Positions 1-64,000 of a stretch of 64,000 nt of DNA are shown here, in pieces (the first letter of the stretch is position 1; each line of letters begins with the position of its first letter). Under the pieces are notes generated by a model that worked only from the letters and a program-made list of their open reading frames with translations, did no database searches and was not told the DNA's origin. This stretch comes from an uncultured Chitinophaga sp. (GTDB lineage Bacteria; Bacteroidota; Bacteroidia; Chitinophagales; Chitinophagaceae). The translations under genes were made by a program, and so were the position numbers. Location of the stretch: NCBI RefSeq assembly GCF_902168175.1, contig NZ_CABHOU010000072.1, positions 62,001 through 126,000 of the forward strand, written 5' to 3'.

Positions 1-321
1 GGTTACGGAGGGGTCATGCTTTCTGTTAAACACAGGCTGCCTATGGTGGTAGCGGGTGAGCATGAAGGTAAAAACGAGATTAACGCCAGGGTAGGGTATT
101 TCGGTTTGGGCGTTAACCTGCGCACCGAAGCGCCCGACCCGCAACAGGTACGCGCGGCGGTAGAAAATGTGTTGCAGGATACCAGCTACCGCAACAGCGT
201 GGCGGTACTGGCTAAAGAGTTCCTGGGGTACGAACCGGCAAAAGCGACCGAACGGTATGTGAAGGCTTTACTGCATATGCGCCGCCGTGACCAGGAGATA
301 AGGCGGCTACTGGTAAAATAA
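1..321 (+). CDS. GT1-family (MGT/UGT-like) glycosyltransferase, C-terminal fragment
   Basis: The open frame enters from the left edge with no start, so only the last 106 residues are seen. The sequence begins GYGGVMLSVKHRLPMVVAG, followed by HEGKNEINARVGYFGLG. This matches the C-terminal donor-binding part of GT1 enzymes (UGT/MGT type), where a GG pair, a conserved Pro and a following E/N stretch contact the UDP-sugar. A role in glycosylating a small molecule or lipid with a nucleotide sugar follows from the family; the acceptor cannot be told from this fragment. It ends just before a strong terminator hairpin at 344, so it is the last gene of its unit. Confidence 0.8.
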   Translation, partial: GYGGVMLSVKHRLPMVVAGEHEGKNEINARVGYFGLGVNLRTEAPDPQQVRAAVENVLQDTSYRNSVAVLAKEFLGYEPAKATERYVKALLHMRRRDQEIRRLLVK

Positions 322-343
322 ACAGGGCTTATCGCGTCCATAT

Positions 344-372
344 TGCCGGGAAATGTAGTTCCCGGCATTTTT
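344..372 (+). terminator. Rho-independent terminator after the glycosyltransferase
   Basis: A 9-bp perfect stem TGCCGGGAA/TTCCCGGCA with a short loop is followed by a T run. It lies 22 bases after the glycosyltransferase stop codon. Confidence 0.85.
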
Positions 373-529
373 AAGCACAGGAGTGATCGTTTCGTCGGTA
401 AATCCCGGCAACGTACCATGAACTTTCCTTGTTACAGGCGTTTGGTGTTTTTATTTTAAAAATATTGATATATATTGGTTCGTTACCAAGATCTATAGTA
501 AAATTAATACCCAGCACGTCACAACATTT

Positions 530-1273
530 ATGAATCGCTTTACCTGCTTATCCTGCATTGTTTTTTGTTTAACAGCTTTTTCCAGGGTGGCGTCCGCACA
601 GGACCAGCCGGTGGATACGAGCGTCCGTGAATCTGCCATCCGCAATGCGGAAGCATACTATCACCAGGTGATCGCTTCGCAGTCGCGCCTCTATAACGGC
701 AGCGAGTACGTGCCTTACGCTTTCAAGCTCGACGATGGCAGCCATTATTTCCTTTCCGATACGCTGGAGGTGGGCTCTGTGGTGTATGATGGGCTCCGTT
801 TCGATAACGTGGCCATGATGTACGACCAGGTAAAAGACCAGCTGGTAGTGCAGGAGGCGGGCAACTTCTTCAAAATTTACCTGGTAAATGAAAAGGTATC
901 TGAGTTTTCTTTGCTGGGTCATACTTTCGTACGCATCGTGCCCGATAGTCTGAATGCCCGGGTAATCAGCACCGGCTTTTTTGACCGCCGTTACCAGGGA
1001 AAAAGCGGGGTATATGTAAAAACGAGTAAAATGATACAGGAAGCCACCACCAACGAGGGTATCAAGCGTACTATTAATAGTGTAATACGTTATTACGTGC
1101 TGATGGCCGGGAAGTTCCATCCGGTAAAAAAGGAAAAATCGGTGCTGGCCCTGCTGGGCGATAAAAAGAAAGAAGTTCGCCAGTACCTCCGTAAAAATAA
1201 GATCAAGTATAAAAAAGACCGTGCAACTGCCATTGCCAGTACTATCGCTTACTATGACCAACTGATCAAGTAA
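530..1273 (+). CDS. secreted protein of unknown function, first gene of TonB receptor operon
   Basis: A 247-residue protein. Residues 1-23 form a signal peptide (hydrophobic core CLSCIVFCLTAF, probable cleavage after ASA before QD), so it should be periplasmic or surface exposed. I recognise no family. The rest is mixed alpha/beta with a very basic, lysine-rich C-terminal third (GDKKKEVRQYLRKNKIKYKK). It ends 4 bases before the TonB-dependent receptor start, so the two are almost certainly co-transcribed, and the position suggests an accessory role for the receptor. The long antisense frame over it is a shadow: the forward frame has the signal peptide and gene-like codon use. Confidence 0.8.
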   Translation: MNRFTCLSCIVFCLTAFSRVASAQDQPVDTSVRESAIRNAEAYYHQVIASQSRLYNGSEYVPYAFKLDDGSHYFLSDTLEVGSVVYDGLRFDNVAMMYDQVKDQLVVQEAGNFFKIYLVNEKVSEFSLLGHTFVRIVPDSLNARVISTGFFDRRYQGKSGVYVKTSKMIQEATTNEGIKRTINSVIRYYVLMAGKFHPVKKEKSVLALLGDKKKEVRQYLRKNKIKYKKDRATAIASTIAYYDQLIK

Positions 1274-1277
1274 AATC

Positions 1278-4049
1278 ATGCTATTACGCCTTCAACTTCT
1301 TTTTATTTCCCTGTTGCTGTGCCTGGGCGCTCACGCGCAAACGCCAACGGAGAAACTGATTACAGCAGACTTTTCTGATCTGCCTGTAGAACGTTTTCTG
1401 CAATCGCTGGAAGCCCGCTCCGGGTACAAGTTTTATTACGATACCGCTCATTTCGACAGTTTGCGTATTACACTCAGTGTAAAAGAAGCACCGCTGTCGC
1501 AGGTATTACAGCGGGGTCTTAGCGGCTCACAGCTTAATTACGCGATCGACGGCAACCGTGTTTACATTACCAAAGAACGCAGCATACGACTGGTACTCCC
1601 TGAAGAATATTTCGTTCGCAGGGCGGAAGATCCCGCTCAGCCTAAAAAAACGGACGAAGTGATCGACTACCAGCAAACGACCAAAACAGTACAGGAGGCT
1701 ACGCTGGAAAATAAACTTTATACCATCGGTGTGGTGGGTGGCAGTAAAGATGCTACCGTGAACCTGGCCGGTTACATCCGCAATACACAAACCGGCGAAC
1801 CCGTAATAGGGGTGTCGGTTTATGTTGATAAGCCTAAACGGGTAGGCGTGGCAACCGACCAATACGGTTATTACTCCATTAACCTGCCCCGTGGCCGTCA
1901 TGTGCTGCATATTCAAAGCATTGGTATGCGTGATACCCGCAGGCAGATTTTATTGAACGACCATGGTAAACTGAACATAGAAGTGCAGGAGCAGGTGATT
2001 TCGCTGAAACACGTGACTATTACGGGCGAAAAGGCCAGTAACATAAGAGGCACGCAGATGGGGGTAGAGAAATTGAGCATCAAAACGATTAAACAGGTAC
2101 CTACTGTGTTTGGTGAGGCGGATATATTGAGGGTAATATTAACCCTGCCGGGCGTTAAGTCGGTAGGTGAGGCCAGTACAGGGTTTAACGTACGCGGTGG
2201 GGCTGCCGATCAAAACCTGATCCTTTTCAACGATGCTACTATTTATAATCCTGCTCACTTCTTCGGTATGTTCTCCGCTTTTAACCCGGAAGTGGTGAAG
2301 AGTGTGGAGCTGTATAAAAGCAGCGTGCCGGCCAGGTACGGTGGTCGCTTATCTTCCGTGCTGGATGTGCAGGGCCGCGAGGGTAACAAAAAGAAGTTTT
2401 CCGGTGTAGGTGGTTTAGGCCTGCTTACGAGCCGCATCAACCTGGAAGGGCCGCTGTTTAACGACCGTACGTCCTTTGTATTCGGCGCACGCACCACGTA
2501 TGCCAACTGGATGCTGAAATTGCTGCCACAGGAATATGAGAACAGTAAAGTGAACTTCTACGATGTAAACCTGCTGTTAAGTCACGAGGATAAAAAGAAG
2601 AAGAACTCTTTTTATCTCACTACATACCTGAGCCGCGACCGGTTTGCGCTGAACAGCGATACTACCTATGGTTACGGCAACAAGAACATCTCCCTTAAAT
2701 GGAAACATACATTTAACAGTAAGTTCTCCGGCACGGTTACTACCGGTTACGATTTCTACGACTACAACATTAACAGTGATGCCCTCGAACTCGAAGCTTA
2801 CAAACTGAAGTTTGATATTGGTCAGGCTAACCTGAAGTTCGACTTCAACTATTACCTGAACGCTAACCATACATTCGATTTTGGTGTAAGCAGCATCCTG
2901 TACAAACTGCACCCAGGCAGCTACGAGCCGGTTGGTAAAAAATCGGAAGTAATGCCTGATATTATGCCGGCGGAGCAGGGACTGGAAAGTGCGGCTTATA
3001 TAACAGACCATATCACGCTCACCGATAATATATCGCTGGACGCCGGTATTCGCTGGTCGATGTTTAACTCCATGGGGCCCCGCACGGTGAACTATTATCA
3101 GCCGGGCCTTGCCCGTTCTGATGCGAGCCTGATAGAAAGTAAAACATACAAGAATGGTGAATTCATCAACAATTATAACGGACCGGAAATTAGGGTGGGC
3201 GCACGTTTTGCATTAGGCGCCAACTCATCGATCAAAACATCTTACAACACTACCCGCCAGTACATTCATATGCTGTCGAACACCACGGCCATTGCACCAA
3301 CCGACGTATGGAAACTGAGTGATCCTAATATTAAACCGCAACGTGGCGAACAGGTTTCACTGGGCTTTTATAAAAACCTGAAATCTAACACCATCGAAAC
3401 CTCGGTAGAAGTGTACTATAAAAACCTGCACGACTATCTTGATTATAAGAGTGGCGCCTCACTGGTACTTAACCACAAACTGGAGCAGGATGTTATTAAT
3501 ACCAAGGGCAGGGCTTACGGCGTAGAACTGATGATCAAAAAGCTCACCGGCAAACTCAATGGCTGGATCAGTTACACCTATTCCCGCACGGAGTTGAAAG
3601 TTGATGATCCAACTACTACAGAAACCATCAACAAAGGCGGCTTCTATCCTTCCAATTACGATAAACCGCATGATGTAACCATGATCGGTAACTATCGCTT
3701 CTCGCACAGGGTAAGTTTTTCACTGAATGCCACATATAGTACCGGGCGGCCTATTACACTGCCAATCGGTAAATACTATTATGCCGGTTCTGTACGTACG
3801 CTTTACTCCGACAGGAACGCTTACCGTATTCCCGATTACTTCCGCACCGACCTTTCCATCAATATAGAAGGTAATCACAAAGTGCATCAGAAAACGCATA
3901 ACTCCTGGACCATTGGCGTGTATAACCTTACCGCCCGCAGGAATGCTTACTCTGTATACTTCGTATCCGAAAACGGCGTGGTGAACGGATACAAACTGTC
4001 GATCTTCGGCAGCGCTATCCCATTTGTTAACTTTAATATCAGATTTTAA
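1278..4049 (+). CDS. TonB-dependent receptor with STN and carboxypeptidase-regulatory-like N-terminal domains
   Basis: A 923-residue outer-membrane receptor. Signal peptide 1-21 (ends AHAQ). Residues ~27-97 match the STN (secretin/TonB short N-terminal) domain, with FLQSLEARSGYKFYYD. Residues ~160-245 are a CarboxypepD_reg-like beta-sandwich (AGYIRNTQTGEPVIGVSVYV). The plug spans ~270-370 (GFNVRGGAADQNLILFND, ARYGGRLSSVLDV), then a long beta-barrel ending in the typical aromatic C-terminus NFNIRF. Such receptors import large or scarce ligands using TonB energy; an STN domain often signals to an anti-sigma factor, but no FecR/sigma pair is visible here. It is flanked by a secreted protein 4 bases upstream and a DUF4249 lipoprotein 3 bases downstream. 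The ligand is unknown. Confidence 0.93.
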   Translation: MLLRLQLLFISLLLCLGAHAQTPTEKLITADFSDLPVERFLQSLEARSGYKFYYDTAHFDSLRITLSVKEAPLSQVLQRGLSGSQLNYAIDGNRVYITKERSIRLVLPEEYFVRRAEDPAQPKKTDEVIDYQQTTKTVQEATLENKLYTIGVVGGSKDATVNLAGYIRNTQTGEPVIGVSVYVDKPKRVGVATDQYGYYSINLPRGRHVLHIQSIGMRDTRRQILLNDHGKLNIEVQEQVISLKHVTITGEKASNIRGTQMGVEKLSIKTIKQVPTVFGEADILRVILTLPGVKSVGEASTGFNVRGGAADQNLILFNDATIYNPAHFFGMFSAFNPEVVKSVELYKSSVPARYGGRLSSVLDVQGREGNKKKFSGVGGLGLLTSRINLEGPLFNDRTSFVFGARTTYANWMLKLLPQEYENSKVNFYDVNLLLSHEDKKKKNSFYLTTYLSRDRFALNSDTTYGYGNKNISLKWKHTFNSKFSGTVTTGYDFYDYNINSDALELEAYKLKFDIGQANLKFDFNYYLNANHTFDFGVSSILYKLHPGSYEPVGKKSEVMPDIMPAEQGLESAAYITDHITLTDNISLDAGIRWSMFNSMGPRTVNYYQPGLARSDASLIESKTYKNGEFINNYNGPEIRVGARFALGANSSIKTSYNTTRQYIHMLSNTTAIAPTDVWKLSDPNIKPQRGEQVSLGFYKNLKSNTIETSVEVYYKNLHDYLDYKSGASLVLNHKLEQDVINTKGRAYGVELMIKKLTGKLNGWISYTYSRTELKVDDPTTTETINKGGFYPSNYDKPHDVTMIGNYRFSHRVSFSLNATYSTGRPITLPIGKYYYAGSVRTLYSDRNAYRIPDYFRTDLSINIEGNHKVHQKTHNSWTIGVYNLTARRNAYSVYFVSENGVVNGYKLSIFGSAIPFVNFNIRF

Positions 4050-4052
4050 GAT

Positions 4053-5195
4053 ATGGGCAACCGATTAAGACATACCGTGCTGCTGGCTGTACTGCTCATG
4101 CTGGGATTTAGTTGTAAAGACCCTTACAACCCGCCGGTAACCACCGCAGATTTGCGCTACCTGGTAGTAGAAGGTGATATCCTGAACGGAGCGTCGCCTA
4201 CCGTTATCAAATTAAGCCGCACCGCAAAAATGGTTGACACTGCTTTTATCAGACCTGAAGTTACCGCACAGGTGAGGGTAGAGGGAGATAATAACACCAG
4301 TTGGGTACTGTCGCACACTGGCCAGGGCAACTATTCTGCCGGTATACTTACACTCAATGAAAATGTAAAATACCGCCTTTACGTGCGCACCGATGATGGG
4401 AAAGAGTACGCCTCCTCATTTGTGGCCGTGCATAAAAACCCGCCGATCGACAGTGTAACCTGGAAATGGGAGGGAGATGAAGGTGTAAAAATACTGGTGA
4501 ACACGCATGACCCGGAAAACAAAACCCGTTACTACCGCTGGAATTATACCGAAACCTGGGAACACGATACGTATTACTTTTCGGAACTAAAGTATCTGGA
4601 ACCGCCTCCACGGGTTGTGGAGCGCGCTCCGGGAGAAGTGCTGCCCATGCGCTGCTGGAAGTTCGAAAACTCAAGCAGTATCATTATCCACTCTACCGCC
4701 CGCCTGGCCAACGATATTGTAAAAGATAAACAGATCACCCGTGTGCCGAACGGATCGTGGAAGATGGGCGTGAAATACACCATTCTGGTCCGCCAGTACA
4801 CCATGGCAAAAGAAGCCCTGGATTATTGGCAAATGATGCAGCGTAACAGCGAATCGCTGGGGTCTATTTTCGATCCGCAGCCTTCCGAATCGCGCGGTAA
4901 TATTACCTGCCTTTCCAGGCCGGATGAAATGGTGATCGGTTATGTTAGTGTTGGCTCCGTGCAGGAACACAGGCTATGGATCAGCCGTTCAGAACTGCCC
5001 GGCTGGCGTTATGGCCTTGATTGCGATGAGTACTATGTACCTAACGACCCGGACAGCCTGCTGTCTTATTTCGGCAGCCAGATGTATCTGCCTGTCATGC
5101 AGGATCAGCTGACCGGACGAATATTGGGTGTAACACCTTACTGTGTAGACTGTTCCCTGATGGCTAGTCCGATAAAACCCGATTTCTGGCAATAA
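4053..5195 (+). CDS. DUF4249 family lipoprotein
   Basis: A 380-residue lipoprotein: N-terminal hydrophobic helix and lipobox LGFSC with the lipidated Cys at residue 21. The body (LRYLVVEGDILNGASPTVIKL near residue 35, then beta-rich sequence and several Trp/Tyr-rich stretches) fits the DUF4249 family, which in Bacteroidota is regularly encoded directly after an STN/carboxypeptidase-regulatory TonB receptor, as here (3-base gap). The function is not established; by analogy with SusD it may be the surface-exposed partner of the receptor, but that is inference. The C-terminal Cys pair (TPYCVDCS) could form a disulfide. Confidence 0.85.
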   Translation: MGNRLRHTVLLAVLLMLGFSCKDPYNPPVTTADLRYLVVEGDILNGASPTVIKLSRTAKMVDTAFIRPEVTAQVRVEGDNNTSWVLSHTGQGNYSAGILTLNENVKYRLYVRTDDGKEYASSFVAVHKNPPIDSVTWKWEGDEGVKILVNTHDPENKTRYYRWNYTETWEHDTYYFSELKYLEPPPRVVERAPGEVLPMRCWKFENSSSIIIHSTARLANDIVKDKQITRVPNGSWKMGVKYTILVRQYTMAKEALDYWQMMQRNSESLGSIFDPQPSESRGNITCLSRPDEMVIGYVSVGSVQEHRLWISRSELPGWRYGLDCDEYYVPNDPDSLLSYFGSQMYLPVMQDQLTGRILGVTPYCVDCSLMASPIKPDFWQ

Positions 5196-5216
5196 CTGTT
5201 AACGACAACAACATAA

Positions 5217-7562
5217 ATGATACCGGTGAATATTATTAGAAAACTGCTTCATGCACTTATCATACTGGCCCTTCCGGCGCAGCTTACCGCGCAAACGGTA
5301 CTGCAGTCGGCCCTGGACCAGTACCGGAGAAAGGTATTCCAGGAAAAAGTGTATGTACACACCGATAAAGATTTTTACCTCGCAGGCGAGATCATGTGGT
5401 TTAAAGTATATGATGTAGATGCCTCGTGGCACAGGCTGGCCAATGTAAGTAAAGTGGCTTATGTAGATGTGCTTGACCAGCAGCATCGCAGTGTATTGCA
5501 GGCCAAGGTGGAGTTGAAGGATGGTACGGGCAGTGGCTCGGTTTATGTACCCGTAACGGTTAACACCGGTACATTCAAATTGCGCGCCTACACCGCCTGG
5601 ATGAAAAACTTCGATGCATCGGGGTATTACGAAAAAACGATCACGGTAGTGAACTCGCAGAAGTTACTGGATGTTCCGGCGGACGATAAATCCTCGTACG
5701 AGGTGCATTTTTATCCGGAAGGCGGTTACCTCGTAAAAGGCCTGGAAAGCAAAGTAGCATTCACGGTAAAAGATAAAAGCGGTAACGATGTGAGTTATAC
5801 CGGCGCTGTACTCGACCAGTTTAATGATACCGTGCTTAGCTTCGTGCCGGGCAAACATAGTACAGGCAATTTCCTGTTCACGCCGCGTGATGGCCGTATT
5901 TATCACGCCATTATAAAACCCGCCGGAGCTGCGGCTGTGGAAGCTAAATTGCCTGAAATCCGTAACGCCGGTTATGTAATGGCGTTAACGACAGAAGGTA
6001 ACCAGGTAAAAGTAAGTGTAAGTGCTGCCAATACAGGTGCCGATGCGGTGTATCTGCTGGCCCATACCCGCCAGGTGTTAAAAGTAGGGGAGAGCAAAAC
6101 GATACAGAACGGCAAAGCTGAGTTCATGATCGACAAGGCAAAACTGGGTACAGGTATAACGCATTTCACGCTCTTTAGTATGGATCGCCAGCCGCTTTGT
6201 GAGCGCCTTTACTTTAAACGTCCACAGACTTTTGAAATACAGGCCAGCACTGACAAGCAACAATACAATATCCGGCAGAAAGTAGATATTGCCATCAGTG
6301 CGAAAGACGCTGCGAGCATGTCTATGGCTGTATATCGCCTCGATTCTTTACAGCAGCCGGCTGCAGATGATATTACTACCGCGCTGTATCTTACTGCTGA
6401 TATTGGCGGGTATGTACATAATGCAGGCGACTACTTAAAAGATACCAGTCCTGAAGGCGACATCGCACTCGATAACCTGCTGCTTACCCGCGGCTGGCGC
6501 AGGTTCCGCTGGGACGATGTGCTTTCTGAAAAGAAACCGGCTTTCCAGTACGCGCCTGAGTTTAACGGTCACCTGATTACGGGGCAGGTCGTAGATACCC
6601 GCACCAACAGGCCCACCAGCAGTATCGCCACGTTCCTGTCTATTCCTGGTCCTACCGTGGAGTTTTATACTTCGCTGAGCGATGAAAAAGGGAATGTGAA
6701 ATATGATGTGCGCGATTTCTACGGTCCTAGTGAAGTAATTGCGCAGGCCGACGGACAAAAAGACAGCATGTTCCGTATCGATATCGACAGCCCATTTTCC
6801 GATAGTATTGCGGCAGGCAACTGGCCGCAGAAAGGGATCAGTGAAATATACGCACAAACGCTGAACCGCCGCAGCATTAACATGCAGGTACAAAATATTT
6901 TCACGGGCGAACAAATGAAACGTATTACCATGCCGGTGGTAGATACTTCTGCATTCTACGGCTCGCCTGATGCGCGTTATATGCTCGACGACTACACCCG
7001 TTTCACCACCATGGAAGAAGTACTGCGTGAGTACGTACTGGGTATAAACGTTCGCCGTCGCGGTGGCCGCTGGGTACTAATGGCGCTGGATATGCCCACA
7101 CGCAACTTTTTTACAGGCAACCCGCTGGTATTGCTGGATGGCGTGCCCATGTTTAATATGGATAAAGTACTGGCCTACGATCCGTTGAAAGTACGTAAGC
7201 TCGAAGTACTCACTAAACGTTATTTCCTGGGGTCGCTGTACTTTGATGGGGTGGTAAGTTTCACCACATTTAAAGGTGATATTAATGGCTACGAACTCGA
7301 CGCCAATGCAACGGTGGTCGATTACGAAGGTCTGCAGGTACAGCGCGAGTTTTACAGTCCGGCGTACGATACCGATGAAAGTCGCGCTTCGCATTTGCCT
7401 GACTACCGTAACCAGCTTGCCTGGCGTCCTGATGTGGCGAACGAAAGTACACAAAGCTTTTATACGTCCGATTTGCCTGGCCGCTACGCTGTTGTATTGC
7501 AGGCGATAGGTAAAGATGGAAAAACAGGTAGTAAAGTGGTATTTTTCGAAGTGAAAGAATAA
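5217..7562 (+). CDS. MG2-type envelope protein with plug-like C-terminal segment
   Basis: A 781-residue exported protein (signal peptide 1-25, ends LTAQ). Residues ~43-150 match the MG2-type domain common in large Bacteroidota envelope proteins (EKVYVHTDKDFYLAGEIMWF, then a Gly/Ser strand GTGSGSVYVP). Around residue 640 the sequence LVLLDGVPMFNMDKVLAYDP, followed by KVRKLEVLTKRYFLG, looks like a TonB-receptor plug segment without a barrel after it. It is last in the operon, 21 bases after the DUF4249 gene, and is followed by a strong terminator. A role in stabilising or gating the upstream receptor is inference. No thioester motif of alpha-2-macroglobulins was seen. Confidence 0.8.
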   Translation: MIPVNIIRKLLHALIILALPAQLTAQTVLQSALDQYRRKVFQEKVYVHTDKDFYLAGEIMWFKVYDVDASWHRLANVSKVAYVDVLDQQHRSVLQAKVELKDGTGSGSVYVPVTVNTGTFKLRAYTAWMKNFDASGYYEKTITVVNSQKLLDVPADDKSSYEVHFYPEGGYLVKGLESKVAFTVKDKSGNDVSYTGAVLDQFNDTVLSFVPGKHSTGNFLFTPRDGRIYHAIIKPAGAAAVEAKLPEIRNAGYVMALTTEGNQVKVSVSAANTGADAVYLLAHTRQVLKVGESKTIQNGKAEFMIDKAKLGTGITHFTLFSMDRQPLCERLYFKRPQTFEIQASTDKQQYNIRQKVDIAISAKDAASMSMAVYRLDSLQQPAADDITTALYLTADIGGYVHNAGDYLKDTSPEGDIALDNLLLTRGWRRFRWDDVLSEKKPAFQYAPEFNGHLITGQVVDTRTNRPTSSIATFLSIPGPTVEFYTSLSDEKGNVKYDVRDFYGPSEVIAQADGQKDSMFRIDIDSPFSDSIAAGNWPQKGISEIYAQTLNRRSINMQVQNIFTGEQMKRITMPVVDTSAFYGSPDARYMLDDYTRFTTMEEVLREYVLGINVRRRGGRWVLMALDMPTRNFFTGNPLVLLDGVPMFNMDKVLAYDPLKVRKLEVLTKRYFLGSLYFDGVVSFTTFKGDINGYELDANATVVDYEGLQVQREFYSPAYDTDESRASHLPDYRNQLAWRPDVANESTQSFYTSDLPGRYAVVLQAIGKDGKTGSKVVFFEVKE

Positions 7563-7593
7563 TTGCCAGAAAGGCACGAATCTAAATACAGGC

Positions 7594-7623
7594 CGCCTTC
7601 CCACCGGGGAAGGCGTTTTTTTT
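7594..7623 (+). terminator. terminator of the TonB receptor operon
   Basis: The stem CGCCTTCC/GGAAGGCG is followed by eight T residues, 31 bases after the last operon stop. Confidence 0.9.
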
Positions 7624-7677
7624 GTACCGCTCATCCATATAAAAGGGGAAGACTCTTGTGTGATTTATTTAATATAT

Positions 7678-7686
7678 TATCTTTGA
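7678..7686 (+). promoter_or_regulatory. Bacteroidota -7 promoter box for the M24 gene
   Basis: TATCTTTGA fits the TAnnTTTG consensus, 58 bases upstream of the chosen start and after the upstream terminator. No clear -33 TTTG at ideal spacing. Confidence 0.5.
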
Positions 7687-7744
7687 TAAACCAGACCATT
7701 CCTCACCGCAAAAGGCGGCATTGTTTAACCATAGAGCGAGATTT

Positions 7745-8437
7745 ATGTCTTTGAAGCTGAATGAATTTGAAACGAAACTAAAAGACGCGCAACAGAAAGC
7801 TGAGCAACTATTCCGGACCCTAGAAGAGCGACTCATCCTGATCGCCGGCCAAACTGAGAAAGAATTGAATACGAGAATTTACGACCTGGCATTTGAGTTA
7901 TTCGGCATCCACAAGTACTGGCATAAAAGGATTGTAAGGGCAGGCGTCAACACCCTTTCTCCCTACGACGATAATCCGCCGAACCTGATGATCATGCCCG
8001 ACGACATTATGTTTCTCGACTTCGGCCCCGTGTTTGAAGATTGGGAGGCCGACCTGGGCCGCACCTACGTACTGGGCAACAACAAGGATAAACTTCGTCT
8101 TCTTCATGATATTGAAACTGCCTGGCAGCAGGGCAAGCAACACCTGCGGGCTAATCCGGGCCTTACGGGTGCTGAGTTTTACCAGTATTCAGTAGATCTG
8201 GCCCAAAGTTACGGCTGGGAATTTGGCGGCACCATCGCCGGCCACATCATCGGTAATTTCCCACACAAAGAAATCCTTGGCAGCGAGATCGTTAACTACG
8301 TGCATCCCGACAACCACGTACCTATGAATGCCCCCGACAAATTTGGCCATCCCCGCCACTGGATCTATGAAATACACTTTGTAGACAAAAAGCAGCAGAT
8401 CGGCGGTTTCTACGAGCAATTAGTGACGATAGATTAG
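7745..8437 (+). CDS. M24 family metallopeptidase-like protein (Xaa-Pro peptidase fold)
   Basis: A 230-residue cytoplasmic protein with the pita-bread fold signature. Candidate metal ligands are all present: Asp in FLDFGP, Asp in EADLGRT, His in IAGHIIG, Glu in IYEIHF and Glu in GGFYEQL. It is shorter than aminopeptidase P because the N-terminal domain is absent and replaced by a helical start (LNEFETKLKDAQQKAEQLF). Substrate unknown; a proline-specific or creatinase-type activity is possible. I chose the ATG at 7745 because the protein starts MSLKLNEF from there; an upstream in-frame ATG at 7721 would add eight residues. It is monocistronic, with its own -7 box, and convergent with the ankyrin gene. 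Confidence 0.8.
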   Translation: MSLKLNEFETKLKDAQQKAEQLFRTLEERLILIAGQTEKELNTRIYDLAFELFGIHKYWHKRIVRAGVNTLSPYDDNPPNLMIMPDDIMFLDFGPVFEDWEADLGRTYVLGNNKDKLRLLHDIETAWQQGKQHLRANPGLTGAEFYQYSVDLAQSYGWEFGGTIAGHIIGNFPHKEILGSEIVNYVHPDNHVPMNAPDKFGHPRHWIYEIHFVDKKQQIGGFYEQLVTID

Positions 8438-8458
8438 GGACGGGCTTCATAACACTGA

Positions 8459-8487
8459 TCAGCCGCCGTTGTGTCACTCCCTTCAGC
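8459..8487 (+). repeat. dispersed 23-bp-core intergenic repeat, copy A
   Basis: Contains GCCGCCGTTGTGTCACTCCC plus flanking bases identical to copy B (21610-21638). Copies C (40938-40960) and D (62331-62356) are in inverse orientation, and E (46633-46659) is degenerate. It lies 22 bases after the M24 stop, between convergent genes. The flanks AGCCGC and GCGGTT can pair weakly. Confidence 0.85.
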
Positions 8488-8540
8488 GGTTGGTTCATGT
8501 ATGGTCAATTCCCTCCCGGTGTAGTCAGATTCCTTCGCAT

Positions 8541-8569
8541 AAAAAAGCCGCCCTGTAACACAGAGCGGC
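8541..8569 (-). terminator. terminator of the ankyrin gene
   Basis: Read on the minus strand, a 10-bp stem GCCGCTCTGT/ACAGGGCGGC (one T-G pair) is followed by six T residues, just after the ankyrin gene stop. Confidence 0.85.
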
Positions 8570-8589
8570 CCTATATCCTTAAAAACTTC

Positions 8590-9060
8590 TTACTTCAGCA
8601 ATTTCAATATCTCTTCCGATTCTTCCCTGTCGCGGGCTATGTCGTAAGGCCTTTCGCCGTTAAAGTCTTTAGCACCTTTGTTGGCACCATGTTGTAACAG
8701 CAGTTTTACCATGTCGTATTGTTGCTCGCCTTCTGCCACCTGAATGTGCAGGGGCGTTTCATCATCGAGGGATTTGGCGTTTACGTTGGCGCCGAGTTTA
8801 ATGAGGGCTTCCGCTACTTCAGGATACAATACGAGGTGGAGGGGCGTCATACCTTCGTCGTTCTTAGCGTTTACATCGGCACCCAGTTCCGCCAGGTAAT
8901 TGATCATCTGTGGATCTTCAGCCAGGGCTGCGGCGTGCATGATCGAAAATTCGTATTCGTCCTTTTCTTTTAACAGCTGCGGGTCGGCAGCCAGAATTGT
9001 TTTCACCTCGGCAATATCTCCTGTTTCCGCTGCCTGGTATAAATCGCTAAATGTGTACAT
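8590..9060 (-). CDS. ankyrin repeat protein
   Basis: A 156-residue protein made almost wholly of ankyrin repeats (about four). Visible repeat signatures include GADVNAKNDEGMTPLHLVL, GANVNAKSLDDETPLH and GANKGAKDFNGERPYDIA. No signal peptide, so cytoplasmic. Ankyrin proteins mediate protein-protein contacts; the partner cannot be inferred and the neighbours are unrelated. It is monocistronic with its own terminator. Upstream sequence has TATATTTAC, a near match to the -7 box. Confidence 0.9.
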   Translation of the reverse strand: MYTFSDLYQAAETGDIAEVKTILAADPQLLKEKDEYEFSIMHAAALAEDPQMINYLAELGADVNAKNDEGMTPLHLVLYPEVAEALIKLGANVNAKSLDDETPLHIQVAEGEQQYDMVKLLLQHGANKGAKDFNGERPYDIARDREESEEILKLLK

Positions 9061-9229
9061 GGATGTTCCAATTTGCGGTAAATATAAAAAGGCCCGCGTA
9101 AAAAAACGCCAGTTGGTGTACTATTTAATCTAAAAAGTGCTTGGAATGGTCTTTGTTGCTCTTTAAGCAACCGGGCGCAGGATTTAATTGTTATCTAACC
9201 AGCCCGTAACTTTCTTAAACGAACCTGTT

Positions 9230-10015
9230 ATGCAATACAAAGACAACAAACGATCCAGGCCCCGCGCCGGTGCCATTTATGAAAGCACCCGCGTAATGAA
9301 CGTGAGTAAGGCTGGCAGGGTGGCTTCGGCTACCGCCGGTGCTATGCTGTTATGGAATGGATTAGACAAAGTGCGGACTTCCCCGTTCAGTGCGCTGTTA
9401 AAGGTGGTGTCTGGCGGTTATTTATTGTACCGCGGCATTTCCGGCAACTGCCCGATTTCTGCCATGTTCCTTGCTGATGATGAGGTGAGGCATACCCCGG
9501 CCGTAAACATCCGTACGGAATTTACGGTAAACAAGCCCCGCATGGAAGTGTACGAGGCCTGGCGTAAACTCGGGAACCTGCCTAACTTCATGAAGCACCT
9601 GAAGTCTGTAGAGGTAATAAGCGACACCCATTCTCATTGGACGGCCAAAATACCTGGCGGTTTCGGTGATTTTGTATGGGACGCTGAAATCATCCAGGAA
9701 GATGCAGGTAATGTACTCGGCTGGCGCTCTCTGCCCGAATCAATGGTAGAAAATGCAGGTAAAGTGGTGTTTGAAGATGGTCCCGACGGGGGAACTCATC
9801 TCGAAGTGATTATCACTTATCGCCCGCCTGCGGGGCTCATCGGTACTGGCATCGCCAAACTGCTGAATGGCGGTTTTGAAAAGCTGGTAAGCGCCGATGT
9901 GCATAATTTTAAACAATTCGTAGAGGATGGCGTCAGTGTAAAGGACGTTAACGACGTTCCTACAAAGAAAACGTCTTTCAGAAATAGATCAAAGGGGGAA
10001 GGGCTCACTCTTTAG
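9230..10015 (+). CDS. SRPBCC family protein with N-terminal YgaP-like (DUF2892) membrane segment
   Basis: A 261-residue protein. Residues ~20-75 resemble the DUF2892/YgaP transmembrane module (MNVSKAGRVASATAGAMLLW, then SGGYLLYRGISGNCPIS). Residues ~85-240 form an SRPBCC (START/polyketide cyclase) domain starting INIRTEFTVNKPR-like with LGNLPNFMKHLKSVEVISD and GGFGDFVWDAEI. SRPBCC domains bind hydrophobic ligands in a deep cavity; tethering to the inner membrane suggests lipid handling, which is inference. The ATG at 9230 is preferred; a TTG at 9188 would add 14 residues unlike the family. Confidence 0.85.
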   Translation: MQYKDNKRSRPRAGAIYESTRVMNVSKAGRVASATAGAMLLWNGLDKVRTSPFSALLKVVSGGYLLYRGISGNCPISAMFLADDEVRHTPAVNIRTEFTVNKPRMEVYEAWRKLGNLPNFMKHLKSVEVISDTHSHWTAKIPGGFGDFVWDAEIIQEDAGNVLGWRSLPESMVENAGKVVFEDGPDGGTHLEVIITYRPPAGLIGTGIAKLLNGGFEKLVSADVHNFKQFVEDGVSVKDVNDVPTKKTSFRNRSKGEGLTL

Positions 10016-10280
10016 GGTAACCTTCTTCCGGTCAAAAGCCTCCTGGTGTTATATCGGTATTTCTTCTGATTTACTGTATAGTCGCCCGGAGGTTTTATTT
10101 ATTGGGTGTAAAGCGGGGTAATGGGCTGGTTTGTTGTTACGGAAAATCTCCGCAGCAGTGGTTACCAGTAAAGTAGTCAACATGTCAAAGGAAACGCTGA
10201 GTTGGCCAAAGCCCTTAAACCTCAAAGCAGCGTGCTTACGCGACGCTGCAGGGCTGCGGACTAAAACCCACACTACCTGG
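10016..10280. other. intergenic region between convergent genes
   Basis: No supported gene. It contains a 7-bp hairpin GCAGCGT/ACGCTGC (10227-10249) without a T run, and an imperfect CCTCCTGGTG/CGCCCGGAGG pair (about 10039-10095) followed by TTTTATTT that may terminate the SRPBCC transcript. An 87-codon frame on the minus strand (10049-10312) looks like chance. Confidence 0.5.
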
Positions 10281-10949
10281 TCATAAATCCGCAAGGCTGT
10301 TTGCCAGGGCAATATCGTCTTTACTTAGTGCTGCGCTGTCGCCCAGCTTCCAGAAAAGGCTTTGCGCTATAATGGCCGCATCGAAGTCGCGGCGCGATGG
10401 TCCTTCGTTTTCGTATATGCGTTTTCGGTTAAATAATGCGTAAAACATCCTGAAGCGTTGCTGGTGATACACCGGCCCCAATGTATAGTGGTCGCTGGCT
10501 TCCGGCATTTCACGGTCGGCATTCATACACAGGGCGCCAATGCGTACATGTATTTCCTGTTTGCCGGGTACTGTAAACCTTATCGCTTTAGGTAGCAGTC
10601 CGTTTTTCACTGCCAGGTTCGACGATACGAATACCAGTCCTTCCGGCAGGTTAACCTCCACCGGTGCAGTAGTTTGGTTATGAAGGGTGATGCAAAGCGC
10701 CACCCGGGCATAACTCATTCCGTAACTGTTGGCATCCGGCATTTGGCAGTTGCCTCCGTAAATACCCCGCAGTTCCACTCCCTTTGGAAGGTGAAAGGCA
10801 GTTCCATCGGGTTTATCGGCCCGCGCGCCCATACCCGCTACATGCGAATGCATGGGATTGGCCGGCGTTGGCGATTGTGCCGTCTTTTCCTTTTCGCAGG
10901 CCGTAGTGGCCAGCAGCAAAACGGATAAGTATGTGAGGACTGTATTCAT
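10281..10949 (-). CDS. lipoprotein of unknown function
   Basis: A 222-residue lipoprotein with signal peptide and lipobox ATTAC (Cys 18). A Pro/His-rich linker is followed by a beta-rich domain: LPKGVELRGIYGGNCQMPDA, then an extended stretch reading like an immunoglobulin-type sandwich (VALCITLHNQTTAPVEVNLP), then a helical C-terminus. Two Cys pairs may form disulfides. I do not recognise the family with certainty. It is transcribed alone, convergent with the SRPBCC gene. Confidence 0.75.
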   Translation of the reverse strand: MNTVLTYLSVLLLATTACEKEKTAQSPTPANPMHSHVAGMGARADKPDGTAFHLPKGVELRGIYGGNCQMPDANSYGMSYARVALCITLHNQTTAPVEVNLPEGLVFVSSNLAVKNGLLPKAIRFTVPGKQEIHVRIGALCMNADREMPEASDHYTLGPVYHQQRFRMFYALFNRKRIYENEGPSRRDFDAAIIAQSLFWKLGDSAALSKDDIALANSLADL

Positions 10950-11106
10950 CGGCTAAATATGCATTTACGGGCTTACAAATCCTTAAATGTGCCATAAATC
11001 TCCCCTTTTTTGCCGGTTTATGCAAGGTTTGCTTGCATGAAATGCCGGATTTGCTGATTGAACTGCCTATATTTTGATTGTACGGCGGCAGGAATTGATT
11101 AAATCG

Positions 11107-11115
11107 TACTTTTGC
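11107..11115 (+). promoter_or_regulatory. Bacteroidota -7 promoter box for the FKBP gene
   Basis: TACTTTTGC matches TAnnTTTGC, 21 bases upstream of the ATG at 11137. Confidence 0.6.
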
Positions 11116-11136
11116 CGCCTCAATTGTACACGTAAC

Positions 11137-11601
11137 ATGATAACAGCTGCCAAAGGCAAAGTGGTCACCATCGATTACTCTATAAAAGACAGTCAGGGCA
11201 ACCTGCTGGACAGCAACGACGGCATGGGGCCCGTATCGTATATCCAGGGCACTAATAAACTCCTGACGGGCCTGGAAAAAGCACTCGAAGGCAAAACGCC
11301 GGGCGAAACGGTAAATGTAAAGTTGCCGCCCGAAGAGGCTTTCGGCCAGCGGGTGGATAACCTCATCCGCACCCTGCGCCTGCAGGACCTCGAAGTAGGC
11401 GATGCTCCGCTTGAACCTGGGGAGATCATTACGCTTGGCGATGAAGAAGGCGGATGGATCGTTACCGCTGTCGATGACGATACTGTGTACCTCGACGGAA
11501 ACGACCCATGGGCAGGTAAAACCCTGCACATACAGGCAAAAGTGCTGGGTGTAAGGGATGCAACTCCGGCCGAGATCATGGCCGGTGAAGTAAAAGCATA
11601 A
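11137..11601 (+). CDS. SlyD-like FKBP-type peptidyl-prolyl cis-trans isomerase
   Basis: A 154-residue cytoplasmic protein. The N-terminal FKBP half has VTIDYSIKDSQGNLLDSNDG and GTNKLLTGLEKALEGKTPGE; an insert-in-flap (IF) chaperone domain follows from ~residue 70; the C-terminal FKBP strand has NDPWAGKTLHIQAKVLGVRD. This is the SlyD architecture; it catalyses proline isomerisation and binds unfolded chains. The His/Cys-rich metal-binding tail of E. coli SlyD is absent, so nickel delivery is unlikely. The ATG at 11137 is chosen because the -7 box at 11107 rules out a start much further upstream. Followed by a strong terminator. Confidence 0.92.
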   Translation: MITAAKGKVVTIDYSIKDSQGNLLDSNDGMGPVSYIQGTNKLLTGLEKALEGKTPGETVNVKLPPEEAFGQRVDNLIRTLRLQDLEVGDAPLEPGEIITLGDEEGGWIVTAVDDDTVYLDGNDPWAGKTLHIQAKVLGVRDATPAEIMAGEVKA

Positions 11602-11622
11602 ACTAATTATCGATAAAAACGG

Positions 11623-11653
11623 AAAGTCCCGGTCATTACAACCGGGACTTTTC
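11623..11653 (+). terminator. terminator of the FKBP gene
   Basis: The stem AAAGTCCCGGT/ACCGGGACTTT (11 bp) ends in a TTTT run, 21 bases after the stop codon. It may work in both directions. Confidence 0.88.
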
Positions 11654-11689
11654 TATAGATCATCCTTTTAAACGGCACGCTATAAATAA

Positions 11690-12313
11690 TTACTGGTATT
11701 TTTTAGCAAGCTCCTGGTATATATCTTCTCCCCAATCGGGGTCCAGCGGAGACCTCGGTTTAAATGAAGCATACTTCTCCGCCGTTTGTTCCACCACCGG
11801 TTTTGCCTTTTGTTTACCCCCACCGAACATTGCAGGCGTATGATAAATTACCAGTGCCTTCACCAGGTAGGCCCTTGGGTTAGCCGGATTAGCTTCTATG
11901 GCCTGTTGTGCGTACTTACGGCTTTGTTTTGCCAAGGTTACACCACGACTGTTTTGTGCATTGATCCTGGCGCTTAGCCAGTAAGCCATGAGGGTAAGTG
12001 TTTCGGAATGCGTGGGCTGCATTTGCAGCGCCTTTTTTACATACGCCTCCGCCTTGTTCGATAATGATTCTGCATTATCAGCTTTAAATGAGGCCTGCGT
12101 ATATCCCCAGCCGGCATAGTACTGCAGCAGCCACTCTTCAGGATGCTCGTTCGCCATCTTAGAGATCTTATCCGCAGTTTCCTGCCATACACTTACAGAG
12201 GTGGAATTATCGAAAGTTTTGATGTCTTTGCTTAACTCTTCATGCCAATCCTGCGCGCTTGCCTGTAGGCAAAGGAACAGGCTGCATATAATATAGGTTA
12301 AAGTACGTTTCAT
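11690..12313 (-). CDS. exported TPR-like protein
   Basis: A 207-residue protein with a signal peptide (1-21, ends QASAQ). The mature part is helical with TPR-like periodicity: LLQYYAGWGYTQASFKADNA, AEAYVKKALQMQPTHSETL and RKYAQQAIEANPANPRAYLV. Near the end it reads MFGGGKQKAKPVVEQTAEKY. Proteins of this type in Bacteroidota are periplasmic and of unknown function. The ATG at 12313 is chosen because it gives a clean signal peptide; the frame extends 31 codons further upstream with no such feature. Transcribed in the same direction as, but separated by a terminator from, the upstream barrel protein. Confidence 0.8.
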   Translation of the reverse strand: MKRTLTYIICSLFLCLQASAQDWHEELSKDIKTFDNSTSVSVWQETADKISKMANEHPEEWLLQYYAGWGYTQASFKADNAESLSNKAEAYVKKALQMQPTHSETLTLMAYWLSARINAQNSRGVTLAKQSRKYAQQAIEANPANPRAYLVKALVIYHTPAMFGGGKQKAKPVVEQTAEKYASFKPRSPLDPDWGEDIYQELAKKYQ

Positions 12314-12412
12314 AAAAAGGGTTTTCGTTTGTGGATAGATGACAACAGTCATCCTGCTGACGATACCGGTGCCAATTACGTACCAACTATGCAGCAGAGG
12401 GGGCATATATAC

Positions 12413-12443
12413 AAAAATGCCGCCTCACAGGGAAGCGGCATTT
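12413..12443 (-). terminator. terminator of the outer-membrane protein gene
   Basis: On the minus strand, AATGCCGC/GCGGCATT closes a hairpin followed by TTTTTGT. Confidence 0.85.
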
Positions 12444-12497
12444 CTCTTTGGGGGAAATAAACGGGGATGGCGTTCCCGGGAATATCCCGGCCTTTAT

Positions 12498-13079
12498 TTA
12501 GAATTTTGCACTGATACCTATTTTGGTCCAGGTTACGTCGTAACCCAGTTCTGCGAAGGCAGACAGGTTGCTGGTGAAGTAGTAACGACCACCAACAATT
12601 ACGCTACCATAGAAGTGCGTGTATTTGTCTTTGATCGTTTCATCTTCCCATTTCGACTTGTAGTTCTCGAAACGAAGCCCCGTTTGCACACCGCCGTAAA
12701 CATCATACTTTTCAGTGTTTAGTTGTTCCCAATGGTAAGTACCGCGTACACCTACAACCGTGTTTGTATAACGGTTCTTGTAATCGTAGTCTACACCTTC
12801 GCCGTCGTAACCTTTGAATTTGTGGGCAATGCTGCGGCGGGTAATAATACCACCAACAGCCAGCAAACCAGGCCCCAGCTGTTTAGGGATCACCCGTTCA
12901 AATGATACGCTCACGGCAGGGAAGCCCTTGTAGCCAGAGGCATAGCTGTAGGCAGAGCCAAAACCGAGACCAACATTCACCAGGTTTTCGCCACCTTTTA
13001 ACTGGGCTTGTACTTTTGGGGTTGATAAGCCAACAACGAATGCTGCTGCCAGCGTCATGCGCTTGAAATTTACTTTCAT
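12498..13079 (-). CDS. small outer-membrane beta-barrel protein
   Basis: A 193-residue protein with a signal peptide (1-25, ends PKVQA). The mature part shows alternating amphipathic strands (LVNVGLGFGSAYSYASGYKG, VVGVRGTYHWEQLN) and ends KIGISAKF with the aromatic C-terminus of outer-membrane barrels; about eight strands fit the length. Such proteins are structural or of unknown function. A -7 box at 13130 on the minus strand lies 51 bases upstream and a strong terminator follows. Confidence 0.85.
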   Translation of the reverse strand: MKVNFKRMTLAAAFVVGLSTPKVQAQLKGGENLVNVGLGFGSAYSYASGYKGFPAVSVSFERVIPKQLGPGLLAVGGIITRRSIAHKFKGYDGEGVDYDYKNRYTNTVVGVRGTYHWEQLNTEKYDVYGGVQTGLRFENYKSKWEDETIKDKYTHFYGSVIVGGRYYFTSNLSAFAELGYDVTWTKIGISAKF

Positions 13080-13129
13080 GTTTCAGGAATTAATATTTGA
13101 GGTTTTAAGTGTTTTCCGTTTAATGCGAT

Positions 13130-13138
13130 GCAAAAGTA
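13130..13138 (-). promoter_or_regulatory. Bacteroidota -7 promoter box for the outer-membrane protein gene
   Basis: On the minus strand reads TACTTTTGC, matching TAnnTTTGC, 51 bases upstream of the start. Confidence 0.6.
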
Positions 13139-13233
13139 ACAGGAGAGAACAACTATGCCTTCAGTAGTTATACTGAGAAATGGAAATTAGTATTTACGCA
13201 ATAAACTGAGCGGTTGGTATGTAGCGGTGTGTG

Positions 13234-14424
13234 TTATTGTAACTGTTGTTGCGAAGTGGCCATCATCCAGGCCTGTTCTAAATAGTTTTTTGCGCGGGGC
13301 GTATCGGGATTGAGTTGTATGGCTTTATTAAAGAAGGCAATGGCGCTGGCGAACTGTTTTGTTTTTAAGTGATAGATACCAAGGTTCCGATAGGCGTAAG
13401 CGTTAGCCGGGTCTAGTTCCAGGCTGTAACTGATAAGCAGGCGGCCTTCTTCCAGCTGCTCCAGCATCAGGTGCGCGTAACCACGGTTATCGTACGCATA
13501 AGCGAGTTTTGGCGCCAGGTCAATGGCCTTTTGCAAGTATACACTGGCCTCTTCATACTCGCCTCTTTCCGCTAACTCATAACCAAGATTATTCAGTACC
13601 ACTGCATTATCCGGGTCGGCGTCCAGTGCCAGGCGGTAGTGGTTCATGGCCTGGGTTGCATCGTTGTTGTGACTGGCGAGGTAGCCTGCATGAAAGTGGT
13701 CAGTGGCATCAAATGAAGATATTTTACCTAACCTTTCCAGGCAGGCTGCGGCCTCATCGTGCTTTTTATCCAGTAACAACGAACTGCAAAGGGCCCGGAG
13801 CAGGATTTCATTACAAAAACCATTTTCAATGATGTAATTCAGCTCATGAGCCGCATCGCGATAATTCTCCTGGCTGTAAAACCGGAACGCGCTGGTAATG
13901 TTCTTATGGAACTTACGGGTGCGTATGGTGAAAAGGATCATATAACCATCGTTGTACAGTATCTTACCTTTCTTATCCTTTATGCTACGCGGCACCAGGT
14001 TCATTACCAGGTCGATGAGAGAGAAGGCGAGTACGGTAAAACCGATCAGCCTTAAAGGCGCATCATGATTATACTTTAATACAAAGAATAACGACCCTGT
14101 GGCCAGCAGGAGAGAGAAAAAGGCACCGCCGTAAAGTATGACAAGCTGGTGCGCATAGCTGCTCTCTGCTTTCGCCCCCCGGCAAATACCCGCTGGTTTC
14201 ATGATGAGCAGGGGTGTGAGTTTAATATAACAATGCAATCGCCCCATCCTTACCTTCAGCGATTTTTCATAGTCGCCAAAGGAGCCAATGAACACTTCCA
14301 CATTTCCCTCTTTTGAAAACAACAGCATGGGTATAGCATGGCCCAATTCGTGGAAAAACGTCGTAATAGGATTGATAATTACAATCAACAGGTAAATTAC
14401 TGTAAAGGTCATCACAATCGTCAT
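13234..14424 (-). CDS. M50-like membrane metallopeptidase fused to TPR repeats
   Basis: A 396-residue protein. The first transmembrane helix carries HELGH at residues 25-29, the zinc-binding HExxH placed inside a membrane segment as in site-2 (M50) proteases. Further membrane segments lie at ~85-105 and ~115-140 (LIGFTVLAFSLIDLVMNLVP). From ~residue 170 the rest is TPR repeats (AVVLNNLGYELAERGEYEEA, AYAYDNRGYAHLMLEQLEEG, NAYAYRNLGIYHLKTKQFAS). The second M50 signature (NxxPxxxLDG) is not obvious; FSLIDLVMNLVPRS may be its counterpart with N and P kept, so catalytic activity is uncertain. Orientation of the TPR part is probably cytoplasmic. Monocistronic; divergent from the nuclease gene. Confidence 0.8.
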   Translation of the reverse strand: MTIVMTFTVIYLLIVIINPITTFFHELGHAIPMLLFSKEGNVEVFIGSFGDYEKSLKVRMGRLHCYIKLTPLLIMKPAGICRGAKAESSYAHQLVILYGGAFFSLLLATGSLFFVLKYNHDAPLRLIGFTVLAFSLIDLVMNLVPRSIKDKKGKILYNDGYMILFTIRTRKFHKNITSAFRFYSQENYRDAAHELNYIIENGFCNEILLRALCSSLLLDKKHDEAAACLERLGKISSFDATDHFHAGYLASHNNDATQAMNHYRLALDADPDNAVVLNNLGYELAERGEYEEASVYLQKAIDLAPKLAYAYDNRGYAHLMLEQLEEGRLLISYSLELDPANAYAYRNLGIYHLKTKQFASAIAFFNKAIQLNPDTPRAKNYLEQAWMMATSQQQLQ

Positions 14425-14581
14425 AGGGATCGGTTTAGGCTAAACAATATCACGCTAACGTTAATTTACGCATAAGATGCGTAAAAACGGTTTTTCCATA
14501 CCCAATATAATGTTAAAAATATATAATATATATGATATTGAAAAGAGAAAGATCAGTATTTTCCAGAATTAGGAAGATGGG

Positions 14582-14590
14582 TATATTTGC
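14582..14590 (+). promoter_or_regulatory. Bacteroidota -7 promoter box, very close to the nuclease start
   Basis: TATATTTGC fits TAnnTTTGC and ends 6 bases before the ATG at 14597, implying a leaderless or near-leaderless mRNA. Confidence 0.6.
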
Positions 14591-14596
14591 CGTCCC

Positions 14597-15961
14597 ATGT
14601 ATGCAATAGTCGATATAGAAACAACGGGAGGGCATGCCAGTGCCAGCGGTATAACGGAGGTGGCTATTTTCATTTCGGACGGCATAAGGGTTGTGGACCA
14701 GTACCAGACCCTGATCAATCCCGGTGTAAAAATCCCCACTTATATTACGGCCCTTACCGGCATCACCAACGAACTGGTGGCCGACGCGCCTTATTTTGAG
14801 GACGTAGCGGCAGAGATCCACGCCTTCCTGAAAGACCACATCTTTGTGGCTCATCATGTAAACTTTGATTATTCTTTCCTGAAGTTCCATCTGGGGCATT
14901 ACGGGTACGATCTCAATACCAGGAAGTTATGTACTGTAAGGCTAAGCCGGAAGATATTTCCCGGGTTGCCGTCGTATAGTTTAGGTAACCTGTGCCGTTC
15001 GCTGAACGTGCCGCTTATTAACCGGCACCGTGCGGGCGGCGATGCAGAGGCTACGGCTAAACTGTTTGCCATGTTGGTGGAGGCGGATGAAAAGGGCGCT
15101 ATAGCCACTGCATTGAAGCCCAGCTCCAAAGAACACTTCCTGCCGCCTAACCTTTCCGTAGAACAGGTAACCAAACTGCCCGGTATGCCAGGCGTTTATT
15201 ACTTCCACGATGAAAAGGGCAAGGTGATTTACGTGGGCAAGGCGAAGAATATCAGTAAACGGGTGAACAGCCACTTTACGGGTAATAATGCCGGCCGCCA
15301 GCGCCAGGAGTTCCTGCGCAACATCCACAGTATCAGCTTTGAATCTACCGGCACAGAACTGATGGCTTTCATCCTGGAGTCGGTTGAAATCAAACGCCTG
15401 TGGCCTGCCTATAACTATTCACAAAAACGTTTCGAGGCCCGCTTCGGCTTTTACCTGTTCGAAGACCAGGAAGGGTATCTGCGCCTGGCTATTGAAAAAC
15501 GCCGTAAACACACGCTGCCGTTGCATAGCTTTAACTTGCTGCTCGATGGCCGTAACCGCCTTAAATCGCTGGTAACCAGGTTCAGTCTTTGTCCAAAACT
15601 CTGTTTCCTGCAAACCGCTCCCGAATGCGCGGGGCTTGAAGATCATACCTGTAACGGCGCCTGCGAGAAACGAGAGGCACCGGAAGTGTACAACAGCCGG
15701 GTACTGGAAGCTATTAAACATCTTCAGGAAGAGCAGCCATCCTATGTTATCATGGGCAACGGTCGTGGGGTGGGCGAACAGAGTTGTATCCTGATGGAAA
15801 AAGGCCGGTTTTATGGCATGGGCTACTTAACCCGCGATGTCGCTATTACGAATATAGATATGTTGAAGGACTACCTGACGCCTTACCCGGAGAATGAGTA
15901 TATACTGAATTTGATTAAGCAGTATGCGGTGACGAAGGGGATGGCGAGTTTGACGGCTTAA
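14597..15961 (+). CDS. DnaQ-type 3'-5' exonuclease fused to a UvrC/Cho-type GIY-YIG domain
   Basis: A 454-residue protein. Residues 1-165 are a DEDDh exonuclease: DIETTGG (Asp6, Glu8), HHVNFDYSF, and HRAGGDAEAT carrying the final His and Asp. Residues ~193-275 are a GIY-YIG nuclease like the UvrC N-terminus and Cho: PGVYYFHDEKGKVIYVGKAK, an Arg in NISKRVNSHF, and the catalytic Glu in ILESVEIKRLWPAYN. The C-terminal ~180 residues contain several Cys (CPKLCFLQTAPECAGLEDH) that may bind metal. The family is annotated as a PolIII-epsilon-like/excinuclease fusion; a role in DNA repair is likely but the substrate is unknown. Convergent with the helicase gene. Confidence 0.9.
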   Translation: MYAIVDIETTGGHASASGITEVAIFISDGIRVVDQYQTLINPGVKIPTYITALTGITNELVADAPYFEDVAAEIHAFLKDHIFVAHHVNFDYSFLKFHLGHYGYDLNTRKLCTVRLSRKIFPGLPSYSLGNLCRSLNVPLINRHRAGGDAEATAKLFAMLVEADEKGAIATALKPSSKEHFLPPNLSVEQVTKLPGMPGVYYFHDEKGKVIYVGKAKNISKRVNSHFTGNNAGRQRQEFLRNIHSISFESTGTELMAFILESVEIKRLWPAYNYSQKRFEARFGFYLFEDQEGYLRLAIEKRRKHTLPLHSFNLLLDGRNRLKSLVTRFSLCPKLCFLQTAPECAGLEDHTCNGACEKREAPEVYNSRVLEAIKHLQEEQPSYVIMGNGRGVGEQSCILMEKGRFYGMGYLTRDVAITNIDMLKDYLTPYPENEYILNLIKQYAVTKGMASLTA

Positions 15962-15979
15962 ACGGCGCTGAGATATTGG

Positions 15980-16009
15980 AAGGTGCGGTGTATACACCGC
16001 GCCTTTTTT
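15980..16009 (+). terminator. terminator of the nuclease gene, built on a GGTGTATACACC palindrome
   Basis: A 26-base near-perfect palindrome centred on GTGTATACAC (one G-T pair) is followed by six T residues, 18 bases after the stop. The inner 22 bases recur at 16077. Confidence 0.8.
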
Positions 16010-16076
16010 ATGTTTGGGGAGCTGTTGGGGCGTGGTGATGAAGAGTTTTACGGCATGAATCGTACTTCAGCTATTA

Positions 16077-16098
16077 GAAGGTGCGGTGTATACACCGC
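16077..16098. repeat. second copy of the GGTGTATACACC palindrome
   Basis: Twenty-two bases identical to 15979-16000, including GCGGTGTATACACCGC, placed 98 bases downstream. Here no T run follows, so it is not itself a terminator for the plus strand. A third shorter copy is at 58693-58704. Confidence 0.85.
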
Positions 16099-16111
16099 CA
16101 AGCCAGGCAAT

Positions 16112-16136
16112 AAAAAGGCCCGGTATCACCAGGCCT
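16112..16136 (-). terminator. terminator of the helicase gene
   Basis: On the minus strand the stem AAGGCCTGGT/ACCGGGCCTT (one T-G pair) with a 3-base loop is followed by TTTTATT, 7 bases after the helicase stop. Confidence 0.85.
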
Positions 16137-16142
16137 TCAAAC

Positions 16143-19100
16143 TCAGTCGTCTTGCTTATCTTCTTCCCATCCTTCCTTCACCTTATCCTCCATCAACTTC
16201 GCCATTCCCGCCACGGCCGCCTGCCCGCCCGCCAACGTCTTCACCTGCACCTGGCCCTTAGCCCCATTCTTCCCACTACGGATAATCAGTTTTGCACCCT
16301 CGGTGGCCACTTCCCAGAAACGGCCGCTTTGCGTAAACCGCCTAAAGATAAGCGCATCGTATGCGCCGGAGGTAACCGGTGCCGGAGGTGCTTCGGGGAA
16401 AAGACTTTGCGGGGCGGGTTTTACTGCTACCGGTGCATCTTCCTTAATATGTTGCAGTTTCTTCAATATCGCATCCATTACACGCTGTGGTTGATGTAAC
16501 CAGTCTTTTGCATATACCGTAATGGTGCGCCAGCCCGCATTCTCCAGCAGGGCAGGGCGTTGGTAGTATTGCTCTATCACATCGGGATTGCTGTAATAAC
16601 TATCATCGTCGATGATCACGCTTAAGGTGTATGCAGTATCGTCCGCATTGGTTTTTACGGCCAGTGAGCAACGGAAGCCGGATTGGCCTACCTGCTCTGC
16701 TACGGTGTAACCGCGTTGTTCTAACTGGTGGCGGATCTGCTGCCTGATCACGGTATCGCCTGCACGTTGTTTGTGCTGGAACTTCTGCGGCAACAAACCG
16801 TCCAGTATCTGCCGTGCCTGTTGCATATTGCCACTGCTAACATTGTCGGAATAGTGCAGGAAACGTTTAAAGTAATTGGCGCCCGCATTGTACTCGTTCG
16901 TGATCTGGTTATGACGGATACTGCTTACCACGGCCATGTGCCTGCGCGCACGACTGAATATCACGTTCAGTCGTTTCTCTCCGCCTTTTTTATTGATCGG
17001 GCCGAAGTTCATCGACATCTTACCACGCTTATCGGGTGCGTAACAAATGCTGAGGATAATGATGTCGCGCTCGTCGCCCTGCACATTCTCCAGGTTTTTT
17101 ACGAACAGGCCGGTAAACTGGTCGTCATCTGTACGTTCCTGCGCCTCTTCAAGTAACTGCGCAAATTCACGGTCTTTCTCCGCAAGTTTGTCCAGCGCGG
17201 ATTCTATCGCGTGTTGCTGCTCCTGGCTAAAGGCTACAATGCCTATGCTTTCGCGGGCCTGCTGCTTTAGCAGGGACCTTACCATTTCTGCAATGTATTC
17301 GGCCTCGCCGACGTTGCTCCGTTTTACATATTGTCCCTGTGAAATGTAGTGGTAACTAATGCTACGGTCGAACAGGGCGGGGGCGTGCTGCGCTGCATCG
17401 GCTGCTTCGTTACTGACTATCGGCGTTTTCTCACTGTGATGAATGGAGCGGTCGGGAATTGTCAGCAGGCTTGCATCATAAAATGCGTGGTTGCTGTAAC
17501 TGATCAGCGTTTCGTACACACTGCGGTAGTGCCATCCTAACATTACGCTATGCATTTTACGTGCGCCCTGTACTAACAAACTGTCTGCATCTGCACTTAA
17601 AATATCATTTTCATCTTCTTCATCAGGTACCTCCAGGTCGTCCGGATCGCCGGTTTTAGCGGCGAAGAAGTCGGTGGGAGGCATTTGTTTTTCGTCGCCT
17701 ACAATAATGGCCTGTGGCGCACGATAGAGCGTAGGTACACCTTCTTCCAGTGTTATCTGGCTGGCCTCGTCGAATATCACGGCGTCAAAGAAGGAGATGT
17801 CCAGTGGCAGACTATCACTTACACTCAAAGGACTCATCAGCCAAACTGGTTTTAAATCTTTTAATACCAAACCACTCTCTTTCTCGGCTAACTCCCGGAT
17901 GCTCTTGTAACGCATGCTTTTGGAGAACTCGTTCTCCAGTATTTTCCTTCCTTCGTTATACTCCTTTTTAAAGTCCTGCTCTTCGTCGGTTAACTGCGAT
18001 AAGGCCCTGTTGCTGATCTCCACATGCTGCTGGAACTGCTGGCGGATGTTCGCCCTTATACAGTCTGCATTCAGCTTCAATAGCTGTTTGTAACAATGTT
18101 TGATTTCACCCGCTGCTTTCTCTATGGCCAGGCTATCTGTATTGGCAAAACTTTTATTGTACTGGTAAATATGCCGCAGCGTTTTATGCGCCATGTTCGC
18201 TTCCAGTTGTTCTGGTGTAAATGGCATGCGGCGTACAGCGTGTTTCATACCATCGGGCATGTTTACATAGTTGCCCAGCGCAGGTAACAGGTCGTCTAAC
18301 GAATCGGTGTTGATGCTGATGTTCTCCAGGTCGTCGAGCAACTCCTGCACCGACTCGCGGTTCGGGTCCTGTAAACATTGACGCAACTGTAAATCAAGCT
18401 TGTGCAACGTTTCATGTAAACCTGCGAGCTGCTTTACTACCCGCGATGGTTCGGGGTGTTTCAGCAGGTATTGTAAAGAGCGGTCGTCGAGTTTGGTACG
18501 CATCCGTTCTATACTCAGCCGCGTCATTTCGAGATTGTCGATCCGGTATTGCTGTTGCAACTGGCGGTTCAGTTCATTCACCCGGTCGGCCGATTCGTAT
18601 TCGGCTTTCAGTTGCTCGAGTATAGTGCTGTAAGCAGGTTTAACTAGGTGTTGGGAGAAGTCGTAAGTATCTTCCAGTTGCTTCTTCAGTTTACGCCAGC
18701 CGCTGTTCAGGAAGCGGAAGAACGCTGTTTCCTGCTGCTGTGCTACCTGTAAAGCGTTCAGCGTGTCCTGCTGACTAAACTTGCGTTTCCAGTTACTGTT
18801 CTGTGCTTCTATCGCTGCCTGGGCCTGCTGCGCCAGTTTGTACTGTACTACCTGCTGGTCAAATTGCTGCGCGGCCGCATTAGCCGGATCAACGAGTTCA
18901 AGGTTGTTCGTTTCTGCCAGTGGCAGCAGGAGGGTGGCGTGTAATATCAGTTGCCTGATACCTTCTATACTGCCGCCATACGTGGCGTCTATGTTGTTTT
19001 CTTCAACCACCCGCACCACTACATCGAGCAGTTGTTGCGTTTGTTGCAGCAGTTTTTCTAACAGGTGATGGGGTTGTGGCGATGTAAACACCTGCTCGTT

Positions 19101-21458
19101 CAACTGACTGATAGGATGTTCGGAAAAAGCAGCGGAGGCGCCGCTGTCTTCCAGCGCTTTACCCAGTTGCTCTATTACCTGTCCAAACTGTTGCCAGTGC
19201 TGGTAATGCGGGATCATCTCTTCCTCCTTTGCCTGCATGTTTTGCAACAAAGGCCGCATGGCTATTACTTTTTCTATCAGGTTGTGTACGCTGATGCCTG
19301 CTACTTCCTGCTCACCCGCATTGGTGGTGTGGTATTGCTCCAGCAGCCCCAGTTGTTCCTGCAAATTGTGCAGCAGCGCGCTCCTTTTCAGGTTAATGCT
19401 GTGCAGGTCCATCTTCTTCTGCAAAAAGTCTTCGTAAGTGGCTTTCAGGTTGCGTATAAACGAACGTTTGTCGCCCTGACTATCATGTATGTAACAGCAC
19501 AATTCATCCAGCCCCTGCTGCTTTAAACGGTGATATACCACATCCAGTGCGGCGCGTTTCTCACATACGAACAACACTGTTTTGCCACGGGCTACGAAGT
19601 CGGCCACGAGGTTGGTAATGGTCTGACTTTTACCTGTTCCCGGAGGACCCTGGATAATATAACTTTCCCCGCTGCGGGCTTGTGAAATGGCGCGGGTTTG
19701 GGTGGGATCGGCGTTGATTACATGGAACCATTCTGAGGGCGGAGGGGCGTCTGCCGGTGCTTCCTGCAAGGGTTTGGGCTGCGCGTTAAACAGCTTGTCA
19801 AACACCTGGTGTGTTACCTGCTGGTCCATTACCTGGTTGTAATCGCGCACCAGGCTCATTTTTTTATAGTTGAAGTTACCCAGTACAATGTTGCATACAT
19901 CGAAGTCCCAGCGATAGGGATTACTCTCTGTTTGCGCCATGGTAAACATCTCCTTCTCTGTAACGGGGTCGGTAATCAGTTGCGGTGCCTCTTCGTCCGT
20001 AACAGGCACCACCAAAGCCTTACTCTCTGCCGGAATACCAGGTTTGTTCAGTCTTTTCAGGTATTGGTTCACGGTTTGCCGCGCTTCCCTGTACACGAGA
20101 TTAATACGTGGTTTATCGGCGTATTGTAATACGATGCCGCGATTGGCACCTTCTATCTGTACCTGCAGCAACTGGTAAAACTGCTCCAGGCTCATCTCGT
20201 CGAGGTCTACATAATCGGGTAGTCTGATGCCGTATAGTTCGTGCAGGAAGTTGGCCAGTACCGGGTTTACTTCTGCTTCGTTGGCATTTACTTTCAGGAT
20301 GTACTGATCTTCTGTAACGCTTTTCTTCTTCTTCAACTCTACGGGAATCAGCAGCAGCGGACTTTGTATACGTTCGTCCGCCTCGTCGCGCAGGTTGTGC
20401 CAGTTCAGGAAAGCGATAACGAGTTTCAACTGCGAGAAGCCAAATTCCTGGATGTCGTGTTGCGCTTCTACCCGTATTTTGTTCAGCGCTGCGGGCAGGT
20501 AAGGATGATCTTCGAAACGCAGGTATTTGTTCAGCGCCATCTCTTTCATCCCTTTTACCTTATCTGCAATTTCCTCGTTCCAGGTAAACAGCAGCTGCGG
20601 CCTTATGCTCTGGTAATGCAGTACCATGGGCACACTGCTGATAGTAAGGTTAATGAAACGGGCGTTGGATTTATAGTACAAAAGCCGGTTGCGGCGACTG
20701 GTGTCGAATAAGCGGTTGCGCAGTTTATTCAGGATAAAATCATTCCGCTCGTTACGCGCCTGATGCACCCAACCTGCTACTTCGGCGAGGTCGAGTTGTT
20801 TCTCCGGGTCGAAGTCGCGGTAATGTTCCAGGCGGTGAATGGCTTCGTATAAATCCTGGGTGCGTTTTTTCCTGTCCAGCTCCGTCATTTCGGTAATGAG
20901 GGTGCCGATGGCAGGGTGTATTTTGGGTTTATAACGACTCGGGTGGGAGCGGTGACTCACAAACAGCGCCAGGTCTTTTTCGTCGTACAGGTCAAGACCC
21001 ATCGCCACACTACCTAACACCAGTCCAAGGCAGAAAATGTCCGTTTGTTCGTCGTGGTGTTGCAGCAGCATTTCATAGCTCTGGTAACCAGGTATATAGG
21101 CCGGATGTTTCACCGGTAGTTGCAGATCGGTTTGTATACGCAGGCTCACCATCGTATCGTCCGTTACTTTCACTTTGTCTACCACTTCAAAGTGCGGCGA
21201 CTGCGAGTTTGTAAGCGCTGCGAGGGCTGGAATATTGAACTGTGGCGGTAAAGCCATTTCCATATTCACGGAAAGCTCCTGCCCGTTGGCAATCAAAGCT
21301 TCTTCCCGCTGGAAAGGCGCCGTCAGCTCTTCTTCATGGATCTTTAATACGGTCCTGAACAGTGGTAGCACGCCTGCAATCACATCGTCTGTCGTGTAAT
21401 CGCCATGCTCAAAAGCGGTAATCAAAAATTGCCTGAATGTTTGTGTCATAATTGCCAT
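16143..21458 (-). CDS. kinase-like / DUF4011 / SF1 helicase / nuclease-like / WGR-like fusion protein
   Basis: A 1771-residue protein, the largest in the window. Domains by eye: residues ~60-225 resemble the C-lobe of a protein kinase (YIPGYQSYEMLL, then TDIFCLGLVLGSVAMGLDL with Asp140) without a recognisable N-lobe or HRD/DFG motifs; ~240-450 match DUF4011 (NKLRNRLFDTSRRNRLLYYK); ~590-1540 are an SF1 (UPF1-like) helicase with Walker A GPPGTGKS (604-611), DEAS (1230-1233), GDEKQMPP and VQGDERD (1459-1465). Residues ~1562-1655 resemble the MTES_1575/Vsr-like PD-(D/E)xK domain (GWRTITVYAKDWL), with usual acidic positions altered. Residues ~1698-1765 resemble WGR (GRFWEV, KNGAKGQVQVK). DUF4011-helicase-Vsr proteins include reported antiphage genes (Hhe type); a defence or nucleic-acid surveillance role here is inference. 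Probable promoter at 21661. Confidence 0.85.
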   Translation of the reverse strand: MAIMTQTFRQFLITAFEHGDYTTDDVIAGVLPLFRTVLKIHEEELTAPFQREEALIANGQELSVNMEMALPPQFNIPALAALTNSQSPHFEVVDKVKVTDDTMVSLRIQTDLQLPVKHPAYIPGYQSYEMLLQHHDEQTDIFCLGLVLGSVAMGLDLYDEKDLALFVSHRSHPSRYKPKIHPAIGTLITEMTELDRKKRTQDLYEAIHRLEHYRDFDPEKQLDLAEVAGWVHQARNERNDFILNKLRNRLFDTSRRNRLLYYKSNARFINLTISSVPMVLHYQSIRPQLLFTWNEEIADKVKGMKEMALNKYLRFEDHPYLPAALNKIRVEAQHDIQEFGFSQLKLVIAFLNWHNLRDEADERIQSPLLLIPVELKKKKSVTEDQYILKVNANEAEVNPVLANFLHELYGIRLPDYVDLDEMSLEQFYQLLQVQIEGANRGIVLQYADKPRINLVYREARQTVNQYLKRLNKPGIPAESKALVVPVTDEEAPQLITDPVTEKEMFTMAQTESNPYRWDFDVCNIVLGNFNYKKMSLVRDYNQVMDQQVTHQVFDKLFNAQPKPLQEAPADAPPPSEWFHVINADPTQTRAISQARSGESYIIQGPPGTGKSQTITNLVADFVARGKTVLFVCEKRAALDVVYHRLKQQGLDELCCYIHDSQGDKRSFIRNLKATYEDFLQKKMDLHSINLKRSALLHNLQEQLGLLEQYHTTNAGEQEVAGISVHNLIEKVIAMRPLLQNMQAKEEEMIPHYQHWQQFGQVIEQLGKALEDSGASAAFSEHPISQLNEQVFTSPQPHHLLEKLLQQTQQLLDVVVRVVEENNIDATYGGSIEGIRQLILHATLLLPLAETNNLELVDPANAAAQQFDQQVVQYKLAQQAQAAIEAQNSNWKRKFSQQDTLNALQVAQQQETAFFRFLNSGWRKLKKQLEDTYDFSQHLVKPAYSTILEQLKAEYESADRVNELNRQLQQQYRIDNLEMTRLSIERMRTKLDDRSLQYLLKHPEPSRVVKQLAGLHETLHKLDLQLRQCLQDPNRESVQELLDDLENISINTDSLDDLLPALGNYVNMPDGMKHAVRRMPFTPEQLEANMAHKTLRHIYQYNKSFANTDSLAIEKAAGEIKHCYKQLLKLNADCIRANIRQQFQQHVEISNRALSQLTDEEQDFKKEYNEGRKILENEFSKSMRYKSIRELAEKESGLVLKDLKPVWLMSPLSVSDSLPLDISFFDAVIFDEASQITLEEGVPTLYRAPQAIIVGDEKQMPPTDFFAAKTGDPDDLEVPDEEDENDILSADADSLLVQGARKMHSVMLGWHYRSVYETLISYSNHAFYDASLLTIPDRSIHHSEKTPIVSNEAADAAQHAPALFDRSISYHYISQGQYVKRSNVGEAEYIAEMVRSLLKQQARESIGIVAFSQEQQHAIESALDKLAEKDREFAQLLEEAQERTDDDQFTGLFVKNLENVQGDERDIIILSICYAPDKRGKMSMNFGPINKKGGEKRLNVIFSRARRHMAVVSSIRHNQITNEYNAGANYFKRFLHYSDNVSSGNMQQARQILDGLLPQKFQHKQRAGDTVIRQQIRHQLEQRGYTVAEQVGQSGFRCSLAVKTNADDTAYTLSVIIDDDSYYSNPDVIEQYYQRPALLENAGWRTITVYAKDWLHQPQRVMDAILKKLQHIKEDAPVAVKPAPQSLFPEAPPAPVTSGAYDALIFRRFTQSGRFWEVATEGAKLIIRSGKNGAKGQVQVKTLAGGQAAVAGMAKLMEDKVKEGWEEDKQDD

Positions 21459-21609
21459 GCGAAAGCGTAAAAATATGGTTTAAAGGAGTATCTGGGCGGG
21501 GAAATTGCTAACGGGCAGTAAATGAATATATTAGGTTTTTCTGCGCTTCCAGTTGCTCCACTATTAACGTTTTTAAAGGGTGATTGGTATCCGGCGGCAG
21601 TAATTCTGT

Positions 21610-21638
21610 TCAGCCGCCGTTGTGTCACTCCCTTCAGC
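21610..21638 (+). repeat. dispersed 23-bp-core intergenic repeat, copy B
   Basis: Twenty-nine bases identical to copy A (8459-8487). This is the only copy not placed next to a gene 3' end: it lies between the predicted helicase promoter and the helicase start. Confidence 0.85.
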
Positions 21639-21660
21639 TATAGTAAGGCAGATCAACAGG

Positions 21661-21669
21661 GCAAAGATA
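21661..21669 (-). promoter_or_regulatory. Bacteroidota -7 promoter box, probable promoter of the helicase gene
   Basis: Minus strand reads TATCTTTGC. It lies about 200 bases upstream of the helicase start, leaving a long leader containing repeat copy B. Confidence 0.45.
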
Positions 21670-21768
21670 CGACACCGGGGAGGCGTTTCTGTTAGGCAAA
21701 TTGTTGATTTTATATGGCAAATTGTTGACGCAGGGTTAGATCGTTGCTGGTAGGGGATTTGTTTATCA

Positions 21769-21869
21769 ATCCTATATCCATCCTATATCGATCCTATATT
21801 CGCCGTCACCACCATGGCGGGTTTCAGCGGAAATGGATATAGGATGGGTAAAGGATCGATATAGGATGG
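21769..21869. repeat. two inverted 11-bp tandem arrays forming a long cruciform-capable element
   Basis: Left array: three 11-bp units beginning ATCCTATAT (21769-21801). Right array: units of ATATAGGATGG at 21837 and 21859 with a diverged unit between (11-bp phase kept). The segment 21778-21795 is an 18-bp perfect inverted repeat of 21852-21869. The element sits between the ABC exporter stop and the helicase leader; no T run follows either arm. Confidence 0.85.
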
Positions 21870-21881
21870 GTATGATGAAAT

Positions 21882-23651
21882 TTATCCTAAAAACTGTAAT
21901 TCCCCCAACCCTTTATACAAGCCTTCTTCCTTCATCATCAGCTCTTCATGTGTACCACCTTCTACTATGCGGCCTTTGTCCAGTACGAGAATGAGGTCGG
22001 AGTTGCGGATGGTCGATAAACGGTGGGCGATTACGATGGAGGTACGGCCTTTCATCAGTTTTTCGAGGGCATCCTGCACCAGGCGTTCCGATTCGGAGTC
22101 GAGGGCAGAAGTGGCTTCGTCGAGGATGAGGATGCGTGGGTCTTTGAGTACAGCGCGGGCAATGGCGATGCGCTGGCGTTGTCCGCCGGAGAGTTGTACG
22201 CCACGTTCGCCTACCACGGTATCCAGTCCTTCGGGGAAGGCCTGGATGAAGTCCCAGGCGTTGGCCTGGCGGGCAGCGGCGATGATGGAGCCTTCAGGAG
22301 CATTGGTGTCGCCGTACGCAATGTTTTCGCGAATGGTGCCACCGAACAGGAAGACATCCTGCGGCACTACGGCCATCTGGCGGCGAAGGTCGGTTAAATC
22401 GAAGCTGGAAGCTGGTTTGCCATCGAAACTAATACTGCCGCTTACCGGATCGTAAAAACGCAGCAGCAGGGAAACAACGGTGGACTTACCTGCGCCGCTC
22501 GGGCCTACCAGGGCTACCTGCCAGCCTGCCTGCACATCAAACGTTACATCGTTCAGCACGGATATATCTTTACGCGAAGGGTAACGGAAGCTCACTTCAT
22601 CGAAGCTAAGCGCCCCGGTGATCGGTTGCCTTACGTCTGCGGTAAGTGAAAGAATTTCCACCGGCTCGTCCAGTATTTCCAGCAGGTTTTCCGTAGCGCC
22701 TATGCTTTTCTGTATACGGGAGTATATTTCAGCCAGTCCGCTAATGGAGCCGCCAATGAAACCGGTGTAGATCACAAAACTGAAAAGCTGGCCAGTTTCC
22801 AGTTCATGGTTAGCCATCAGTATGGCCCCGCGCCATATAACGGCCACCATGGCGCCGAACAAACCGAGAATGATAAAGGAAGTGAAAACGCCCTGGTATT
22901 TACCTACGCGAATGCCGGTTTTGGCTACATCGTCGGTTTTCTTTTTATAACGGCCTATCTCAAAAAGCTCATTTGCAAAGGCTTTTACGTTAAATATGCC
23001 CTGGAGTGTTTCCTCAACGATAGTATTGGAATCGGCCACCTGCGCCTGCGCTTCTTTGGAAAAGCGGCGAATCGACTTACCAAATATCACGGCCACTATG
23101 GAAATAACCGGGATGATGGCCAGCATAAACAGGGTCAGTTTCCAGCTGGTAATACCCAGCAGCACTATACCGCCCACGATCATAATGATCTGGCGGATGA
23201 ATTCGGCCAGGGTAGTGGTAAACGTATCCTGTAACTGGGCAATATCTGCGGAAATGCGGCTGTTCAGTTCTCCTACGCGACGTTCGGCAAAGAACTTCAT
23301 CGGTAGCCTGATGAGGTGACTATAAGTAGCCTGGCGTAAAGAAGCCAGTGATTTTTCGGTAACGGTTACAAATATATTGATCCGGAAGAAGGAGAGTATG
23401 GCCTGGGCCACCAATACGCCTACCAGCATGGCGCCAGTGGTATTGATGTGCTCCATGATGTTGCCCTTTTGCCCGGCATCCACCAAGTTGCCGAGTAATT
23501 TCGGGAACAGCAGGGTAGCGCTGCTCGACAGGAAAAGCATCAACATACCCAGCGCAAACAGCCAGCGGTGTGGTTTGGCATATTGATATAACCTTGCAAT
23601 CTTCTTTAATCCCGAGGCAGTTACACGTGGTTTTTTAGCAGCTTGTTCCAT
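21882..23651 (-). CDS. ABC exporter, fused permease and ATPase (MsbA-like)
   Basis: A 589-residue half-transporter. Six membrane helices lie in residues ~30-320 and the nucleotide-binding domain at ~345-585: Walker A GPSGAGKST (~382-390), Q-loop PQDVFLFGGT, signature LSGGQRQR, Walker B ILILDEATSALD, and H-loop IAHRLST. All catalytic residues are present. Type IV exporters of this sort export lipids or drugs; the substrate is unknown, and MsbA-like lipid flipping is one option. A -7 box 19 bases upstream (minus strand 23671-23679) supports its own promoter. The 11-bp inverted arrays follow 13 bases after the stop. Confidence 0.92.
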   Translation of the reverse strand: MEQAAKKPRVTASGLKKIARLYQYAKPHRWLFALGMLMLFLSSSATLLFPKLLGNLVDAGQKGNIMEHINTTGAMLVGVLVAQAILSFFRINIFVTVTEKSLASLRQATYSHLIRLPMKFFAERRVGELNSRISADIAQLQDTFTTTLAEFIRQIIMIVGGIVLLGITSWKLTLFMLAIIPVISIVAVIFGKSIRRFSKEAQAQVADSNTIVEETLQGIFNVKAFANELFEIGRYKKKTDDVAKTGIRVGKYQGVFTSFIILGLFGAMVAVIWRGAILMANHELETGQLFSFVIYTGFIGGSISGLAEIYSRIQKSIGATENLLEILDEPVEILSLTADVRQPITGALSFDEVSFRYPSRKDISVLNDVTFDVQAGWQVALVGPSGAGKSTVVSLLLRFYDPVSGSISFDGKPASSFDLTDLRRQMAVVPQDVFLFGGTIRENIAYGDTNAPEGSIIAAARQANAWDFIQAFPEGLDTVVGERGVQLSGGQRQRIAIARAVLKDPRILILDEATSALDSESERLVQDALEKLMKGRTSIVIAHRLSTIRNSDLILVLDKGRIVEGGTHEELMMKEEGLYKGLGELQFLG

Positions 23652-23670
23652 ATTTTTCTGTAGACGAACC

Positions 23671-23679
23671 GCAAACCTA
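23671..23679 (-). promoter_or_regulatory. Bacteroidota -7 promoter box for the ABC exporter
   Basis: Minus strand reads TAGGTTTGC, matching TAnnTTTGC, 19 bases upstream of the ATG at 23651. It overlaps the end region of the preceding gene spacer. Confidence 0.55.
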
Positions 23680-23685
23680 GATATT

Positions 23686-24339
23686 TTATGCCATAACCTT
23701 CTTTTTTCCTGAAATATTCATCACCACAATGAATATGATCAGCTCTACCAGCATCACGAGCAGGTACCACGGTGTATCCGGATTAAAGTCGGCCGTAAGC
23801 CAGTAGTACAGCAACGCAAATACCGCACATATAGCCCCGGCCAGTGCTGTAATAAACTTGACCTGCACCCGCCAGACGAAGCTGGTAAAGGCCTTAGGGT
23901 TTTGCTCGTTCACTACCGGGTTACGCAGTTTACCCGCCAGGTAAATGTTCTCGAGCACATCAAACAGCCAGGGAACGACCTGCAGGGCGGCCAGCAGCCA
24001 GAAAAACCACTTCCCTATATGGTCCATTTTATTAGCCGCGATACCGCAAAGCAGGGCTATACCGGGATATACGGCTGCCATAAACAGGTAGTCCACGTTC
24101 AGGTGGTGTTTTACGGCACGCCTGGCGTTACCTGGCATAGTGAGTATGATGTTCACTAACTCTCTTTCTGATAAAGGCAGTTCGAGGTCCATAATGCTGA
24201 ACGGAACATTGGCGCCGGCTTTATTCATACAAAAGTGTTTCGCGACCCTGGCCATAATGTAGGTGGTAAACAGGAACACCGTAAAACAGATGGCGAAGTA
24301 AAACCAGAGGTTCGAGGTCATGCAAGGTGTGCAAATCAT
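23686..24339 (-). CDS. multi-pass membrane protein of unknown function, coupled to the patatin gene
   Basis: A 217-residue protein with about five membrane segments (WFYFAICFTVFLFTTYIMA, VDYLFMAAVYPGIALLCGI, FFWLLAALQVVPWLFDVL, ITALAGAICAVFALLYYWL, LLVMLVELIIFIVVM). I do not recognise the family. Its ATG overlaps the stop codon of the upstream patatin gene by one base (TAATG), which implies translational coupling and a joint role with the patatin protein at the membrane. No enzyme motif was found. Confidence 0.75.
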   Translation of the reverse strand: MICTPCMTSNLWFYFAICFTVFLFTTYIMARVAKHFCMNKAGANVPFSIMDLELPLSERELVNIILTMPGNARRAVKHHLNVDYLFMAAVYPGIALLCGIAANKMDHIGKWFFWLLAALQVVPWLFDVLENIYLAGKLRNPVVNEQNPKAFTSFVWRVQVKFITALAGAICAVFALLYYWLTADFNPDTPWYLLVMLVELIIFIVVMNISGKKKVMA

Positions 24340-25868
24340 TAGGCTACGGTTAAGGTTTGGAGAATAGGTTTTACTTTGTTCAGTTTCTCGAAGGCATCTT
24401 TCCGGTCGGCCTTGTATGCATCCCAGTCAAAGCCTTGCAGGAACTGGCCTGCAGCCTGCGCGCCTTTCACGAACAAGGCTACTTTTTTCTCATCGCTGAT
24501 GGCGAAGTCGAGCCAGTTGAACTCATATACTTCTATGCGGCCAATGCCTTTTTTGAACAGGCTGTTCTTCAGTAAAAAGTCTTTATCGTAATAGTAACGG
24601 ATGGTGTTAAACATGCGCCCCATAAAGCTACCGAGTCCCATGCTGCCGGTATTGGCCTTGTCCTTTTCTTTGTCTTTAGGGTCTACATCGTCCAGGTCTA
24701 TACCAAACGTGGGCAGGCGCGGTATTTCTATTTTTGGATTGTAAAAGATGTTGATGGGGAAGTTGGAAAGTATACCGCCATCTACAAACCGCACGGCACT
24801 GGGAATATCGGCGGGTTCGGTAAGCAGGTGTTTCATCCACTTCTCCTGTATCTGCGGCTCGTTGCGAGGAATGTCCTGTATCACGGATGATTCAAAAAAG
24901 ATGGGGATCGACATCGATGCCCGTACAAACTGTGCCGGGTGCAACGTCTTTTCATCTGTCGTAAACAACTCCCACATCTTCGGGAACTCTATCTTGTTTT
25001 GTGTAACAATATCAGAGGTGATCAGTGTTACATCCGGCCCCAGGTCTTTCAATGATGTACCATCGTTTTTACCATTCCGCAAATGTAAACCGGGAGGTGG
25101 TGCGCTGGCTTTGGCCACGAAGTCGGACACGGTTTCAACGCCGTTCTTCTGCATAATATCCCGCACCCAGTCCTGGAAATCCTTGCCGGGATTAACGCCG
25201 AACCCCCTGTCCTTAAACCGTTTCAACAGCATATTAAAATAAAGCAGGCCTACCAGCACACTCACGACCAGCATGCCCGTAAACACAAAACTGAACTTGC
25301 CGATCAGTGAAAACACCGGCGAGTTCTTTAAACCTATACAGATGATGTTCAGCATGATGAGTCCAGCCAACGCCAGCAGGGTATTGGTGATCAGCTTCTT
25401 TACATTTTTAAAGTAGTTTTTCTGTGTGATCACTTTGCTGATCACCCGCTTCGCAAACGGATGTCCGTCTACAAAGTCGAACAGGTTTTTATTACAGAGA
25501 TAATCCAGCACCTTTTCCGATTTGGGGTCTTCCTTTTTCCCGATCACGGCCATCATGGCCGTATTAATAGCACCTGCACTGGTGCCGGCCAATCGCATAA
25601 AACGAATGCCTGCCTGCTCCAGCACATAAGTATAACCCACCAGGGCCACGCCCAGTACGCCGCCGCCTTCCTGTACCAGGTGTACATATTGGTGGCCATT
25701 GGCATCGAGCGTGTCGCTCACTACCAGCTTATCGAAATTAGGTTGTGGATTGTTGCGGTCCTCGAAACGGGCACGTAGTTGCTGCAACACCGCTTTCACG
25801 TCGGAATGCTCTGTAAAAGCGCTTAATGCCATCGTCTTTTCAGACGTGGGTTTTGGGGATGTGTTCAT
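24339..25868 (-). CDS. patatin-like phospholipase with internal membrane segments
   Basis: A 509-residue protein. The patatin hallmarks are present: oxyanion loop EGGGVLG (~63-69), nucleophile GTSAG (~94-98) and the Asp of the catalytic dyad in DGGILSNFP. Between them, at ~150-215, are two strong hydrophobic segments (TLLALAGLIMLNIICIGL and FVFTGMLVVSVLVGLLYF), an unusual insertion inside the catalytic domain that should anchor it in the inner membrane. The family cleaves acyl chains from phospholipids. Starts ATG at 25868; the next gene overlaps by one base. No CBASS or other signalling partner lies nearby, so a housekeeping lipid role is as likely as any other. Confidence 0.85.
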   Translation of the reverse strand: MNTSPKPTSEKTMALSAFTEHSDVKAVLQQLRARFEDRNNPQPNFDKLVVSDTLDANGHQYVHLVQEGGGVLGVALVGYTYVLEQAGIRFMRLAGTSAGAINTAMMAVIGKKEDPKSEKVLDYLCNKNLFDFVDGHPFAKRVISKVITQKNYFKNVKKLITNTLLALAGLIMLNIICIGLKNSPVFSLIGKFSFVFTGMLVVSVLVGLLYFNMLLKRFKDRGFGVNPGKDFQDWVRDIMQKNGVETVSDFVAKASAPPPGLHLRNGKNDGTSLKDLGPDVTLITSDIVTQNKIEFPKMWELFTTDEKTLHPAQFVRASMSIPIFFESSVIQDIPRNEPQIQEKWMKHLLTEPADIPSAVRFVDGGILSNFPINIFYNPKIEIPRLPTFGIDLDDVDPKDKEKDKANTGSMGLGSFMGRMFNTIRYYYDKDFLLKNSLFKKGIGRIEVYEFNWLDFAISDEKKVALFVKGAQAAGQFLQGFDWDAYKADRKDAFEKLNKVKPILQTLTVA

Positions 25869-25949
25869 AGTCTTTGGGGGTGTTTATCTATTTGTAAGAT
25901 AGGGAATTATGCTGATAAATAGCGGGTTAGGGGCGGGGGAGTATCACCA

Positions 25950-25986
25950 TAAAAAAAGGGGCCGCCTTCACCAAGGCGCCCCTTAC
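25950..25986 (-). terminator. terminator of the UbiA-SDR-HAD operon
   Basis: On the minus strand AAGGGGCGCCTT pairs with AAGGCGGCCCCTT (with a small internal irregularity) and is followed by an eight-base T run. Confidence 0.8.
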
Positions 25987-26008
25987 TTATCTATCAGAAC
26001 AAAACGTA

Positions 26009-26602
26009 CTAATTCCTGAACGGGCGGAAGTTGGGTTCCTGCGCAATGGCCAGCATCTGTTTATCACCGCTGCTGTCGCCATAGGCGTAAATTTTCCCGT
26101 ATGCTTTTAAGTCTACTGCTGCTTCTATGCGACAAACCTTTTCGTCGCCGTTGCAGTTAAGACCTGTGAGCATGCCCGTTATTTTACCATCTTGTACGGC
26201 CAGTTTAGAGCCTATGCATTCTATGCCCATCTCTTTACACCAGGGTGCTACCCAGTTTTCTGCGGACGCGGTTACCACAATTACCCTTGTGCCCTCAGCC
26301 TGGTGTTTGGCTATTTCGGCTTTTGCACCGGGTCGTATCATGGAAGATAACGTTTCTTTACAAAAAACATCACATCGCTGCTGAAATTCCTGTAAACTGG
26401 TGCCTCCAAAATGGTATTTCAGCATCAATTCTTTGGTCCGCTGGTTCGATATCATCTTTAATTTAAACATGACCAGTACGGGCGACATCACCAGCCAGCC
26501 GGCAAACAGGGCAGGGGTGCCTTTCTGGAAACGGATGATCTCCCAAAGTGTGTCTTTGGTGGTGATGGTACCGTCGAAATCGAAAAAAGCTATGTTATTC
26601 AT
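26009..26602 (-). CDS. HAD-IB family phosphatase
   Basis: A 197-residue HAD-superfamily hydrolase: motif I DFDGTIT (Asp8, Asp10), motif II Thr in VVTASAENW, and motif IV-like GDSSGDKQML. The cap is of the small IB type, as in SerB. Its ATG overlaps the stop of the upstream SDR gene by one base, so the two are translationally coupled. In other bacteria a HAD domain is often fused or linked to the UbiA enzyme that makes polyprenyl-phosphoryl-ribose-5-phosphate; here it may remove the 5-phosphate. That assignment rests on context. Confidence 0.85.
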   Translation of the reverse strand: MNNIAFFDFDGTITTKDTLWEIIRFQKGTPALFAGWLVMSPVLVMFKLKMISNQRTKELMLKYHFGGTSLQEFQQRCDVFCKETLSSMIRPGAKAEIAKHQAEGTRVIVVTASAENWVAPWCKEMGIECIGSKLAVQDGKITGMLTGLNCNGDEKVCRIEAAVDLKAYGKIYAYGDSSGDKQMLAIAQEPNFRPFRN

Positions 26603-27333
26603 CAGAGCTTCAGTTTTTTAAACATAAATTCCGGAACGCTCTTGATGATAAGCATGATGTAACGCCAGAACCACTTAGTATAAATGGTGTTCTTTTTCTT
26701 GTTGACGGCTTTGTAAATATCCTCGGCCACCTGCTCTGGCTTTGCGGTTAAAAGGCCCGGCAGTTGCAGGTTCTCGGTCATGCGGGTAGCTACGAAACCT
26801 GGCTGTACGCTTAACACATGCACGCCCTGGTGGAACAAACGGTTACGTAAGCCGGAAAGGTAAGCGGTAAAACCTGCCTTGGCACTGCCGTACAAGTAGT
26901 TGCTCTGCCTGCCCCGCTCGCCTGCCACGGAGCTGATGCCCACGATCAAACCCTGTTTCTTTGCCGCATAATCTTCTGCTACTACATTTAATATAGATAC
27001 AGCGCCGGTATAGTTGGTATGTAAAATACGGGCGGCTTCGGTCCAGTCAGCCTGACCTTTCTCCTGGTCGCCGAGGTAACCGAATACGCAAATGGTAATG
27101 TCGGGCTTAACGGCCAGGGAATTATAGAAACCGGTATGGGAAGCAAAGTCGAGCGCATCAAAGGCTACAGCTTCGGTGTTTACACCATAACGGATGTTGA
27201 GATCATTTTTAAGTGCTTCGAGCAGGCTCACATTGCGGCCTGCAAGCTGAAGGTCATATTTCTGTTTGGCAAATTTCCGGGCAACGGCAACTGCCATGTC
27301 GGAACCTGCGCCCAGTATAAGAACTGTAGGCAT
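26602..27333 (-). CDS. DprE2-like short-chain dehydrogenase/reductase
   Basis: A 243-residue SDR. The N-terminal NAD(P)-binding motif is LGAGSDMAVAVARKFAKQ; the active site has Ser in GISSVAGERG and Tyr/Lys in YGSAKAGF (YxxxK). The SSVAGERGRQSNYLYGSAKA region is close to the DprE2 type, which reduces decaprenylphosphoryl-2-keto-ribose to the arabinose form. It lies 46 bases after the UbiA gene and overlaps the HAD gene by one base. The oxidase DprE1 that would precede it in the pathway is not in this window, so the exact reaction is inferred. Confidence 0.85.
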   Translation of the reverse strand: MPTVLILGAGSDMAVAVARKFAKQKYDLQLAGRNVSLLEALKNDLNIRYGVNTEAVAFDALDFASHTGFYNSLAVKPDITICVFGYLGDQEKGQADWTEAARILHTNYTGAVSILNVVAEDYAAKKQGLIVGISSVAGERGRQSNYLYGSAKAGFTAYLSGLRNRLFHQGVHVLSVQPGFVATRMTENLQLPGLLTAKPEQVAEDIYKAVNKKKNTIYTKWFWRYIMLIIKSVPEFMFKKLKL

Positions 27334-27379
27334 AAATAGTATAATCTAGTTGTTTGTCAGAATAACCTGTCTCTTTGCA

Positions 27380-28267
27380 TTACTTAAAGAAACTTTGATC
27401 CGTCGGTAAATAAATGATTACGTAAAAACTCAGGACCCAAAGGAGAATGGTTAATTGAACGAAGCGGTCTTTGTAAAGGATTTTTGTGGGTGAACCTGTA
27501 TTGTTCTCCACGTAGGTTATTTGCAAATATCGCATTAATCCCGCAATAACAAAAATGCAGGTGTAGTACAAACGGTAGGTGCCGAAACGCGAAATGGTTT
27601 CGGGCGACATCGTATACATCAGGTAAGCCACAATAATAATGGCCGATACGAGTCCAAGCGAAACGTTCAGGAAGTCCATATTATATCCCTTTGATGCTTT
27701 ACGCATGTCTGTACCCGATTCCAGCTTCAGCAGCACATCGTCGCGACGTTTGGCGATAGCCAGGAATAAGGCCAGCAGGAACACCATGATCATCAGCCAC
27801 TCGGATACCGGGATGTTGGAGGCCACACCACCCGCTTTTACGCGCAGCACAAAACCAATGGACACTATTATAATATCGAGGATGGAAATGTTCTTTAAAC
27901 CAAAAGAATACCCGATGTTCAGCACGAAGTAAATGGCCAGTACGAACAGGAACTTCTCTTTCACAAAGTACCCCATCGCCATACCCGCTACTACGCAGGC
28001 AAAAAAGATAGCCAGGCCAGCTCCTTTAGATACTGCCCCGGAAGCTAACGGCCGTTTACTTTTCTTGGGATGTTTCCTGTCGTTCTCAATGTCGCGGTAG
28101 TCATTAATAATATAGATACTGCTCGCGATAAGGCTAAAGGCGATAAAACCCTTCACCAGTTCAATGATCTTATCGACATTGGTGAGCTCGCCGGCAAAGA
28201 AGAGCGGAATAAACAGGAAGAGATTCTTGGCCCAATGCGACGGGCGTAATAGTTTTAAGTATTGCAC
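27380..28267 (-). CDS. UbiA-family prenyltransferase, likely polyprenyl-phosphate phosphoribosyltransferase
   Basis: A 295-residue inner-membrane protein with about eight or nine helices. The first Asp-rich motif is INDYRDIENDRKHPKKSKRP (residues ~52-71) followed by LASG, the pattern of the phosphoribose:polyprenyl-phosphate transferase (Rv3806c/DppR synthase) branch of UbiA rather than the quinone branch. It would join PRPP and a polyprenyl phosphate. First gene of a three-gene operon with the DprE2-like SDR and the HAD phosphatase. A -7 box on the minus strand (28292-28300) lies 24 bases upstream. Confidence 0.88.
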   Translation of the reverse strand: MQYLKLLRPSHWAKNLFLFIPLFFAGELTNVDKIIELVKGFIAFSLIASSIYIINDYRDIENDRKHPKKSKRPLASGAVSKGAGLAIFFACVVAGMAMGYFVKEKFLFVLAIYFVLNIGYSFGLKNISILDIIIVSIGFVLRVKAGGVASNIPVSEWLMIMVFLLALFLAIAKRRDDVLLKLESGTDMRKASKGYNMDFLNVSLGLVSAIIIVAYLMYTMSPETISRFGTYRLYYTCIFVIAGLMRYLQITYVENNTGSPTKILYKDRFVQLTILLWVLSFYVIIYLPTDQSFFK

Positions 28268-28291
28268 GGGGATTAAACATTATTGTTGGGC

Positions 28292-28300
28292 GCAAAGATA
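28292..28300 (-). promoter_or_regulatory. Bacteroidota -7 promoter box for the UbiA operon
   Basis: Minus strand reads TATCTTTGC, 24 bases upstream of the UbiA start. Part of a 293-bp divergent promoter region shared with the GT-C gene. Confidence 0.6.
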
Positions 28301-28524
28301 GAACGATTTTTCTGTACCTCCCAGCTTTTGGGCTTCCGTTCATCACTTAAAAACAGCCACCTGCTAAATTAAGAGTCTGGTTTACACGTAGTTAATGCCG
28401 CAATATATAATTATATTAATTAATTGATATTAGTTTCCATTACCGGATATACGCCAATTTGCAGCCTTTACCGGCAGATACATACGCTTAACGTATTTTT
28501 CTTCCATATAAAATATTAATCTTC

Positions 28525-28532
28525 TATTTTTG
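28525..28532 (+). promoter_or_regulatory. Bacteroidota -7 promoter box for the GT-C gene
   Basis: TATTTTTG fits TAnnTTTG, 28 bases upstream of the ATG at 28561. Confidence 0.55.
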
Positions 28533-28560
28533 GGCCTTCATTTTTAATCCGCCCCAACTT

Positions 28561-30198
28561 ATGTCAGGCATTTTACTAAACCGGAAGCGCGCCACCATTA
28601 TTGAATGTTTAATCATTATAGGACTGGCCCTTGTACCTTTATTCGTGACTTTCCCTTACCGGGTAAACATCTTCCTTACGTGGGAGGGGGCTTACCGTTT
28701 GTCGGAGGGACAATTACCTTACCGCGACTTTGGCACCCCGCTGGGTTTTGGCTTTTGGCTGATGCCGGCTTTGTTCTTTAAACTGTTTGGTCCGGCTATG
28801 ATATCGCTGGTTAAGGCGCAGGTAGCTCTTAATATAATGAGTGGTTTTGCGTTCCGTGGTATCCAGAAAAGCCTGAAGGTGAACCTGGGCGTAAGGGTGT
28901 TGTCTGTGCTGGTGTTCGCATTATCTTACTCTTTCTTCAACTTCTGGCCCTGGTATAACCACACCGTAATTGTATATGAGCTGGTCGGTTTGGCCTTCCT
29001 GCTTTGTGCTATTACGAACGAAAACCAGAGCAAATGGAGAATCCCTGCTTTGCTGGCCTCTGCCTTTTTCCTGTTCCTTTCTTTCTTTACCAAGCAGGAT
29101 GGGGGCGGCCTGGCCTTACTAATGGCCCTGGCGCTGCTGGCTTACCATACGCTGCAGTCAAAGAAGTGGAAGGACCTGGTGTTTTTCCTTGGCTTCTATA
29201 TCGTTATCGCCTGCACCTTCTTTTTATCTTTCTCTAAGTTTGGTATCGGCTACTGGTTTAACCATGGCCAGCCGCCACATAACTCCCGCCTGTCTGTTGG
29301 CGACATTGTAGCCGAAATACTCGGGCAGTCGCAGTGGATCAAGTTCTACATATTACTCATCATCATACTTTTAGTGCCTTACTTTAAGCACCTGAAAGCT
29401 TCCTGGAACAACCGCCAGTTGATGTTTTTCGTACTGGTTACTTTTGGCATCCTCATCGAAGCGGCCATTTTCCAGGTAACCAGTTATACACCGCCGGACA
29501 ATAACATCTTCTTCCATGCCTTTGCCTTTTCGTTTATCCTGAGTCACATGGCAGGCCTGCTTCAATTTAAGCTTGAAGAGTTTAAGCCGTTCGCCATTGC
29601 AGGTGTACTCGTATTGCTTTGGTGGTCGGGCACTTACTGGAAGTACCTCGACAGGGTGTTTTCCCGTTTTATGCCGCAGCCCGAATCAGGCATAGTAGTA
29701 TCGGCTACAGGTGAGAATGTTATCTCCAGGAATAACTTTATGCTTAGTTACGACTCCACCGACGTGCCTACTTCTGAATGGATTTATACGCCGTACAAAG
29801 AGTTTGCGAAGATCTATATGCCGGCGTCCACCGTTAAAGGCATCGAACGTTTCCTGGCCATGCCCGAAATCAAAGGTGCTAATGGTAACGCTAAAGTGTT
29901 AAATATGACCGAGTTAACGCCGCTTGCCAGCATTACCCCCTTTAAGCTGGAAACCGGTAGTAATTACCCGCTCTGGTACCACCTGGGCGTGGGGATGTTC
30001 AATAAACAACTCGACGAATTCACGGCGAAAGTGCGTAACAAACATTACGATGTGGTGCTGTATGAGTATGCGCCTTACAACAATAACTTTTATCCCTTCA
30101 CCCTGCGCGATGAACTGAAAAAGCATTATCGCCAGGTAGATACGTTCCTGGCACCAAGGAGGCCTACGAACGCGATCATCGAGGTGTACGCAAGATAA
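28561..30198 (+). CDS. GT-C fold integral membrane glycosyltransferase
   Basis: A 545-residue protein with about eleven membrane helices in residues 10-370 and a soluble C-terminal domain of ~150 residues. The first periplasmic loop carries GAYRLSEGQLPYRDFGTPLG, the acidic/aromatic loop typical of GT-C enzymes (PMT, ArnT, Emb types), which take sugars from polyprenyl-phosphate donors on the periplasmic face. It is divergent from, and shares a promoter region with, the UbiA/SDR/HAD operon that could make such a pentose donor, so the two units probably act together. Acceptor unknown. Confidence 0.82.
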   Translation: MSGILLNRKRATIIECLIIIGLALVPLFVTFPYRVNIFLTWEGAYRLSEGQLPYRDFGTPLGFGFWLMPALFFKLFGPAMISLVKAQVALNIMSGFAFRGIQKSLKVNLGVRVLSVLVFALSYSFFNFWPWYNHTVIVYELVGLAFLLCAITNENQSKWRIPALLASAFFLFLSFFTKQDGGGLALLMALALLAYHTLQSKKWKDLVFFLGFYIVIACTFFLSFSKFGIGYWFNHGQPPHNSRLSVGDIVAEILGQSQWIKFYILLIIILLVPYFKHLKASWNNRQLMFFVLVTFGILIEAAIFQVTSYTPPDNNIFFHAFAFSFILSHMAGLLQFKLEEFKPFAIAGVLVLLWWSGTYWKYLDRVFSRFMPQPESGIVVSATGENVISRNNFMLSYDSTDVPTSEWIYTPYKEFAKIYMPASTVKGIERFLAMPEIKGANGNAKVLNMTELTPLASITPFKLETGSNYPLWYHLGVGMFNKQLDEFTAKVRNKHYDVVLYEYAPYNNNFYPFTLRDELKKHYRQVDTFLAPRRPTNAIIEVYAR

Positions 30199-30215
30199 TC
30201 TGCGCTATTTATAAG

Positions 30216-30248
30216 GAGAGGATGCCCGCAACGGCATCCTCTTTTTTT
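30216..30248 (+). terminator. terminator of the GT-C gene
   Basis: The stem AGAGGATGCC/GGCATCCTCT is followed by seven T residues, 17 bases after the stop. Confidence 0.9.
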
Positions 30249-30298
30249 ATGGAAAGTTGCCAATTGACCATCTATGAGAAAACGCTGATACAAAAGTT

Positions 30299-31246
30299 AT
30301 GAAATACGCACCGAAGACATTAGTAACCACATTATTGATGGCCCTGTTTATAATTGCTGATGCGGATGCACAGGATAAACAGGCAGACTGGATCAACAAG
30401 AATGCCTGCACGCTCAGTACGTCCGGCACCAGCGATTTAGGTTTCTTATCGAAAGAACTGGCGGGCAAAACGATGGTGGCCCTGGGCGAGGCTTCACACG
30501 GCACCAGCGAGTTTTATCTGCAAAAGGCCCGGATGATCGCTTACCTGGTGCAGCAACAGGAATACAGGACGCTCGCTTTCGAATGCCCCGGCGCGCTGAT
30601 GGAGCCGATTAACACCTACCTGCAAAGCGGGCAGGGGCAACTTAAGGAGTTGATGCAGCCCCTGGCATTATATAACACCGACGAAATATACCGGATGTTC
30701 AAGTGGATCAGGCAATACAATGAAAACAAGGCAGATAAGGACAAGGTGGTATTAACCGGTTTTGATCACGCAGACTACTGGGCCGACCCGTTTACGCGCG
30801 ACAAATTCATGGCAGGCAATGTTGTGGCGGATTACGAGGCGCATAAGCGCAAAACCATCGTTTGGGCGCATAATGTACACCTGGTGAAAGATACCACCGC
30901 CGAGTACCAGGCCCTGGGCGCCTACCTGAAGCGGGCACTGGGTAACCAGTTTTATGTGGTGGCTTTCGATACTTACCGCGGTTCGGTAAACGTGATGAAT
31001 GAAGGCAAATTCGAGGTGCATACCTTTGAAAGAGAGCAGAACAGCTTCTCCGGCACACTGGCCAAAGCACGATCAGCAACGTTCTTTTTACCCCTGGACC
31101 GTTCGGCTTTCGCAGACAGTACCATTGCCCTTACGCTAATATATTCCAACTGGCAGGGCGTAAAGTCATTGCCCATAGTGCCCGGCAGAGATGTGGATGC
31201 CCTGGTTTTCATTCGCAATACTACCGCTTCGGTTAAACTGGAGTAA
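30299..31246 (+). CDS. shortened erythromycin-esterase-family protein, exported
   Basis: A 315-residue protein with a signal peptide (1-25, ends ADAQ). Family motifs: GEASHGTSEFYLQKARMIAY near residue 64, FECPG, and WAHNVHL near residue 193. The usual central helical block of roughly 80-100 residues between the FDH region and the RDxxMAxN motif is missing: here FDHADYWADPFTRDKFMAGN runs straight through. Overall length is therefore below the usual ~400 residues. Active-site His and Glu positions appear kept. Esterases of this family hydrolyse macrolide lactones in EreA, but most members have unknown substrates; resistance should not be assumed. Confidence 0.82.
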   Translation: MKYAPKTLVTTLLMALFIIADADAQDKQADWINKNACTLSTSGTSDLGFLSKELAGKTMVALGEASHGTSEFYLQKARMIAYLVQQQEYRTLAFECPGALMEPINTYLQSGQGQLKELMQPLALYNTDEIYRMFKWIRQYNENKADKDKVVLTGFDHADYWADPFTRDKFMAGNVVADYEAHKRKTIVWAHNVHLVKDTTAEYQALGAYLKRALGNQFYVVAFDTYRGSVNVMNEGKFEVHTFEREQNSFSGTLAKARSATFFLPLDRSAFADSTIALTLIYSNWQGVKSLPIVPGRDVDALVFIRNTTASVKLE

Positions 31247-31330
31247 TGGTAGTTCCTGAACGTTAAGGCTTTGTGTTGCGAATTTCCCTTATTTTTACTG
31301 CGAAACACCGCTACATAAAGCCACGGGTGC

Positions 31331-32164
31331 ATGAAAACACTGCAAAATATACCCCTTCATCAGCTCGACGATATCCAGTTCCTGGCATCGGAACACAGCG
31401 TGACCTTTGGAGATCACGAGCCGAATCACCGCATTGACTTTTATGCCCTGGTATGGTATTCCGAAAATGCAGGTACGCATTTCATCGACTTTGAGCCTTA
31501 TCCTATAAAGAAAGATATGGTGTACCTGCTCGGGAAAAACCAGGTACACAGCATTCCCGCTACCGAACGACCGGATGCCCGGGTAATCGTTTGCTCCGAA
31601 GACTTCTTTCATTTGATCGAAGAACCTTATTTAAGGCTGCTGTTCTTACCCTTTAACAACGAGGGGATTATCATTCCGGCTGAAATGGCCGGCCCCTTAA
31701 AGCAATTATTTCATTTGCTGGTGCTGGAGTATAATGCCAATGCTGAAACGGCGCTGTTGTTAAAGTATACAACGGCATTATTGATGCACCTGTACCGGTT
31801 CTCGAAACAATCGCCGGGCGGCGCGGCTATGTACGACGAGCGGCTCGAAAAGCTGTTCCGCCTGCTGGAGGAGAACTATAAAGAGGAGCGGGCCGTCGCT
31901 TTTTATGCAGATAAAATAGGCATCACCCCTAAACGCCTGAACGAAATTGTGCGCGAAAAGTTCGGTTTCACGGTTAGCCAGATCATTTACCACCTGTTGT
32001 TAATAGAGGCCAAACGCGAAATTGGCCATGGCCGCAAATCGATCAAGGAAATAGCCTATGAACTGGGCTTTTCCGAACAAAGTTACTTCTCCCGCTTCTT
32101 TAAAAAACAAACCGGCAGCACGCCGGAAAGCTTCCGTCAACAAGCGCTAACGCCCGTTAGCTGA
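31331..32164 (+). CDS. AraC-family transcriptional regulator
   Basis: A 277-residue regulator. The N-terminal ~160 residues look like a cupin-type sensing domain (FIDFEPYPIKKDMVYLLGKN). The C-terminal ~100 residues are the double helix-turn-helix: KIGITPKRLNEIVREKFGFT and IKEIAYELGFSEQSYFSRFF, with the typical end TGSTPESFRQQ. The ligand and targets are unknown. The next gene, an SDR in the same direction 133 bases on, is a plausible target but no operator was identified. Confidence 0.92.
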   Translation: MKTLQNIPLHQLDDIQFLASEHSVTFGDHEPNHRIDFYALVWYSENAGTHFIDFEPYPIKKDMVYLLGKNQVHSIPATERPDARVIVCSEDFFHLIEEPYLRLLFLPFNNEGIIIPAEMAGPLKQLFHLLVLEYNANAETALLLKYTTALLMHLYRFSKQSPGGAAMYDERLEKLFRLLEENYKEERAVAFYADKIGITPKRLNEIVREKFGFTVSQIIYHLLLIEAKREIGHGRKSIKEIAYELGFSEQSYFSRFFKKQTGSTPESFRQQALTPVS

Positions 32165-32297
32165 GTTATTTATCAAAGATTTGTTAATGTTCTGATTGTG
32201 CTAATTATTGGTCACTTAGTACCCGGAAACCTATGCCTAAAGGCGGAACTTTACATCGTAATTGATTCAACGACGAACCGCGCTAAAATTTAAGAAG

Positions 32298-33056
32298 ATG
32301 AACAGGTTAGAAAACAAAACGGCCATTATTACCGGCGGTGCTGGTTCTATTGGTTTGGCAACCGCCAGGAAGTTCCTGGACTTTGGTGCAAAAGTAATAT
32401 TGGTAGACTTAAGTGAAGATGCCCTTAAAACGGCCGTCAAAGATTTGAATAGTGAATATGTTGATTATATCGTAGCCGACGTAACGAAGAGTGCAGATGT
32501 AGAGAGATATGTGAAGGAGGCAGAAAAGCGTATTGGCAAAATCGATATATTCTTCAACAATGCGGGGATTGAAGGTGTGGTGAAACCCATTACGGAGTAT
32601 CCGGAGGAGGTGTTCGACAAGGTGATTGCAGTGAACGTGAAAGGCGTCTGGCTCGGATGTAAATATATATTACCTGCCATGACTGATGGGGGTAGTATCA
32701 TTATCACTTCATCCGTTGCCGGCGTAATGGGCTCACCGGGCACCAGCGCTTACAACACCAGTAAACACGCCACAATTGGCATTATGCGCAGTGTTGCATT
32801 GGAAGCTGCTCCGCGTAAGATCAGGGTTAACACAGTGAATCCCAGTCCGGTAGATAACCGCATGATGCGTTCGCTGGAAGATGGGTTCAGTAACGGGCAC
32901 GGCGAAGAGGCTAAGAAAGAGCTGGAAAAGTCCATTCCTTTCGGCCGCTACGCACAGCCATCCGAAATTGCGGATATGGTAGTGTTCCTCGCCTCCGACG
33001 AAAGTAAGTTCGTTTCAGGTACCGTCAACTTAGTTGATGGCGCCTCACAAGCTTAG
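32298..33056 (+). CDS. short-chain dehydrogenase/reductase
   Basis: A 252-residue classical SDR: TGGAGSIGLATARKF (residues ~11-25), NNAG in FFNNAGIEGVV, catalytic Ser in IITSSVAGVMG, and YNTSKHA (YxxxK). An Asp after beta-2 (ILVDLSEDA) suggests preference for NAD(H). Substrate unknown. The ATG at 32298 is chosen because MNRLENKTAIIT is the usual SDR start; an upstream non-ATG start would add 12 residues. Downstream of an AraC regulator; followed by a strong terminator. Confidence 0.9.
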   Translation: MNRLENKTAIITGGAGSIGLATARKFLDFGAKVILVDLSEDALKTAVKDLNSEYVDYIVADVTKSADVERYVKEAEKRIGKIDIFFNNAGIEGVVKPITEYPEEVFDKVIAVNVKGVWLGCKYILPAMTDGGSIIITSSVAGVMGSPGTSAYNTSKHATIGIMRSVALEAAPRKIRVNTVNPSPVDNRMMRSLEDGFSNGHGEEAKKELEKSIPFGRYAQPSEIADMVVFLASDESKFVSGTVNLVDGASQA

Positions 33057-33105
33057 TATTAACCATTCCTAAGATACGATAGAGAGATAGATTAAGGTGT
33101 GAAAT

Positions 33106-33137
33106 AGCCGGCCGGAAGATCCCTTCCTGGCCGGCTT
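33106..33137 (+). terminator. terminator of the SDR gene
   Basis: The stem AGCCGGCC/GGCCGGCT, extended by GGAAG pairing with CTTCC-like bases, is followed by a T-rich TTCTGTTTTA stretch. Confidence 0.75.
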
Positions 33138-33250
33138 TCTGTTTTATGGTTAGCATTGTTCGGTCATCCGGTACCCGTTCCGTCACTACCGGTGAAGGGG
33201 TATAGCGGCTGCCGGGTAAAGCGGTCAAGGCTTATGGCCCCAATAATGTA

Positions 33251-33292
33251 AGGGCAACAAGAGGGCAACGAAAGGGCAACCAAAGGGCGAAG
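33251..33292 (+). repeat. 11-bp tandem array, unit AGGGCAACnAn
   Basis: Four consecutive units starting at 33251, 33262, 33273 and 33284, the last truncated and diverged. The unit begins AGGGCAAC and varies in its last three bases. Confidence 0.85.
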
Positions 33293-33327
33293 CTGGTTCC
33301 CGGTCGTTATTTTGGGTTAATATGCTA

Positions 33328-33435
33328 TTAGTCATGTTTGCCTGGCGACGAAGCTGTCTGTACAAATGAGGCATAGGTAGCCAGGGTGACGATAGCGATC
33401 TCATACAGGAATTTCAGGGTGGCCGGTTTGGGCAA
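33328..33435 (-). pseudogene. possible gene remnant or tiny protein
   Basis: A 35-codon frame (from a TTG) ending in TAA, with a helix-like, gene-like composition: TLKFLYEIAIVTLATYASF. Two in-frame TAG codons lie directly upstream, so it may be the tail of a decayed gene. No family recognised; could be chance. Confidence 0.2.
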
Positions 33436-33665
33436 CTACTAACTGGATAATGTTAGTTTTTTTAATGATAACGTGAAGTAGGAACAGGCGGCTATAACGC
33501 CTCGGACCCGGTTGAGGATGTGGAATAACAGGGGATAAGAGCGTTAATTACCATGACTTTAGCGCGCGTTGTTTTCGACGGCACTTCAACAAAGCTAAAC
33601 ACTTTGGAAATATGCGGTTTAGGCGTACATTTACCTAACCATCTAAATTGGTTTTACCGGTTAAT

Positions 33666-34286
33666 ATGAGTACAGAAAAATCCATATCAACCCTGCTGCT
33701 CGACGGCGGAACGTTGTGCCTGAACTTCACCAATACCATCGCCAACCGCTCGGTGCCCGAGCCGTTCGACTACCTGGGCAACTACCTGGATATACTCAGG
33801 TGGTACCGGCGTACGGAAGTGTTAAAGCCCTCGGTCATAAAAACGCTGGAGCGGTTAGCGAAGGCTTACCCGCCCAAAGCGGCTGCGGTATTCGAAAAGG
33901 CCATTGCTTTGCGGGAGTTGCTGTACGCAATGTTTGCCGGCCAGGCCGAAGGGTTATCGCCCAAAGAGCAATTGGTAGCCGAATTTAATCAGTACCTTGC
34001 CGCCGCTTTTAGTCAGCTTAACCTCGATCATTACAACAGGAAAGAGCCTGCAACGCTTTCATTTACAATGCCTGAGCTGGATTTGGTGTGGTGGGAAATA
34101 GTAAAGTCGGCCGTGGAGGTGTTTACCAGCAGGCAGCTACAGTTGGTACGCCGTTGCCCCGCCTGTAACTGGCTGTTTGTAGATAAGAGTAAAAACCACT
34201 CGCGTAAGTGGTGTAATATGGCTACCTGCGGCGATGTACATAAAGTGAAACAATTCTACGAAAGGAAAAAGAAATCGGATCGATGA
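33666..34286 (+). CDS. CGNR zinc-finger (ABATE domain) regulator
   Basis: A 206-residue protein. The N-terminal ~140 residues match the ABATE stress-response domain (LLLDGGTLCLNFTNTIANR). The C-terminal CGNR-type zinc finger shows CPACNWLFVDKSKNHSRKWC and a following CGD, giving four Cys ligands. Such proteins are predicted transcription regulators. Its stop overlaps the ATG of the EamA transporter by four bases (ATGA), so the two are co-translated, and it may control that exporter. The ATG at 33666 gives the usual family start; one at 33648 adds six residues. Confidence 0.88.
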   Translation: MSTEKSISTLLLDGGTLCLNFTNTIANRSVPEPFDYLGNYLDILRWYRRTEVLKPSVIKTLERLAKAYPPKAAAVFEKAIALRELLYAMFAGQAEGLSPKEQLVAEFNQYLAAAFSQLNLDHYNRKEPATLSFTMPELDLVWWEIVKSAVEVFTSRQLQLVRRCPACNWLFVDKSKNHSRKWCNMATCGDVHKVKQFYERKKKSDR

Positions 34287-35191
34287 ACGAATTAAGTAAA
34301 AATCAAAGTAAGTACTCTACCACACTGGTAGCATGTCTTATAGCCGTATATATCATCTGGGGATCTACTTACCTGGGCATGAAGGTGGCGGCGGAGGTGT
34401 TGCCGCCCTTTCTATTGTCGGCCTTCCGCTTTTTTGTGGCGGGTATGATCATGTTTGTGATCGGGATGGCTAAGGAGAAAGAGTGGCCGTCGTTGAAGCA
34501 ATGGGCTTCGGCCGGGTTGGTAGGTACACTGCTGATCGGGATCGGTAATGGCGGGGTGGCGCTGGCGGTACACTATATGCCTTCGGGGCTGGTAGCATTG
34601 TTAATTGCTGCCGCACCGGCCTACTTCGTGGCGCAGGACTGGGCCTTTTTCTCCCGCAAGCGTCCGGCCGCGATGACCCTCTGGGGTATATTGATCGGTT
34701 TTATAGGGCTCTTTTTCATATTCAACCCATTTAGTTCCGGCGCTAGTTACGATTACCCGGTATGGCCGCTGTTCGTGATCATCTTTGGCTCCATTTGCTG
34801 GACGCTCGGCTCTTTGCTGGTGCAGCGGTTGCCCATGCCCAGGCAACTTACCTCCACCGCTATCCAAATGCTTGCCGGTTTCGTGTTCACCATGGTGATG
34901 AGTATGGTGCTTGAAAGAGATAGCTGGCATACGGTGGCCGACATGACCACGCGTACCTGGCTGGCTTTACTGCACCTTATCTTACTGGGATCGCTGGTCG
35001 GTTATACTTCTTACAGCTGGCTCACCAGGAACGCACCTCCGCGTATTACCTCCACTTATGCTTACGTTAACCCCGTGGTAGCGCTTTTTCTCGGCTGGAT
35101 TGTACTGAACGAAACATTAAGCCTTAACGGCCTGATCGGTTCTGTTATAGTAATACTTGGGGTAGTATTAATGACCTGGAAGAAGAAATAG
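34283..35191 (+). CDS. EamA/DMT family permease
   Basis: A 302-residue inner-membrane protein with ten predicted helices in two EamA halves. The first half begins LIAVYIIWGSTYLGMKVAAE, a signature of the RhaT/YedA-like DMT exporters; the second half ends LIGSVIVILGVVLMTWKKK. Such transporters export metabolites, amino acids or drugs. It overlaps the CGNR regulator gene by four bases and ends 2 bases from the convergent endonuclease V gene, with no room for a terminator. Confidence 0.92.
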   Translation: MNELSKNQSKYSTTLVACLIAVYIIWGSTYLGMKVAAEVLPPFLLSAFRFFVAGMIMFVIGMAKEKEWPSLKQWASAGLVGTLLIGIGNGGVALAVHYMPSGLVALLIAAAPAYFVAQDWAFFSRKRPAAMTLWGILIGFIGLFFIFNPFSSGASYDYPVWPLFVIIFGSICWTLGSLLVQRLPMPRQLTSTAIQMLAGFVFTMVMSMVLERDSWHTVADMTTRTWLALLHLILLGSLVGYTSYSWLTRNAPPRITSTYAYVNPVVALFLGWIVLNETLSLNGLIGSVIVILGVVLMTWKKK

Positions 35192-35193
35192 GC

Positions 35194-35886
35194 TTATTGT
35201 AAAACTTCAGCTTCGTTGCCCATACAACTTATCCTAAAGGCGTTTACGGCGTTATGCGCGAGGCGGGTTGGTTCGGGCAGGCGGTGTTTTCGGATGCAGG
35301 TCTTGATGAGGGACAGGCTACCCGGCAAATCAGCCTTGTAACCGGGCGATACGAATATTGGCTTCACGTTGGATTTACTACGGTAAGCATATCCCAGCAC
35401 TTCATTTTTATCTTTAAGCTCCGTAGCGTTACCTGCTGTTATTCCAGGCGCTTCGTACTTTCCAAACAATACATTTTTAGCAGATCCGATAGTGGGAACA
35501 TCGGCCAGTACTCCGAAATGGGTGGCAATACCCATGCGGCGCGGGTGGGCAATACCATGTCCGTCTACTATAAGTACATCCGGTTTAGCCGTCAGTTGTT
35601 CCCAGGCTTTCAGGACTGCAGGCACCTCTCTAAAGGCGAGGTACCCCGGGATATATGGGAAGTTTACGGTAGTAATGATAGTGGATTCACTTATTAATTC
35701 CAGTCCAGGATAGCTGAGTAATATGATACCAGCGTACACTATAGGGCTGAATCTGTTGAAGGAAATATCTGCTCCACCTATAATTTTTATATCAGGATCA
35801 ATAGGTTGTGTGATAATTCTATTTCGTAACTCTTTCTGGAGAAGTGTGGCTTCAGTAACGGTTATTTTATCCTCATTAAACTCCAT
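35194..35886 (-). CDS. nfi: endonuclease V
   Basis: A 230-residue protein of the endonuclease V family, which cuts the second phosphodiester 3' of deoxyinosine. Visible motifs: GGADISFNRF (first catalytic Asp), PYIPGYLAFREVP (Glu), VDGHGIAHPRRMGIATHFGV (second Asp) and SAKNVLFG. Length is normal. It follows a MgtC-family gene by 13 bases and is likely co-transcribed with it, an odd but probably meaningless pairing. Confidence 0.93.
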   Translation of the reverse strand: MEFNEDKITVTEATLLQKELRNRIITQPIDPDIKIIGGADISFNRFSPIVYAGIILLSYPGLELISESTIITTVNFPYIPGYLAFREVPAVLKAWEQLTAKPDVLIVDGHGIAHPRRMGIATHFGVLADVPTIGSAKNVLFGKYEAPGITAGNATELKDKNEVLGYAYRSKSNVKPIFVSPGYKADLPGSLSLIKTCIRKHRLPEPTRLAHNAVNAFRISCMGNEAEVLQ

Positions 35887-35899
35887 ATCTTATTGCTAT

Positions 35900-36544
35900 T
35901 TAATAAGTTGTTTCTATTTCAAAGCCAATAATGCGTTTTTCGGCTAAAAAGTATTCATTTATCGTCAGAAGGTCTTTTAAATGTCCCGTTAATTCATATT
36001 TAAATTCAAACAAATCGTTGCTTCGAATAACAACGAGTGTTTTATAACGGAGGTGGTTTTCAGTAAACACAGCTTCCAGTTGAAGATGAGAAAGGTCGTG
36101 GTGGCAGCGGATAGTGTATTGCTTGCGCTGATGCACCTGCTCCAGAAGGCGCTCGATGTATTTCAGACCTGTGAGTACCAGCAGGGTGCCGAAGAGTGAA
36201 AGGGTGGCAAGTATGTAATGGCCCATCCCAACAGACATGCCCAGCGCCGCGGCAATCCATATTGTAGTGGCAGTAGTTATACCATCTACCGAATATTTAC
36301 CTTTAAAAATAACACCCGCACCAATAAAGCCGACACCCGTTAGTATGTTAGAGGCTACACGGTCCATGCTACTGGGGGCGCCCAGTTCCTGCGAGAGGAT
36401 CGTGAACAAAGTGGAGCCGGCGCAGATAAGTGCGATGGTACGGATGCCGGCAGCCTTACGGCGGTACTCCCGCTCGAAACCAAGCGTAGATCCTATGGCC
36501 AGGGATACCAGCATTTTGACCGCTTCTTCAATAAGATGTTCCAT
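35900..36544 (-). CDS. MgtC/SapB family membrane protein
   Basis: A 214-residue protein. Four or five membrane helices in the first ~140 residues with the MgtC signature FEREYRRKAAGIRTIALICA and GVGFIGAGVIFKG; the C-terminal ~75 residues form a small cytoplasmic ACT-like domain. In pathogens MgtC acts on magnesium limitation and inhibits ATP synthase; in free-living bacteria the role is less clear. Divergent from two small lipoproteins and upstream of nfi. Confidence 0.9.
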   Translation of the reverse strand: MEHLIEEAVKMLVSLAIGSTLGFEREYRRKAAGIRTIALICAGSTLFTILSQELGAPSSMDRVASNILTGVGFIGAGVIFKGKYSVDGITTATTIWIAAALGMSVGMGHYILATLSLFGTLLVLTGLKYIERLLEQVHQRKQYTIRCHHDLSHLQLEAVFTENHLRYKTLVVIRSNDLFEFKYELTGHLKDLLTINEYFLAEKRIIGFEIETTY

Positions 36545-36657
36545 ATATGATACGTGTTGGAAAAAACATGCCCGTTAAATGTAGGTATATGTTGGCACAA
36601 TTATTAATGTCTATACCACCGAATACATCTCCAATTAACCAGAATAAACACTTAATT

Positions 36658-36870
36658 ATGAGAAAAGAAAACCTTATCACCGGCATATTGAGAGCAGGCG
36701 TTACAGCCATGGTAGCCCTGTTTTTTATCATCCTTTTATATTCCTGCAGCAGCAGTTCGAGGACTAATTCGGGCGATACCACACTTTCGGTACCCAGCGA
36801 TTCGGCCAGCGTAGTGCCTAACCAGGATACCGCCATACCGGCACCGACAGATACAACGACAAGGTTATAA
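36658..36870 (+). CDS. small lipoprotein
   Basis: A 70-residue protein with a signal sequence ending in lipobox LLYSC (Cys 30). The remaining 40 residues are Ser/Thr/Asp-rich and probably disordered (PSDSASVVPNQDTAIPAPTD). The ATG at 36658 is chosen because the frame upstream lacks any signal feature. It resembles the next gene in layout. Function unknown. Confidence 0.65.
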   Translation: MRKENLITGILRAGVTAMVALFFIILLYSCSSSSRTNSGDTTLSVPSDSASVVPNQDTAIPAPTDTTTRL

Positions 36871-36902
36871 GGGTTAATGCAGTATCATCAAACTATTTAT
36901 AT

Positions 36903-37151
36903 ATGCGATTAATTTCATCCAATAAGGGATTTTTTTTATCAGTATGTATGGTAGCCGCCTTTACCCTGGCTGCCTGTAATAATAATGCAAAGCCCCCGAA
37001 TGATGATAGTCTGCAGAACTATGGCGATACTACCAGGGCTTTCGATACAAGTCATATAAGATACGATACATCCGTTTCCACAGACACCTCGCCGGTGAAT
37101 AAGCCGGGCAGAGGTGGAGAGGATACGGTGCGGTTTTCCCAGCATAATTAG
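36903..37151 (+). CDS. small lipoprotein
   Basis: An 82-residue protein with a signal peptide and lipobox TLAAC (Cys 25). The mature part is Asp/Thr/Ser-rich and low in complexity (RYDTSVSTDTSPVNKPGRGG). It lies 32 bases after another lipoprotein of the same design, suggesting a duplicated or co-regulated pair. No known family. Confidence 0.65.
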   Translation: MRLISSNKGFFLSVCMVAAFTLAACNNNAKPPNDDSLQNYGDTTRAFDTSHIRYDTSVSTDTSPVNKPGRGGEDTVRFSQHN

Positions 37152-37155
37152 TAAT

Positions 37156-37163
37156 TATCTTTG
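37156..37163 (+). promoter_or_regulatory. -7 promoter box followed directly by a terminator
   Basis: TATCTTTG fits TAnnTTTG and lies 36 bases upstream of the hairpin at 37199-37228, with no gene between them. It could drive a short RNA of about 55-60 bases. Confidence 0.35.
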
Positions 37164-37198
37164 AACCATCATCAAACCATGCGTAGCATACAATGGTG

Positions 37199-37228
37199 AA
37201 AAGGAGAACGAGAGTTCTCCTTTTTTTG
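37199..37228 (+). terminator. terminator after the lipoprotein pair
   Basis: The stem AAAGGAGAAC/GTTCTCCTTT with a 4-base loop is followed by a T run. Confidence 0.9.
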
Positions 37229-37311
37229 TTGGCGTAGTTGTGGAAATCAGCAGCGATCAGGGTAAAAATTTCCCCGGAGGGCATTTGTTTTAAAAATTAG
37301 TCTGCCTGACC

Positions 37312-37320
37312 TATTTTTGC
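37312..37320 (+). promoter_or_regulatory. Bacteroidota promoter for purC
   Basis: TATTTTTGC matches TAnnTTTGC, with a TTTG at 37284-37287 about 24 bases upstream as a possible -33 element. 63 bases upstream of purC. Confidence 0.6.
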
Positions 37321-37383
37321 ACCAGTTTTTACTGCCCGGCAATTGCGGGGCTCAGCAAATCAAACAAATAAACAGCAAGTATA

Positions 37384-38313
37384 ATGGCAGAACCAACTTT
37401 TCAGTTCCCCGGACAAACAGCTTTCTACAAAGGGAAAGTGCGTGACGTATACACGATAGCAGACAAATGGCTGGTAATGCAGGTGAGCGACAGGATTTCC
37501 GCCTTCGACGTGGTGCTGCCCAGGCCGATTCCCTACAAAGGCCAGGTATTGAACCAGATTGCGGCCATTATGCTGGAAGCTACGAAGGACATCGTGCCTA
37601 ACTGGGTAAAGGCAGTGCCCTTACCTAACGTGACCGTGGGTATGAAGTGCGAAACTTATCCGGTGGAAATGGTCGTTCGCGGTAATCTTACCGGGCACGC
37701 CTGGCGCACTTACAAAAGTGGAGAAAGGGTACTTTGCGGGGTAACCCTGCCAGAAGGGATGAAGGAGAACGACTACTTCCCTGAGCCGATTATCACCCCA
37801 ACTACCAAAGCACACGAAGGCCATGACGAAGATATTTCCCGTGAAAAGATCATTTCCTCGGGTCTGGTAAGCAGAGAAGAATATGAACAACTTGAGAAAT
37901 ACACCCTCGCCCTGTTTAAGCGCGGCCGCGAGCTGGCATCCAGGCAGGGGCTGATACTGGTTGATACCAAATACGAGTTTGGTCACCAGGACGGTACCAT
38001 CTACCTGATCGACGAGATCCATACCCCCGATTCTTCCCGTTACTTTTATGCAGAAGGTTACGAAGCCAACCAGGCAGCCGGTAAGCCACAGAAACAACTG
38101 AGCAAGGAGTTCGTGCGCGAATGGCTGATGCAAAACGGTTTCCAGGGTAAAGACGGCCAGCAGGTGCCCGCTATGGACGATGCTTTCGTTAACAGCGTGA
38201 GCGACCGCTACATCGAGCTGTTCGAAAACATCACCGGTCAGCAATTCAAAAAAGAAGACGTAGCCGTAGAGGAAGCGAAACAGCGTATCATCGATACCGT
38301 TTCTACACTGTAA
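37384..38313 (+). CDS. purC: phosphoribosylaminoimidazole-succinocarboxamide synthase
   Basis: A 309-residue SAICAR synthetase, joining CAIR and aspartate using ATP in purine synthesis. Recognised from [76 protein letters not shown] and [12 protein letters not shown]. The length is that of the longer (~300-residue, yeast-like) class rather than the ~240-residue E. coli class, usual for Bacteroidota. It is monocistronic, with its own promoter and terminator; purB is near the other end of the window. Confidence 0.96.
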
Positions 38314-38335
38314 GCGTATTGTTACTCAACATACT

Positions 38336-38370
38336 AAATGGCGCCGTTCATCCGGCGCCATTTCTGTTTT
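38336..38370 (+). terminator. terminator of purC
   Basis: The stem AAATGGCGCC/GGCGCCATTT is followed by a T-rich stretch, 22 bases after the stop. Confidence 0.85.
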
Positions 38371-38396
38371 ATGCCCAATCTCAGTAATTTGCATCC

Positions 38397-40190
38397 ATGA
38401 AGCACCTTCTGGCACTGAATAAGTACTTTGTTAAATATAAATGGAGATTCTCGCTGGGCCTGATCTTCACCGTTGTTTCCATCATCTTTTCCGTATTTCA
38501 GCCCATTATGGTGAGGCAGATATTCGATTTACTGGAGCAAAACCTGAATAATTACCGCATCATCAGCGATACGTCCGTAAAGTCTGTTTTCCGCAGCGAG
38601 TTTACCAAAGTGCTGGCGCTGTACGGAGTAGGTATCCTGGCAATGGCGCTGCTGAGTGGCTTTTTCATGTTCCTGCAAAGGCAAACACTGATCGTGATGT
38701 CGCGGCATATCGAATACGACATGAAGAATGAGATATACAGGCATTACCAGCAACTGGACCTGAATTTCTTTAAAATGCACCGGACGGGCGACCTGATGAG
38801 CCGTATAACAGAAGATGTATCGAGAGTGAGGATGTACGTGGGGCCAGCCGTGATGTACGCCACCCGGACAGTATTCATGTTGGTGATTATCGTGTACCTG
38901 ATGTGGCAGGTGAATCCCATGCTCACGATTTACACTATTTCGCCGCTACCGTTCCTGGCCCTTACCATATATTACGTAAACCATATTATCCATCGCAAGA
39001 GCGAGCGGATACAGTCGCAGTTGTCTAACATTACGTCCATCGCCCAGGAATCCTATTCCGGCATCAGGGTAATTAAGTCGTATATCCAGGAAGAAACCAG
39101 TGCCGGCCATTTCGACAAAGCCAGTGAAGACTATAAAGAAAGTTCCGTTAGCCTGGCCAAAACCGACGCCCTGTATCAGCCGGTAATGGCGTTGATGATT
39201 GGCTTAAGCGTGATCATTACCATTTACATTGGCGGTTTGCAGGTAAGCAAAGGGACGATCACGATCGGCAACCTGGCAGAGTTCGTGATTTATGTAAACA
39301 TGCTCACCTTCCCGTTCTTTTCCATTGGATGGGTAGCTTCGATGATACAGCGTGCTGCTGCCTCACAGCAGCGGTTAAACGAATTTCTCGACATCGTGCC
39401 CGATATCAAAGACAATGCACAGGTGCAGGACATCCTGATAAAAGGGGAAGTAAAGTTCGATCATGTATCGTTTACATACCCGCATACAGGCATACAGGCG
39501 CTAAAGGATTTTCACCTGACGATTAAGCCGGGTGAAAAGGTAGCAGTGATAGGTCGTACCGGTTCCGGTAAAAGCACGCTGGCCCAGTTACTGATCCGCA
39601 TGTACGACCCGCAGGAGGGAAGGATTTGCGTAGACGGGCACGACTTAAGGAATATAAGATTATCGAGCCTGCGTAACCAGGTGAGTTATGTGCCTCAGGA
39701 TGTGTTCCTGTTTTCCGACAGCATAACGAACAACATCCGTTTCGGTGAGCCGTCGGCCAGCCAAGAATTGGTGCAGTTGGCGGCCAGGCAGGCGTCTGTA
39801 GAACGCGATGTGCTCAATTTTCCCGATGGGTTCAATACTGTGGTAGGAGAGCGGGGTGTAACCCTTAGCGGTGGCCAGAAACAACGTATATCCATTGCCC
39901 GCGGCCTCATCCGTAATCCAAACCTCATGGTGTTCGACGACTGCCTTTCCGCCGTGGACGCGCGTACGGAAAAAGAGATCATCGGTAACCTGTATGAATT
40001 TCTGAAAGACAAAACCGCTATAATCATTACCCACCGCATCTTTGCGCTGTTTTCGTTTGATAAGATAATCGTGCTGGACGAAGGCCGGATCGTGGAAACC
40101 GGCACCCATGAAGAGTTAATGGCCAATAATGGGTACTATTCCGAGCTGTATGCGAGGCAGCAGAAAAACGAAGAAGAGGGTCAGAATTGA
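38397..40190 (+). CDS. ABC exporter, fused permease and ATPase (MdlA/MdlB-like)
   Basis: A 597-residue half-transporter with six membrane helices (residues ~15-320) and an ATPase domain (~345-585): Walker A IGRTGSGKST, Q-loop PQDVFLFSDS, signature LSGGQKQR, Walker B LMVFDDCLSAVD and H-loop ITHRIF. The residue after the Walker B Asp is Asp instead of the usual catalytic Glu, as in MdlA-type subunits that pair with a partner carrying Glu. No partner gene lies adjacent. Substrate unknown. A shortened -7-like TAATTTGC ends 4 bases before the ATG. Confidence 0.92.
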   Translation: MKHLLALNKYFVKYKWRFSLGLIFTVVSIIFSVFQPIMVRQIFDLLEQNLNNYRIISDTSVKSVFRSEFTKVLALYGVGILAMALLSGFFMFLQRQTLIVMSRHIEYDMKNEIYRHYQQLDLNFFKMHRTGDLMSRITEDVSRVRMYVGPAVMYATRTVFMLVIIVYLMWQVNPMLTIYTISPLPFLALTIYYVNHIIHRKSERIQSQLSNITSIAQESYSGIRVIKSYIQEETSAGHFDKASEDYKESSVSLAKTDALYQPVMALMIGLSVIITIYIGGLQVSKGTITIGNLAEFVIYVNMLTFPFFSIGWVASMIQRAAASQQRLNEFLDIVPDIKDNAQVQDILIKGEVKFDHVSFTYPHTGIQALKDFHLTIKPGEKVAVIGRTGSGKSTLAQLLIRMYDPQEGRICVDGHDLRNIRLSSLRNQVSYVPQDVFLFSDSITNNIRFGEPSASQELVQLAARQASVERDVLNFPDGFNTVVGERGVTLSGGQKQRISIARGLIRNPNLMVFDDCLSAVDARTEKEIIGNLYEFLKDKTAIIITHRIFALFSFDKIIVLDEGRIVETGTHEELMANNGYYSELYARQQKNEEEGQN

Positions 40191-40271
40191 TATGTTTTAA
40201 TACCTTGTAACGCCCCATGAAGGCTCGTTTCAGCCTATTTTAAATGATTTTTTAAAATCATCTAAAATTAT

Positions 40272-40301
40272 TTTGTTATTTGAGAAACAATAGTATATTT
40301 G
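40272..40301 (+). promoter_or_regulatory. promoter of the DUF3276 gene with both -33 and -7 elements
   Basis: TTTG at 40272-40275, 18 bases, then TATATTTG at 40294-40301. This is the clearest two-part Bacteroidota promoter in the window. It lies 58 bases upstream of the GTG start. Confidence 0.65.
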
Positions 40302-40359
40302 TTGATTATTGATAATAACAACAGGATTTGATTCGTTAACAACCTTAAATCTATCAACT

Positions 40360-40803
40360 GTGGCGTACGAAAACAACAATCAACAGGAAAGAAACAATGA
40401 TAGCATCTTTTCCAAGCGATTGAAAGCGGGTAAAAGAAGAACGTATTTTTTTGACGTTAAAACCACTCGTGGCAACGATTACTTTCTGACTATCACGGAA
40501 AGCAAGAAGCGCTTTAACGATAATGGTTATGACAGGCATAAAGTATTTCTCTACAAGGAAGACTTCAATAAGTTCCTTAACGCGCTGACCGAAACAATCA
40601 ATTATGTAAAAACAGAATTGATGCCTGATTTCGATTTTGATGCTTACAACCATGATTATTCCAGAGAAGATGAAGATGGCGTAGAAACAGAAGTTAGCAA
40701 TGTAACCGCTGAAGAAGTGGTAGCATCTGTTGAAGAAGCTGCTCCTGTTGCTGTTGCTGCCGAAGCTGCTTCAACTTCCGGCGATGATGTAGACAAATGG
40801 TAG
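40360..40803 (+). CDS. DUF3276 (PUR-alpha-like) nucleic-acid-binding protein, GTG start
   Basis: A 147-residue protein. The N-terminal ~90 residues match the Bacteroidota DUF3276/PUR family (SIFSKRLKAGKRRTYFFDVK, then YFLTITESKKRF), a small fold that binds single-stranded DNA or RNA. The C-terminal ~50 residues are acidic and then Ala/Val-rich (VEEAAPVAVAAEAASTSGDD), likely disordered. The GTG at 40360 is chosen because family members begin with the sequence (M)AYENN seen right after it; the promoter at 40294 also excludes the further-upstream start. Monocistronic. Confidence 0.9.
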   Translation: MAYENNNQQERNNDSIFSKRLKAGKRRTYFFDVKTTRGNDYFLTITESKKRFNDNGYDRHKVFLYKEDFNKFLNALTETINYVKTELMPDFDFDAYNHDYSREDEDGVETEVSNVTAEEVVASVEEAAPVAVAAEAASTSGDDVDKW

Positions 40804-40831
40804 TCCATTCCGTTTGTTAAGAAATAATTTT

Positions 40832-40862
40832 AAACCTTCGGACTATTCCGGAGGTTTTTTTA
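40832..40862 (+). terminator. terminator of the DUF3276 gene
   Basis: The stem AACCTTCGG/CCGGAGGTT (one T-G pair) is followed by seven T residues. Confidence 0.88.
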
Positions 40863-40937
40863 TGCCCTTTTGGTTTTGTGTTGTTTGTACAATAAGTGAT
40901 GTTCGGCCCCTGTTTGGATGAGGGATGCACTGCGGTT

Positions 40938-40960
40938 GAAGGGAGTGACACAACGGCGGC
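40938..40960 (-). repeat. dispersed 23-bp-core intergenic repeat, copy C
   Basis: Minus strand carries the identical 23-bp core of copies A, B and D. It lies between the terminators of two convergent genes (DUF3276 and pgi). Confidence 0.85.
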
Positions 40961-40991
40961 CTGATAGCACTACTGAAGCTTGTTCCAAAAG

Positions 40992-41027
40992 AAAAAGGCA
41001 TGAAAATCAACGTTTCATGCCTTTTCT
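40992..41027 (-). terminator. terminator of pgi
   Basis: On the minus strand AAAAGGCATGAAA/TTTTCATGCCTTTT forms a long stem followed by T-rich sequence, just after the pgi stop. Confidence 0.85.
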
Positions 41028-41043
41028 GTATTTTTTACATTAA

Positions 41044-42696
41044 TTACTTTCGCATCGATTTGAAAGCGTTGATCAACCCATTTGTAGAAGAATCGTGGCT
41101 GCTCACGCTTTCGTTGCCGCCCAGCTCGGGCAGTATTTTATTAGCGAGCTGTTTGCCCAGTTCCACACCCCATTGATCAAAGGAATAGATGTTCCAGATA
41201 ACGCCCTGTACGAAAATCTTATGCTCGTAAAGTGCGATCAAAGTACCCAGTGAACGTGGTGTAATTTCTTTTACCAGGAATGAGTTGGTTGGACGGTTGC
41301 CGCTGAATACCTTAAACGGCGTCAGTTCTGCGATCGCTGCATCGTCGAGTTTCGCTGCTTTCAGTTCGGCTTTTACCTCTTCGGCAGTTTTTCCGTTCAT
41401 GAGTGCCTCCGTTTGTGCGAAGAAGTTACTCAGCAGTTTATTATGATGATCGCTCACCGGGTTGTGGCTGATAGCCGGAGCAATGAAGTCGCACGGTATC
41501 AGTTTGGTGCCCTGGTGTATCAGCTGGTAAAACGCATGCTGTCCGTTAGTACCGGGTTCGCCCCAAACGATAGGGCCGGTTTGGTAACTAACGGCCTTGC
41601 CTGAACGATCGACATACTTACCATTGCTCTCCATATTACCCTGCTGGAAGTACGCTGCAAACCGGTGCATGTACTGGTCGTAGGGGAGGATAGCCTCCGA
41701 ATCGGCATCGAAGAAGTTGCCATACCACAAACCAACGAGGGCCATGATTACCGGAACATTTTGCTCAAATGCTGTTTTATGGAAATGCTCGTCGGCAGCA
41801 AATGCGCCTTCCAGCAAAGCTTTAAAATGATCGAAACCTACCGTCAGCGCAATAGAAAGGCCGATAGCGGACCACAACGAGTAGCGGCCGCCCACCCAAT
41901 CCCAGAACCCGAACATATTATTAGCGTCGATCCCAAAAGCAGTAACAGCTTTTTCGTTGGTAGACAGCGCTGCGAAGTGTTTGGCTACGTGCGCCTCGTC
42001 TTTCGCATGCTCCAGGAACCACTCGCGCGCGGTATTGGCGTTGGTCATGGTTTCCTGCGTAGTGAAAGTTTTAGAGGCGATCAGGAACAAAGTTTCCTCC
42101 GGGCTCACCTTTTTAAGCGTTTCCACAATATGGGTACCATCTACGTTAGACACGAAGTAAGGCTGTATACCCGGCTTCCAGAAAGGTTTCAGGGCCTCGG
42201 TAACCATTACAGGGCCAAGGTCGGAACCACCAATCCCGATGTTCACGATGTAACGTATAGGCTTACCCGTGTAGCCCTTCCATTCGCCAGCGTGAACGCG
42301 GTTACAGAAAGACTCCATGCGGTTCAGTACTTCATGCACGTCTTTCATTACATCCACACCATCCAGCAAAACCGGTTTACCGGAGAAGTTACGGAGGGCA
42401 GTGTGTAATACAGCGCGGCCTTCGGTGGCGTTAATCTTTTCTGCATCAAACATGGCAGTGATGGCTTCAGGCACTTTACATTCCTTCGCCAGCGACTGCA
42501 GCAGTTGCAGGGTTTTATCGTTTATAATGTTCTTTGAATAGTCGAAAAGGATGTTTTCCAGCTGGAGGTGGTATTTCTCGAACCGCTGCTTATCGTCCGC
42601 AAACAGTTCACGCATGTGTACCTGCTTCATATCTGCCGCATGCGCTTGTAGCTCGGGCCATGCTTTTGTTTGTGTCAAATCGGTCTTTGGGAACAT
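41044..42696 (-). CDS. pgi: glucose-6-phosphate isomerase
   Basis: A 550-residue enzyme interconverting glucose-6-phosphate and fructose-6-phosphate. Signatures seen: [31 protein letters not shown], the family pattern in [20 protein letters not shown], and the second pattern in [20 protein letters not shown]. Length is that of the E. coli type. The ATG at 42696 is used as it gives [13 protein letters not shown]; the frame extends 11 codons upstream past the promoter box. A -7 box (minus 42718-42725) lies 21 bases upstream. Confidence 0.96.
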
Positions 42697-42717
42697 GTTA
42701 CTTAATTTAGATGGTCT

Positions 42718-42725
42718 CAAATGTA
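42718..42725 (-). promoter_or_regulatory. Bacteroidota -7 promoter box for pgi
   Basis: Minus strand reads TACATTTG, 21 bases upstream of the pgi ATG. Confidence 0.6.
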
Positions 42726-42738
42726 TCAATTTTATCCC

Positions 42739-43563
42739 TTAAACCCTTGTACCGATCACGGTTTTTCTTGAACGGAACAATTGGATAACAACACAAATGA
42801 CGATAATCACCATACAGGCAGAGCATACGATAATAATGTTCTCGTTTTCGACACCTTCGGCCGCCGCCCGTTTAAGGTTGATGCCCGTAAAGGCCCAGAG
42901 GCTCACCAGGGCGTAGGGGAAGTTGTTACGAAGAAACAGCATCAGTATAGTTAATAAAGTAGCTATCCCGATCATGATGCAGGTCCAGGTAACGGGCGAT
43001 ACCCCGCCGCCGTCCCATCCGATATCTACCAGCAGCGCAGCGGTGTTGGCAATCGTAGCCACCGCTATCCAGCCCAGGTAAAGACTGAAAGGTATATGTA
43101 CAAAAGCCCGCTCGCGCCTGCCAACGCCGGGCAGAAACATGCGGAAACGTTCGTGGATAACGATAAGACTAATGAGGATGACCAGCATAATGCCCAGCGA
43201 AAGCGGTACCTGTTCGTAATGCCAGGCAAATATCCAGCAGGTGTTGCCGATGCAGTTCAGCAGGAACCAGCCTTTCATGCGTGTCATAAAGCTGTGAAGC
43301 TCTTCAATGTGCCCGCGCGAAAAAGCCAGCCACAACTGGTAGATAGCAAACAGCAGCAGGCTGAAGTAAATCACACTCCATATTGAAAATGTAATACCGG
43401 CAGGCGTGAAGTAATTAGGGTAGAGGTTAGACAACTCGCCGGTGTTTTTGCCATTAATGGGCAGGATATTGGCCAGTGCGTTTACAACAATGACCACAAT
43501 AAGGCCGATGAGGTTAAATGCTGCACGCTGACGATGCTGTGCCAGGTTAATATTAATACTCAT
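42739..43563 (-). CDS. multi-pass membrane protein, tryptophan-rich sensory protein-like
   Basis: A 274-residue protein with about seven or eight membrane helices (GLIVVIVVNALANILPINGK, FSIWSVIYFSLLLFAIYQLW, WFLLNCIGNTCWIFAWHYEQ, LGWIAVATIANTAALLVDIG). The pattern of conserved Trp residues in the helices resembles TspO/MBR-related proteins longer than the usual ~160 residues. Ligand and role are unknown. The ATG at 43563 is preferred over one 19 codons upstream. Transcribed in the same direction as pgi with a 42-base gap. Confidence 0.7.
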   Translation of the reverse strand: MSININLAQHRQRAAFNLIGLIVVIVVNALANILPINGKNTGELSNLYPNYFTPAGITFSIWSVIYFSLLLFAIYQLWLAFSRGHIEELHSFMTRMKGWFLLNCIGNTCWIFAWHYEQVPLSLGIMLVILISLIVIHERFRMFLPGVGRRERAFVHIPFSLYLGWIAVATIANTAALLVDIGWDGGGVSPVTWTCIMIGIATLLTILMLFLRNNFPYALVSLWAFTGINLKRAAAEGVENENIIIVCSACMVIIVICVVIQLFRSRKTVIGTRV

Positions 43564-43761
43564 AAGGGTGGTTTGATTTTCCTGGTAATGAACAAATATT
43601 GTTCCGGTTGAAAATAACAACGTAATGCGAAAGTTGTTATGGATGCGGTAAAAAAAGGTGTACCGGTCAATATACGTTAAGCAGGTGATAATTAAGGTTT
43701 ATGGAGGGTTTGCCGCGATTGTCCATCTTACCCGGAGGACTCATTTATCTCAAATTTTCCC

Positions 43762-43770
43762 TACATTTGC
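43762..43770 (+). promoter_or_regulatory. Bacteroidota -7 promoter box for prfB
   Basis: TACATTTGC ends 5 bases before the prfB ATG, implying a leaderless or near-leaderless transcript. Confidence 0.6.
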
Positions 43771-43775
43771 GCCCT

Positions 43776-44871
43776 ATGACAATCGAGCAACTTAAACATA
43801 TGAGGGACCGTCTATACGTCCTGGGAGGTTTTCTTTGACGTCCAGGACCGTATAGCCAAAAATGAAAATGATAAGCAGCTAACGTTGGCCCCGGGATTCT
43901 GGGACGATAATGCCAGGGCAACGAGCATACTTAAAGGAATTAAGGTCAACAAGTTTTGGATAGACCTTTATGAAAGCGTACGTAACGCCGTGGAAGACAG
44001 CAGTGTACTGCTCGACTTTCAGAAAGAAGGCGAAGCCAGCGAGCAGGAAGTGGAAGAAGCTTACCGTAAAGCGTTAACGGCACTGGATGAACTGGAGTTT
44101 AAATCCACGTTGAACCAGCCCGAAGATGAGATGCCGGCAGTGCTTACGATCAACTCCGGCGCCGGTGGTACCGAGAGCCAGGATTGGGCCGAAATGTTAC
44201 TGCGCATGTACCGCATGTATGGAGAAAAACAGGGCTGGAAAGTTTCTGAGATCGATGTACAGTATGGTGACGGCGCGGGCATTAAATCCGCTACCCTGGA
44301 ATTTGATGGCGACTTCGCTTACGGCCTGTTAAAAGCCGAAAGTGGTGTACACCGCCTGGTGCGTATTTCACCTTTCGACTCCAACGCCCGCAGGCATACC
44401 TCGTTCGCTTCCGTATTTGTGTACCCGCTGGTAGACGATACGATTGAAGTAACTGTTAACCCTGCCGACATCGAATGGGAATTTTACCGTTCGGGTGGTA
44501 AAGGCGGACAGAACGTGAACAAGGTTGAAACTGCGGTACGTTTGAAACACATTCCCAGCGGCATTATTGTAGAATGCCAGCAGGCGAGAACACAGGGCGA
44601 GAACCGTGAAAAGGCGCTCACCATGTTAAAATCGCGCTTGTATGAGGAAGAGATCCGCAAACGTGAAGAACTGAAAAACGCTACCAACGCCAATAAACGC
44701 AAGATCGAATGGGGCTCCCAGATAAGGTCTTACGTATTCCATCCCTACAAAATGATTAAAGACCACCGCACCGACTATGAAGTAGGTAACGTGGGACCAG
44801 TGATGGACGGCGAGCTGGAAGGGTTTATAAAGGCTTACCTCATGTTACAGAAAGAGGAAGAACAGCAGTAA
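43776..44871 (+). CDS. prfB: peptide chain release factor 2, with programmed +1 frameshift
   Basis: Encoded in two frames: 43776-43835 (20 codons) then 43837-44871, giving 364 residues. At 43824-43839 the sequence GGAGGTTTTCTTTGAC contains an internal Shine-Dalgarno-like GGAGG, CTT and an in-frame TGA followed by C. This is the classic RF2 autoregulatory site: when RF2 is scarce the ribosome slips forward on CTT and makes full-length protein. The second frame carries the RF2 recognition motif SPF in [14 protein letters not shown] and the catalytic GGQ in [17 protein letters not shown]2 ends translation at UGA and UAA. Followed 41 bases later by pruA. Confidence 0.96.
43824..43839 (+). promoter_or_regulatory. 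prfB programmed +1 frameshift site
   Basis: GGAGGT, one codon (TTT), then CTT TGA C. The spacing from the Shine-Dalgarno-like element to the slippery CTT equals that in E. coli prfB. Confidence 0.95.
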
Positions 44872-44912
44872 CCATGTGAATGATTTTTCCAACCATTTAA
44901 AAATCGACACCA

Positions 44913-46544
44913 ATGCATAATGCTTATTTTGACTTTGCAGCACCTGCAAACGAACCAGTGTTAAGCTATGCACCGGGATCACCGGAACGCGCAGCACTTA
45001 AAAAACAACTGGCAGCTTTTAAAGCCGAACAGGCCGACATCCCGATGTACATTAACGGGCAGGAAGTTCGTACCGGCAAGCTGGTTGACATTAACCCTCC
45101 GCATGAGCGTAAGCACAAGCTGGGGCACTTTCATGCAGGCGACGCTTCGCATGTAAACCAGGCTATCGACGCGGCCCTTGCTGCGAGAGAAGAATGGGCC
45201 AACACACCATGGGAACACCGTGCAGGTATATTCCTGAAAGCGGCAGAGCTGATGGCCACTAAGTACCGTTACCACATGAACGGCAGCACTATGCTGGGCC
45301 AGAGCAAAAACGCCTACCAGGCTGAAATTGACAGCGCCTGTGAGATCATCGATTTCCTGCGTTTCAACGTGCATTATCTTAGTAATATATACCGCCAGCA
45401 GCCTGTTAGCTCGCCCGGTGTGCATAACAGGCTGGAGTATCGTCCGCTCGAAGGATTTGTACTGGCCGTTACGCCTTTTAACTTCACCGCTATTGCTGCT
45501 AACCTGCCTACCTCTGCTGCCATGTGCGGCAACGTGGTGGTTTGGAAGCCAGCCAATACCCAGGTGTACTCCGCTAACATCATCATGAAAATCCTCATCG
45601 AAGCAGGTTTGCCTGCCGGTGTAATTAACCTGGTGTATGCAGACGGACCAACTATTGGTGACATCTGCTTTGGTCATCCCGACTTTGCTGGTATTCACTT
45701 CACCGGTTCTACCGGCGTGTTCCAGACAATGTGGAAGACCATCGGCAACAACATCCACAAATACAAAACCTACCCGCGCATTGTTGGCGAAACAGGTGGT
45801 AAAGACTTTGTGGTAGCCCATAAATCTGCTGATGTGGATGCTGTGGTAACTGCACTGGCCCGCGGCGCTTTCGAGTACCAGGGACAGAAATGCTCTGCCG
45901 CTTCCCGCGCTTACATTCCAAGCAACATTGCTGAGGAAGTGAAGAGCAAACTGGCCGCCGAGATCAAAACCATGAAACAGGGTTCCGTTGAGGACTTCTC
46001 TAATTTCGTGAACGCTGTAATCGACGAACGTTCTTTTGACAAGATCGCGCAGTACATCGATAACGCGAAGAAAGATCCGAAAGCAAAGATCATTGCGGGC
46101 GGTAATTATAATAAAGAAGAAGGTTACTTCATTGAGCCAACCGTGATCGAAACTACCGACCCTAAGTACATCACCATGTGCGAAGAGATTTTTGGCCCGG
46201 TGCTTACGCTGTATGTATATGAAGCCGATAAGTTCGAGGAGATACTGGCTATCGTAGACACTACTTCCGAATACGCACTTACAGGTGCTATACTGGCGCA
46301 GGACCGTTATGCGATTGAGTTTGCTACCCGCAAACTGGTTAACAGTGCGGGCAACTTCTATATCAACGATAAGCCGACCGGTGCGGTTGTTGGTCAGCAG
46401 CCATTTGGCGGCGCCCGCGCATCCGGTACGAACGATAAAGCCGGCTCTCAGCTGAACCTGTATCGTTGGTTAAGCGCCCGTACAGTGAAGGAAACGCTGG
46501 TATCTCCGACAGACTACAGGTATCCGTTCCTGAAAGAAAGCTAG
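44913..46544 (+). CDS. pruA: L-glutamate gamma-semialdehyde dehydrogenase (1-pyrroline-5-carboxylate dehydrogenase)
   Basis: A 543-residue aldehyde dehydrogenase oxidising glutamate semialdehyde to glutamate with NAD+, the second step of proline breakdown and the follow-on to ornithine transamination. Signatures: FVLAVTPFNFTAIAANLPTS, general-base Glu in VGETGGKDFV, nucleophile Cys in YQGQKCSAASRAY and GARASGTNDKAG. Length and N-terminus fit the stand-alone P5CDH of the eukaryotic/Bacteroidota type, not the PutA fusion. rocD, whose product feeds it, lies 8 kb downstream. Confidence 0.95.
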   Translation: MHNAYFDFAAPANEPVLSYAPGSPERAALKKQLAAFKAEQADIPMYINGQEVRTGKLVDINPPHERKHKLGHFHAGDASHVNQAIDAALAAREEWANTPWEHRAGIFLKAAELMATKYRYHMNGSTMLGQSKNAYQAEIDSACEIIDFLRFNVHYLSNIYRQQPVSSPGVHNRLEYRPLEGFVLAVTPFNFTAIAANLPTSAAMCGNVVVWKPANTQVYSANIIMKILIEAGLPAGVINLVYADGPTIGDICFGHPDFAGIHFTGSTGVFQTMWKTIGNNIHKYKTYPRIVGETGGKDFVVAHKSADVDAVVTALARGAFEYQGQKCSAASRAYIPSNIAEEVKSKLAAEIKTMKQGSVEDFSNFVNAVIDERSFDKIAQYIDNAKKDPKAKIIAGGNYNKEEGYFIEPTVIETTDPKYITMCEEIFGPVLTLYVYEADKFEEILAIVDTTSEYALTGAILAQDRYAIEFATRKLVNSAGNFYINDKPTGAVVGQQPFGGARASGTNDKAGSQLNLYRWLSARTVKETLVSPTDYRYPFLKES

Positions 46545-46566
46545 TATTTACTAAAGGTTATACATG

Positions 46567-46600
46567 AAAAAGGTTGATGGTTTGCCCATCAACCTTTTTT
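46567..46600 (+). terminator. terminator of pruA
   Basis: The stem AAAAAGGTTGATGG/CCATCAACCTTTTTT has a 4-base loop and T run; it may also act on the minus strand. Confidence 0.9.
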
Positions 46601-46632
46601 AATTATGTACTTAGCTTTTATTACTACTATTA

Positions 46633-46659
46633 AGCCACCGTTGCGTCGCACTCTTCAGC
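46633..46659 (+). repeat. degenerate copy E of the dispersed intergenic repeat
   Basis: AGCCACCGTTGCGTCGCACT aligns with the repeat core with a few substitutions and one inserted and one missing base. It lies between convergent pruA and peroxiredoxin genes, the same context as copies A and C. Confidence 0.55.
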
Positions 46660-46673
46660 AGCAGTAACTACAT

Positions 46674-47186
46674 TTAACTATTCTTCTTAATCGCCTCCAG
46701 AGCCTCCGTCACATGTTTGGTAGCCTGTAACTGCGAGTTGAAGATATGCACGACTTTTCCGTCCTTATCAACAACATATGTAACCCTGCCCGTCATACCC
46801 AGCGATTTTGGTACGCCGAACTGCTTACGCACTTTGCCACCAACGTCGGCCAGCAATGTAAAAGGCAAGCGGTATTTCTCGGCAAACTGTTTGTGAGAAG
46901 CCACGTCATCACTGCTAATGCCGATTACTTTCGCACCTAAATCGCTAAAGGAAGTGAAGGAGTCGCGGAAGGAGCAGGCTTCTTTGGTACAGCCTGGTGT
47001 TTCATCTTTTGGATAGAAGTAGATGACCAGCGGGCCTTTACCTAGTTCATTTTTAACGTCAAAAGGTTGTCCGTTTTGGTCCTGTAGCTGAAACGCGGGC
47101 ACGTTGTCGCCGGTTTTAAGCTGGCCTTCCGCCGGTCCGAAACCGAAGAACGATAAACTGATCATGGTTATCCAAAGCTTTTTCAT
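46674..47186 (-). CDS. exported thioredoxin-dependent peroxiredoxin (Bcp/PrxQ type)
   Basis: A 170-residue protein with a short signal peptide (ends PAEGQ). The peroxiredoxin core shows VIYFYPKDETPGCTKEACSF with peroxidatic Cys in the PGCTKEAC motif; this spacing (Cys-x4-Cys) is the alpha-type PrxQ arrangement. It reduces hydroperoxides using thioredoxin. Export to the periplasm is unusual for Bcp and needs a periplasmic reductant. The ATG at 47186 is chosen because it starts the signal peptide; the frame extends 16 codons further upstream. Confidence 0.88.
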   Translation of the reverse strand: MKKLWITMISLSFFGFGPAEGQLKTGDNVPAFQLQDQNGQPFDVKNELGKGPLVIYFYPKDETPGCTKEACSFRDSFTSFSDLGAKVIGISSDDVASHKQFAEKYRLPFTLLADVGGKVRKQFGVPKSLGMTGRVTYVVDKDGKVVHIFNSQLQATKHVTEALEAIKKNS

Positions 47187-47246
47187 GGTGAAAGTAATGA
47201 CAGCTAAGTTAGGGTATATCCGGGTTACAGCCATAAGCTAAAAACA

Positions 47247-47274
47247 AAAGCCCGGTGGACAACCACCGGGCTTT
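47247..47274 (-). terminator. terminator of the outer-membrane protein gene
   Basis: The stem AAAGCCCGGTGG/CCACCGGGCTTT with a 4-base loop is followed on the minus strand by TTTTGTTTTT-like sequence. Confidence 0.9.
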
Positions 47275-47301
47275 CAAAATCAGAGAAGGAGAAATCTAGA
47301 A

Positions 47302-47937
47302 TTAGAATTTCAAGTTGATACCGAACCTAAAGTTGTCCAGACCAAATTGATCACCGAACACACCGAAAGTGTTGCTGGTAGTTTTAACATCGCTGCCGTC
47401 TGCTTTGCCTGAAGTGTAATCGTAACCGATCAGGTTACCGAAAGAGGCCTGCAGAGAGATGTTGTCTTTAATGTGGAACAGGATACCTGGCTCATAGAAA
47501 GCACCGAAACCAGTTGTTTTGTACTCTGTTTCTGCGCCAGCAGCTTCAGTTTTGTCGCTACCGAAAGCGCCATAGATACCCAGGTCGCTGTAGATAGAGA
47601 ATTTAGTCTGCCATAATGGAGTTTCCAGACGTACAAAAGGAGCAACGCTGAACTGAGTTGTTTTGTCTGTAGTTTCAGCACCAGCCAATGTGTTCTCATC
47701 TTTAGTACCCTGGTAACCCAGTTTAACACCGATAGCCAGTTTCTCTTTGATGTAATGACCGAAACGCAGGTCAACACCGTAACCGCTTGTTTCTTCGTTA
47801 GCAGCTTCGTCTTTAGAAGAAGAGAAGCCAGCAGATCCGCCGAGGAAATTAGTCTTCTTAGTCTGCGCGTTTGCGAATTGAGTCATAGCCAGCAGAAAAG
47901 CTCCTGCCATCATCATTTTGATCGTAATCTTTTTCAT
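47302..47937 (-). CDS. outer-membrane beta-barrel protein
   Basis: A 211-residue protein with a signal peptide (residues 1-26, ends ANAQ). The mature part has amphipathic strands (GYGVDLRFGHYIKEKLAIGV, FSVAPFVRLETPLWQTKFSI) and ends RFGINLKF, the usual barrel C-terminus. The Asp/Glu/Thr/Ala-rich turns are typical of eight-stranded OmpA/OmpW-type porin-like proteins. Codon use is strongly biased to common codons, suggesting high expression. The ATG at 47937 gives the signal peptide. Confidence 0.88.
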   Translation of the reverse strand: MKKITIKMMMAGAFLLAMTQFANAQTKKTNFLGGSAGFSSSKDEAANEETSGYGVDLRFGHYIKEKLAIGVKLGYQGTKDENTLAGAETTDKTTQFSVAPFVRLETPLWQTKFSIYSDLGIYGAFGSDKTEAAGAETEYKTTGFGAFYEPGILFHIKDNISLQASFGNLIGYDYTSGKADGSDVKTTSNTFGVFGDQFGLDNFRFGINLKF

Positions 47938-47968
47938 TTTCGTGTGATATGGTGAATAAATATGATGA

Positions 47969-47977
47969 GCAAAACTA
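47969..47977 (-). promoter_or_regulatory. Bacteroidota -7 promoter box for the outer-membrane protein gene
   Basis: Minus strand reads TAGTTTTGC, 31 bases upstream of the start. Confidence 0.6.
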
Positions 47978-48107
47978 ATGTTTAGATTGATATGAACAAG
48001 CAAAAAAATAATTTTTTGTTAATATGTAATTCAATAAATTATCGCGCGCTCGATAACTTCTATCTTTAGTGAATAATGTTTATTTTTGAGCTCTAAAACG
48101 AAAACTT

Positions 48108-48647
48108 TTGAAGACCATTCTGAGCGATAAACAACAGGCCATCACCATAGACAGGCTTTGTCATCAGCTTATCGAAAATCATTTTCCCTTTGATAACTCT
48201 GTGTTGATAGGGCTTCAGCCAAGAGGCATATACCTGTCTGACAGGATTTATGATAACCTTAAAAAGTTGTTACCCGAAACGGATATCCGTTATGGCAAGA
48301 TCGATATTACCTTTTACCGGGATGATTTTAGCCAGGGTAACACGATACATGTTCCCAACGAAACAAACATTGACTTCTCTATAGAAAATAAACGCGTGGT
48401 ATTGATCGACGACGTTTTATATACAGGTCGTACCACCCGTTCGGCGCTGGACGCCATGCTTGATTTCGGCAGGCCATCGGCAGTGGAGCTGCTGGTGCTT
48501 ATAGACCGCCGTTTTAGCAGAGAGTTGCCGATACAGGCAGATTATACCGGCCGTACGATCGATGCTTTTATTACGCAAAAGGTGAAGGTATTGTGGAAAG
48601 AGCGCGACGGGAAGGATGAGGTGGTGTTGGAAAACGACGCCCTTTAA
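48108..48647 (+). CDS. pyrR: pyrimidine regulator / uracil phosphoribosyltransferase PyrR, TTG start
   Basis: A 179-residue phosphoribosyltransferase-fold protein. The PRPP-binding motif is VVLIDDVLYTGRTTRSALDA; SVLIGLQPRGIYLSDRIYDN-like sequence (IGLQPRGIYLSDRI) precedes it. In Firmicutes PyrR binds pyr mRNA and also has uracil phosphoribosyltransferase activity. The start is a TTG at 48108 (MKTILSDKQQ); no ATG lies upstream in frame before a stop. It is directly upstream of pyrB (47-base gap), which supports the assignment. No PyrR anti-antiterminator hairpin was found in the leader. Confidence 0.9.
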   Translation: MKTILSDKQQAITIDRLCHQLIENHFPFDNSVLIGLQPRGIYLSDRIYDNLKKLLPETDIRYGKIDITFYRDDFSQGNTIHVPNETNIDFSIENKRVVLIDDVLYTGRTTRSALDAMLDFGRPSAVELLVLIDRRFSRELPIQADYTGRTIDAFITQKVKVLWKERDGKDEVVLENDAL

Positions 48648-48677
48648 TTAGATTTTCAGATTATCAACTTTCGCCTT

Positions 48678-48686
48678 TATATTTGC
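48678..48686 (+). promoter_or_regulatory. Bacteroidota -7 promoter box inside the pyrR-pyrB gap
   Basis: TATATTTGC, ending 8 bases before the pyrB ATG, could give pyrB its own near-leaderless transcript. Confidence 0.5.
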
Positions 48687-48694
48687 AAATTAGA

Positions 48695-49636
48695 ATGTCA
48701 TTATCAGTAAAACATCTTCTCGGTATACGCGATCTGAAGCGTCAGGATATAGAAACTATTTTTCAAACTGCCGATCAATTCAAGGAAGTTTTACAACGGC
48801 CTATTAAGAAGGTCCCAACTCTGAGAGATACTACCATCGTCAACGTTTTCTTTGAAAATTCCACCCGCACCCGCATTTCTTTCGAACTGGCGGAAAAGCG
48901 TCTGGGTGCCGATGTAGTGAATTTCTCAGCTTCCGGTTCTTCTGTGTCCAAAGGTGAAACCCTGATCGACACCGTAAACAACATCCTGTCTATGAAGGTA
49001 GATATGGTGGTGATGCGGCACTCGGCAAGCGGCGCGCCGCACTTCCTGGCGAAACACATCGACGTACCTATTGTAAATGCTGGCGACGGCATCAATGAGC
49101 ATCCTACACAGGCCCTGCTCGACGCATTCTCTATCCGCGAAAGGCTCGGTGGAGTAGAAGGGAAGAAGGTCGCCATCTGTGGCGATATCATGCACTCCCG
49201 CGTTGCCCTCTCTAACATTTACTGCCTCCGTAAGCTGGGCGCCGAAGTAACGGTAGTAGGCCCGCCTACGCTCATCCCCAAACACCTGGCGGCCGCATTG
49301 GACGTAAACGTTACGTACAACCTGCGCGAAGCCCTGGAATGGTGTGATGTGGCAAATGTGTTGCGTATTCAGCTGGAAAGACAAAATACGCCGCTGTTTA
49401 GTTCCCTGCGCGAGTACTCGCTGGTGTACGGGGTTAACAGGGCCTTGCTCGAAAGCCTGAATAAAGAGATTGTGATCATGCACCCCGGACCGATAAACAG
49501 GGGGGTAGAATTAAGTTCCGACGCAGCCGACAGCGGTCAGTCCATTATCCTGCAACAGGTGGAAAATGGCGTGGCCATACGCATGGCTGCCTTGTACCTC
49601 CTTTCAGGAAGGGGCGGAAAAAAACTCGAAGCCTAA
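48695..49636 (+). CDS. pyrB: aspartate carbamoyltransferase catalytic subunit
   Basis: A 313-residue enzyme catalysing carbamoyl phosphate + aspartate to carbamoyl aspartate, first committed step of pyrimidine synthesis. Signatures: FFENSTRTRISFELAEKRLG (phosphate-binding loop STRTR), HPTQALLDAFSIRE, and HPGPINRGVELSSD in the aspartate domain. Length matches the Bacillus-type catalytic chain, and no regulatory chain (pyrI) follows. The ATG at 48695 is used; an earlier candidate would overlap the -7 box. Strong bidirectional terminator downstream. Confidence 0.96.
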   Translation: MSLSVKHLLGIRDLKRQDIETIFQTADQFKEVLQRPIKKVPTLRDTTIVNVFFENSTRTRISFELAEKRLGADVVNFSASGSSVSKGETLIDTVNNILSMKVDMVVMRHSASGAPHFLAKHIDVPIVNAGDGINEHPTQALLDAFSIRERLGGVEGKKVAICGDIMHSRVALSNIYCLRKLGAEVTVVGPPTLIPKHLAAALDVNVTYNLREALEWCDVANVLRIQLERQNTPLFSSLREYSLVYGVNRALLESLNKEIVIMHPGPINRGVELSSDAADSGQSIILQQVENGVAIRMAALYLLSGRGGKKLEA

Positions 49637-49660
49637 CAAAAGATTCGCCTTATAAAAAAA

Positions 49661-49716
49661 AAAGGAAAACGGATCAAGTCAACGCTGTAAAGTTGTTGGC
49701 TTGATCCGTTTTCCTT
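49661..49716 (+). terminator. long bidirectional terminator between pyrB and the 85-residue gene
   Basis: A stem of about 20 bp (AAAGGAAAACGGATCAAG and its complement) extends with small irregularities; A and T runs flank both sides. Confidence 0.9.
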
Positions 49717-49736
49717 TAAATAAATCTTGTCAGGGG

Positions 49737-49994
49737 CTAATTAACTTCGTCCTCGTCGCCGCGTAAAGTACGCTCTATCCGATATTTGATATGCGCGCTG
49801 AAACCTTCCAGCTCAATATTTGGGCGCTCATCGAGGCAGATGCGAATTTTTCCTTCTTCTGTCATCAGAACATCTTCCATTGGCTCTAACAGAGCGAACA
49901 GAAGGCGTTTACCGCTTTCCGCCAACTGGTTTAATAGTCTGTCCTCCAGTTGAAAGAATTCCCGGTTTTTGTAAGAGTAGGTTACCTGTACCAT
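49737..49994 (-). CDS. conserved small hypothetical protein
   Basis: An 85-residue cytoplasmic protein, acidic, mixed alpha/beta (QLEDRLLNQLAESGKRLLFA, then a strand pair and HIKYRIERTLRGDEDEVN). No signal peptide or membrane segment and no family that I can name. It has an ATG start, is flanked by a good terminator, and its composition is gene-like, so it is likely real. Confidence 0.65.
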   Translation of the reverse strand: MVQVTYSYKNREFFQLEDRLLNQLAESGKRLLFALLEPMEDVLMTEEGKIRICLDERPNIELEGFSAHIKYRIERTLRGDEDEVN

Positions 49995-50167
49995 AGTAGG
50001 TTTTTTTTCTCAATAGGATTTTATAGATCCATAAAAATAACAAAAAAAATAAATTGACAAAAATTTTGATTGGTTTTTTTTAAATATACGTAATATCCCT
50101 CCCTACACCAGCGGTCGCTGTTTCTCGGCTAATTATATTATTTTTAGCCCTCATCATTTAAACAGCT

Positions 50168-52363
50168 ATGCATTCTAACTGGTTTAAACTAACCCGCAAC
50201 GTACTGGTGGCGGCCTTCTTGTCAGCCTGCTGCACCTCCGCTTATGCCCAAATGCCCGGCAGCGACCTGAAATGGGCGAAGGACGGCGAATCTATTATCA
50301 CCAATGATGGCGATGGATTATATATTGTTAATTTCCGCAATAAACAGCGGACTGCGCTATTATTGCAGTCAGCCCTTAAAAATACGGACGGAAAAGCGAT
50401 CGAGATTGCCGACTTCAGCTTCTCCGCAGACGAGCAACAGGCGCTTATTTTTACCAATACCCGGAAAGTATGGCGTTATCGCACCCGCGGCGATTACTGG
50501 TCTTATAACGTAGCTACCAAAAAGCTTCGCCAGCTTGGCAAAGGCCTGGCCTCCTCATCGCTGATGTTTGCCAAACTTTCGCCCGACGGCAAAAAGGCGG
50601 CTTACGTGAGCGATCATAACATATACGTAGAAGATCTTGCCACAAATGTTATTCAACCGTTAACAAAGGATGGCACCCGAAGGTTCATTAACGGTACATT
50701 TGACTGGGCCTATGAAGAAGAATTTGGCTGCCGCGACGGTTTCCGCTGGAGCCCGGATAGCCGCTCCATCGCTTTCTGGCAGATAGACGCTACGAAGATC
50801 CGCGACTTCTTCATGATCAATAATACGGACTCTATATATTCTTTTACCGTGCCGGTAGAGTACCCTAAAGCCGGTCAGGCCCCTTCGGCCTGCCGTGTGG
50901 GGGTGATAGACATCAATACTAAAAAGACGACCTGGATGCAGGTACCCGGCAATGCGCAACAGCATTACATTCCGCGTATGGAATGGCTGCCCGGTAAAAA
51001 TGAGCTCATTATCCAGCAGCTGGACCGTAAGCAGCAGGAAGGTAAGATCATGATTTGCCAGGCCGCTACGGGCAAAACCCAAACCATCTGGCAGGAAAAG
51101 GATAACGCCTGGCTGGACGTGAAAAGCCGCTGGGACGATGATAAGATAGCAGGTTGGGATTGGCTTAACGGCGGCAAATCGTTTGTTTGGGTAAGCGAAA
51201 AGGACGGATGGCGTCATCTTTACAGCATTTCGGCTGATGGAAAGAATGAGAAACTTATTACCCCGGGCAACTATGATGTGATCAAAATCTGCCGTATCGA
51301 CGAAAAGAACAATGCGGTATACATCCTGGCGTCGCCAGATAATGCCACGCAGCAATACCTTTATAAAATAAAACTCGATGGTACGGGTACACCTGAACGT
51401 TTAACGGCCGCCGACCAGCCAGGTAAACATGAATACCAGGTTTCCCCCAATGGCGTATGGGCTTATCATACTTACCAAAGCCACACGGTACAGTATGTAG
51501 CTGAATTGCAGAACCTTAGCGACAAAACTGCCGAACGTGTACCCAGCGCAGCACCACCAGCCTGGCGTAATGCAGATAAACTCTCTTTTTTCCAGGTAAC
51601 TACCGCCGATGGTGTTACAATGGACGGCTGGATGCTGAAACCAAAGAACTTCGACTCTACAAAAAAATACCCTGTTGTATTTTATGTATATGGAGAGCCA
51701 GCCGGTACGACCGTAACGGATTCTTATGGTTCGGGCCGGAACCACCTGTACGCAGGTGATATGTCCGACGACGGGTATATTTATATATCACTCGATAACC
51801 GTGGCACTCCCGCCCCTAAAGGCCGCGAATGGCGCAAAAGTATTTACCGCAAGGTAGGTATCCTCAACTCCCGCGACCAGGCCATGGGTGCAAAAGAAAT
51901 TATGAAGTGGAAGTTCGTTGACCCAAGCCGCATAGCCGTATGGGGCTGGAGTGGCGGTGGTTCCATGACGCTGAACCTGATGTTCCAGTATCCGGAAATA
52001 TACAGCACTGGTATTGCTATCGCCGCAGTAGGCAACCAGCTTACTTATGACAACATCTACCAGGAGCGCTACATGGGCATCCCGCAGGAAAACGGCGAAG
52101 ACTTCGTAAAAGGCTCGCCCATTACCTACGCTAAAAACCTGAAAGGCCACCTGCTGTATGTACATGGCACCGGCGATGATAACGTACATTACCAGAATGC
52201 CGAAATGCTGATCAACGAATTGATTCGCCACGGCAAACAGTTCCAGATGATGGCTTATCCAAACCGTACGCATAGTATTAATGAGGGCGAGGGTACGAGT
52301 GCGCATTTGTCGCAGTTGTATACCAACTTTTTGAAACAGAACTGCCCTCCGGGCGGCAAATAA
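50168..52363 (+). CDS. dipeptidyl peptidase IV-type S9 peptidase, exported
   Basis: A 731-residue protein with a signal peptide (1-27, ends AYAQ). The N-terminal beta-propeller (DPPIV_N) carries the double-Glu motif in DWAYEEEFGCRDGFRW that binds the substrate N-terminus. The C-terminal alpha/beta hydrolase has nucleophile Ser595 in WGWSGGG, Asp670 in HGTGDDNVH and His702 in YPNRTHSI. It should release N-terminal Xaa-Pro/Ala dipeptides in the periplasm. The nucleophile elbow reads GWSGGG where DPP IV usually has GWSYGG. Followed 5 bases later by a small membrane protein gene. Confidence 0.93.
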   Translation: MHSNWFKLTRNVLVAAFLSACCTSAYAQMPGSDLKWAKDGESIITNDGDGLYIVNFRNKQRTALLLQSALKNTDGKAIEIADFSFSADEQQALIFTNTRKVWRYRTRGDYWSYNVATKKLRQLGKGLASSSLMFAKLSPDGKKAAYVSDHNIYVEDLATNVIQPLTKDGTRRFINGTFDWAYEEEFGCRDGFRWSPDSRSIAFWQIDATKIRDFFMINNTDSIYSFTVPVEYPKAGQAPSACRVGVIDINTKKTTWMQVPGNAQQHYIPRMEWLPGKNELIIQQLDRKQQEGKIMICQAATGKTQTIWQEKDNAWLDVKSRWDDDKIAGWDWLNGGKSFVWVSEKDGWRHLYSISADGKNEKLITPGNYDVIKICRIDEKNNAVYILASPDNATQQYLYKIKLDGTGTPERLTAADQPGKHEYQVSPNGVWAYHTYQSHTVQYVAELQNLSDKTAERVPSAAPPAWRNADKLSFFQVTTADGVTMDGWMLKPKNFDSTKKYPVVFYVYGEPAGTTVTDSYGSGRNHLYAGDMSDDGYIYISLDNRGTPAPKGREWRKSIYRKVGILNSRDQAMGAKEIMKWKFVDPSRIAVWGWSGGGSMTLNLMFQYPEIYSTGIAIAAVGNQLTYDNIYQERYMGIPQENGEDFVKGSPITYAKNLKGHLLYVHGTGDDNVHYQNAEMLINELIRHGKQFQMMAYPNRTHSINEGEGTSAHLSQLYTNFLKQNCPPGGK

Positions 52364-52368
52364 TTATT

Positions 52369-52932
52369 TTGGGACGGAAGAGCAATCACAAGCGCGCAAA
52401 TCCGGTTTTTGATTCTGCCGAACAGCCACGACGTTGGCTGAATGAGGTCGTATTGACGGTAGTTTTTTTAGCGGGCTTAGGACTAATTGCTTGGTCTATG
52501 TACCTGACCGAAAGTACTATGGTGCCAATCAAAGTAACGGTATTGGCATGGGGATTAACAGGGCTGGTCATGACGATAGTGTTGAGAAAAGCCTTTATGC
52601 TTTATTTTCCTGTAGTATTCCTGTTTTTCCAGCTAGTTTTCAATACGGTAGTTTTTGGAGGTCTGGTGATCGCATTATTGCTGTCTGCGAATTATTATCT
52701 GGCGCCGGTGGCCACCAGTGTTGTTACCGAACGAATCGTTTCAAGCGGCATTACAAAGAGCCGTCGGGGAAGTGCCCGGCCTTTTGTGAAGATCAATTAT
52801 GTGGGCATTGAAAAGCGGATAAAGTGCGATCGCGGAACGAATCTTAAAGGATATCATAAAGTAAAGCTGACGATTTCCAAAGGCTTCCTCGGCTACGACA
52901 TCATCCGCCACTGGGAACTAGCCACCGAGTAA
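52369..52932 (+). CDS. membrane protein of unknown function, TTG start
   Basis: A 187-residue protein. Three membrane segments (VVLTVVFLAGLGLIAWSMYL, IKVTVLAWGLTGLVMTIVL, VVFLFFQLVFNTVVFGGLVI) are followed by a soluble domain of ~85 residues. I do not recognise the family. The start is uncertain: TTG at 52369, 5 bases after the peptidase stop, is the only start keeping the first helix intact; an internal ATG at 52498 would cut into it. Co-transcription with the peptidase is likely. Confidence 0.6.
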   Translation: MGRKSNHKRANPVFDSAEQPRRWLNEVVLTVVFLAGLGLIAWSMYLTESTMVPIKVTVLAWGLTGLVMTIVLRKAFMLYFPVVFLFFQLVFNTVVFGGLVIALLLSANYYLAPVATSVVTERIVSSGITKSRRGSARPFVKINYVGIEKRIKCDRGTNLKGYHKVKLTISKGFLGYDIIRHWELATE

Positions 52933-53000
52933 TCATCATGATTATCATCATATTAAGGAAGACAGCTGGCAATTTCGCGCCAACTGTCTTCCTTATCTTA

Positions 53001-53009
53001 TATCTTTGC
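53001..53009 (+). promoter_or_regulatory. Bacteroidota -7 promoter box for the 129-residue membrane protein gene
   Basis: TATCTTTGC, 23 bases upstream of the ATG at 53033. Confidence 0.6.
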
Positions 53010-53032
53010 AGCCTCTGAACAAGTAGCAGATT

Positions 53033-53422
53033 ATGTCTAAACTAAAGATTGCAGGAATACTGGCGGCTATTGTAATAATTATCAGCGCTTTTATGCCCTG
53101 GCTTACCATTGAAAGCAAACAACTGGTGTTTACCGGCCTAGATACGAAAGGGTCTTCTTTCGGAGAGCCGGGTGTATTAAATATTGGGATGTCCGTTATC
53201 TGCATCATCTTCTTTCTTATACCTCAAAGGTGGGCAACACTGGCTAACCTGTTTTCCGCTACCTTCCTGGTTGCCTGGACTTTCCGCAACCTGCTTATCT
53301 TTTCACGCTGTGAAATGGGCGAATGCCCCCACCGCGAAACAGGTTTATTCCTTTCGCTGGCAGGGGCTATTGTAGTATTTCTTTGTGTAGTGTTGCAGAA
53401 GCAGCCTGCGAAGAAGGCCTAA
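53033..53422 (+). CDS. small four-helix membrane protein
   Basis: A 129-residue protein with four membrane segments (IAGILAAIVIIISAFMPWL, IGMSVICIIFFLIPQRW, LFSATFLVAWTFRNLLIF, FLSLAGAIVVFLCVVLQ). A loop CEMGECPHRE has two Cys and a His and might bind metal or form a disulfide. No recognised family. Its stop overlaps the stop region of the convergent VIT-like gene by 4 bases. Confidence 0.7.
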   Translation: MSKLKIAGILAAIVIIISAFMPWLTIESKQLVFTGLDTKGSSFGEPGVLNIGMSVICIIFFLIPQRWATLANLFSATFLVAWTFRNLLIFSRCEMGECPHRETGLFLSLAGAIVVFLCVVLQKQPAKKA

Positions 53423-54069
53423 CGTAAAGCCCAGGCTACAGACATAATGTAAACGCCGAGTATGATCGCACCGCCTACCAATACGTAGCGGATGGCCATC
53501 GGGATGGGGCGTTGCTTTGTCATACGTGCTTTCAGGTAAGCAAATACCAATAAAGACAGCATGCTGATGGTTAACGAGGCCTTTGCCGCTTCTTCGAAGT
53601 TTTCGTTCATGAAGAAGGGGAGCAGGGGTAACGCTGAGCCCAGTATAAAGAAGATGCCCGTAAACAGCGCACTGCGAAACGCGCTCGGGGCGTGGTAATG
53701 CACTTCTTTCACGGCTTCTTTTTCCAACATTTCTTCCCATTTCTTCTGGTCGCTGGCCATTTCTTCACCGATTTGAGTGATCATGTGGTCGGCAATGTTC
53801 AGCTTTTTGAGCTTTTGCGCTTCCTCGGGTGACAGCAAACCACCATCGTGATCGGCATTGCCCCGGTTGGCGAAAAAGGCAGTTGTCATCAGTAACACCG
53901 TAACTGCAGCAATAATAATAAAGTGGATGTAGTAGAAGTCCTGAACACTCAGGCCCTTATCGCACAGCAGTTGAGTGCTGAAAAGGATCACCAGTAAGCC
54001 GTCGGGGAATCCCATCAGGAAGTCGGTTCTCCAGCCTGTGCTGCGGATAGCTTTTTCTTGTTTCGTCAT
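53419..54069 (-). CDS. VIT1/CCC1-like membrane transporter
   Basis: A 216-residue protein with five membrane helices. The first helix region TDFLMGFPDGLLVILFSTQL, followed by a cytoplasmic charged stretch (EEAQKLKKLNIADHMITQIG, KKWEEMLEKEAVKEVHYHAP), then FRSALFTGIFFILGSALPLL, fits the VIT1/CCC1 iron/manganese transporter family. It likely moves Fe2+ or Mn2+ across the inner membrane; the canonical Glu-rich metal site is partly visible. 4 bases after the rocD stop, so probably the last gene of an acbP-rocD unit. Confidence 0.75.
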   Translation of the reverse strand: MTKQEKAIRSTGWRTDFLMGFPDGLLVILFSTQLLCDKGLSVQDFYYIHFIIIAAVTVLLMTTAFFANRGNADHDGGLLSPEEAQKLKKLNIADHMITQIGEEMASDQKKWEEMLEKEAVKEVHYHAPSAFRSALFTGIFFILGSALPLLPFFMNENFEEAAKASLTISMLSLLVFAYLKARMTKQRPIPMAIRYVLVGGAIILGVYIMSVAWALR

Positions 54070-54073
54070 TCGG

Positions 54074-55309
54074 TTAGTCTAATATTTCGAGGCTGCGTGC
54101 AATGATTTTCACGCAATCCTGCACTTGTGAAGCATTGATAATAAGCGGCGGCGCAAAGCGGATCTTATCGCCATGCGTAGGTTTAGCCAGCAGGCCGTTT
54201 TCCTGTAGCGAGAGGCAAAGTTCCCAGGCAGCATCCGGATTAGCGTGTTTGATAACGATGGCGTTCAGTAACCCTTTTCCGCGTACCAGGGAGATATGTG
54301 GAGACATGAGGTCCTGCAGGCCATGGCGAAGCATATCGCCCATTAGCGCAGAATTCTCCGCCATCTTTTCATCTTTTAAAACCTGTAATGCCACCATAGC
54401 CACTTTGCAGGCAAGCGGGTTGCCACCATAGGTAGAGCCATGTTCGCCTGGTTTAATGGTTAGCATCACTTCATCATCCGCAAGGACAGCTGCAATAGGC
54501 AGGGTACCGCCCGACAGTGCTTTGCCGAGAATGAGTACATCGGGGCGAACCTGTTCGTGGTCGCAGGCCAGCATTGCACCCGTACGGGCCAAGCCAGTCT
54601 GGATTTCATCCGCCAACAGCAAAATATGAGCATCCGTGCAATATTGGCGCACTTTGCCGAGGTAACCTTCATCCGGCACCACCACACCGGCTTCGCCCTG
54701 GATAGGCTCTACCAGGAAACCACATACGTTTTTATCCTGCAGGGCCCTTTCGAGCGCGGGCAGGTCGTTGTACGGAATGATCTCGTAGCCCGGCATAAAT
54801 GGTCCGAAACTATTACGGGCAGTAGGGTCGGTGCTAAAAGAAATAACATTTAAGGTACGGCCATGGAAATTATTAGCGCAGATAATGATCTTCGCCTGGT
54901 TTTCGGGAATGCCCTTCACCATATAACCCCAGCGGCGGCAGAGTTTGATCGCGGTTTCCACAGCCTCTACGCCCGTATTCATTGGCAATACTTTATCGTA
55001 CCCGAAATAAGTAGTAATGTATTGGGCATACTCACCCAACAAATCGCTGTGAAAAGCGCGGGAGGTGAGCGTAAGCTTTTGCGCCTGTTCCACCAGTGCG
55101 TTTATAATCTTAGGATGGCAATGGCCCTGGTTTACAGCCGAATAACCGGAGAGGAAGTCGTAGTAACGCTTTCCATCCACATCCCATAAAAAAACGCCCT
55201 CGCCGCGCTCCAGCACCACCGGTAAAGGATGATAATTGTGCGCGCCGTACTGTTCTTCTAACTTTAAATAGCGTTGTGTTCTTTCGCTGATCGTAAATCC
55301 AGGTACCAT
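54074..55309 (-). CDS. rocD: ornithine aminotransferase
   Basis: A 411-residue class III PLP-dependent aminotransferase converting ornithine and 2-oxoglutarate to glutamate semialdehyde and glutamate. Signatures: [20 protein letters not shown] at the start, [66 protein letters not shown] and the PLP Lys in [14 protein letters not shown]. The product is the substrate of the pruA enzyme in this window. Upstream by 31 bases in the same direction is the acyl-CoA-binding protein gene. Confidence 0.94.
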
Positions 55310-55340
55310 GCTTCAAAATTAACGATTGTAAACAGAAAAG

Positions 55341-55604
55341 CTACGATTTGCCCAGCAACCTGTTTACAACTGCGATGTAATCCTGCATGGCGGCGGTTTT
55401 ATCTTTTCCTTTCAGTCCTTCCCAGGCCTCATATTTAGCACGGGCCACGAAATCGAAGGGGTTGGCAGGGGGATCGATGTTAACATCACCTTCTGTAGCT
55501 TGTTTGTAGAGAGAATAGATTTGCAGCAGCGTATCATTGTCGGGCTTTTCGGTGAGCGTTTTGCTGGCGGCCACTGCTGCTTCGAATTGTTCGGTGAGTT
55601 CCAT
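55341..55604 (-). CDS. acyl-CoA-binding protein
   Basis: An 87-residue four-helix ACBP. Motifs: LLQIYSLYKQATEGDVNIDP, PFDFVARAKYEAWEGLKGKD and the end AMQDYIAVVNRLLGK. It binds long-chain acyl-CoA esters in the cytoplasm. ACBPs are common in eukaryotes and sporadic in bacteria, including Bacteroidota. Followed by rocD with a short gap, probably by chance of gene order rather than function. Confidence 0.93.
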   Translation of the reverse strand: MELTEQFEAAVAASKTLTEKPDNDTLLQIYSLYKQATEGDVNIDPPANPFDFVARAKYEAWEGLKGKDKTAAMQDYIAVVNRLLGKS

Positions 55605-55682
55605 ATCGTTTTTTTATGATAAAAGTAGCCAAATGGGGGCAAATAGCAAGATGGCCTGCATTTAATAATAACAAAATTTGAA

Positions 55683-55691
55683 TACCTTTGC
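55683..55691 (+). promoter_or_regulatory. Bacteroidota -7 promoter box for lepA
   Basis: TACCTTTGC, 69 bases upstream of the lepA ATG. Confidence 0.55.
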
Positions 55692-55760
55692 GCTTTGAAC
55701 GAGGCTGTTTATAGAAGATGTAAGGATGCGTAATCTGGGCCGCCTCACTGACAAAACTTT

Positions 55761-57548
55761 ATGAAGAATATCCGTAATTTTTGCATTATTGCACATATCG
55801 ACCATGGAAAAAGCACCCTGGCCGACCGTTTACTGGAGCACACAAAGACCATTTCTAAACGTGACATGCAGGCGCAGGTACTGGACGATATGGACCTGGA
55901 ACGCGAAAAAGGCATCACTATCAAGAGCCACGCTATCCAGATGAACTATGTGATGGGCAACGAAAAATATGTTTTTAACCTGATCGATACTCCCGGCCAC
56001 GTAGACTTCAGCTATGAAGTATCCCGCGCACTGGCAGCCTGTGAAGGCGCATTGTTACTGGTAGATGCCGCCCAGGGCATCCAGGCACAAACCATCTCTA
56101 ACCTTTACCTCGCACTCGATAACGACCTGGAGATCATACCTGTTATCAACAAAATTGATATGGAAGGTGCTATGATCCCCGAAGTAAAGGACCAGATCAT
56201 GGAACTGATCGGTTGTAAAGAAGAAGACATCCTGCTGGCATCCGGCAAAACCGGTATCGGCATCGAAGAAATATTAGAAGCGATCGTAGCACGTATACCT
56301 GCACCTAAAGGAGACCCTGAGGCTCCGCTGCAGGCATTGCTGTTCGATAGCGTATTCAACTCCTTCCGCGGTATTATCGCATACTTCCGTGTATTTAACG
56401 GGGTAATTAAGAAGGGAGATAAAATTAAGTTCGTAAACACCGACCAGGAGTATGAAGCCGACGAAGTGGGCATTCTGAAACTCGGTTTGGAGCAAAGGTC
56501 TGAAGTATCTACCGGCGACGTAGGTTACATTATTACCGGTATCAAAAACGCCAAAGAGGTAAAAGTGGGTGATACCATTACCCACGTGGCGAACCCAGGT
56601 ATCGGTATTAATGGCTTCGAAGAGGTGAAACCAATGGTATTTGCGGGTATTTTCCCTGTAGTGACCGACGATTTTGAGGAGCTGCGCGAATGTATGGAGA
56701 AACTGCAGCTCAACGATGCTTCCCTCACCTTCGAAACTGAAACTTCCCAGGCACTTGGCTTTGGTTTCCGTTGCGGCTTCCTTGGTATGCTGCATATGGA
56801 AATTATACAGGAGAGGCTGGAAAGGGAGTTCAACCAAACAGTGATCACAACCGTGCCGAACGTAAGCTTCATTGCTTACGACTCAAAAGGGAACAAGTCG
56901 ATCGTGAACAACCCTTCCGAGATGCCCGACCCTACCAAGCTGGCCAAAATCGAGGAACCTTTTATCCGGGCACAGATCATTAGTTTGCCTGAGTACATCG
57001 GCAACATTATGACCCTTTGCCTTGGTAAACGTGGGTTACTCATCAACCAAAGCTACCTTACCACCACCCGTGTGGAATTGATATTCGAATTACCGCTGGC
57101 AGAAATCGTGTTCGACTTCTACGACAAGCTGAAGTCTAATACCCGCGGTTATGCCTCCTTCGATTATCAGCCGATCGACTACCGCGAATCGGATATTGCT
57201 AAGATGGACATCCTGCTTAACGCAGAGAAGGTGGATGCACTTAGCGCTCTTATCCACCGCAGCCGTGCTAACGACTTTGGCCGCAAACTGGTATCTAAAC
57301 TGAAAGAATTGCTGCCCCGTCAGCAGTTCATGATCGCGATACAGGCTGCTATTGGCGCCAAAATCGTAGCCAGGGAAACCATCAGTGCGATGCGTAAAGA
57401 CGTGACAGCCAAGTGTTATGGTGGTGACATCTCCCGTAAACGTAAATTGCTGGAGAAACAGAAAGAAGGTAAAAAGAGGATGCGCCAGATCGGTAGCGTA
57501 GAGGTGCCGCAGGAAGCGTTCCTCGCCGTACTTAAACTAGACGATTAA
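55761..57548 (+). CDS. lepA: elongation factor 4 (back-translocating GTPase)
   Basis: A 595-residue translational GTPase. G1 [16 protein letters not shown], switch [22 protein letters not shown] in VINKIDMEG, and the LepA-specific C-terminal domain ([15 protein letters not shown]; end [20 protein letters not shown]). Length is normal. It binds ribosomes and acts in initiation/biogenesis or recovery under stress. Followed 26 bases later by the PP-loop gene, probably co-transcribed. Confidence 0.96.
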
Positions 57549-57574
57549 TACATTAATATATTATCTCTCCCATC

Positions 57575-58222
57575 ATGAAAACAGTGGTTTCATGGAGCGG
57601 GGGTAAAGACAGTTGTTTTGCAATGATGCAAAGTATCGCAGCAGGCCTAAAGCCTGCTGTGCTGCTTAATATCATGAACGAAAACGGGGAGATCTCCCGT
57701 TCGCACGCTTTGCCCCGCAGCATCCTTCACCAGCAGGCGGCCGCTCTCGGTTTGCCCATGGTCAATATTCCTTCGTCGTGGCAGGAGTACGAAAAGCACT
57801 TCGTAAATGCCCTGCACCAGGTAAAAAGTGATTATGGCGTATCAGGTGCCGTTTTCGGCGATATCGACCTGCAGGCGCACCGCGATTGGGAAGAAATGGT
57901 GTGCGGTAAGGCCGGTTTGCAGGCTATACTTCCGCTATGGTTGCAGGACCGCAGGCAACTGGTACTTCAAATGCTCGGCTGCGGCATTTCTACTATGATC
58001 GTTTCCTGTAATACCGCTATGGGCCCCGATTTCCTGGGGCGTGTTATGAACATACAGTTGGTAAATGAGCTGGAAGACATGGGAGTCGATGTGTGTGGGG
58101 AGAATGGTGAGTTCCATACCGTGGTTGTGAATTGCCCCTTGTTCAATAAACCGCTGGACTTACCAGCATATACGAAGGTGCAACATGAGCAGTACCACTT
58201 TTTAAAGTGGGAGCAGGTTTAA
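57575..58222 (+). CDS. Dph6-like PP-loop ATPase (diphthine-ammonia ligase family)
   Basis: A 215-residue protein. The PP-loop SGGKDSCFAMMQ at the N-terminus and the Dph6-type motifs (AALGLPMVNIPSSWQEYEKH, SGAVFGDIDLQAHRDWEEMV, GENGEFHTVVVNCPLFNKPL) match the ATP-pyrophosphatase family that amidates diphthine in eukaryotes. Bacteria lack diphthamide, so the substrate here is unknown; related bacterial proteins have been tied to vitamin B12 or nucleotide metabolism only loosely. ATG at 57575; strong terminator after the stop. Confidence 0.88.
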   Translation: MKTVVSWSGGKDSCFAMMQSIAAGLKPAVLLNIMNENGEISRSHALPRSILHQQAAALGLPMVNIPSSWQEYEKHFVNALHQVKSDYGVSGAVFGDIDLQAHRDWEEMVCGKAGLQAILPLWLQDRRQLVLQMLGCGISTMIVSCNTAMGPDFLGRVMNIQLVNELEDMGVDVCGENGEFHTVVVNCPLFNKPLDLPAYTKVQHEQYHFLKWEQV

Positions 58223-58233
58223 CGATGTTCTTT

Positions 58234-58256
58234 AAGCGGCTCTGGCCGCTTTTTTT
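58234..58256 (+). terminator. terminator of the lepA/PP-loop unit
   Basis: The stem AAGCGGC/GCCGCTT with a 4-base loop is followed by six T residues. Confidence 0.9.
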
Positions 58257-58313
58257 ATGTCCTGATGAGAAAAGGCGATCGCAGCCATTGGGTTATGGAG
58301 TAACCAGGGGCTG

Positions 58314-58357
58314 GATGGTTCAGTGATGGTTCGGTGATGGTTCAGTGATGGTTGGGT
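58314..58357 (+). repeat. 11-bp tandem array, unit GATGGTTCAGT
   Basis: Four perfect-length units at 58314, 58325, 58336 and 58347; units 1 and 3 are identical, units 2 and 4 differ by one and two bases. No spacer between them. Confidence 0.9.
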
Positions 58358-58692
58358 ACTGGGATTTAATTGACTTTCATGTGCTAAAATCGGTTTACAC
58401 CCGGTTGAGATAATCCGATTAAGGCTTTACACCTCCTTCTTAGACCCTTCGTAAAAACACGCTGAAATATGAGCAACTTAAGGGCTTTTACGGAGGATGT
58501 ACAAACGATCTTAGTTAGATGCCGAAGGCAGGGTCTTCCAGCAGAAGGCAAAATGCGTGCAGTTCAGGCAGCTTTGGCTGCATTTTTCACGTCGTTAATG
58601 AAGTAAATTATTGACTGTCATTCTATTATGGAATATGTAGAGCGTGGATGGTTTAGTGGTAGTCGGGTAGGGGCATCGATTAAGCCAGGACA

Positions 58693-58704
58693 GGTGTATA
58701 CACC
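58693..58704. repeat. third copy of the GGTGTATACACC palindrome
   Basis: Perfect 12-bp palindrome; GGTGTATACACCGCC is shared with the copy at 16077-16098. Located upstream of a terminator for the minus-strand gene. Confidence 0.6.
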
Positions 58705-58713
58705 GCCACCTAT

Positions 58714-58752
58714 AAAAAAACATCCCCCGCAGTGCGGTACTGCGGGGGATGT
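58714..58752 (-). terminator. terminator of the DUF6580 gene
   Basis: On the minus strand, ACATCCCCCGCAGT/ACTGCGGGGGATGT forms a 14-bp stem followed by seven T residues. Confidence 0.92.
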
Positions 58753-58772
58753 ACTATTTAAAACAAACCTTG

Positions 58773-59363
58773 TTAAGCGAGTTGTTTTTGTTCCTCCGTA
58801 CGGGCAAACACCGGTTTCAGCAGGTGATAAGCTGCAAACAGGAATGCGCTGTAAAACACATTACTCATGATACCATTGAGGAAAAAGTTGCCGAACACGT
58901 CATTGCGGTAAAACGGAATGGCTGCAGCATAACATTGTACTAATCCTGCGAAGCTCTTAGGGTACAGGTCCTGGAAAGCCCATGTTCCAAAGTTGGAAAT
59001 GGCGAAGTACAGGAGACCAGTGCCTATAGCCGCCAGGAAGATGGTGACAGCGTTGGGCTTTTTGATTTGGGTGCCTAACCAGGTAATCAGGATAAATGCG
59101 CCGTAGTTAACCGCCATACTGATACCGTAGAAGCCCTGGATGTTGGTAAACAACTCAAAAAAGAGGTCGCTGAGCAGCAGGGAGGCCAGGGGCACGATAT
59201 AAGCAAGGCGCTTGTCTTTAATAACAATACCGGCGAACAGGGCGCTGGCGCCAATCGCGGTAAAGTTATAAATTGCCATCTGGTTGGTTAACAGGCGGCC
59301 AAGTGCGCTTATAAAGATCAGGCCTGCGATCAGTAATAAGTGTGAAATGTTTTCTTTCTTCAT
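58773..59363 (-). CDS. DUF6580-family membrane protein
   Basis: A 196-residue protein with five or six membrane helices (LLLIAGLIFISALGRLLTNQ, FTAIGASALFAGIVIKDKRL, IVPLASLLLSDLFFELF). The layout with an N-terminal six-helix bundle resembles ECF-transporter substrate-binding (S) components, as suggested for this family; a vitamin or metal substrate is possible, and no riboswitch was found upstream. It lies 40 bases after manA and is probably co-transcribed with it. Confidence 0.8.
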   Translation of the reverse strand: MKKENISHLLLIAGLIFISALGRLLTNQMAIYNFTAIGASALFAGIVIKDKRLAYIVPLASLLLSDLFFELFTNIQGFYGISMAVNYGAFILITWLGTQIKKPNAVTIFLAAIGTGLLYFAISNFGTWAFQDLYPKSFAGLVQCYAAAIPFYRNDVFGNFFLNGIMSNVFYSAFLFAAYHLLKPVFARTEEQKQLA

Positions 59364-59403
59364 GTAAAAGATTAATGCTACGCCACAAATTTAGGTAAAA
59401 AAG

Positions 59404-60624
59404 TTAAGCTGGAATCGCTGCTTTAAAGATAAGGCTTGATGCAGAAGCCGTTATACTATAGGATTCACCGAAACTTACGAACGCGCACTGGCCTTTAGCC
59501 AACGCCAGTGTATCAGAACCCTTTACAGTGGCTGCTCCGTTCATAATGATCAGTATTTCCGGCGCTTGGCTAACGTGCTTATAAGTTTCGCCAGCGGCCA
59601 GTAGAATACGGCTCACCTGGAAATCCGGGGCGGGCGAGGGGTAAATAACCTCTGCCTTATCGGCTGCGGGTACACCATTGATGATTTTGGGATGTACCGC
59701 TTCAAAACGCGTGTGTTTCAACAGTTCGGGTACATCTATGTGTTTAGGTGTCAGGCCGCCACGCAATACATTATCCGAGTTTGCCATCAGTTCCACGTTT
59801 TGTCCTTCGAGGTAAGCGTGGGGAATACCGGCGTCCTGGAAAACGGCATCGCCTTCCTGTGTTTGTACTATATTAAAGAAGTAGATAGAGAAAATGCCGC
59901 GGTCGAGGCGATCGAAGCCGGCAGGATCATTGGCCACAGCGCGGCCCGTCCAGAAGGCGGGATCTGATTTGGCAAGGGTGCCTGCATTGTAACCTTCCAG
60001 TGCTTTTTCAGCCAGTGGACGTAACATGGCGTTCACTTCGTCCTGCGGTAATTCCATCACCTTTTTATAAAGACCGAAATAACCTTCTTTTTCGAAGATG
60101 GGGCCAAGTGACGAGAAGGCAGGTATGTTTGTCAACACCGCTTTCAGTTTATCTTCCGGTAAAAAGCCATGCAGCAGCCAGAACTCACCCAGCGCCACCA
60201 TGATTTCCGGCTTGTGATTAGCGTCTTTATAATTGCGGTTAGCGGCATTTAAAGGAATACCCGCTTCGTTCTCACGCGCAAAACCTTTTTCCGCTTCCAC
60301 TTTTGTTGGGTGTACCTGGATAGACAACATATCTTTTACATCCAGTATTTTAAACAGGTAAGGCAGTTCGCCAAAACGCGCCTGCGCCTTTTCCCCTAAT
60401 ACCGAAGCCGGATCAGCAGCCACGAGTTTGTCGAGCGTTACATCGCCTTCGCCGGTAACAATAGCAGAGGGGGCACTAACGTGTGCGCCCATCCAGTATT
60501 CCGCGCTGGGCTGCCCGTTAGGCGTAATGTTCAGTAATTGAGGGATATAGTCGTATCCGCCCCAGGCATAATTTTGTACCTTTCCTTTTAATAAAAACAG
60601 CTTTTTGTTATTCACGCCTGTCAA
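59404..60624 (-). CDS. manA: mannose-6-phosphate isomerase, class I
   Basis: A 406-residue zinc enzyme interconverting mannose-6-phosphate and fructose-6-phosphate. Motifs: KVQNYAWGGYDYIPQLLNI, zinc-binding LSIQVHPTKVEAEKGFARE with Gln/His, a Glu in ANHKPEIMVAL, and the second His region in DAGIPHAYLEGQNVELMANS. The start is either TTG at 60624 (used here) or GTG at 60615; no ATG precedes the conserved KLFLLKGKVQ. It supplies mannose derivatives for glycoconjugates. Divergent from yraN with only 41 bases between. Confidence 0.93.
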   Translation of the reverse strand: MTGVNNKKLFLLKGKVQNYAWGGYDYIPQLLNITPNGQPSAEYWMGAHVSAPSAIVTGEGDVTLDKLVAADPASVLGEKAQARFGELPYLFKILDVKDMLSIQVHPTKVEAEKGFARENEAGIPLNAANRNYKDANHKPEIMVALGEFWLLHGFLPEDKLKAVLTNIPAFSSLGPIFEKEGYFGLYKKVMELPQDEVNAMLRPLAEKALEGYNAGTLAKSDPAFWTGRAVANDPAGFDRLDRGIFSIYFFNIVQTQEGDAVFQDAGIPHAYLEGQNVELMANSDNVLRGGLTPKHIDVPELLKHTRFEAVHPKIINGVPAADKAEVIYPSPAPDFQVSRILLAAGETYKHVSQAPEILIIMNGAATVKGSDTLALAKGQCAFVSFGESYSITASASSLIFKAAIPA

Positions 60625-60665
60625 ATTTTTCCGGGTTATTAAGGCTGTAAAAATAGAAAAATAGC

Positions 60666-61025
60666 ATGGGTTCTCATCATGAACTTGGTAAAAAAGGCGA
60701 ACAGATAGCAGCTGAGTTCCTGCGCGGGCAGGGCCACATCGTGTTGCATATGAACTGGCGTTATGGAAAAAAGGAGATAGATATAATCTCCCGGGAGCAC
60801 AACATTATCATCTTTACCGAAGTTAAAACACGTAGCAGCAGTGCCTTCGGCTGGCCGGAAGAGGCAGTGCATGCGAAGAAGCAGGCATTATTGGAAGATG
60901 CAGCATCTTATTACCTGGAGCAGGTTTCGCCGGAAATGCAAGATATTCGCTTCGATATCATAGCTATAAATTTTCATATATCAGGGCAGTATGAACTGAA
61001 ACACCTCAAAGACGTATTTTCTTGA
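60666..61025 (+). CDS. YraN/UPF0102 family endonuclease-like protein
   Basis: A 119-residue protein with the YraN signature GKKGEQIAAEFLRGQGHIVL, NWRYGKKEIDIISRE and FTEVKTRSSSAFG. The E-x(n)-ID-x(n)-EVK residues form a PD-(D/E)xK-type active-site pattern, and the fold resembles Holliday-junction resolvases. Biological role not settled. A standalone gene followed by a spacer. Confidence 0.92.
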   Translation: MGSHHELGKKGEQIAAEFLRGQGHIVLHMNWRYGKKEIDIISREHNIIIFTEVKTRSSSAFGWPEEAVHAKKQALLEDAASYYLEQVSPEMQDIRFDIIAINFHISGQYELKHLKDVFS

Positions 61026-61124
61026 TGGGGCTGTTATAATTTGATTTACAATCTTTTAACACTCCTTAACATCCGTTTAACAAGGAATGCCATGTGAAAA
61101 AATTGTAATTATAAAATACCGCCA

Positions 61125-61132
61125 TACATTTG
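61125..61132 (+). promoter_or_regulatory. Bacteroidota -7 promoter box for the 113-residue gene
   Basis: TACATTTG, 78 bases upstream of the ATG at 61211, giving a ~70-base leader that contains the hairpin at 61160-61210. Confidence 0.5.
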
Positions 61133-61159
61133 TGCTGTTATCGTTAATCAATCCTCTGC

Positions 61160-61210
61160 AAGAACCTTCGAACTGATCGAATTCAGTATCATAACCCAAA
61201 AAAGGTTCTT
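61160..61210 (+). promoter_or_regulatory. leader hairpin whose 3' arm abuts the start codon
   Basis: AAGAACCTT (61160-61168) pairs perfectly with AAGGTTCTT (61202-61210), which ends directly before the ATG. An inner ACTGA/TCAGT pair lies in the loop. Folding would cover the ribosome-binding region, suggesting translational control. Confidence 0.4.
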
Positions 61211-61552
61211 ATGACAATCTGGAATATATTCATCATCGCAATGCACGCCATAGGTGCTTCTGAAACTTTACCTGTTGGTGAAGGAGTAGTACCGGAGGTT
61301 ATCGCAGTGCAGCAACTGGAAGCACCGAAAGGCGCTATCAGGTTGCAGTTGAGGAATATTGATCGGCAGGAAGGTTTAGCACAGGTAACAGTTTTCGATG
61401 AGTCGTATACACCACTGAGAATGATACCCGTGGCGCTTGATGGACAGGAAAGTTTGCACACGATCGTATTGCAGACCCTTGATAAAAAGACCGCGTGTTA
61501 TTTCCAGGTAACTTCAGGAAACCAAACGTCAGCAATAACTGAAATTAAATAG
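61211..61552 (+). CDS. hypothetical protein, possibly surface or periplasmic
   Basis: A 113-residue protein with a weakly hydrophobic N-terminus (IWNIFIIAMHAIGASETL) that could be a signal peptide cleaved near Ala-Ser. The rest is beta-rich (IRLQLRNIDRQEGLAQVTVF, FQVTSGNQTSAITEIK) and may be a single immunoglobulin-like domain. No family recognised. Its leader contains a hairpin ending at the start codon. Confidence 0.6.
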   Translation: MTIWNIFIIAMHAIGASETLPVGEGVVPEVIAVQQLEAPKGAIRLQLRNIDRQEGLAQVTVFDESYTPLRMIPVALDGQESLHTIVLQTLDKKTACYFQVTSGNQTSAITEIK

Positions 61553-61793
61553 AATACACTTACGCTGCGTTAGAATTTACGTTAATACAGTACAACGCCC
61601 CAGAGGCCGCATGTACGGAGCTTTCGAGAGTCATTTTACGTTTTTGTTGGAATTTAGCCGTTTAGATTGTTTAACTATTTATTCATCAATTGGATTGATG
61701 CGGGCTTTTTTTTCTCGCATTAATCACCGGCCGGGTTTTAAAAAGATAAAATCGAATAACCGTCGGGCCGTGACCCCTTTAAAAATTAAATTT

Positions 61794-61919
61794 ATGAACA
61801 CATTTGTTACTTATTTTTTCTTGATTGTTGGTGCTATTTGGATATACAGATTGTTGTCCTATTTCTACGGAAACGACACAACGAAGACGTCTAAAAGTTA
61901 TAAAGTAAAGCGTTACTAA
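61794..61919 (+). CDS. 41-residue membrane protein
   Basis: MNTFVTYFFLIVGAIWIYRL begins a single membrane segment; the tail is basic (TSKSYKVKRY). The ATG at 61794 is favoured because the 61 codons of open frame upstream (from 61611) have no gene-like composition. A single-helix protein with a positive tail is typical of small inner-membrane regulators. Function unknown. Confidence 0.45.
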   Translation: MNTFVTYFFLIVGAIWIYRLLSYFYGNDTTKTSKSYKVKRY

Positions 61920-62108
61920 TACTTTTTTAACGAACGCCACAGTAGTGCTGAAAGCTTCTCCCGGTAAGCGTATCGGGCTAGGTTGACTCACCAGCAAAGG
62001 CCTGTCTTTTCATTTTTGGTATATAGTTTGAATCGTTGTAGTAAGAACCGAAAGTTCACCGTCTAAGCAGTAGTGTGAATTTTCCACTAGGTCAAAGTAT
62101 TATTTATA

Positions 62109-62160
62109 TTCATGTAACGCTGGTGTATGGCCGGCACGCTTATACGCCAGCGTTCATGAA
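62109..62160 (+). other. long imperfect hairpin, possible small RNA element
   Basis: TTCATG and AACGCTGGTGTAT pair with ATACGCCAGCGTT and CATGAA, giving about 19-20 bp with one bulged T and one G-T pair around a 12-13 base loop. No T run follows immediately; a terminator lies 78 bases downstream. Confidence 0.5.
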
Positions 62161-62237
62161 AATCATGTGAATGTTTTTTTCTTCTGCATCCTCCCCAAAA
62201 GATTTTTTAAATACAAGGCTATATATTTAGAAAGATG

Positions 62238-62269
62238 ATCCGGCAATCGTGAGATTGCCGGATTTTTTT
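62238..62269 (+). terminator. strong terminator with no annotated gene directly upstream
   Basis: The stem ATCCGGCAATC/GATTGCCGGAT with a GTGA tetraloop is followed by seven T residues. The nearest upstream plus-strand gene ends 318 bases away at 61919. Confidence 0.9.
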
Positions 62270-62330
62270 ATGGAACATCATTGCCGTTAAAGTGACAGAG
62301 TGGGGCTTGCCCAATAAAGAAAAAGCCGCC

Positions 62331-62356
62331 GAAGGGAGTGACACAACGGCGGCTGA
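62331..62356 (-). repeat. dispersed 23-bp-core intergenic repeat, copy D
   Basis: Minus strand carries the core of copies A-C. Here the flanks form a perfect 8-bp pair AGCCGCCG/CGGCGGCT (62324-62354) around the core, giving a hairpin just after the purB stop. Confidence 0.85.
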
Positions 62357-62375
62357 TTGATGTTATGAAGCTGGT

Positions 62376-63713
62376 TTAAAAAATACCAGTATAGTTATAT
62401 GGAGTAATGGCCTTCAGCTCTTTCTTTAACGCTGCGCTGATCTTAAGTCCGTCGATGAATTTGGCGATGAGCTTTTGATCGATCGCTTCGCCGCCGCGGG
62501 TCAGTTCCTTCAGTGCTTCGTATGGAGAAGGATAGTTTTCGCGACGCAGTACGGTTTGAATAGCTTCCGCTACCACCGCCCAGTTAGCGTCCAGGTCGGC
62601 CTTCAGTTTAGCTTCGTTCAATATCAGTTTGCCCAAACCTTTTTCCAACGATTTAAACGCCAGTACGGTATGCCCGAAAGGCACGCCAATATTGCGTAAC
62701 ACGGTAGAATCGGTAAGGTCGCGCTGCAAACGTGAAATAGGTAATTTCGCGCTCAGGTGTTCGAATATCGCGTTGGCCATACCGAAGTTTCCTTCTGCAT
62801 TTTCGAAATCGATGGGGTTTACTTTATGCGGCATAGCCGATGAACCCACTTCGTTTTTCTTGATCTTCTGCTTAAAGTAATCCATCGAAATGTACGTCCA
62901 CACATCGCGTGCAAAGTCGATCAGAATATTGTTGATGCGTTTTAACGTATCAAATTGTGCAGCGATATTGTCGTAGTGTTCGATTTGCGTGGTTACCTGC
63001 ATACGTTGCAGTCCCAGTGTTTCGTTCACGAACTTATTGCTGAATTTTTCCCAGTTAATTTTTGGGAAAGCAATGTGATGCGCGTTAAAGTTCCCGGTAG
63101 CACCGCCAAATTTAGCAGCAAAAGGAATTTCACCCAGTAGTTTCACCTGGCCTTCCAATCTTTCCACGAACACCTGGATTTCTTTACCCAGTTTTGTGGG
63201 AGAGGCGGGTTGACCGTGTGTACGGGCCAGCATGGGAATGTTTTTCCAGTCGCCGGCTATCTTTTTAAGATGCAGGATCAGATTAGACAAAGCAGGCAGG
63301 TATACGTGCTCCACCGCCTCTTTCCAGAGCAGGGGAGTAGCGGTATTATTCACGTCCTGCGAAGTAAGGCCAAAGTGTACCCACTCCAGTTTGTCTTCGA
63401 GGCCGAGGTTTTTGAACTCATTTTTCAGGAAATACTCCACCGCTTTCACGTCGTGGTTAGTAATTTTCTCTGTATCCTTAATGAGTTGGGCGTTTTCTAC
63501 CGTAAACGACTGGTAAATATTACGCAAAGCGGTAGCTTTTCCTTTCGGGAGCGTAAACAATTTCTGGCCGGCCAGGGCAATGAAGTATTCCACTTCCACC
63601 AGTACACGGTACCGGATCAGTGCAAATTCAGAAAAATAAGGGGCCAGTTCTTCCAATTGTCCCCTGTAACGCCCGTCTATAGGGGAAATAGCTGTTAAGG
63701 CTTGTAATTGCAT
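62376..63713 (-). CDS. purB: adenylosuccinate lyase
   Basis: A 445-residue fumarase/aspartase-superfamily enzyme acting twice in purine synthesis (SAICAR to AICAR, and adenylosuccinate to AMP). Motifs: LTAISPIDGRYRGQLEELAP, TSQDVNNTATPL, MLARTHGQPASPTKLGKEIQ and the family signature GSSAMPHKVNPIDFENAEGN. Length fits the E. coli-like type. The ATG at 63713 gives MQLQALTAI; an upstream start would add 13 residues. A -7 box (minus 63757-63764) lies 43 bases upstream, divergent from mqnA. Confidence 0.96.
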   Translation of the reverse strand: MQLQALTAISPIDGRYRGQLEELAPYFSEFALIRYRVLVEVEYFIALAGQKLFTLPKGKATALRNIYQSFTVENAQLIKDTEKITNHDVKAVEYFLKNEFKNLGLEDKLEWVHFGLTSQDVNNTATPLLWKEAVEHVYLPALSNLILHLKKIAGDWKNIPMLARTHGQPASPTKLGKEIQVFVERLEGQVKLLGEIPFAAKFGGATGNFNAHHIAFPKINWEKFSNKFVNETLGLQRMQVTTQIEHYDNIAAQFDTLKRINNILIDFARDVWTYISMDYFKQKIKKNEVGSSAMPHKVNPIDFENAEGNFGMANAIFEHLSAKLPISRLQRDLTDSTVLRNIGVPFGHTVLAFKSLEKGLGKLILNEAKLKADLDANWAVVAEAIQTVLRRENYPSPYEALKELTRGGEAIDQKLIAKFIDGLKISAALKKELKAITPYNYTGIF

Positions 63714-63756
63714 AATAGATTTATTCCGGTTTGGTCCGATGCCCGTTTTCAATAAA

Positions 63757-63764
63757 CAAAGGTA
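63757..63764 (-). promoter_or_regulatory. Bacteroidota -7 promoter box for purB
   Basis: Minus strand reads TACCTTTG, 43 bases upstream of the purB ATG. It overlaps the -33 region of the divergent mqnA promoter. Confidence 0.6.
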
Positions 63765-63791
63765 TTTGAAAGCCGGGAACGGTAATTTAGT

Positions 63792-63800
63792 TATTTTTGC
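63792..63800 (+). promoter_or_regulatory. Bacteroidota promoter for mqnA
   Basis: TATTTTTGC, with TTTG at 63765-63768 about 23 bases upstream as a possible -33 element. 19 bases upstream of the TTG start. Confidence 0.6.
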
Positions 63801-63819
63801 GGCCTCAAAATTACAGAAA

Positions 63820-64000
63820 TTGGAACGGAAAGTAAAAGTTGCGGCAGTAAGTTATCTGAATACGAAGCCATTATTATTTGGCTTCAGGGATCATGAAGTG
63901 ATGAAATCGACGGAGTTGACGCTCGACTATCCGGCTAAGATTGCCCGCCAGCTTATAGATGGTGAGGTTGATATGGCTTTGGTACCCGTGGCAATTATTC
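63820..64000 (+). CDS. mqnA: chorismate dehydratase (MqnA), N-terminal part
   Basis: The gene runs off the right edge; 60 residues are seen. KVAAVSYLNTKPLLFGF and AKIARQLIDGEVDMALVPVA are the N-terminal signatures of MqnA, which dehydrates chorismate to 3-enolpyruvylbenzoate in the futalosine route to menaquinone. The start is probably the TTG at 63820 (LERKVKVAAV); no ATG precedes the conserved region. Promoter at 63792. Confidence 0.85.
   Translation, partial: MERKVKVAAVSYLNTKPLLFGFRDHEVMKSTELTLDYPAKIARQLIDGEVDMALVPVAII

Follow-up and report, generated by a model that had tools for sequence, protein, structure and literature searches.

The window, that is, the whole 64,000-nucleotide stretch of DNA from an uncultured Chitinophaga sp. 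that was analysed, encodes a giant protein in which a kinase-like segment, DUF4011, an SF1 helicase, a nuclease-like domain and a WGR domain are fused, raising the question of what such a combination does and whether it acts alone. The initial annotation had taken it for a possible single-gene surveillance or defence protein. Its description of the gene as a single frame was borne out: the interval 16143-21458 reads on the minus strand from an ATG start through 1771 aa with zero internal stops, and frame 1 of its plus strand contains many stops. The gene, its parts and its two neighbours are as follows.

16143..21458, minus strand: whole gene, 1771 aa (open frame without internal stop)
20754..21458, minus strand: residues 1-235, protein-kinase C-lobe-like segment with no N-lobe and no catalytic-loop or DFG signature (profiles, hhalign)
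20244..20714, minus strand: residues 249-405, DUF4011 (Pfam)
16920..19709, minus strand: residues 584-1513, SF1 helicase core (AAA_11/AAA_12) with a long insert inside (Pfam, alignment)
19626..19649, minus strand: residues 604-611, Walker A motif GPPGTGKS (motif in alignment)
16455..16742, minus strand: residues 1573-1668, MTES_1575 (Vsr-like) domain, remodelled (Pfam, residue tallies)
16152..16331, minus strand: residues 1710-1769, WGR domain (Pfam)
21882..23651, minus strand: upstream neighbour, ABC transporter (Pfam; context)
14597..15961, plus strand: convergent neighbour, exonuclease (RNase_T) with GIY-YIG (Pfam; context, possible functional link)

Domain architecture and remodelling of the nuclease-like domain

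All four domains named in the initial annotation beyond the N-terminus scored above their Pfam cut-offs, namely DUF4011 (residues 249-405, 2.2e-16), AAA_11/AAA_12 (residues 584-1513, 1.4e-15 and 1.7e-19, respectively), MTES_1575 (residues 1573-1668, 5.8e-18, 65.2 bits against a cut-off of 38.2) and WGR (residues 1710-1769, 8e-8, 32.7 bits against 22; 1.1e-14 and 2.1e-16 in two relatives), and DUF3320 had no Pfam match in the window protein. The helicase motifs GPPGTGKSQT, FDEASQI, VGD..QMPP, NVQGDERDI and GGEKRLNVI are kept in 23 aligned proteins, the window protein included, with Gln for Glu in the NVQGDERDI motif of genome G003. The architecture is not a chance juxtaposition, since it recurs in Chitinophagaceae, Pedobacter, genomes G274 and G302, and Sphingomonas. 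The G003 copy (L039:7101-12770), of 1889 aa, carries an extra acidic low-complexity stretch of approximately 130 residues between DUF4011 and the helicase.

The N-terminal 235 residues, previously described as shaped like a kinase C-lobe without HRD or DFG, are recognisable by an LH...VAPF helix followed by Y.PGY.SYE, TDIF.LG and a closing R...DL segment. In the window protein the Pfam Pkinase match lies below the cut-off (E 0.086, 12.7 bits against 31.7); among 27 aligned N-termini, Pkinase was matched at E<=1 by 16 (best 4.8e-4) and each other Pfam family by at most two, and in the three N-termini with match positions the match corresponds to the C-lobe (154-253 of 263). Similarly, the PADLOC profile MkoA matched 21 of the 27, covering profile positions 189-276 of 1112 in the window protein (7.5e-4 for its N-terminus alone). 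Profile-profile comparison of the N-terminal alignment with seven bona fide kinases (hhalign) gave a probability of 71% and an E-value of 3.7e-5, against 0.3% for an unrelated control, and PDB sequence searches returned kinases only (four of four and ten of ten matches), all at E 0.18 or worse. Neither HxD[ILVM]K nor DFG was found in any of 31 N-termini; two of them (C. chungangae and C. barathri) do contain a bare HRD, but approximately 18 residues ahead of the APE-like segment, which we read as too near for a catalytic loop. The earlier description of the window protein thus stood: the resemblance is weak but reproducible, and the catalytic signatures are missing. A kinase C-lobe-like, non-catalytic N-terminus is supported by these profile data, if not proven.

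To place the nuclease-like domain, its residues were tallied across homologue types. A homologue at 1e-40 or better occurs in 79 of 79 Chitinophaga genomes, of which 22 carry the window type, three an intermediate type (shorter, without the kinase-like part and without WGR) and 54 other types only; the window-type frame is intact in 19 of the 22 and in pieces in G006, G082 and G092. Every one of 27 type-B homologues, mostly proteins of about 1550 aa, has both the Glu of FE and the Asp of ID[LMI], whereas the 20 window-type proteins (including a divergent second copy of G084) and the three intermediates have neither, the Asp being replaced by Ser in 22 and Thr in one. By analogy with Vsr, the lost residues are presumed to be catalytic. 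Type B is less strict elsewhere (Glu of IECDG in 19 of 27, His of YH in 21 of 27); in window-type and intermediate proteins the Gly of CDG has become Asp or Glu and the His has become Tyr, with the Asp of CDG retained. This first tally was made without the broken G082 copy and five proteins in which no anchor motif was found (G005, two of G009, G046 and G053). In a wider set of 31 proteins, the residue preceding the former Asp is Cys in every case and the Asp position holds Ser in 24, Thr in two and Asp in five, all five from Sphingomonas; G274 has His at this position. As the replacements are themselves conserved, the MTES_1575 part is a specialised domain, and nuclease activity of the usual kind is improbable. 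A DUF4011-helicase-MTES_1575 protein need not be a nuclease.

Neighbouring metallopeptidase genes in relatives

Scanning 84,980 species genomes by pattern and tblastn, with the N-terminal alignment as query, yielded 33 loci, 13 from Chitinophaga and 20 from other organisms, namely Flavihumibacter, Terrimonas, Niabella, Flavipsychrobacter, Chitinophagaceae/Sphingobacteriales, three Pedobacter and seven of Sphingomonas type, five of the Sphingomonas loci being near-identical and counted as one lineage. The scan was not exhaustive, as G274 and G302 surfaced only in a phylum-sample search. Neighbourhoods were covered for 18 of the 20 loci outside Chitinophaga, the broken L119 and L124 being left out. 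A gene for a protein of 374-443 aa precedes the helicase gene on the same strand in 17 of these 18; it is adjacent in 16, with a gap of between -29 and 172 bp (-4 for Sphingomonas), and separated from the helicase gene by one gene in L111; L114 was the one neighbourhood of the 18 with no such gene beside the helicase. Since G274 and G302 display the same order with a 1-bp gap, an M48-type metallopeptidase gene precedes that of the helicase in 19 of the 20 neighbourhoods covered outside Chitinophaga. HELxH and ExxxD are invariant in all 17 upstream proteins, and all 17 match Peptidase_M48 (Pfam), with weaker SprT-like matches in 12. The sole PDB match was an HtpX homologue (3cqb, E 0.003), and PADLOC profiles gave marginal matches only (two of 17 at best 0.022, one at 0.0023). 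The Flavipsychrobacter copy (L112:8938-14112) is without WGR and yet has the peptidase gene, so that the link between WGR and peptidase is not a strict one.

The two genes also co-occur across genomes. In a phylum sample of 395 genomes, the N-terminal domain was found in three (the window genome, G274 and G302) and a full-length peptidase in two, G274 and G302, while the peptidase matches in 23 further genomes did not exceed 49.9 bits; within the Pedobacter frigidisoli genus (145 genomes), domain and peptidase occur in the same three. Hypergeometric values for this co-occurrence are 1.3e-5 (phylum) and 2.0e-6 (Pedobacter genus), flattered by taking genomes as independent. A sequence-model search recovered the peptidase in none of the 79 Chitinophaga genomes, the window genome included, and in ten of ten control genomes; the model had been built with sequences from eight of these and was independent of the other two, G274 and G302. 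The window genome consequently holds no two-gene peptidase-helicase unit. The gene of 400 aa upstream of the second G084 copy was considered as a peptidase candidate and rejected, as it reads like a membrane transporter. Among the openly licensed literature matches listed, judged by title and start of abstract, nothing resembled an M48-helicase pair. This peptidase gene had gone unremarked in the initial annotation, as had the lost nuclease residues and the vertical inheritance at a fixed locus described below.

Locus, inheritance and selection in Chitinophaga

The window-type gene lies within 5.3 kb of the ABC transporter gene in 21 of 22 carriers (no match at 1e-180 in G092) and, likewise in 21 of 22, no more than 6.3 kb from the exonuclease/GIY-YIG gene (125 kb in G062). 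Pairwise identities of the helicase track those of both flanks (r 0.94 for the exonuclease in 17 genomes, 0.96 for the ABC transporter in 18), much as the flanks track each other (r 0.93). The window-type helicase is thus vertically inherited, mostly at one syntenic Chitinophaga locus. Furthermore, dN/dS was at most 0.12 in all 46 computable cells of 49 domain-by-pair cells, demonstrating strong purifying selection on every domain, including the kinase-like and nuclease-like ones. The initial annotation had named conservation at a syntenic housekeeping locus throughout the Chitinophagaceae as grounds for doubting a defence role. These grounds apply by half: the fixed, vertically inherited locus was found within Chitinophaga, but none of the 13 same-family genomes of other genera listed in the phylum sample carries the N-terminal domain. 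PMC10250203 reports that a defence hotspot of Pseudomonas aeruginosa has a large DUF4011 gene next to it, the core genes that flank the hotspot occurring in every isolate, a situation that parallels the lineage-core status of the Chitinophaga helicase.

In a tree of 47 rows, built by a quick method, Sphingomonas is outermost and the Bacteroidota split into two groups. In one, of 16 rows (support 93), the peptidase adjoins the helicase gene in 11 and is absent from L114, the second G084 copy and the three intermediates; in the other, of 20 Chitinophaga rows (support 98), no peptidase lies beside the gene. Loss of the peptidase would be a simpler history than gain, although the root relies on distant outgroups and gain is possible. 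The remodelling of the MTES_1575 domain is common to peptidase-bearing relatives and so gives no sign of decay following such a loss.

Several further features of these neighbourhoods were recorded. In several Chitinophaga, genes that read as receptor-like, histidine-kinase-like and response-regulator-like lie between the ABC transporter and the helicase; they are not constant and were rejected as partners. Three genes separate helicase and exonuclease gene in G031 (L034:3695-6865), one of which starts, by reading, with a repressor-like helix-turn-helix. The intermediates G023, G069 and G091 are each directly followed by a mutually related gene (L042:12290-13627, L065:11742-13076 and L066:11712-13049); the two that were scanned are RmuC (Pfam 1e-76 and 4e-77), possibly a different partner of this type. 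Type-B helicases of other Chitinophaga likewise occupy shared lineage-specific loci (L043, L049, L067-L088). Interrupted copies, reflecting either real decay or assembly error, were seen in Niabella, two Sphingomonas and two Chitinophaga (L113, L119, L124, L061 and L064).

The exonuclease/GIY-YIG gene is present in all 79 Chitinophaga genomes, with or without a window-type helicase. It also adjoins the peptidase-helicase pair in Pedobacter ureilyticus (L115, 5859-7262), and in G009 and G005 (L046 13353-14720 and L047 12958-14337) it lies near another, distant homologue with a SAICAR-synthetase-like gene between. Its recurrence may reflect either a hotspot or a functional link.

Possible functions and known systems

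Comparison with known defence families confirmed the kinships proposed earlier. The PADLOC profile PDC-S37 matched at 1e-216, its best stretch pairing residues 514-1680 with positions 215-1350 of 1550, and did not match the N-terminal part alone; Hhe matched at 8e-103 and MkoA, partially, at 2.2e-35. The curated cut-offs for Hhe (NF042953, 486.3 of 2000 bits) and ProA (NF058533, 721.6 of 1500 bits) were missed. By these profiles the window protein falls within the broad DUF4011-SF1-Vsr helicase kind. PDC-S37 drew no mention in a search of openly licensed literature.

The absence of an obvious defence island, as noted previously, also held among relatives. When 127 neighbour proteins of 14 relatives, out of 162 in all, were pooled, a PADLOC scan (L107 and L157 being dropped as near-duplicates of L105 and L156, along with 17 others, mostly short or repeated) found no family matching more than three proteins at 1e-10, and the best 25 of 54 matched families were all GajB or RTasHel, which are probably explained by three UvrD helicases (Pfam); within this scope no defence island was seen around the helicase, although rarer defence genes may lie among the other 29 families. 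A pattern scan of a named viral-contig collection found no relatives of the N-terminus or the peptidase, the Sphingomonas peptidase had no match in a named plasmid collection, and no place in named plasmid and phage collections covered 80% of the helicase, partial matches occurring in 415 plasmid and two phage records. One of these, the human-faecal phage record MT836269.1 (6102-9545), covers 36% of the protein at 34% identity, from the helicase to the nuclease part. Separately, L161 (G037) holds a 1726-residue frame whose letters suggest a protein kinase of degenerate appearance and, after it, an ATPase-like region.

Taken together, we tentatively favour, at a little under an even chance, the reading that the window protein is the orphaned half of a two-component surveillance system of peptidase and helicase, in which it would be the ATP-driven sensor, with antiphage or genome-integrity immunity as its likeliest purpose. 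The WGR domain and helicase would recognise abnormal nucleic-acid ends or lesions, arising from damage or from intermediates of phage replication; docking or allosteric surfaces would be provided by the pseudokinase lobe and the pseudonuclease; and ATP-driven motion along the nucleic acid would switch on or feed the peptidase, whose cleavage of a protein target would stop the phage or the cell. In Chitinophaga, where there are neither nuclease residues nor a peptidase, the helicase would have to remodel or displace complexes or work with an effector encoded elsewhere. Immunity is favoured because of the kinship to antiphage models, the patchy spread of this helicase type and the occurrence of the same gene pair in Sphingomonas, a different phylum. 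Against it stand the lack of a visible defence island, the missed Hhe and ProA cut-offs, the more core-gene-like vertical inheritance at one Chitinophaga locus, and the lack of 80% coverage on plasmids or phages and of viral-contig relatives of the N-terminus or peptidase.

The alternative that survives best, although we consider it unlikely, is the processing of DNA-protein lesions, in which the helicase tracks along DNA and exposes a stuck protein for the metallopeptidase to cut, WGR reading the damaged DNA; in Chitinophaga the excision partner would be the neighbouring exonuclease/GIY-YIG protein. In PARPs, WGR reads DNA ends. Repair is suggested by the kinds of enzyme involved, including WGR and an HExxH peptidase (SprT-like in 12 of 17, if more weakly than M48), by the want of a visible defence island, and by the proximity of the exonuclease gene in 21 of 22 carriers and beside the Pedobacter ureilyticus pair. 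A precedent is found in the available part of PMC12279946, where unfolding by FANCJ permits cleavage by SPRTN in DNA-protein crosslink repair. However, a spread as patchy as three of 145 genomes (Pedobacter genus) and three of 395 (phylum) would be odd for repair, the exonuclease gene occurs in every Chitinophaga genome regardless of helicase type, and the nearest named relatives are antiphage models.

One machine could serve immunity and lesion repair together. A further proposal, which we regard as rather doubtful, is that of a nucleic-acid-activated proteolysis machine, in which a WGR-bearing SF1 helicase would drive a dedicated M48 metallopeptidase, with a dead kinase lobe and dead nuclease as scaffolds, triggered by damaged or phage nucleic acid or by a stuck protein and serving immunity, protein-DNA crosslink removal or both, the helicase alone persisting as a lineage-core factor in Chitinophaga.

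Less probable still is a domesticated leftover, the effectors having been lost in Chitinophaga and the helicase having taken on an unrelated task on nucleic acids, for instance the clearing of transcription complexes or R-loops. The absent peptidase, replaced nuclease residues and vertical inheritance would suit this explanation, as would the homologues at 1e-40 in every Chitinophaga genome and the shared loci of type B; strong purifying selection on all accessory domains and nuclease remodelling in peptidase-bearing relatives count against it. A single-gene antiphage protein of Hhe type with an active nuclease, towards which the comparison in the initial annotation pointed, is very improbable, for despite the strong PDC-S37 and Hhe profile matches it was set back by the replaced MTES_1575 residues, the missed NCBIfam cut-offs and the peptidase gene beside the helicase in relatives.

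If the pair is indeed a sensor helicase gating a metallopeptidase, proteolysis encoded by a separate gene would join the giant DUF4011/Vsr helicases, and the pair of Pedobacter, Terrimonas and Sphingomonas would offer a tractable two-gene unit for nucleic-acid-activated bacterial proteolysis. Chitinophaga represents a natural experiment: the ATPase is under strong selection there although peptidase and nuclease residues are both missing, which invites the question of what the motor does alone.

With PDC-S37, that is, DUF4011-SF1-MTES_1575-DUF3320 proteins, the window protein shares, as its best stretch, residues 514-1680, but it adds the kinase-like N-terminus and WGR, gives no DUF3320 match and has a remodelled nuclease domain, and its relatives have a peptidase gene alongside. 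Mokosh MkoA has a kinase-helicase layout; the window protein resembles it over the helicase and, weakly, the N-terminus, but is without kinase catalytic signatures and carries DUF4011, MTES_1575 and WGR in addition, the neighbour in its relatives being an M48 metallopeptidase. FANCJ-SPRTN, as presented in the available part of PMC12279946, has in common the logic of a helicase with a metalloprotease; the likeness is in logic alone, the peptidase being best matched by M48 and not SprT. Hachiman, described in PMC12278908 as damage-triggered helicase-effector immunity, offers a precedent for the favoured reading. A last comparison, and a second precedent, is with the giant MTES_1575-type proteins of PMC3710099, presumably Anantharaman et al. 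2013. In the accessible section of that source these combine HEPN, a transglutaminase-like peptidase, an SF-I helicase, Vsr and a wHTH; the wHTH was proposed to recognise invading DNA, and the cutting of proteins to add another layer of defence. On that description both have a giant SF1 helicase with a Vsr-fold domain, a putative reader of DNA at the C-terminus and a component resembling a peptidase, whereas the window type differs in that its M48 peptidase is a separate gene in relatives, WGR stands in for wHTH and a kinase-like lobe for HEPN, and the Vsr-type site is remodelled.
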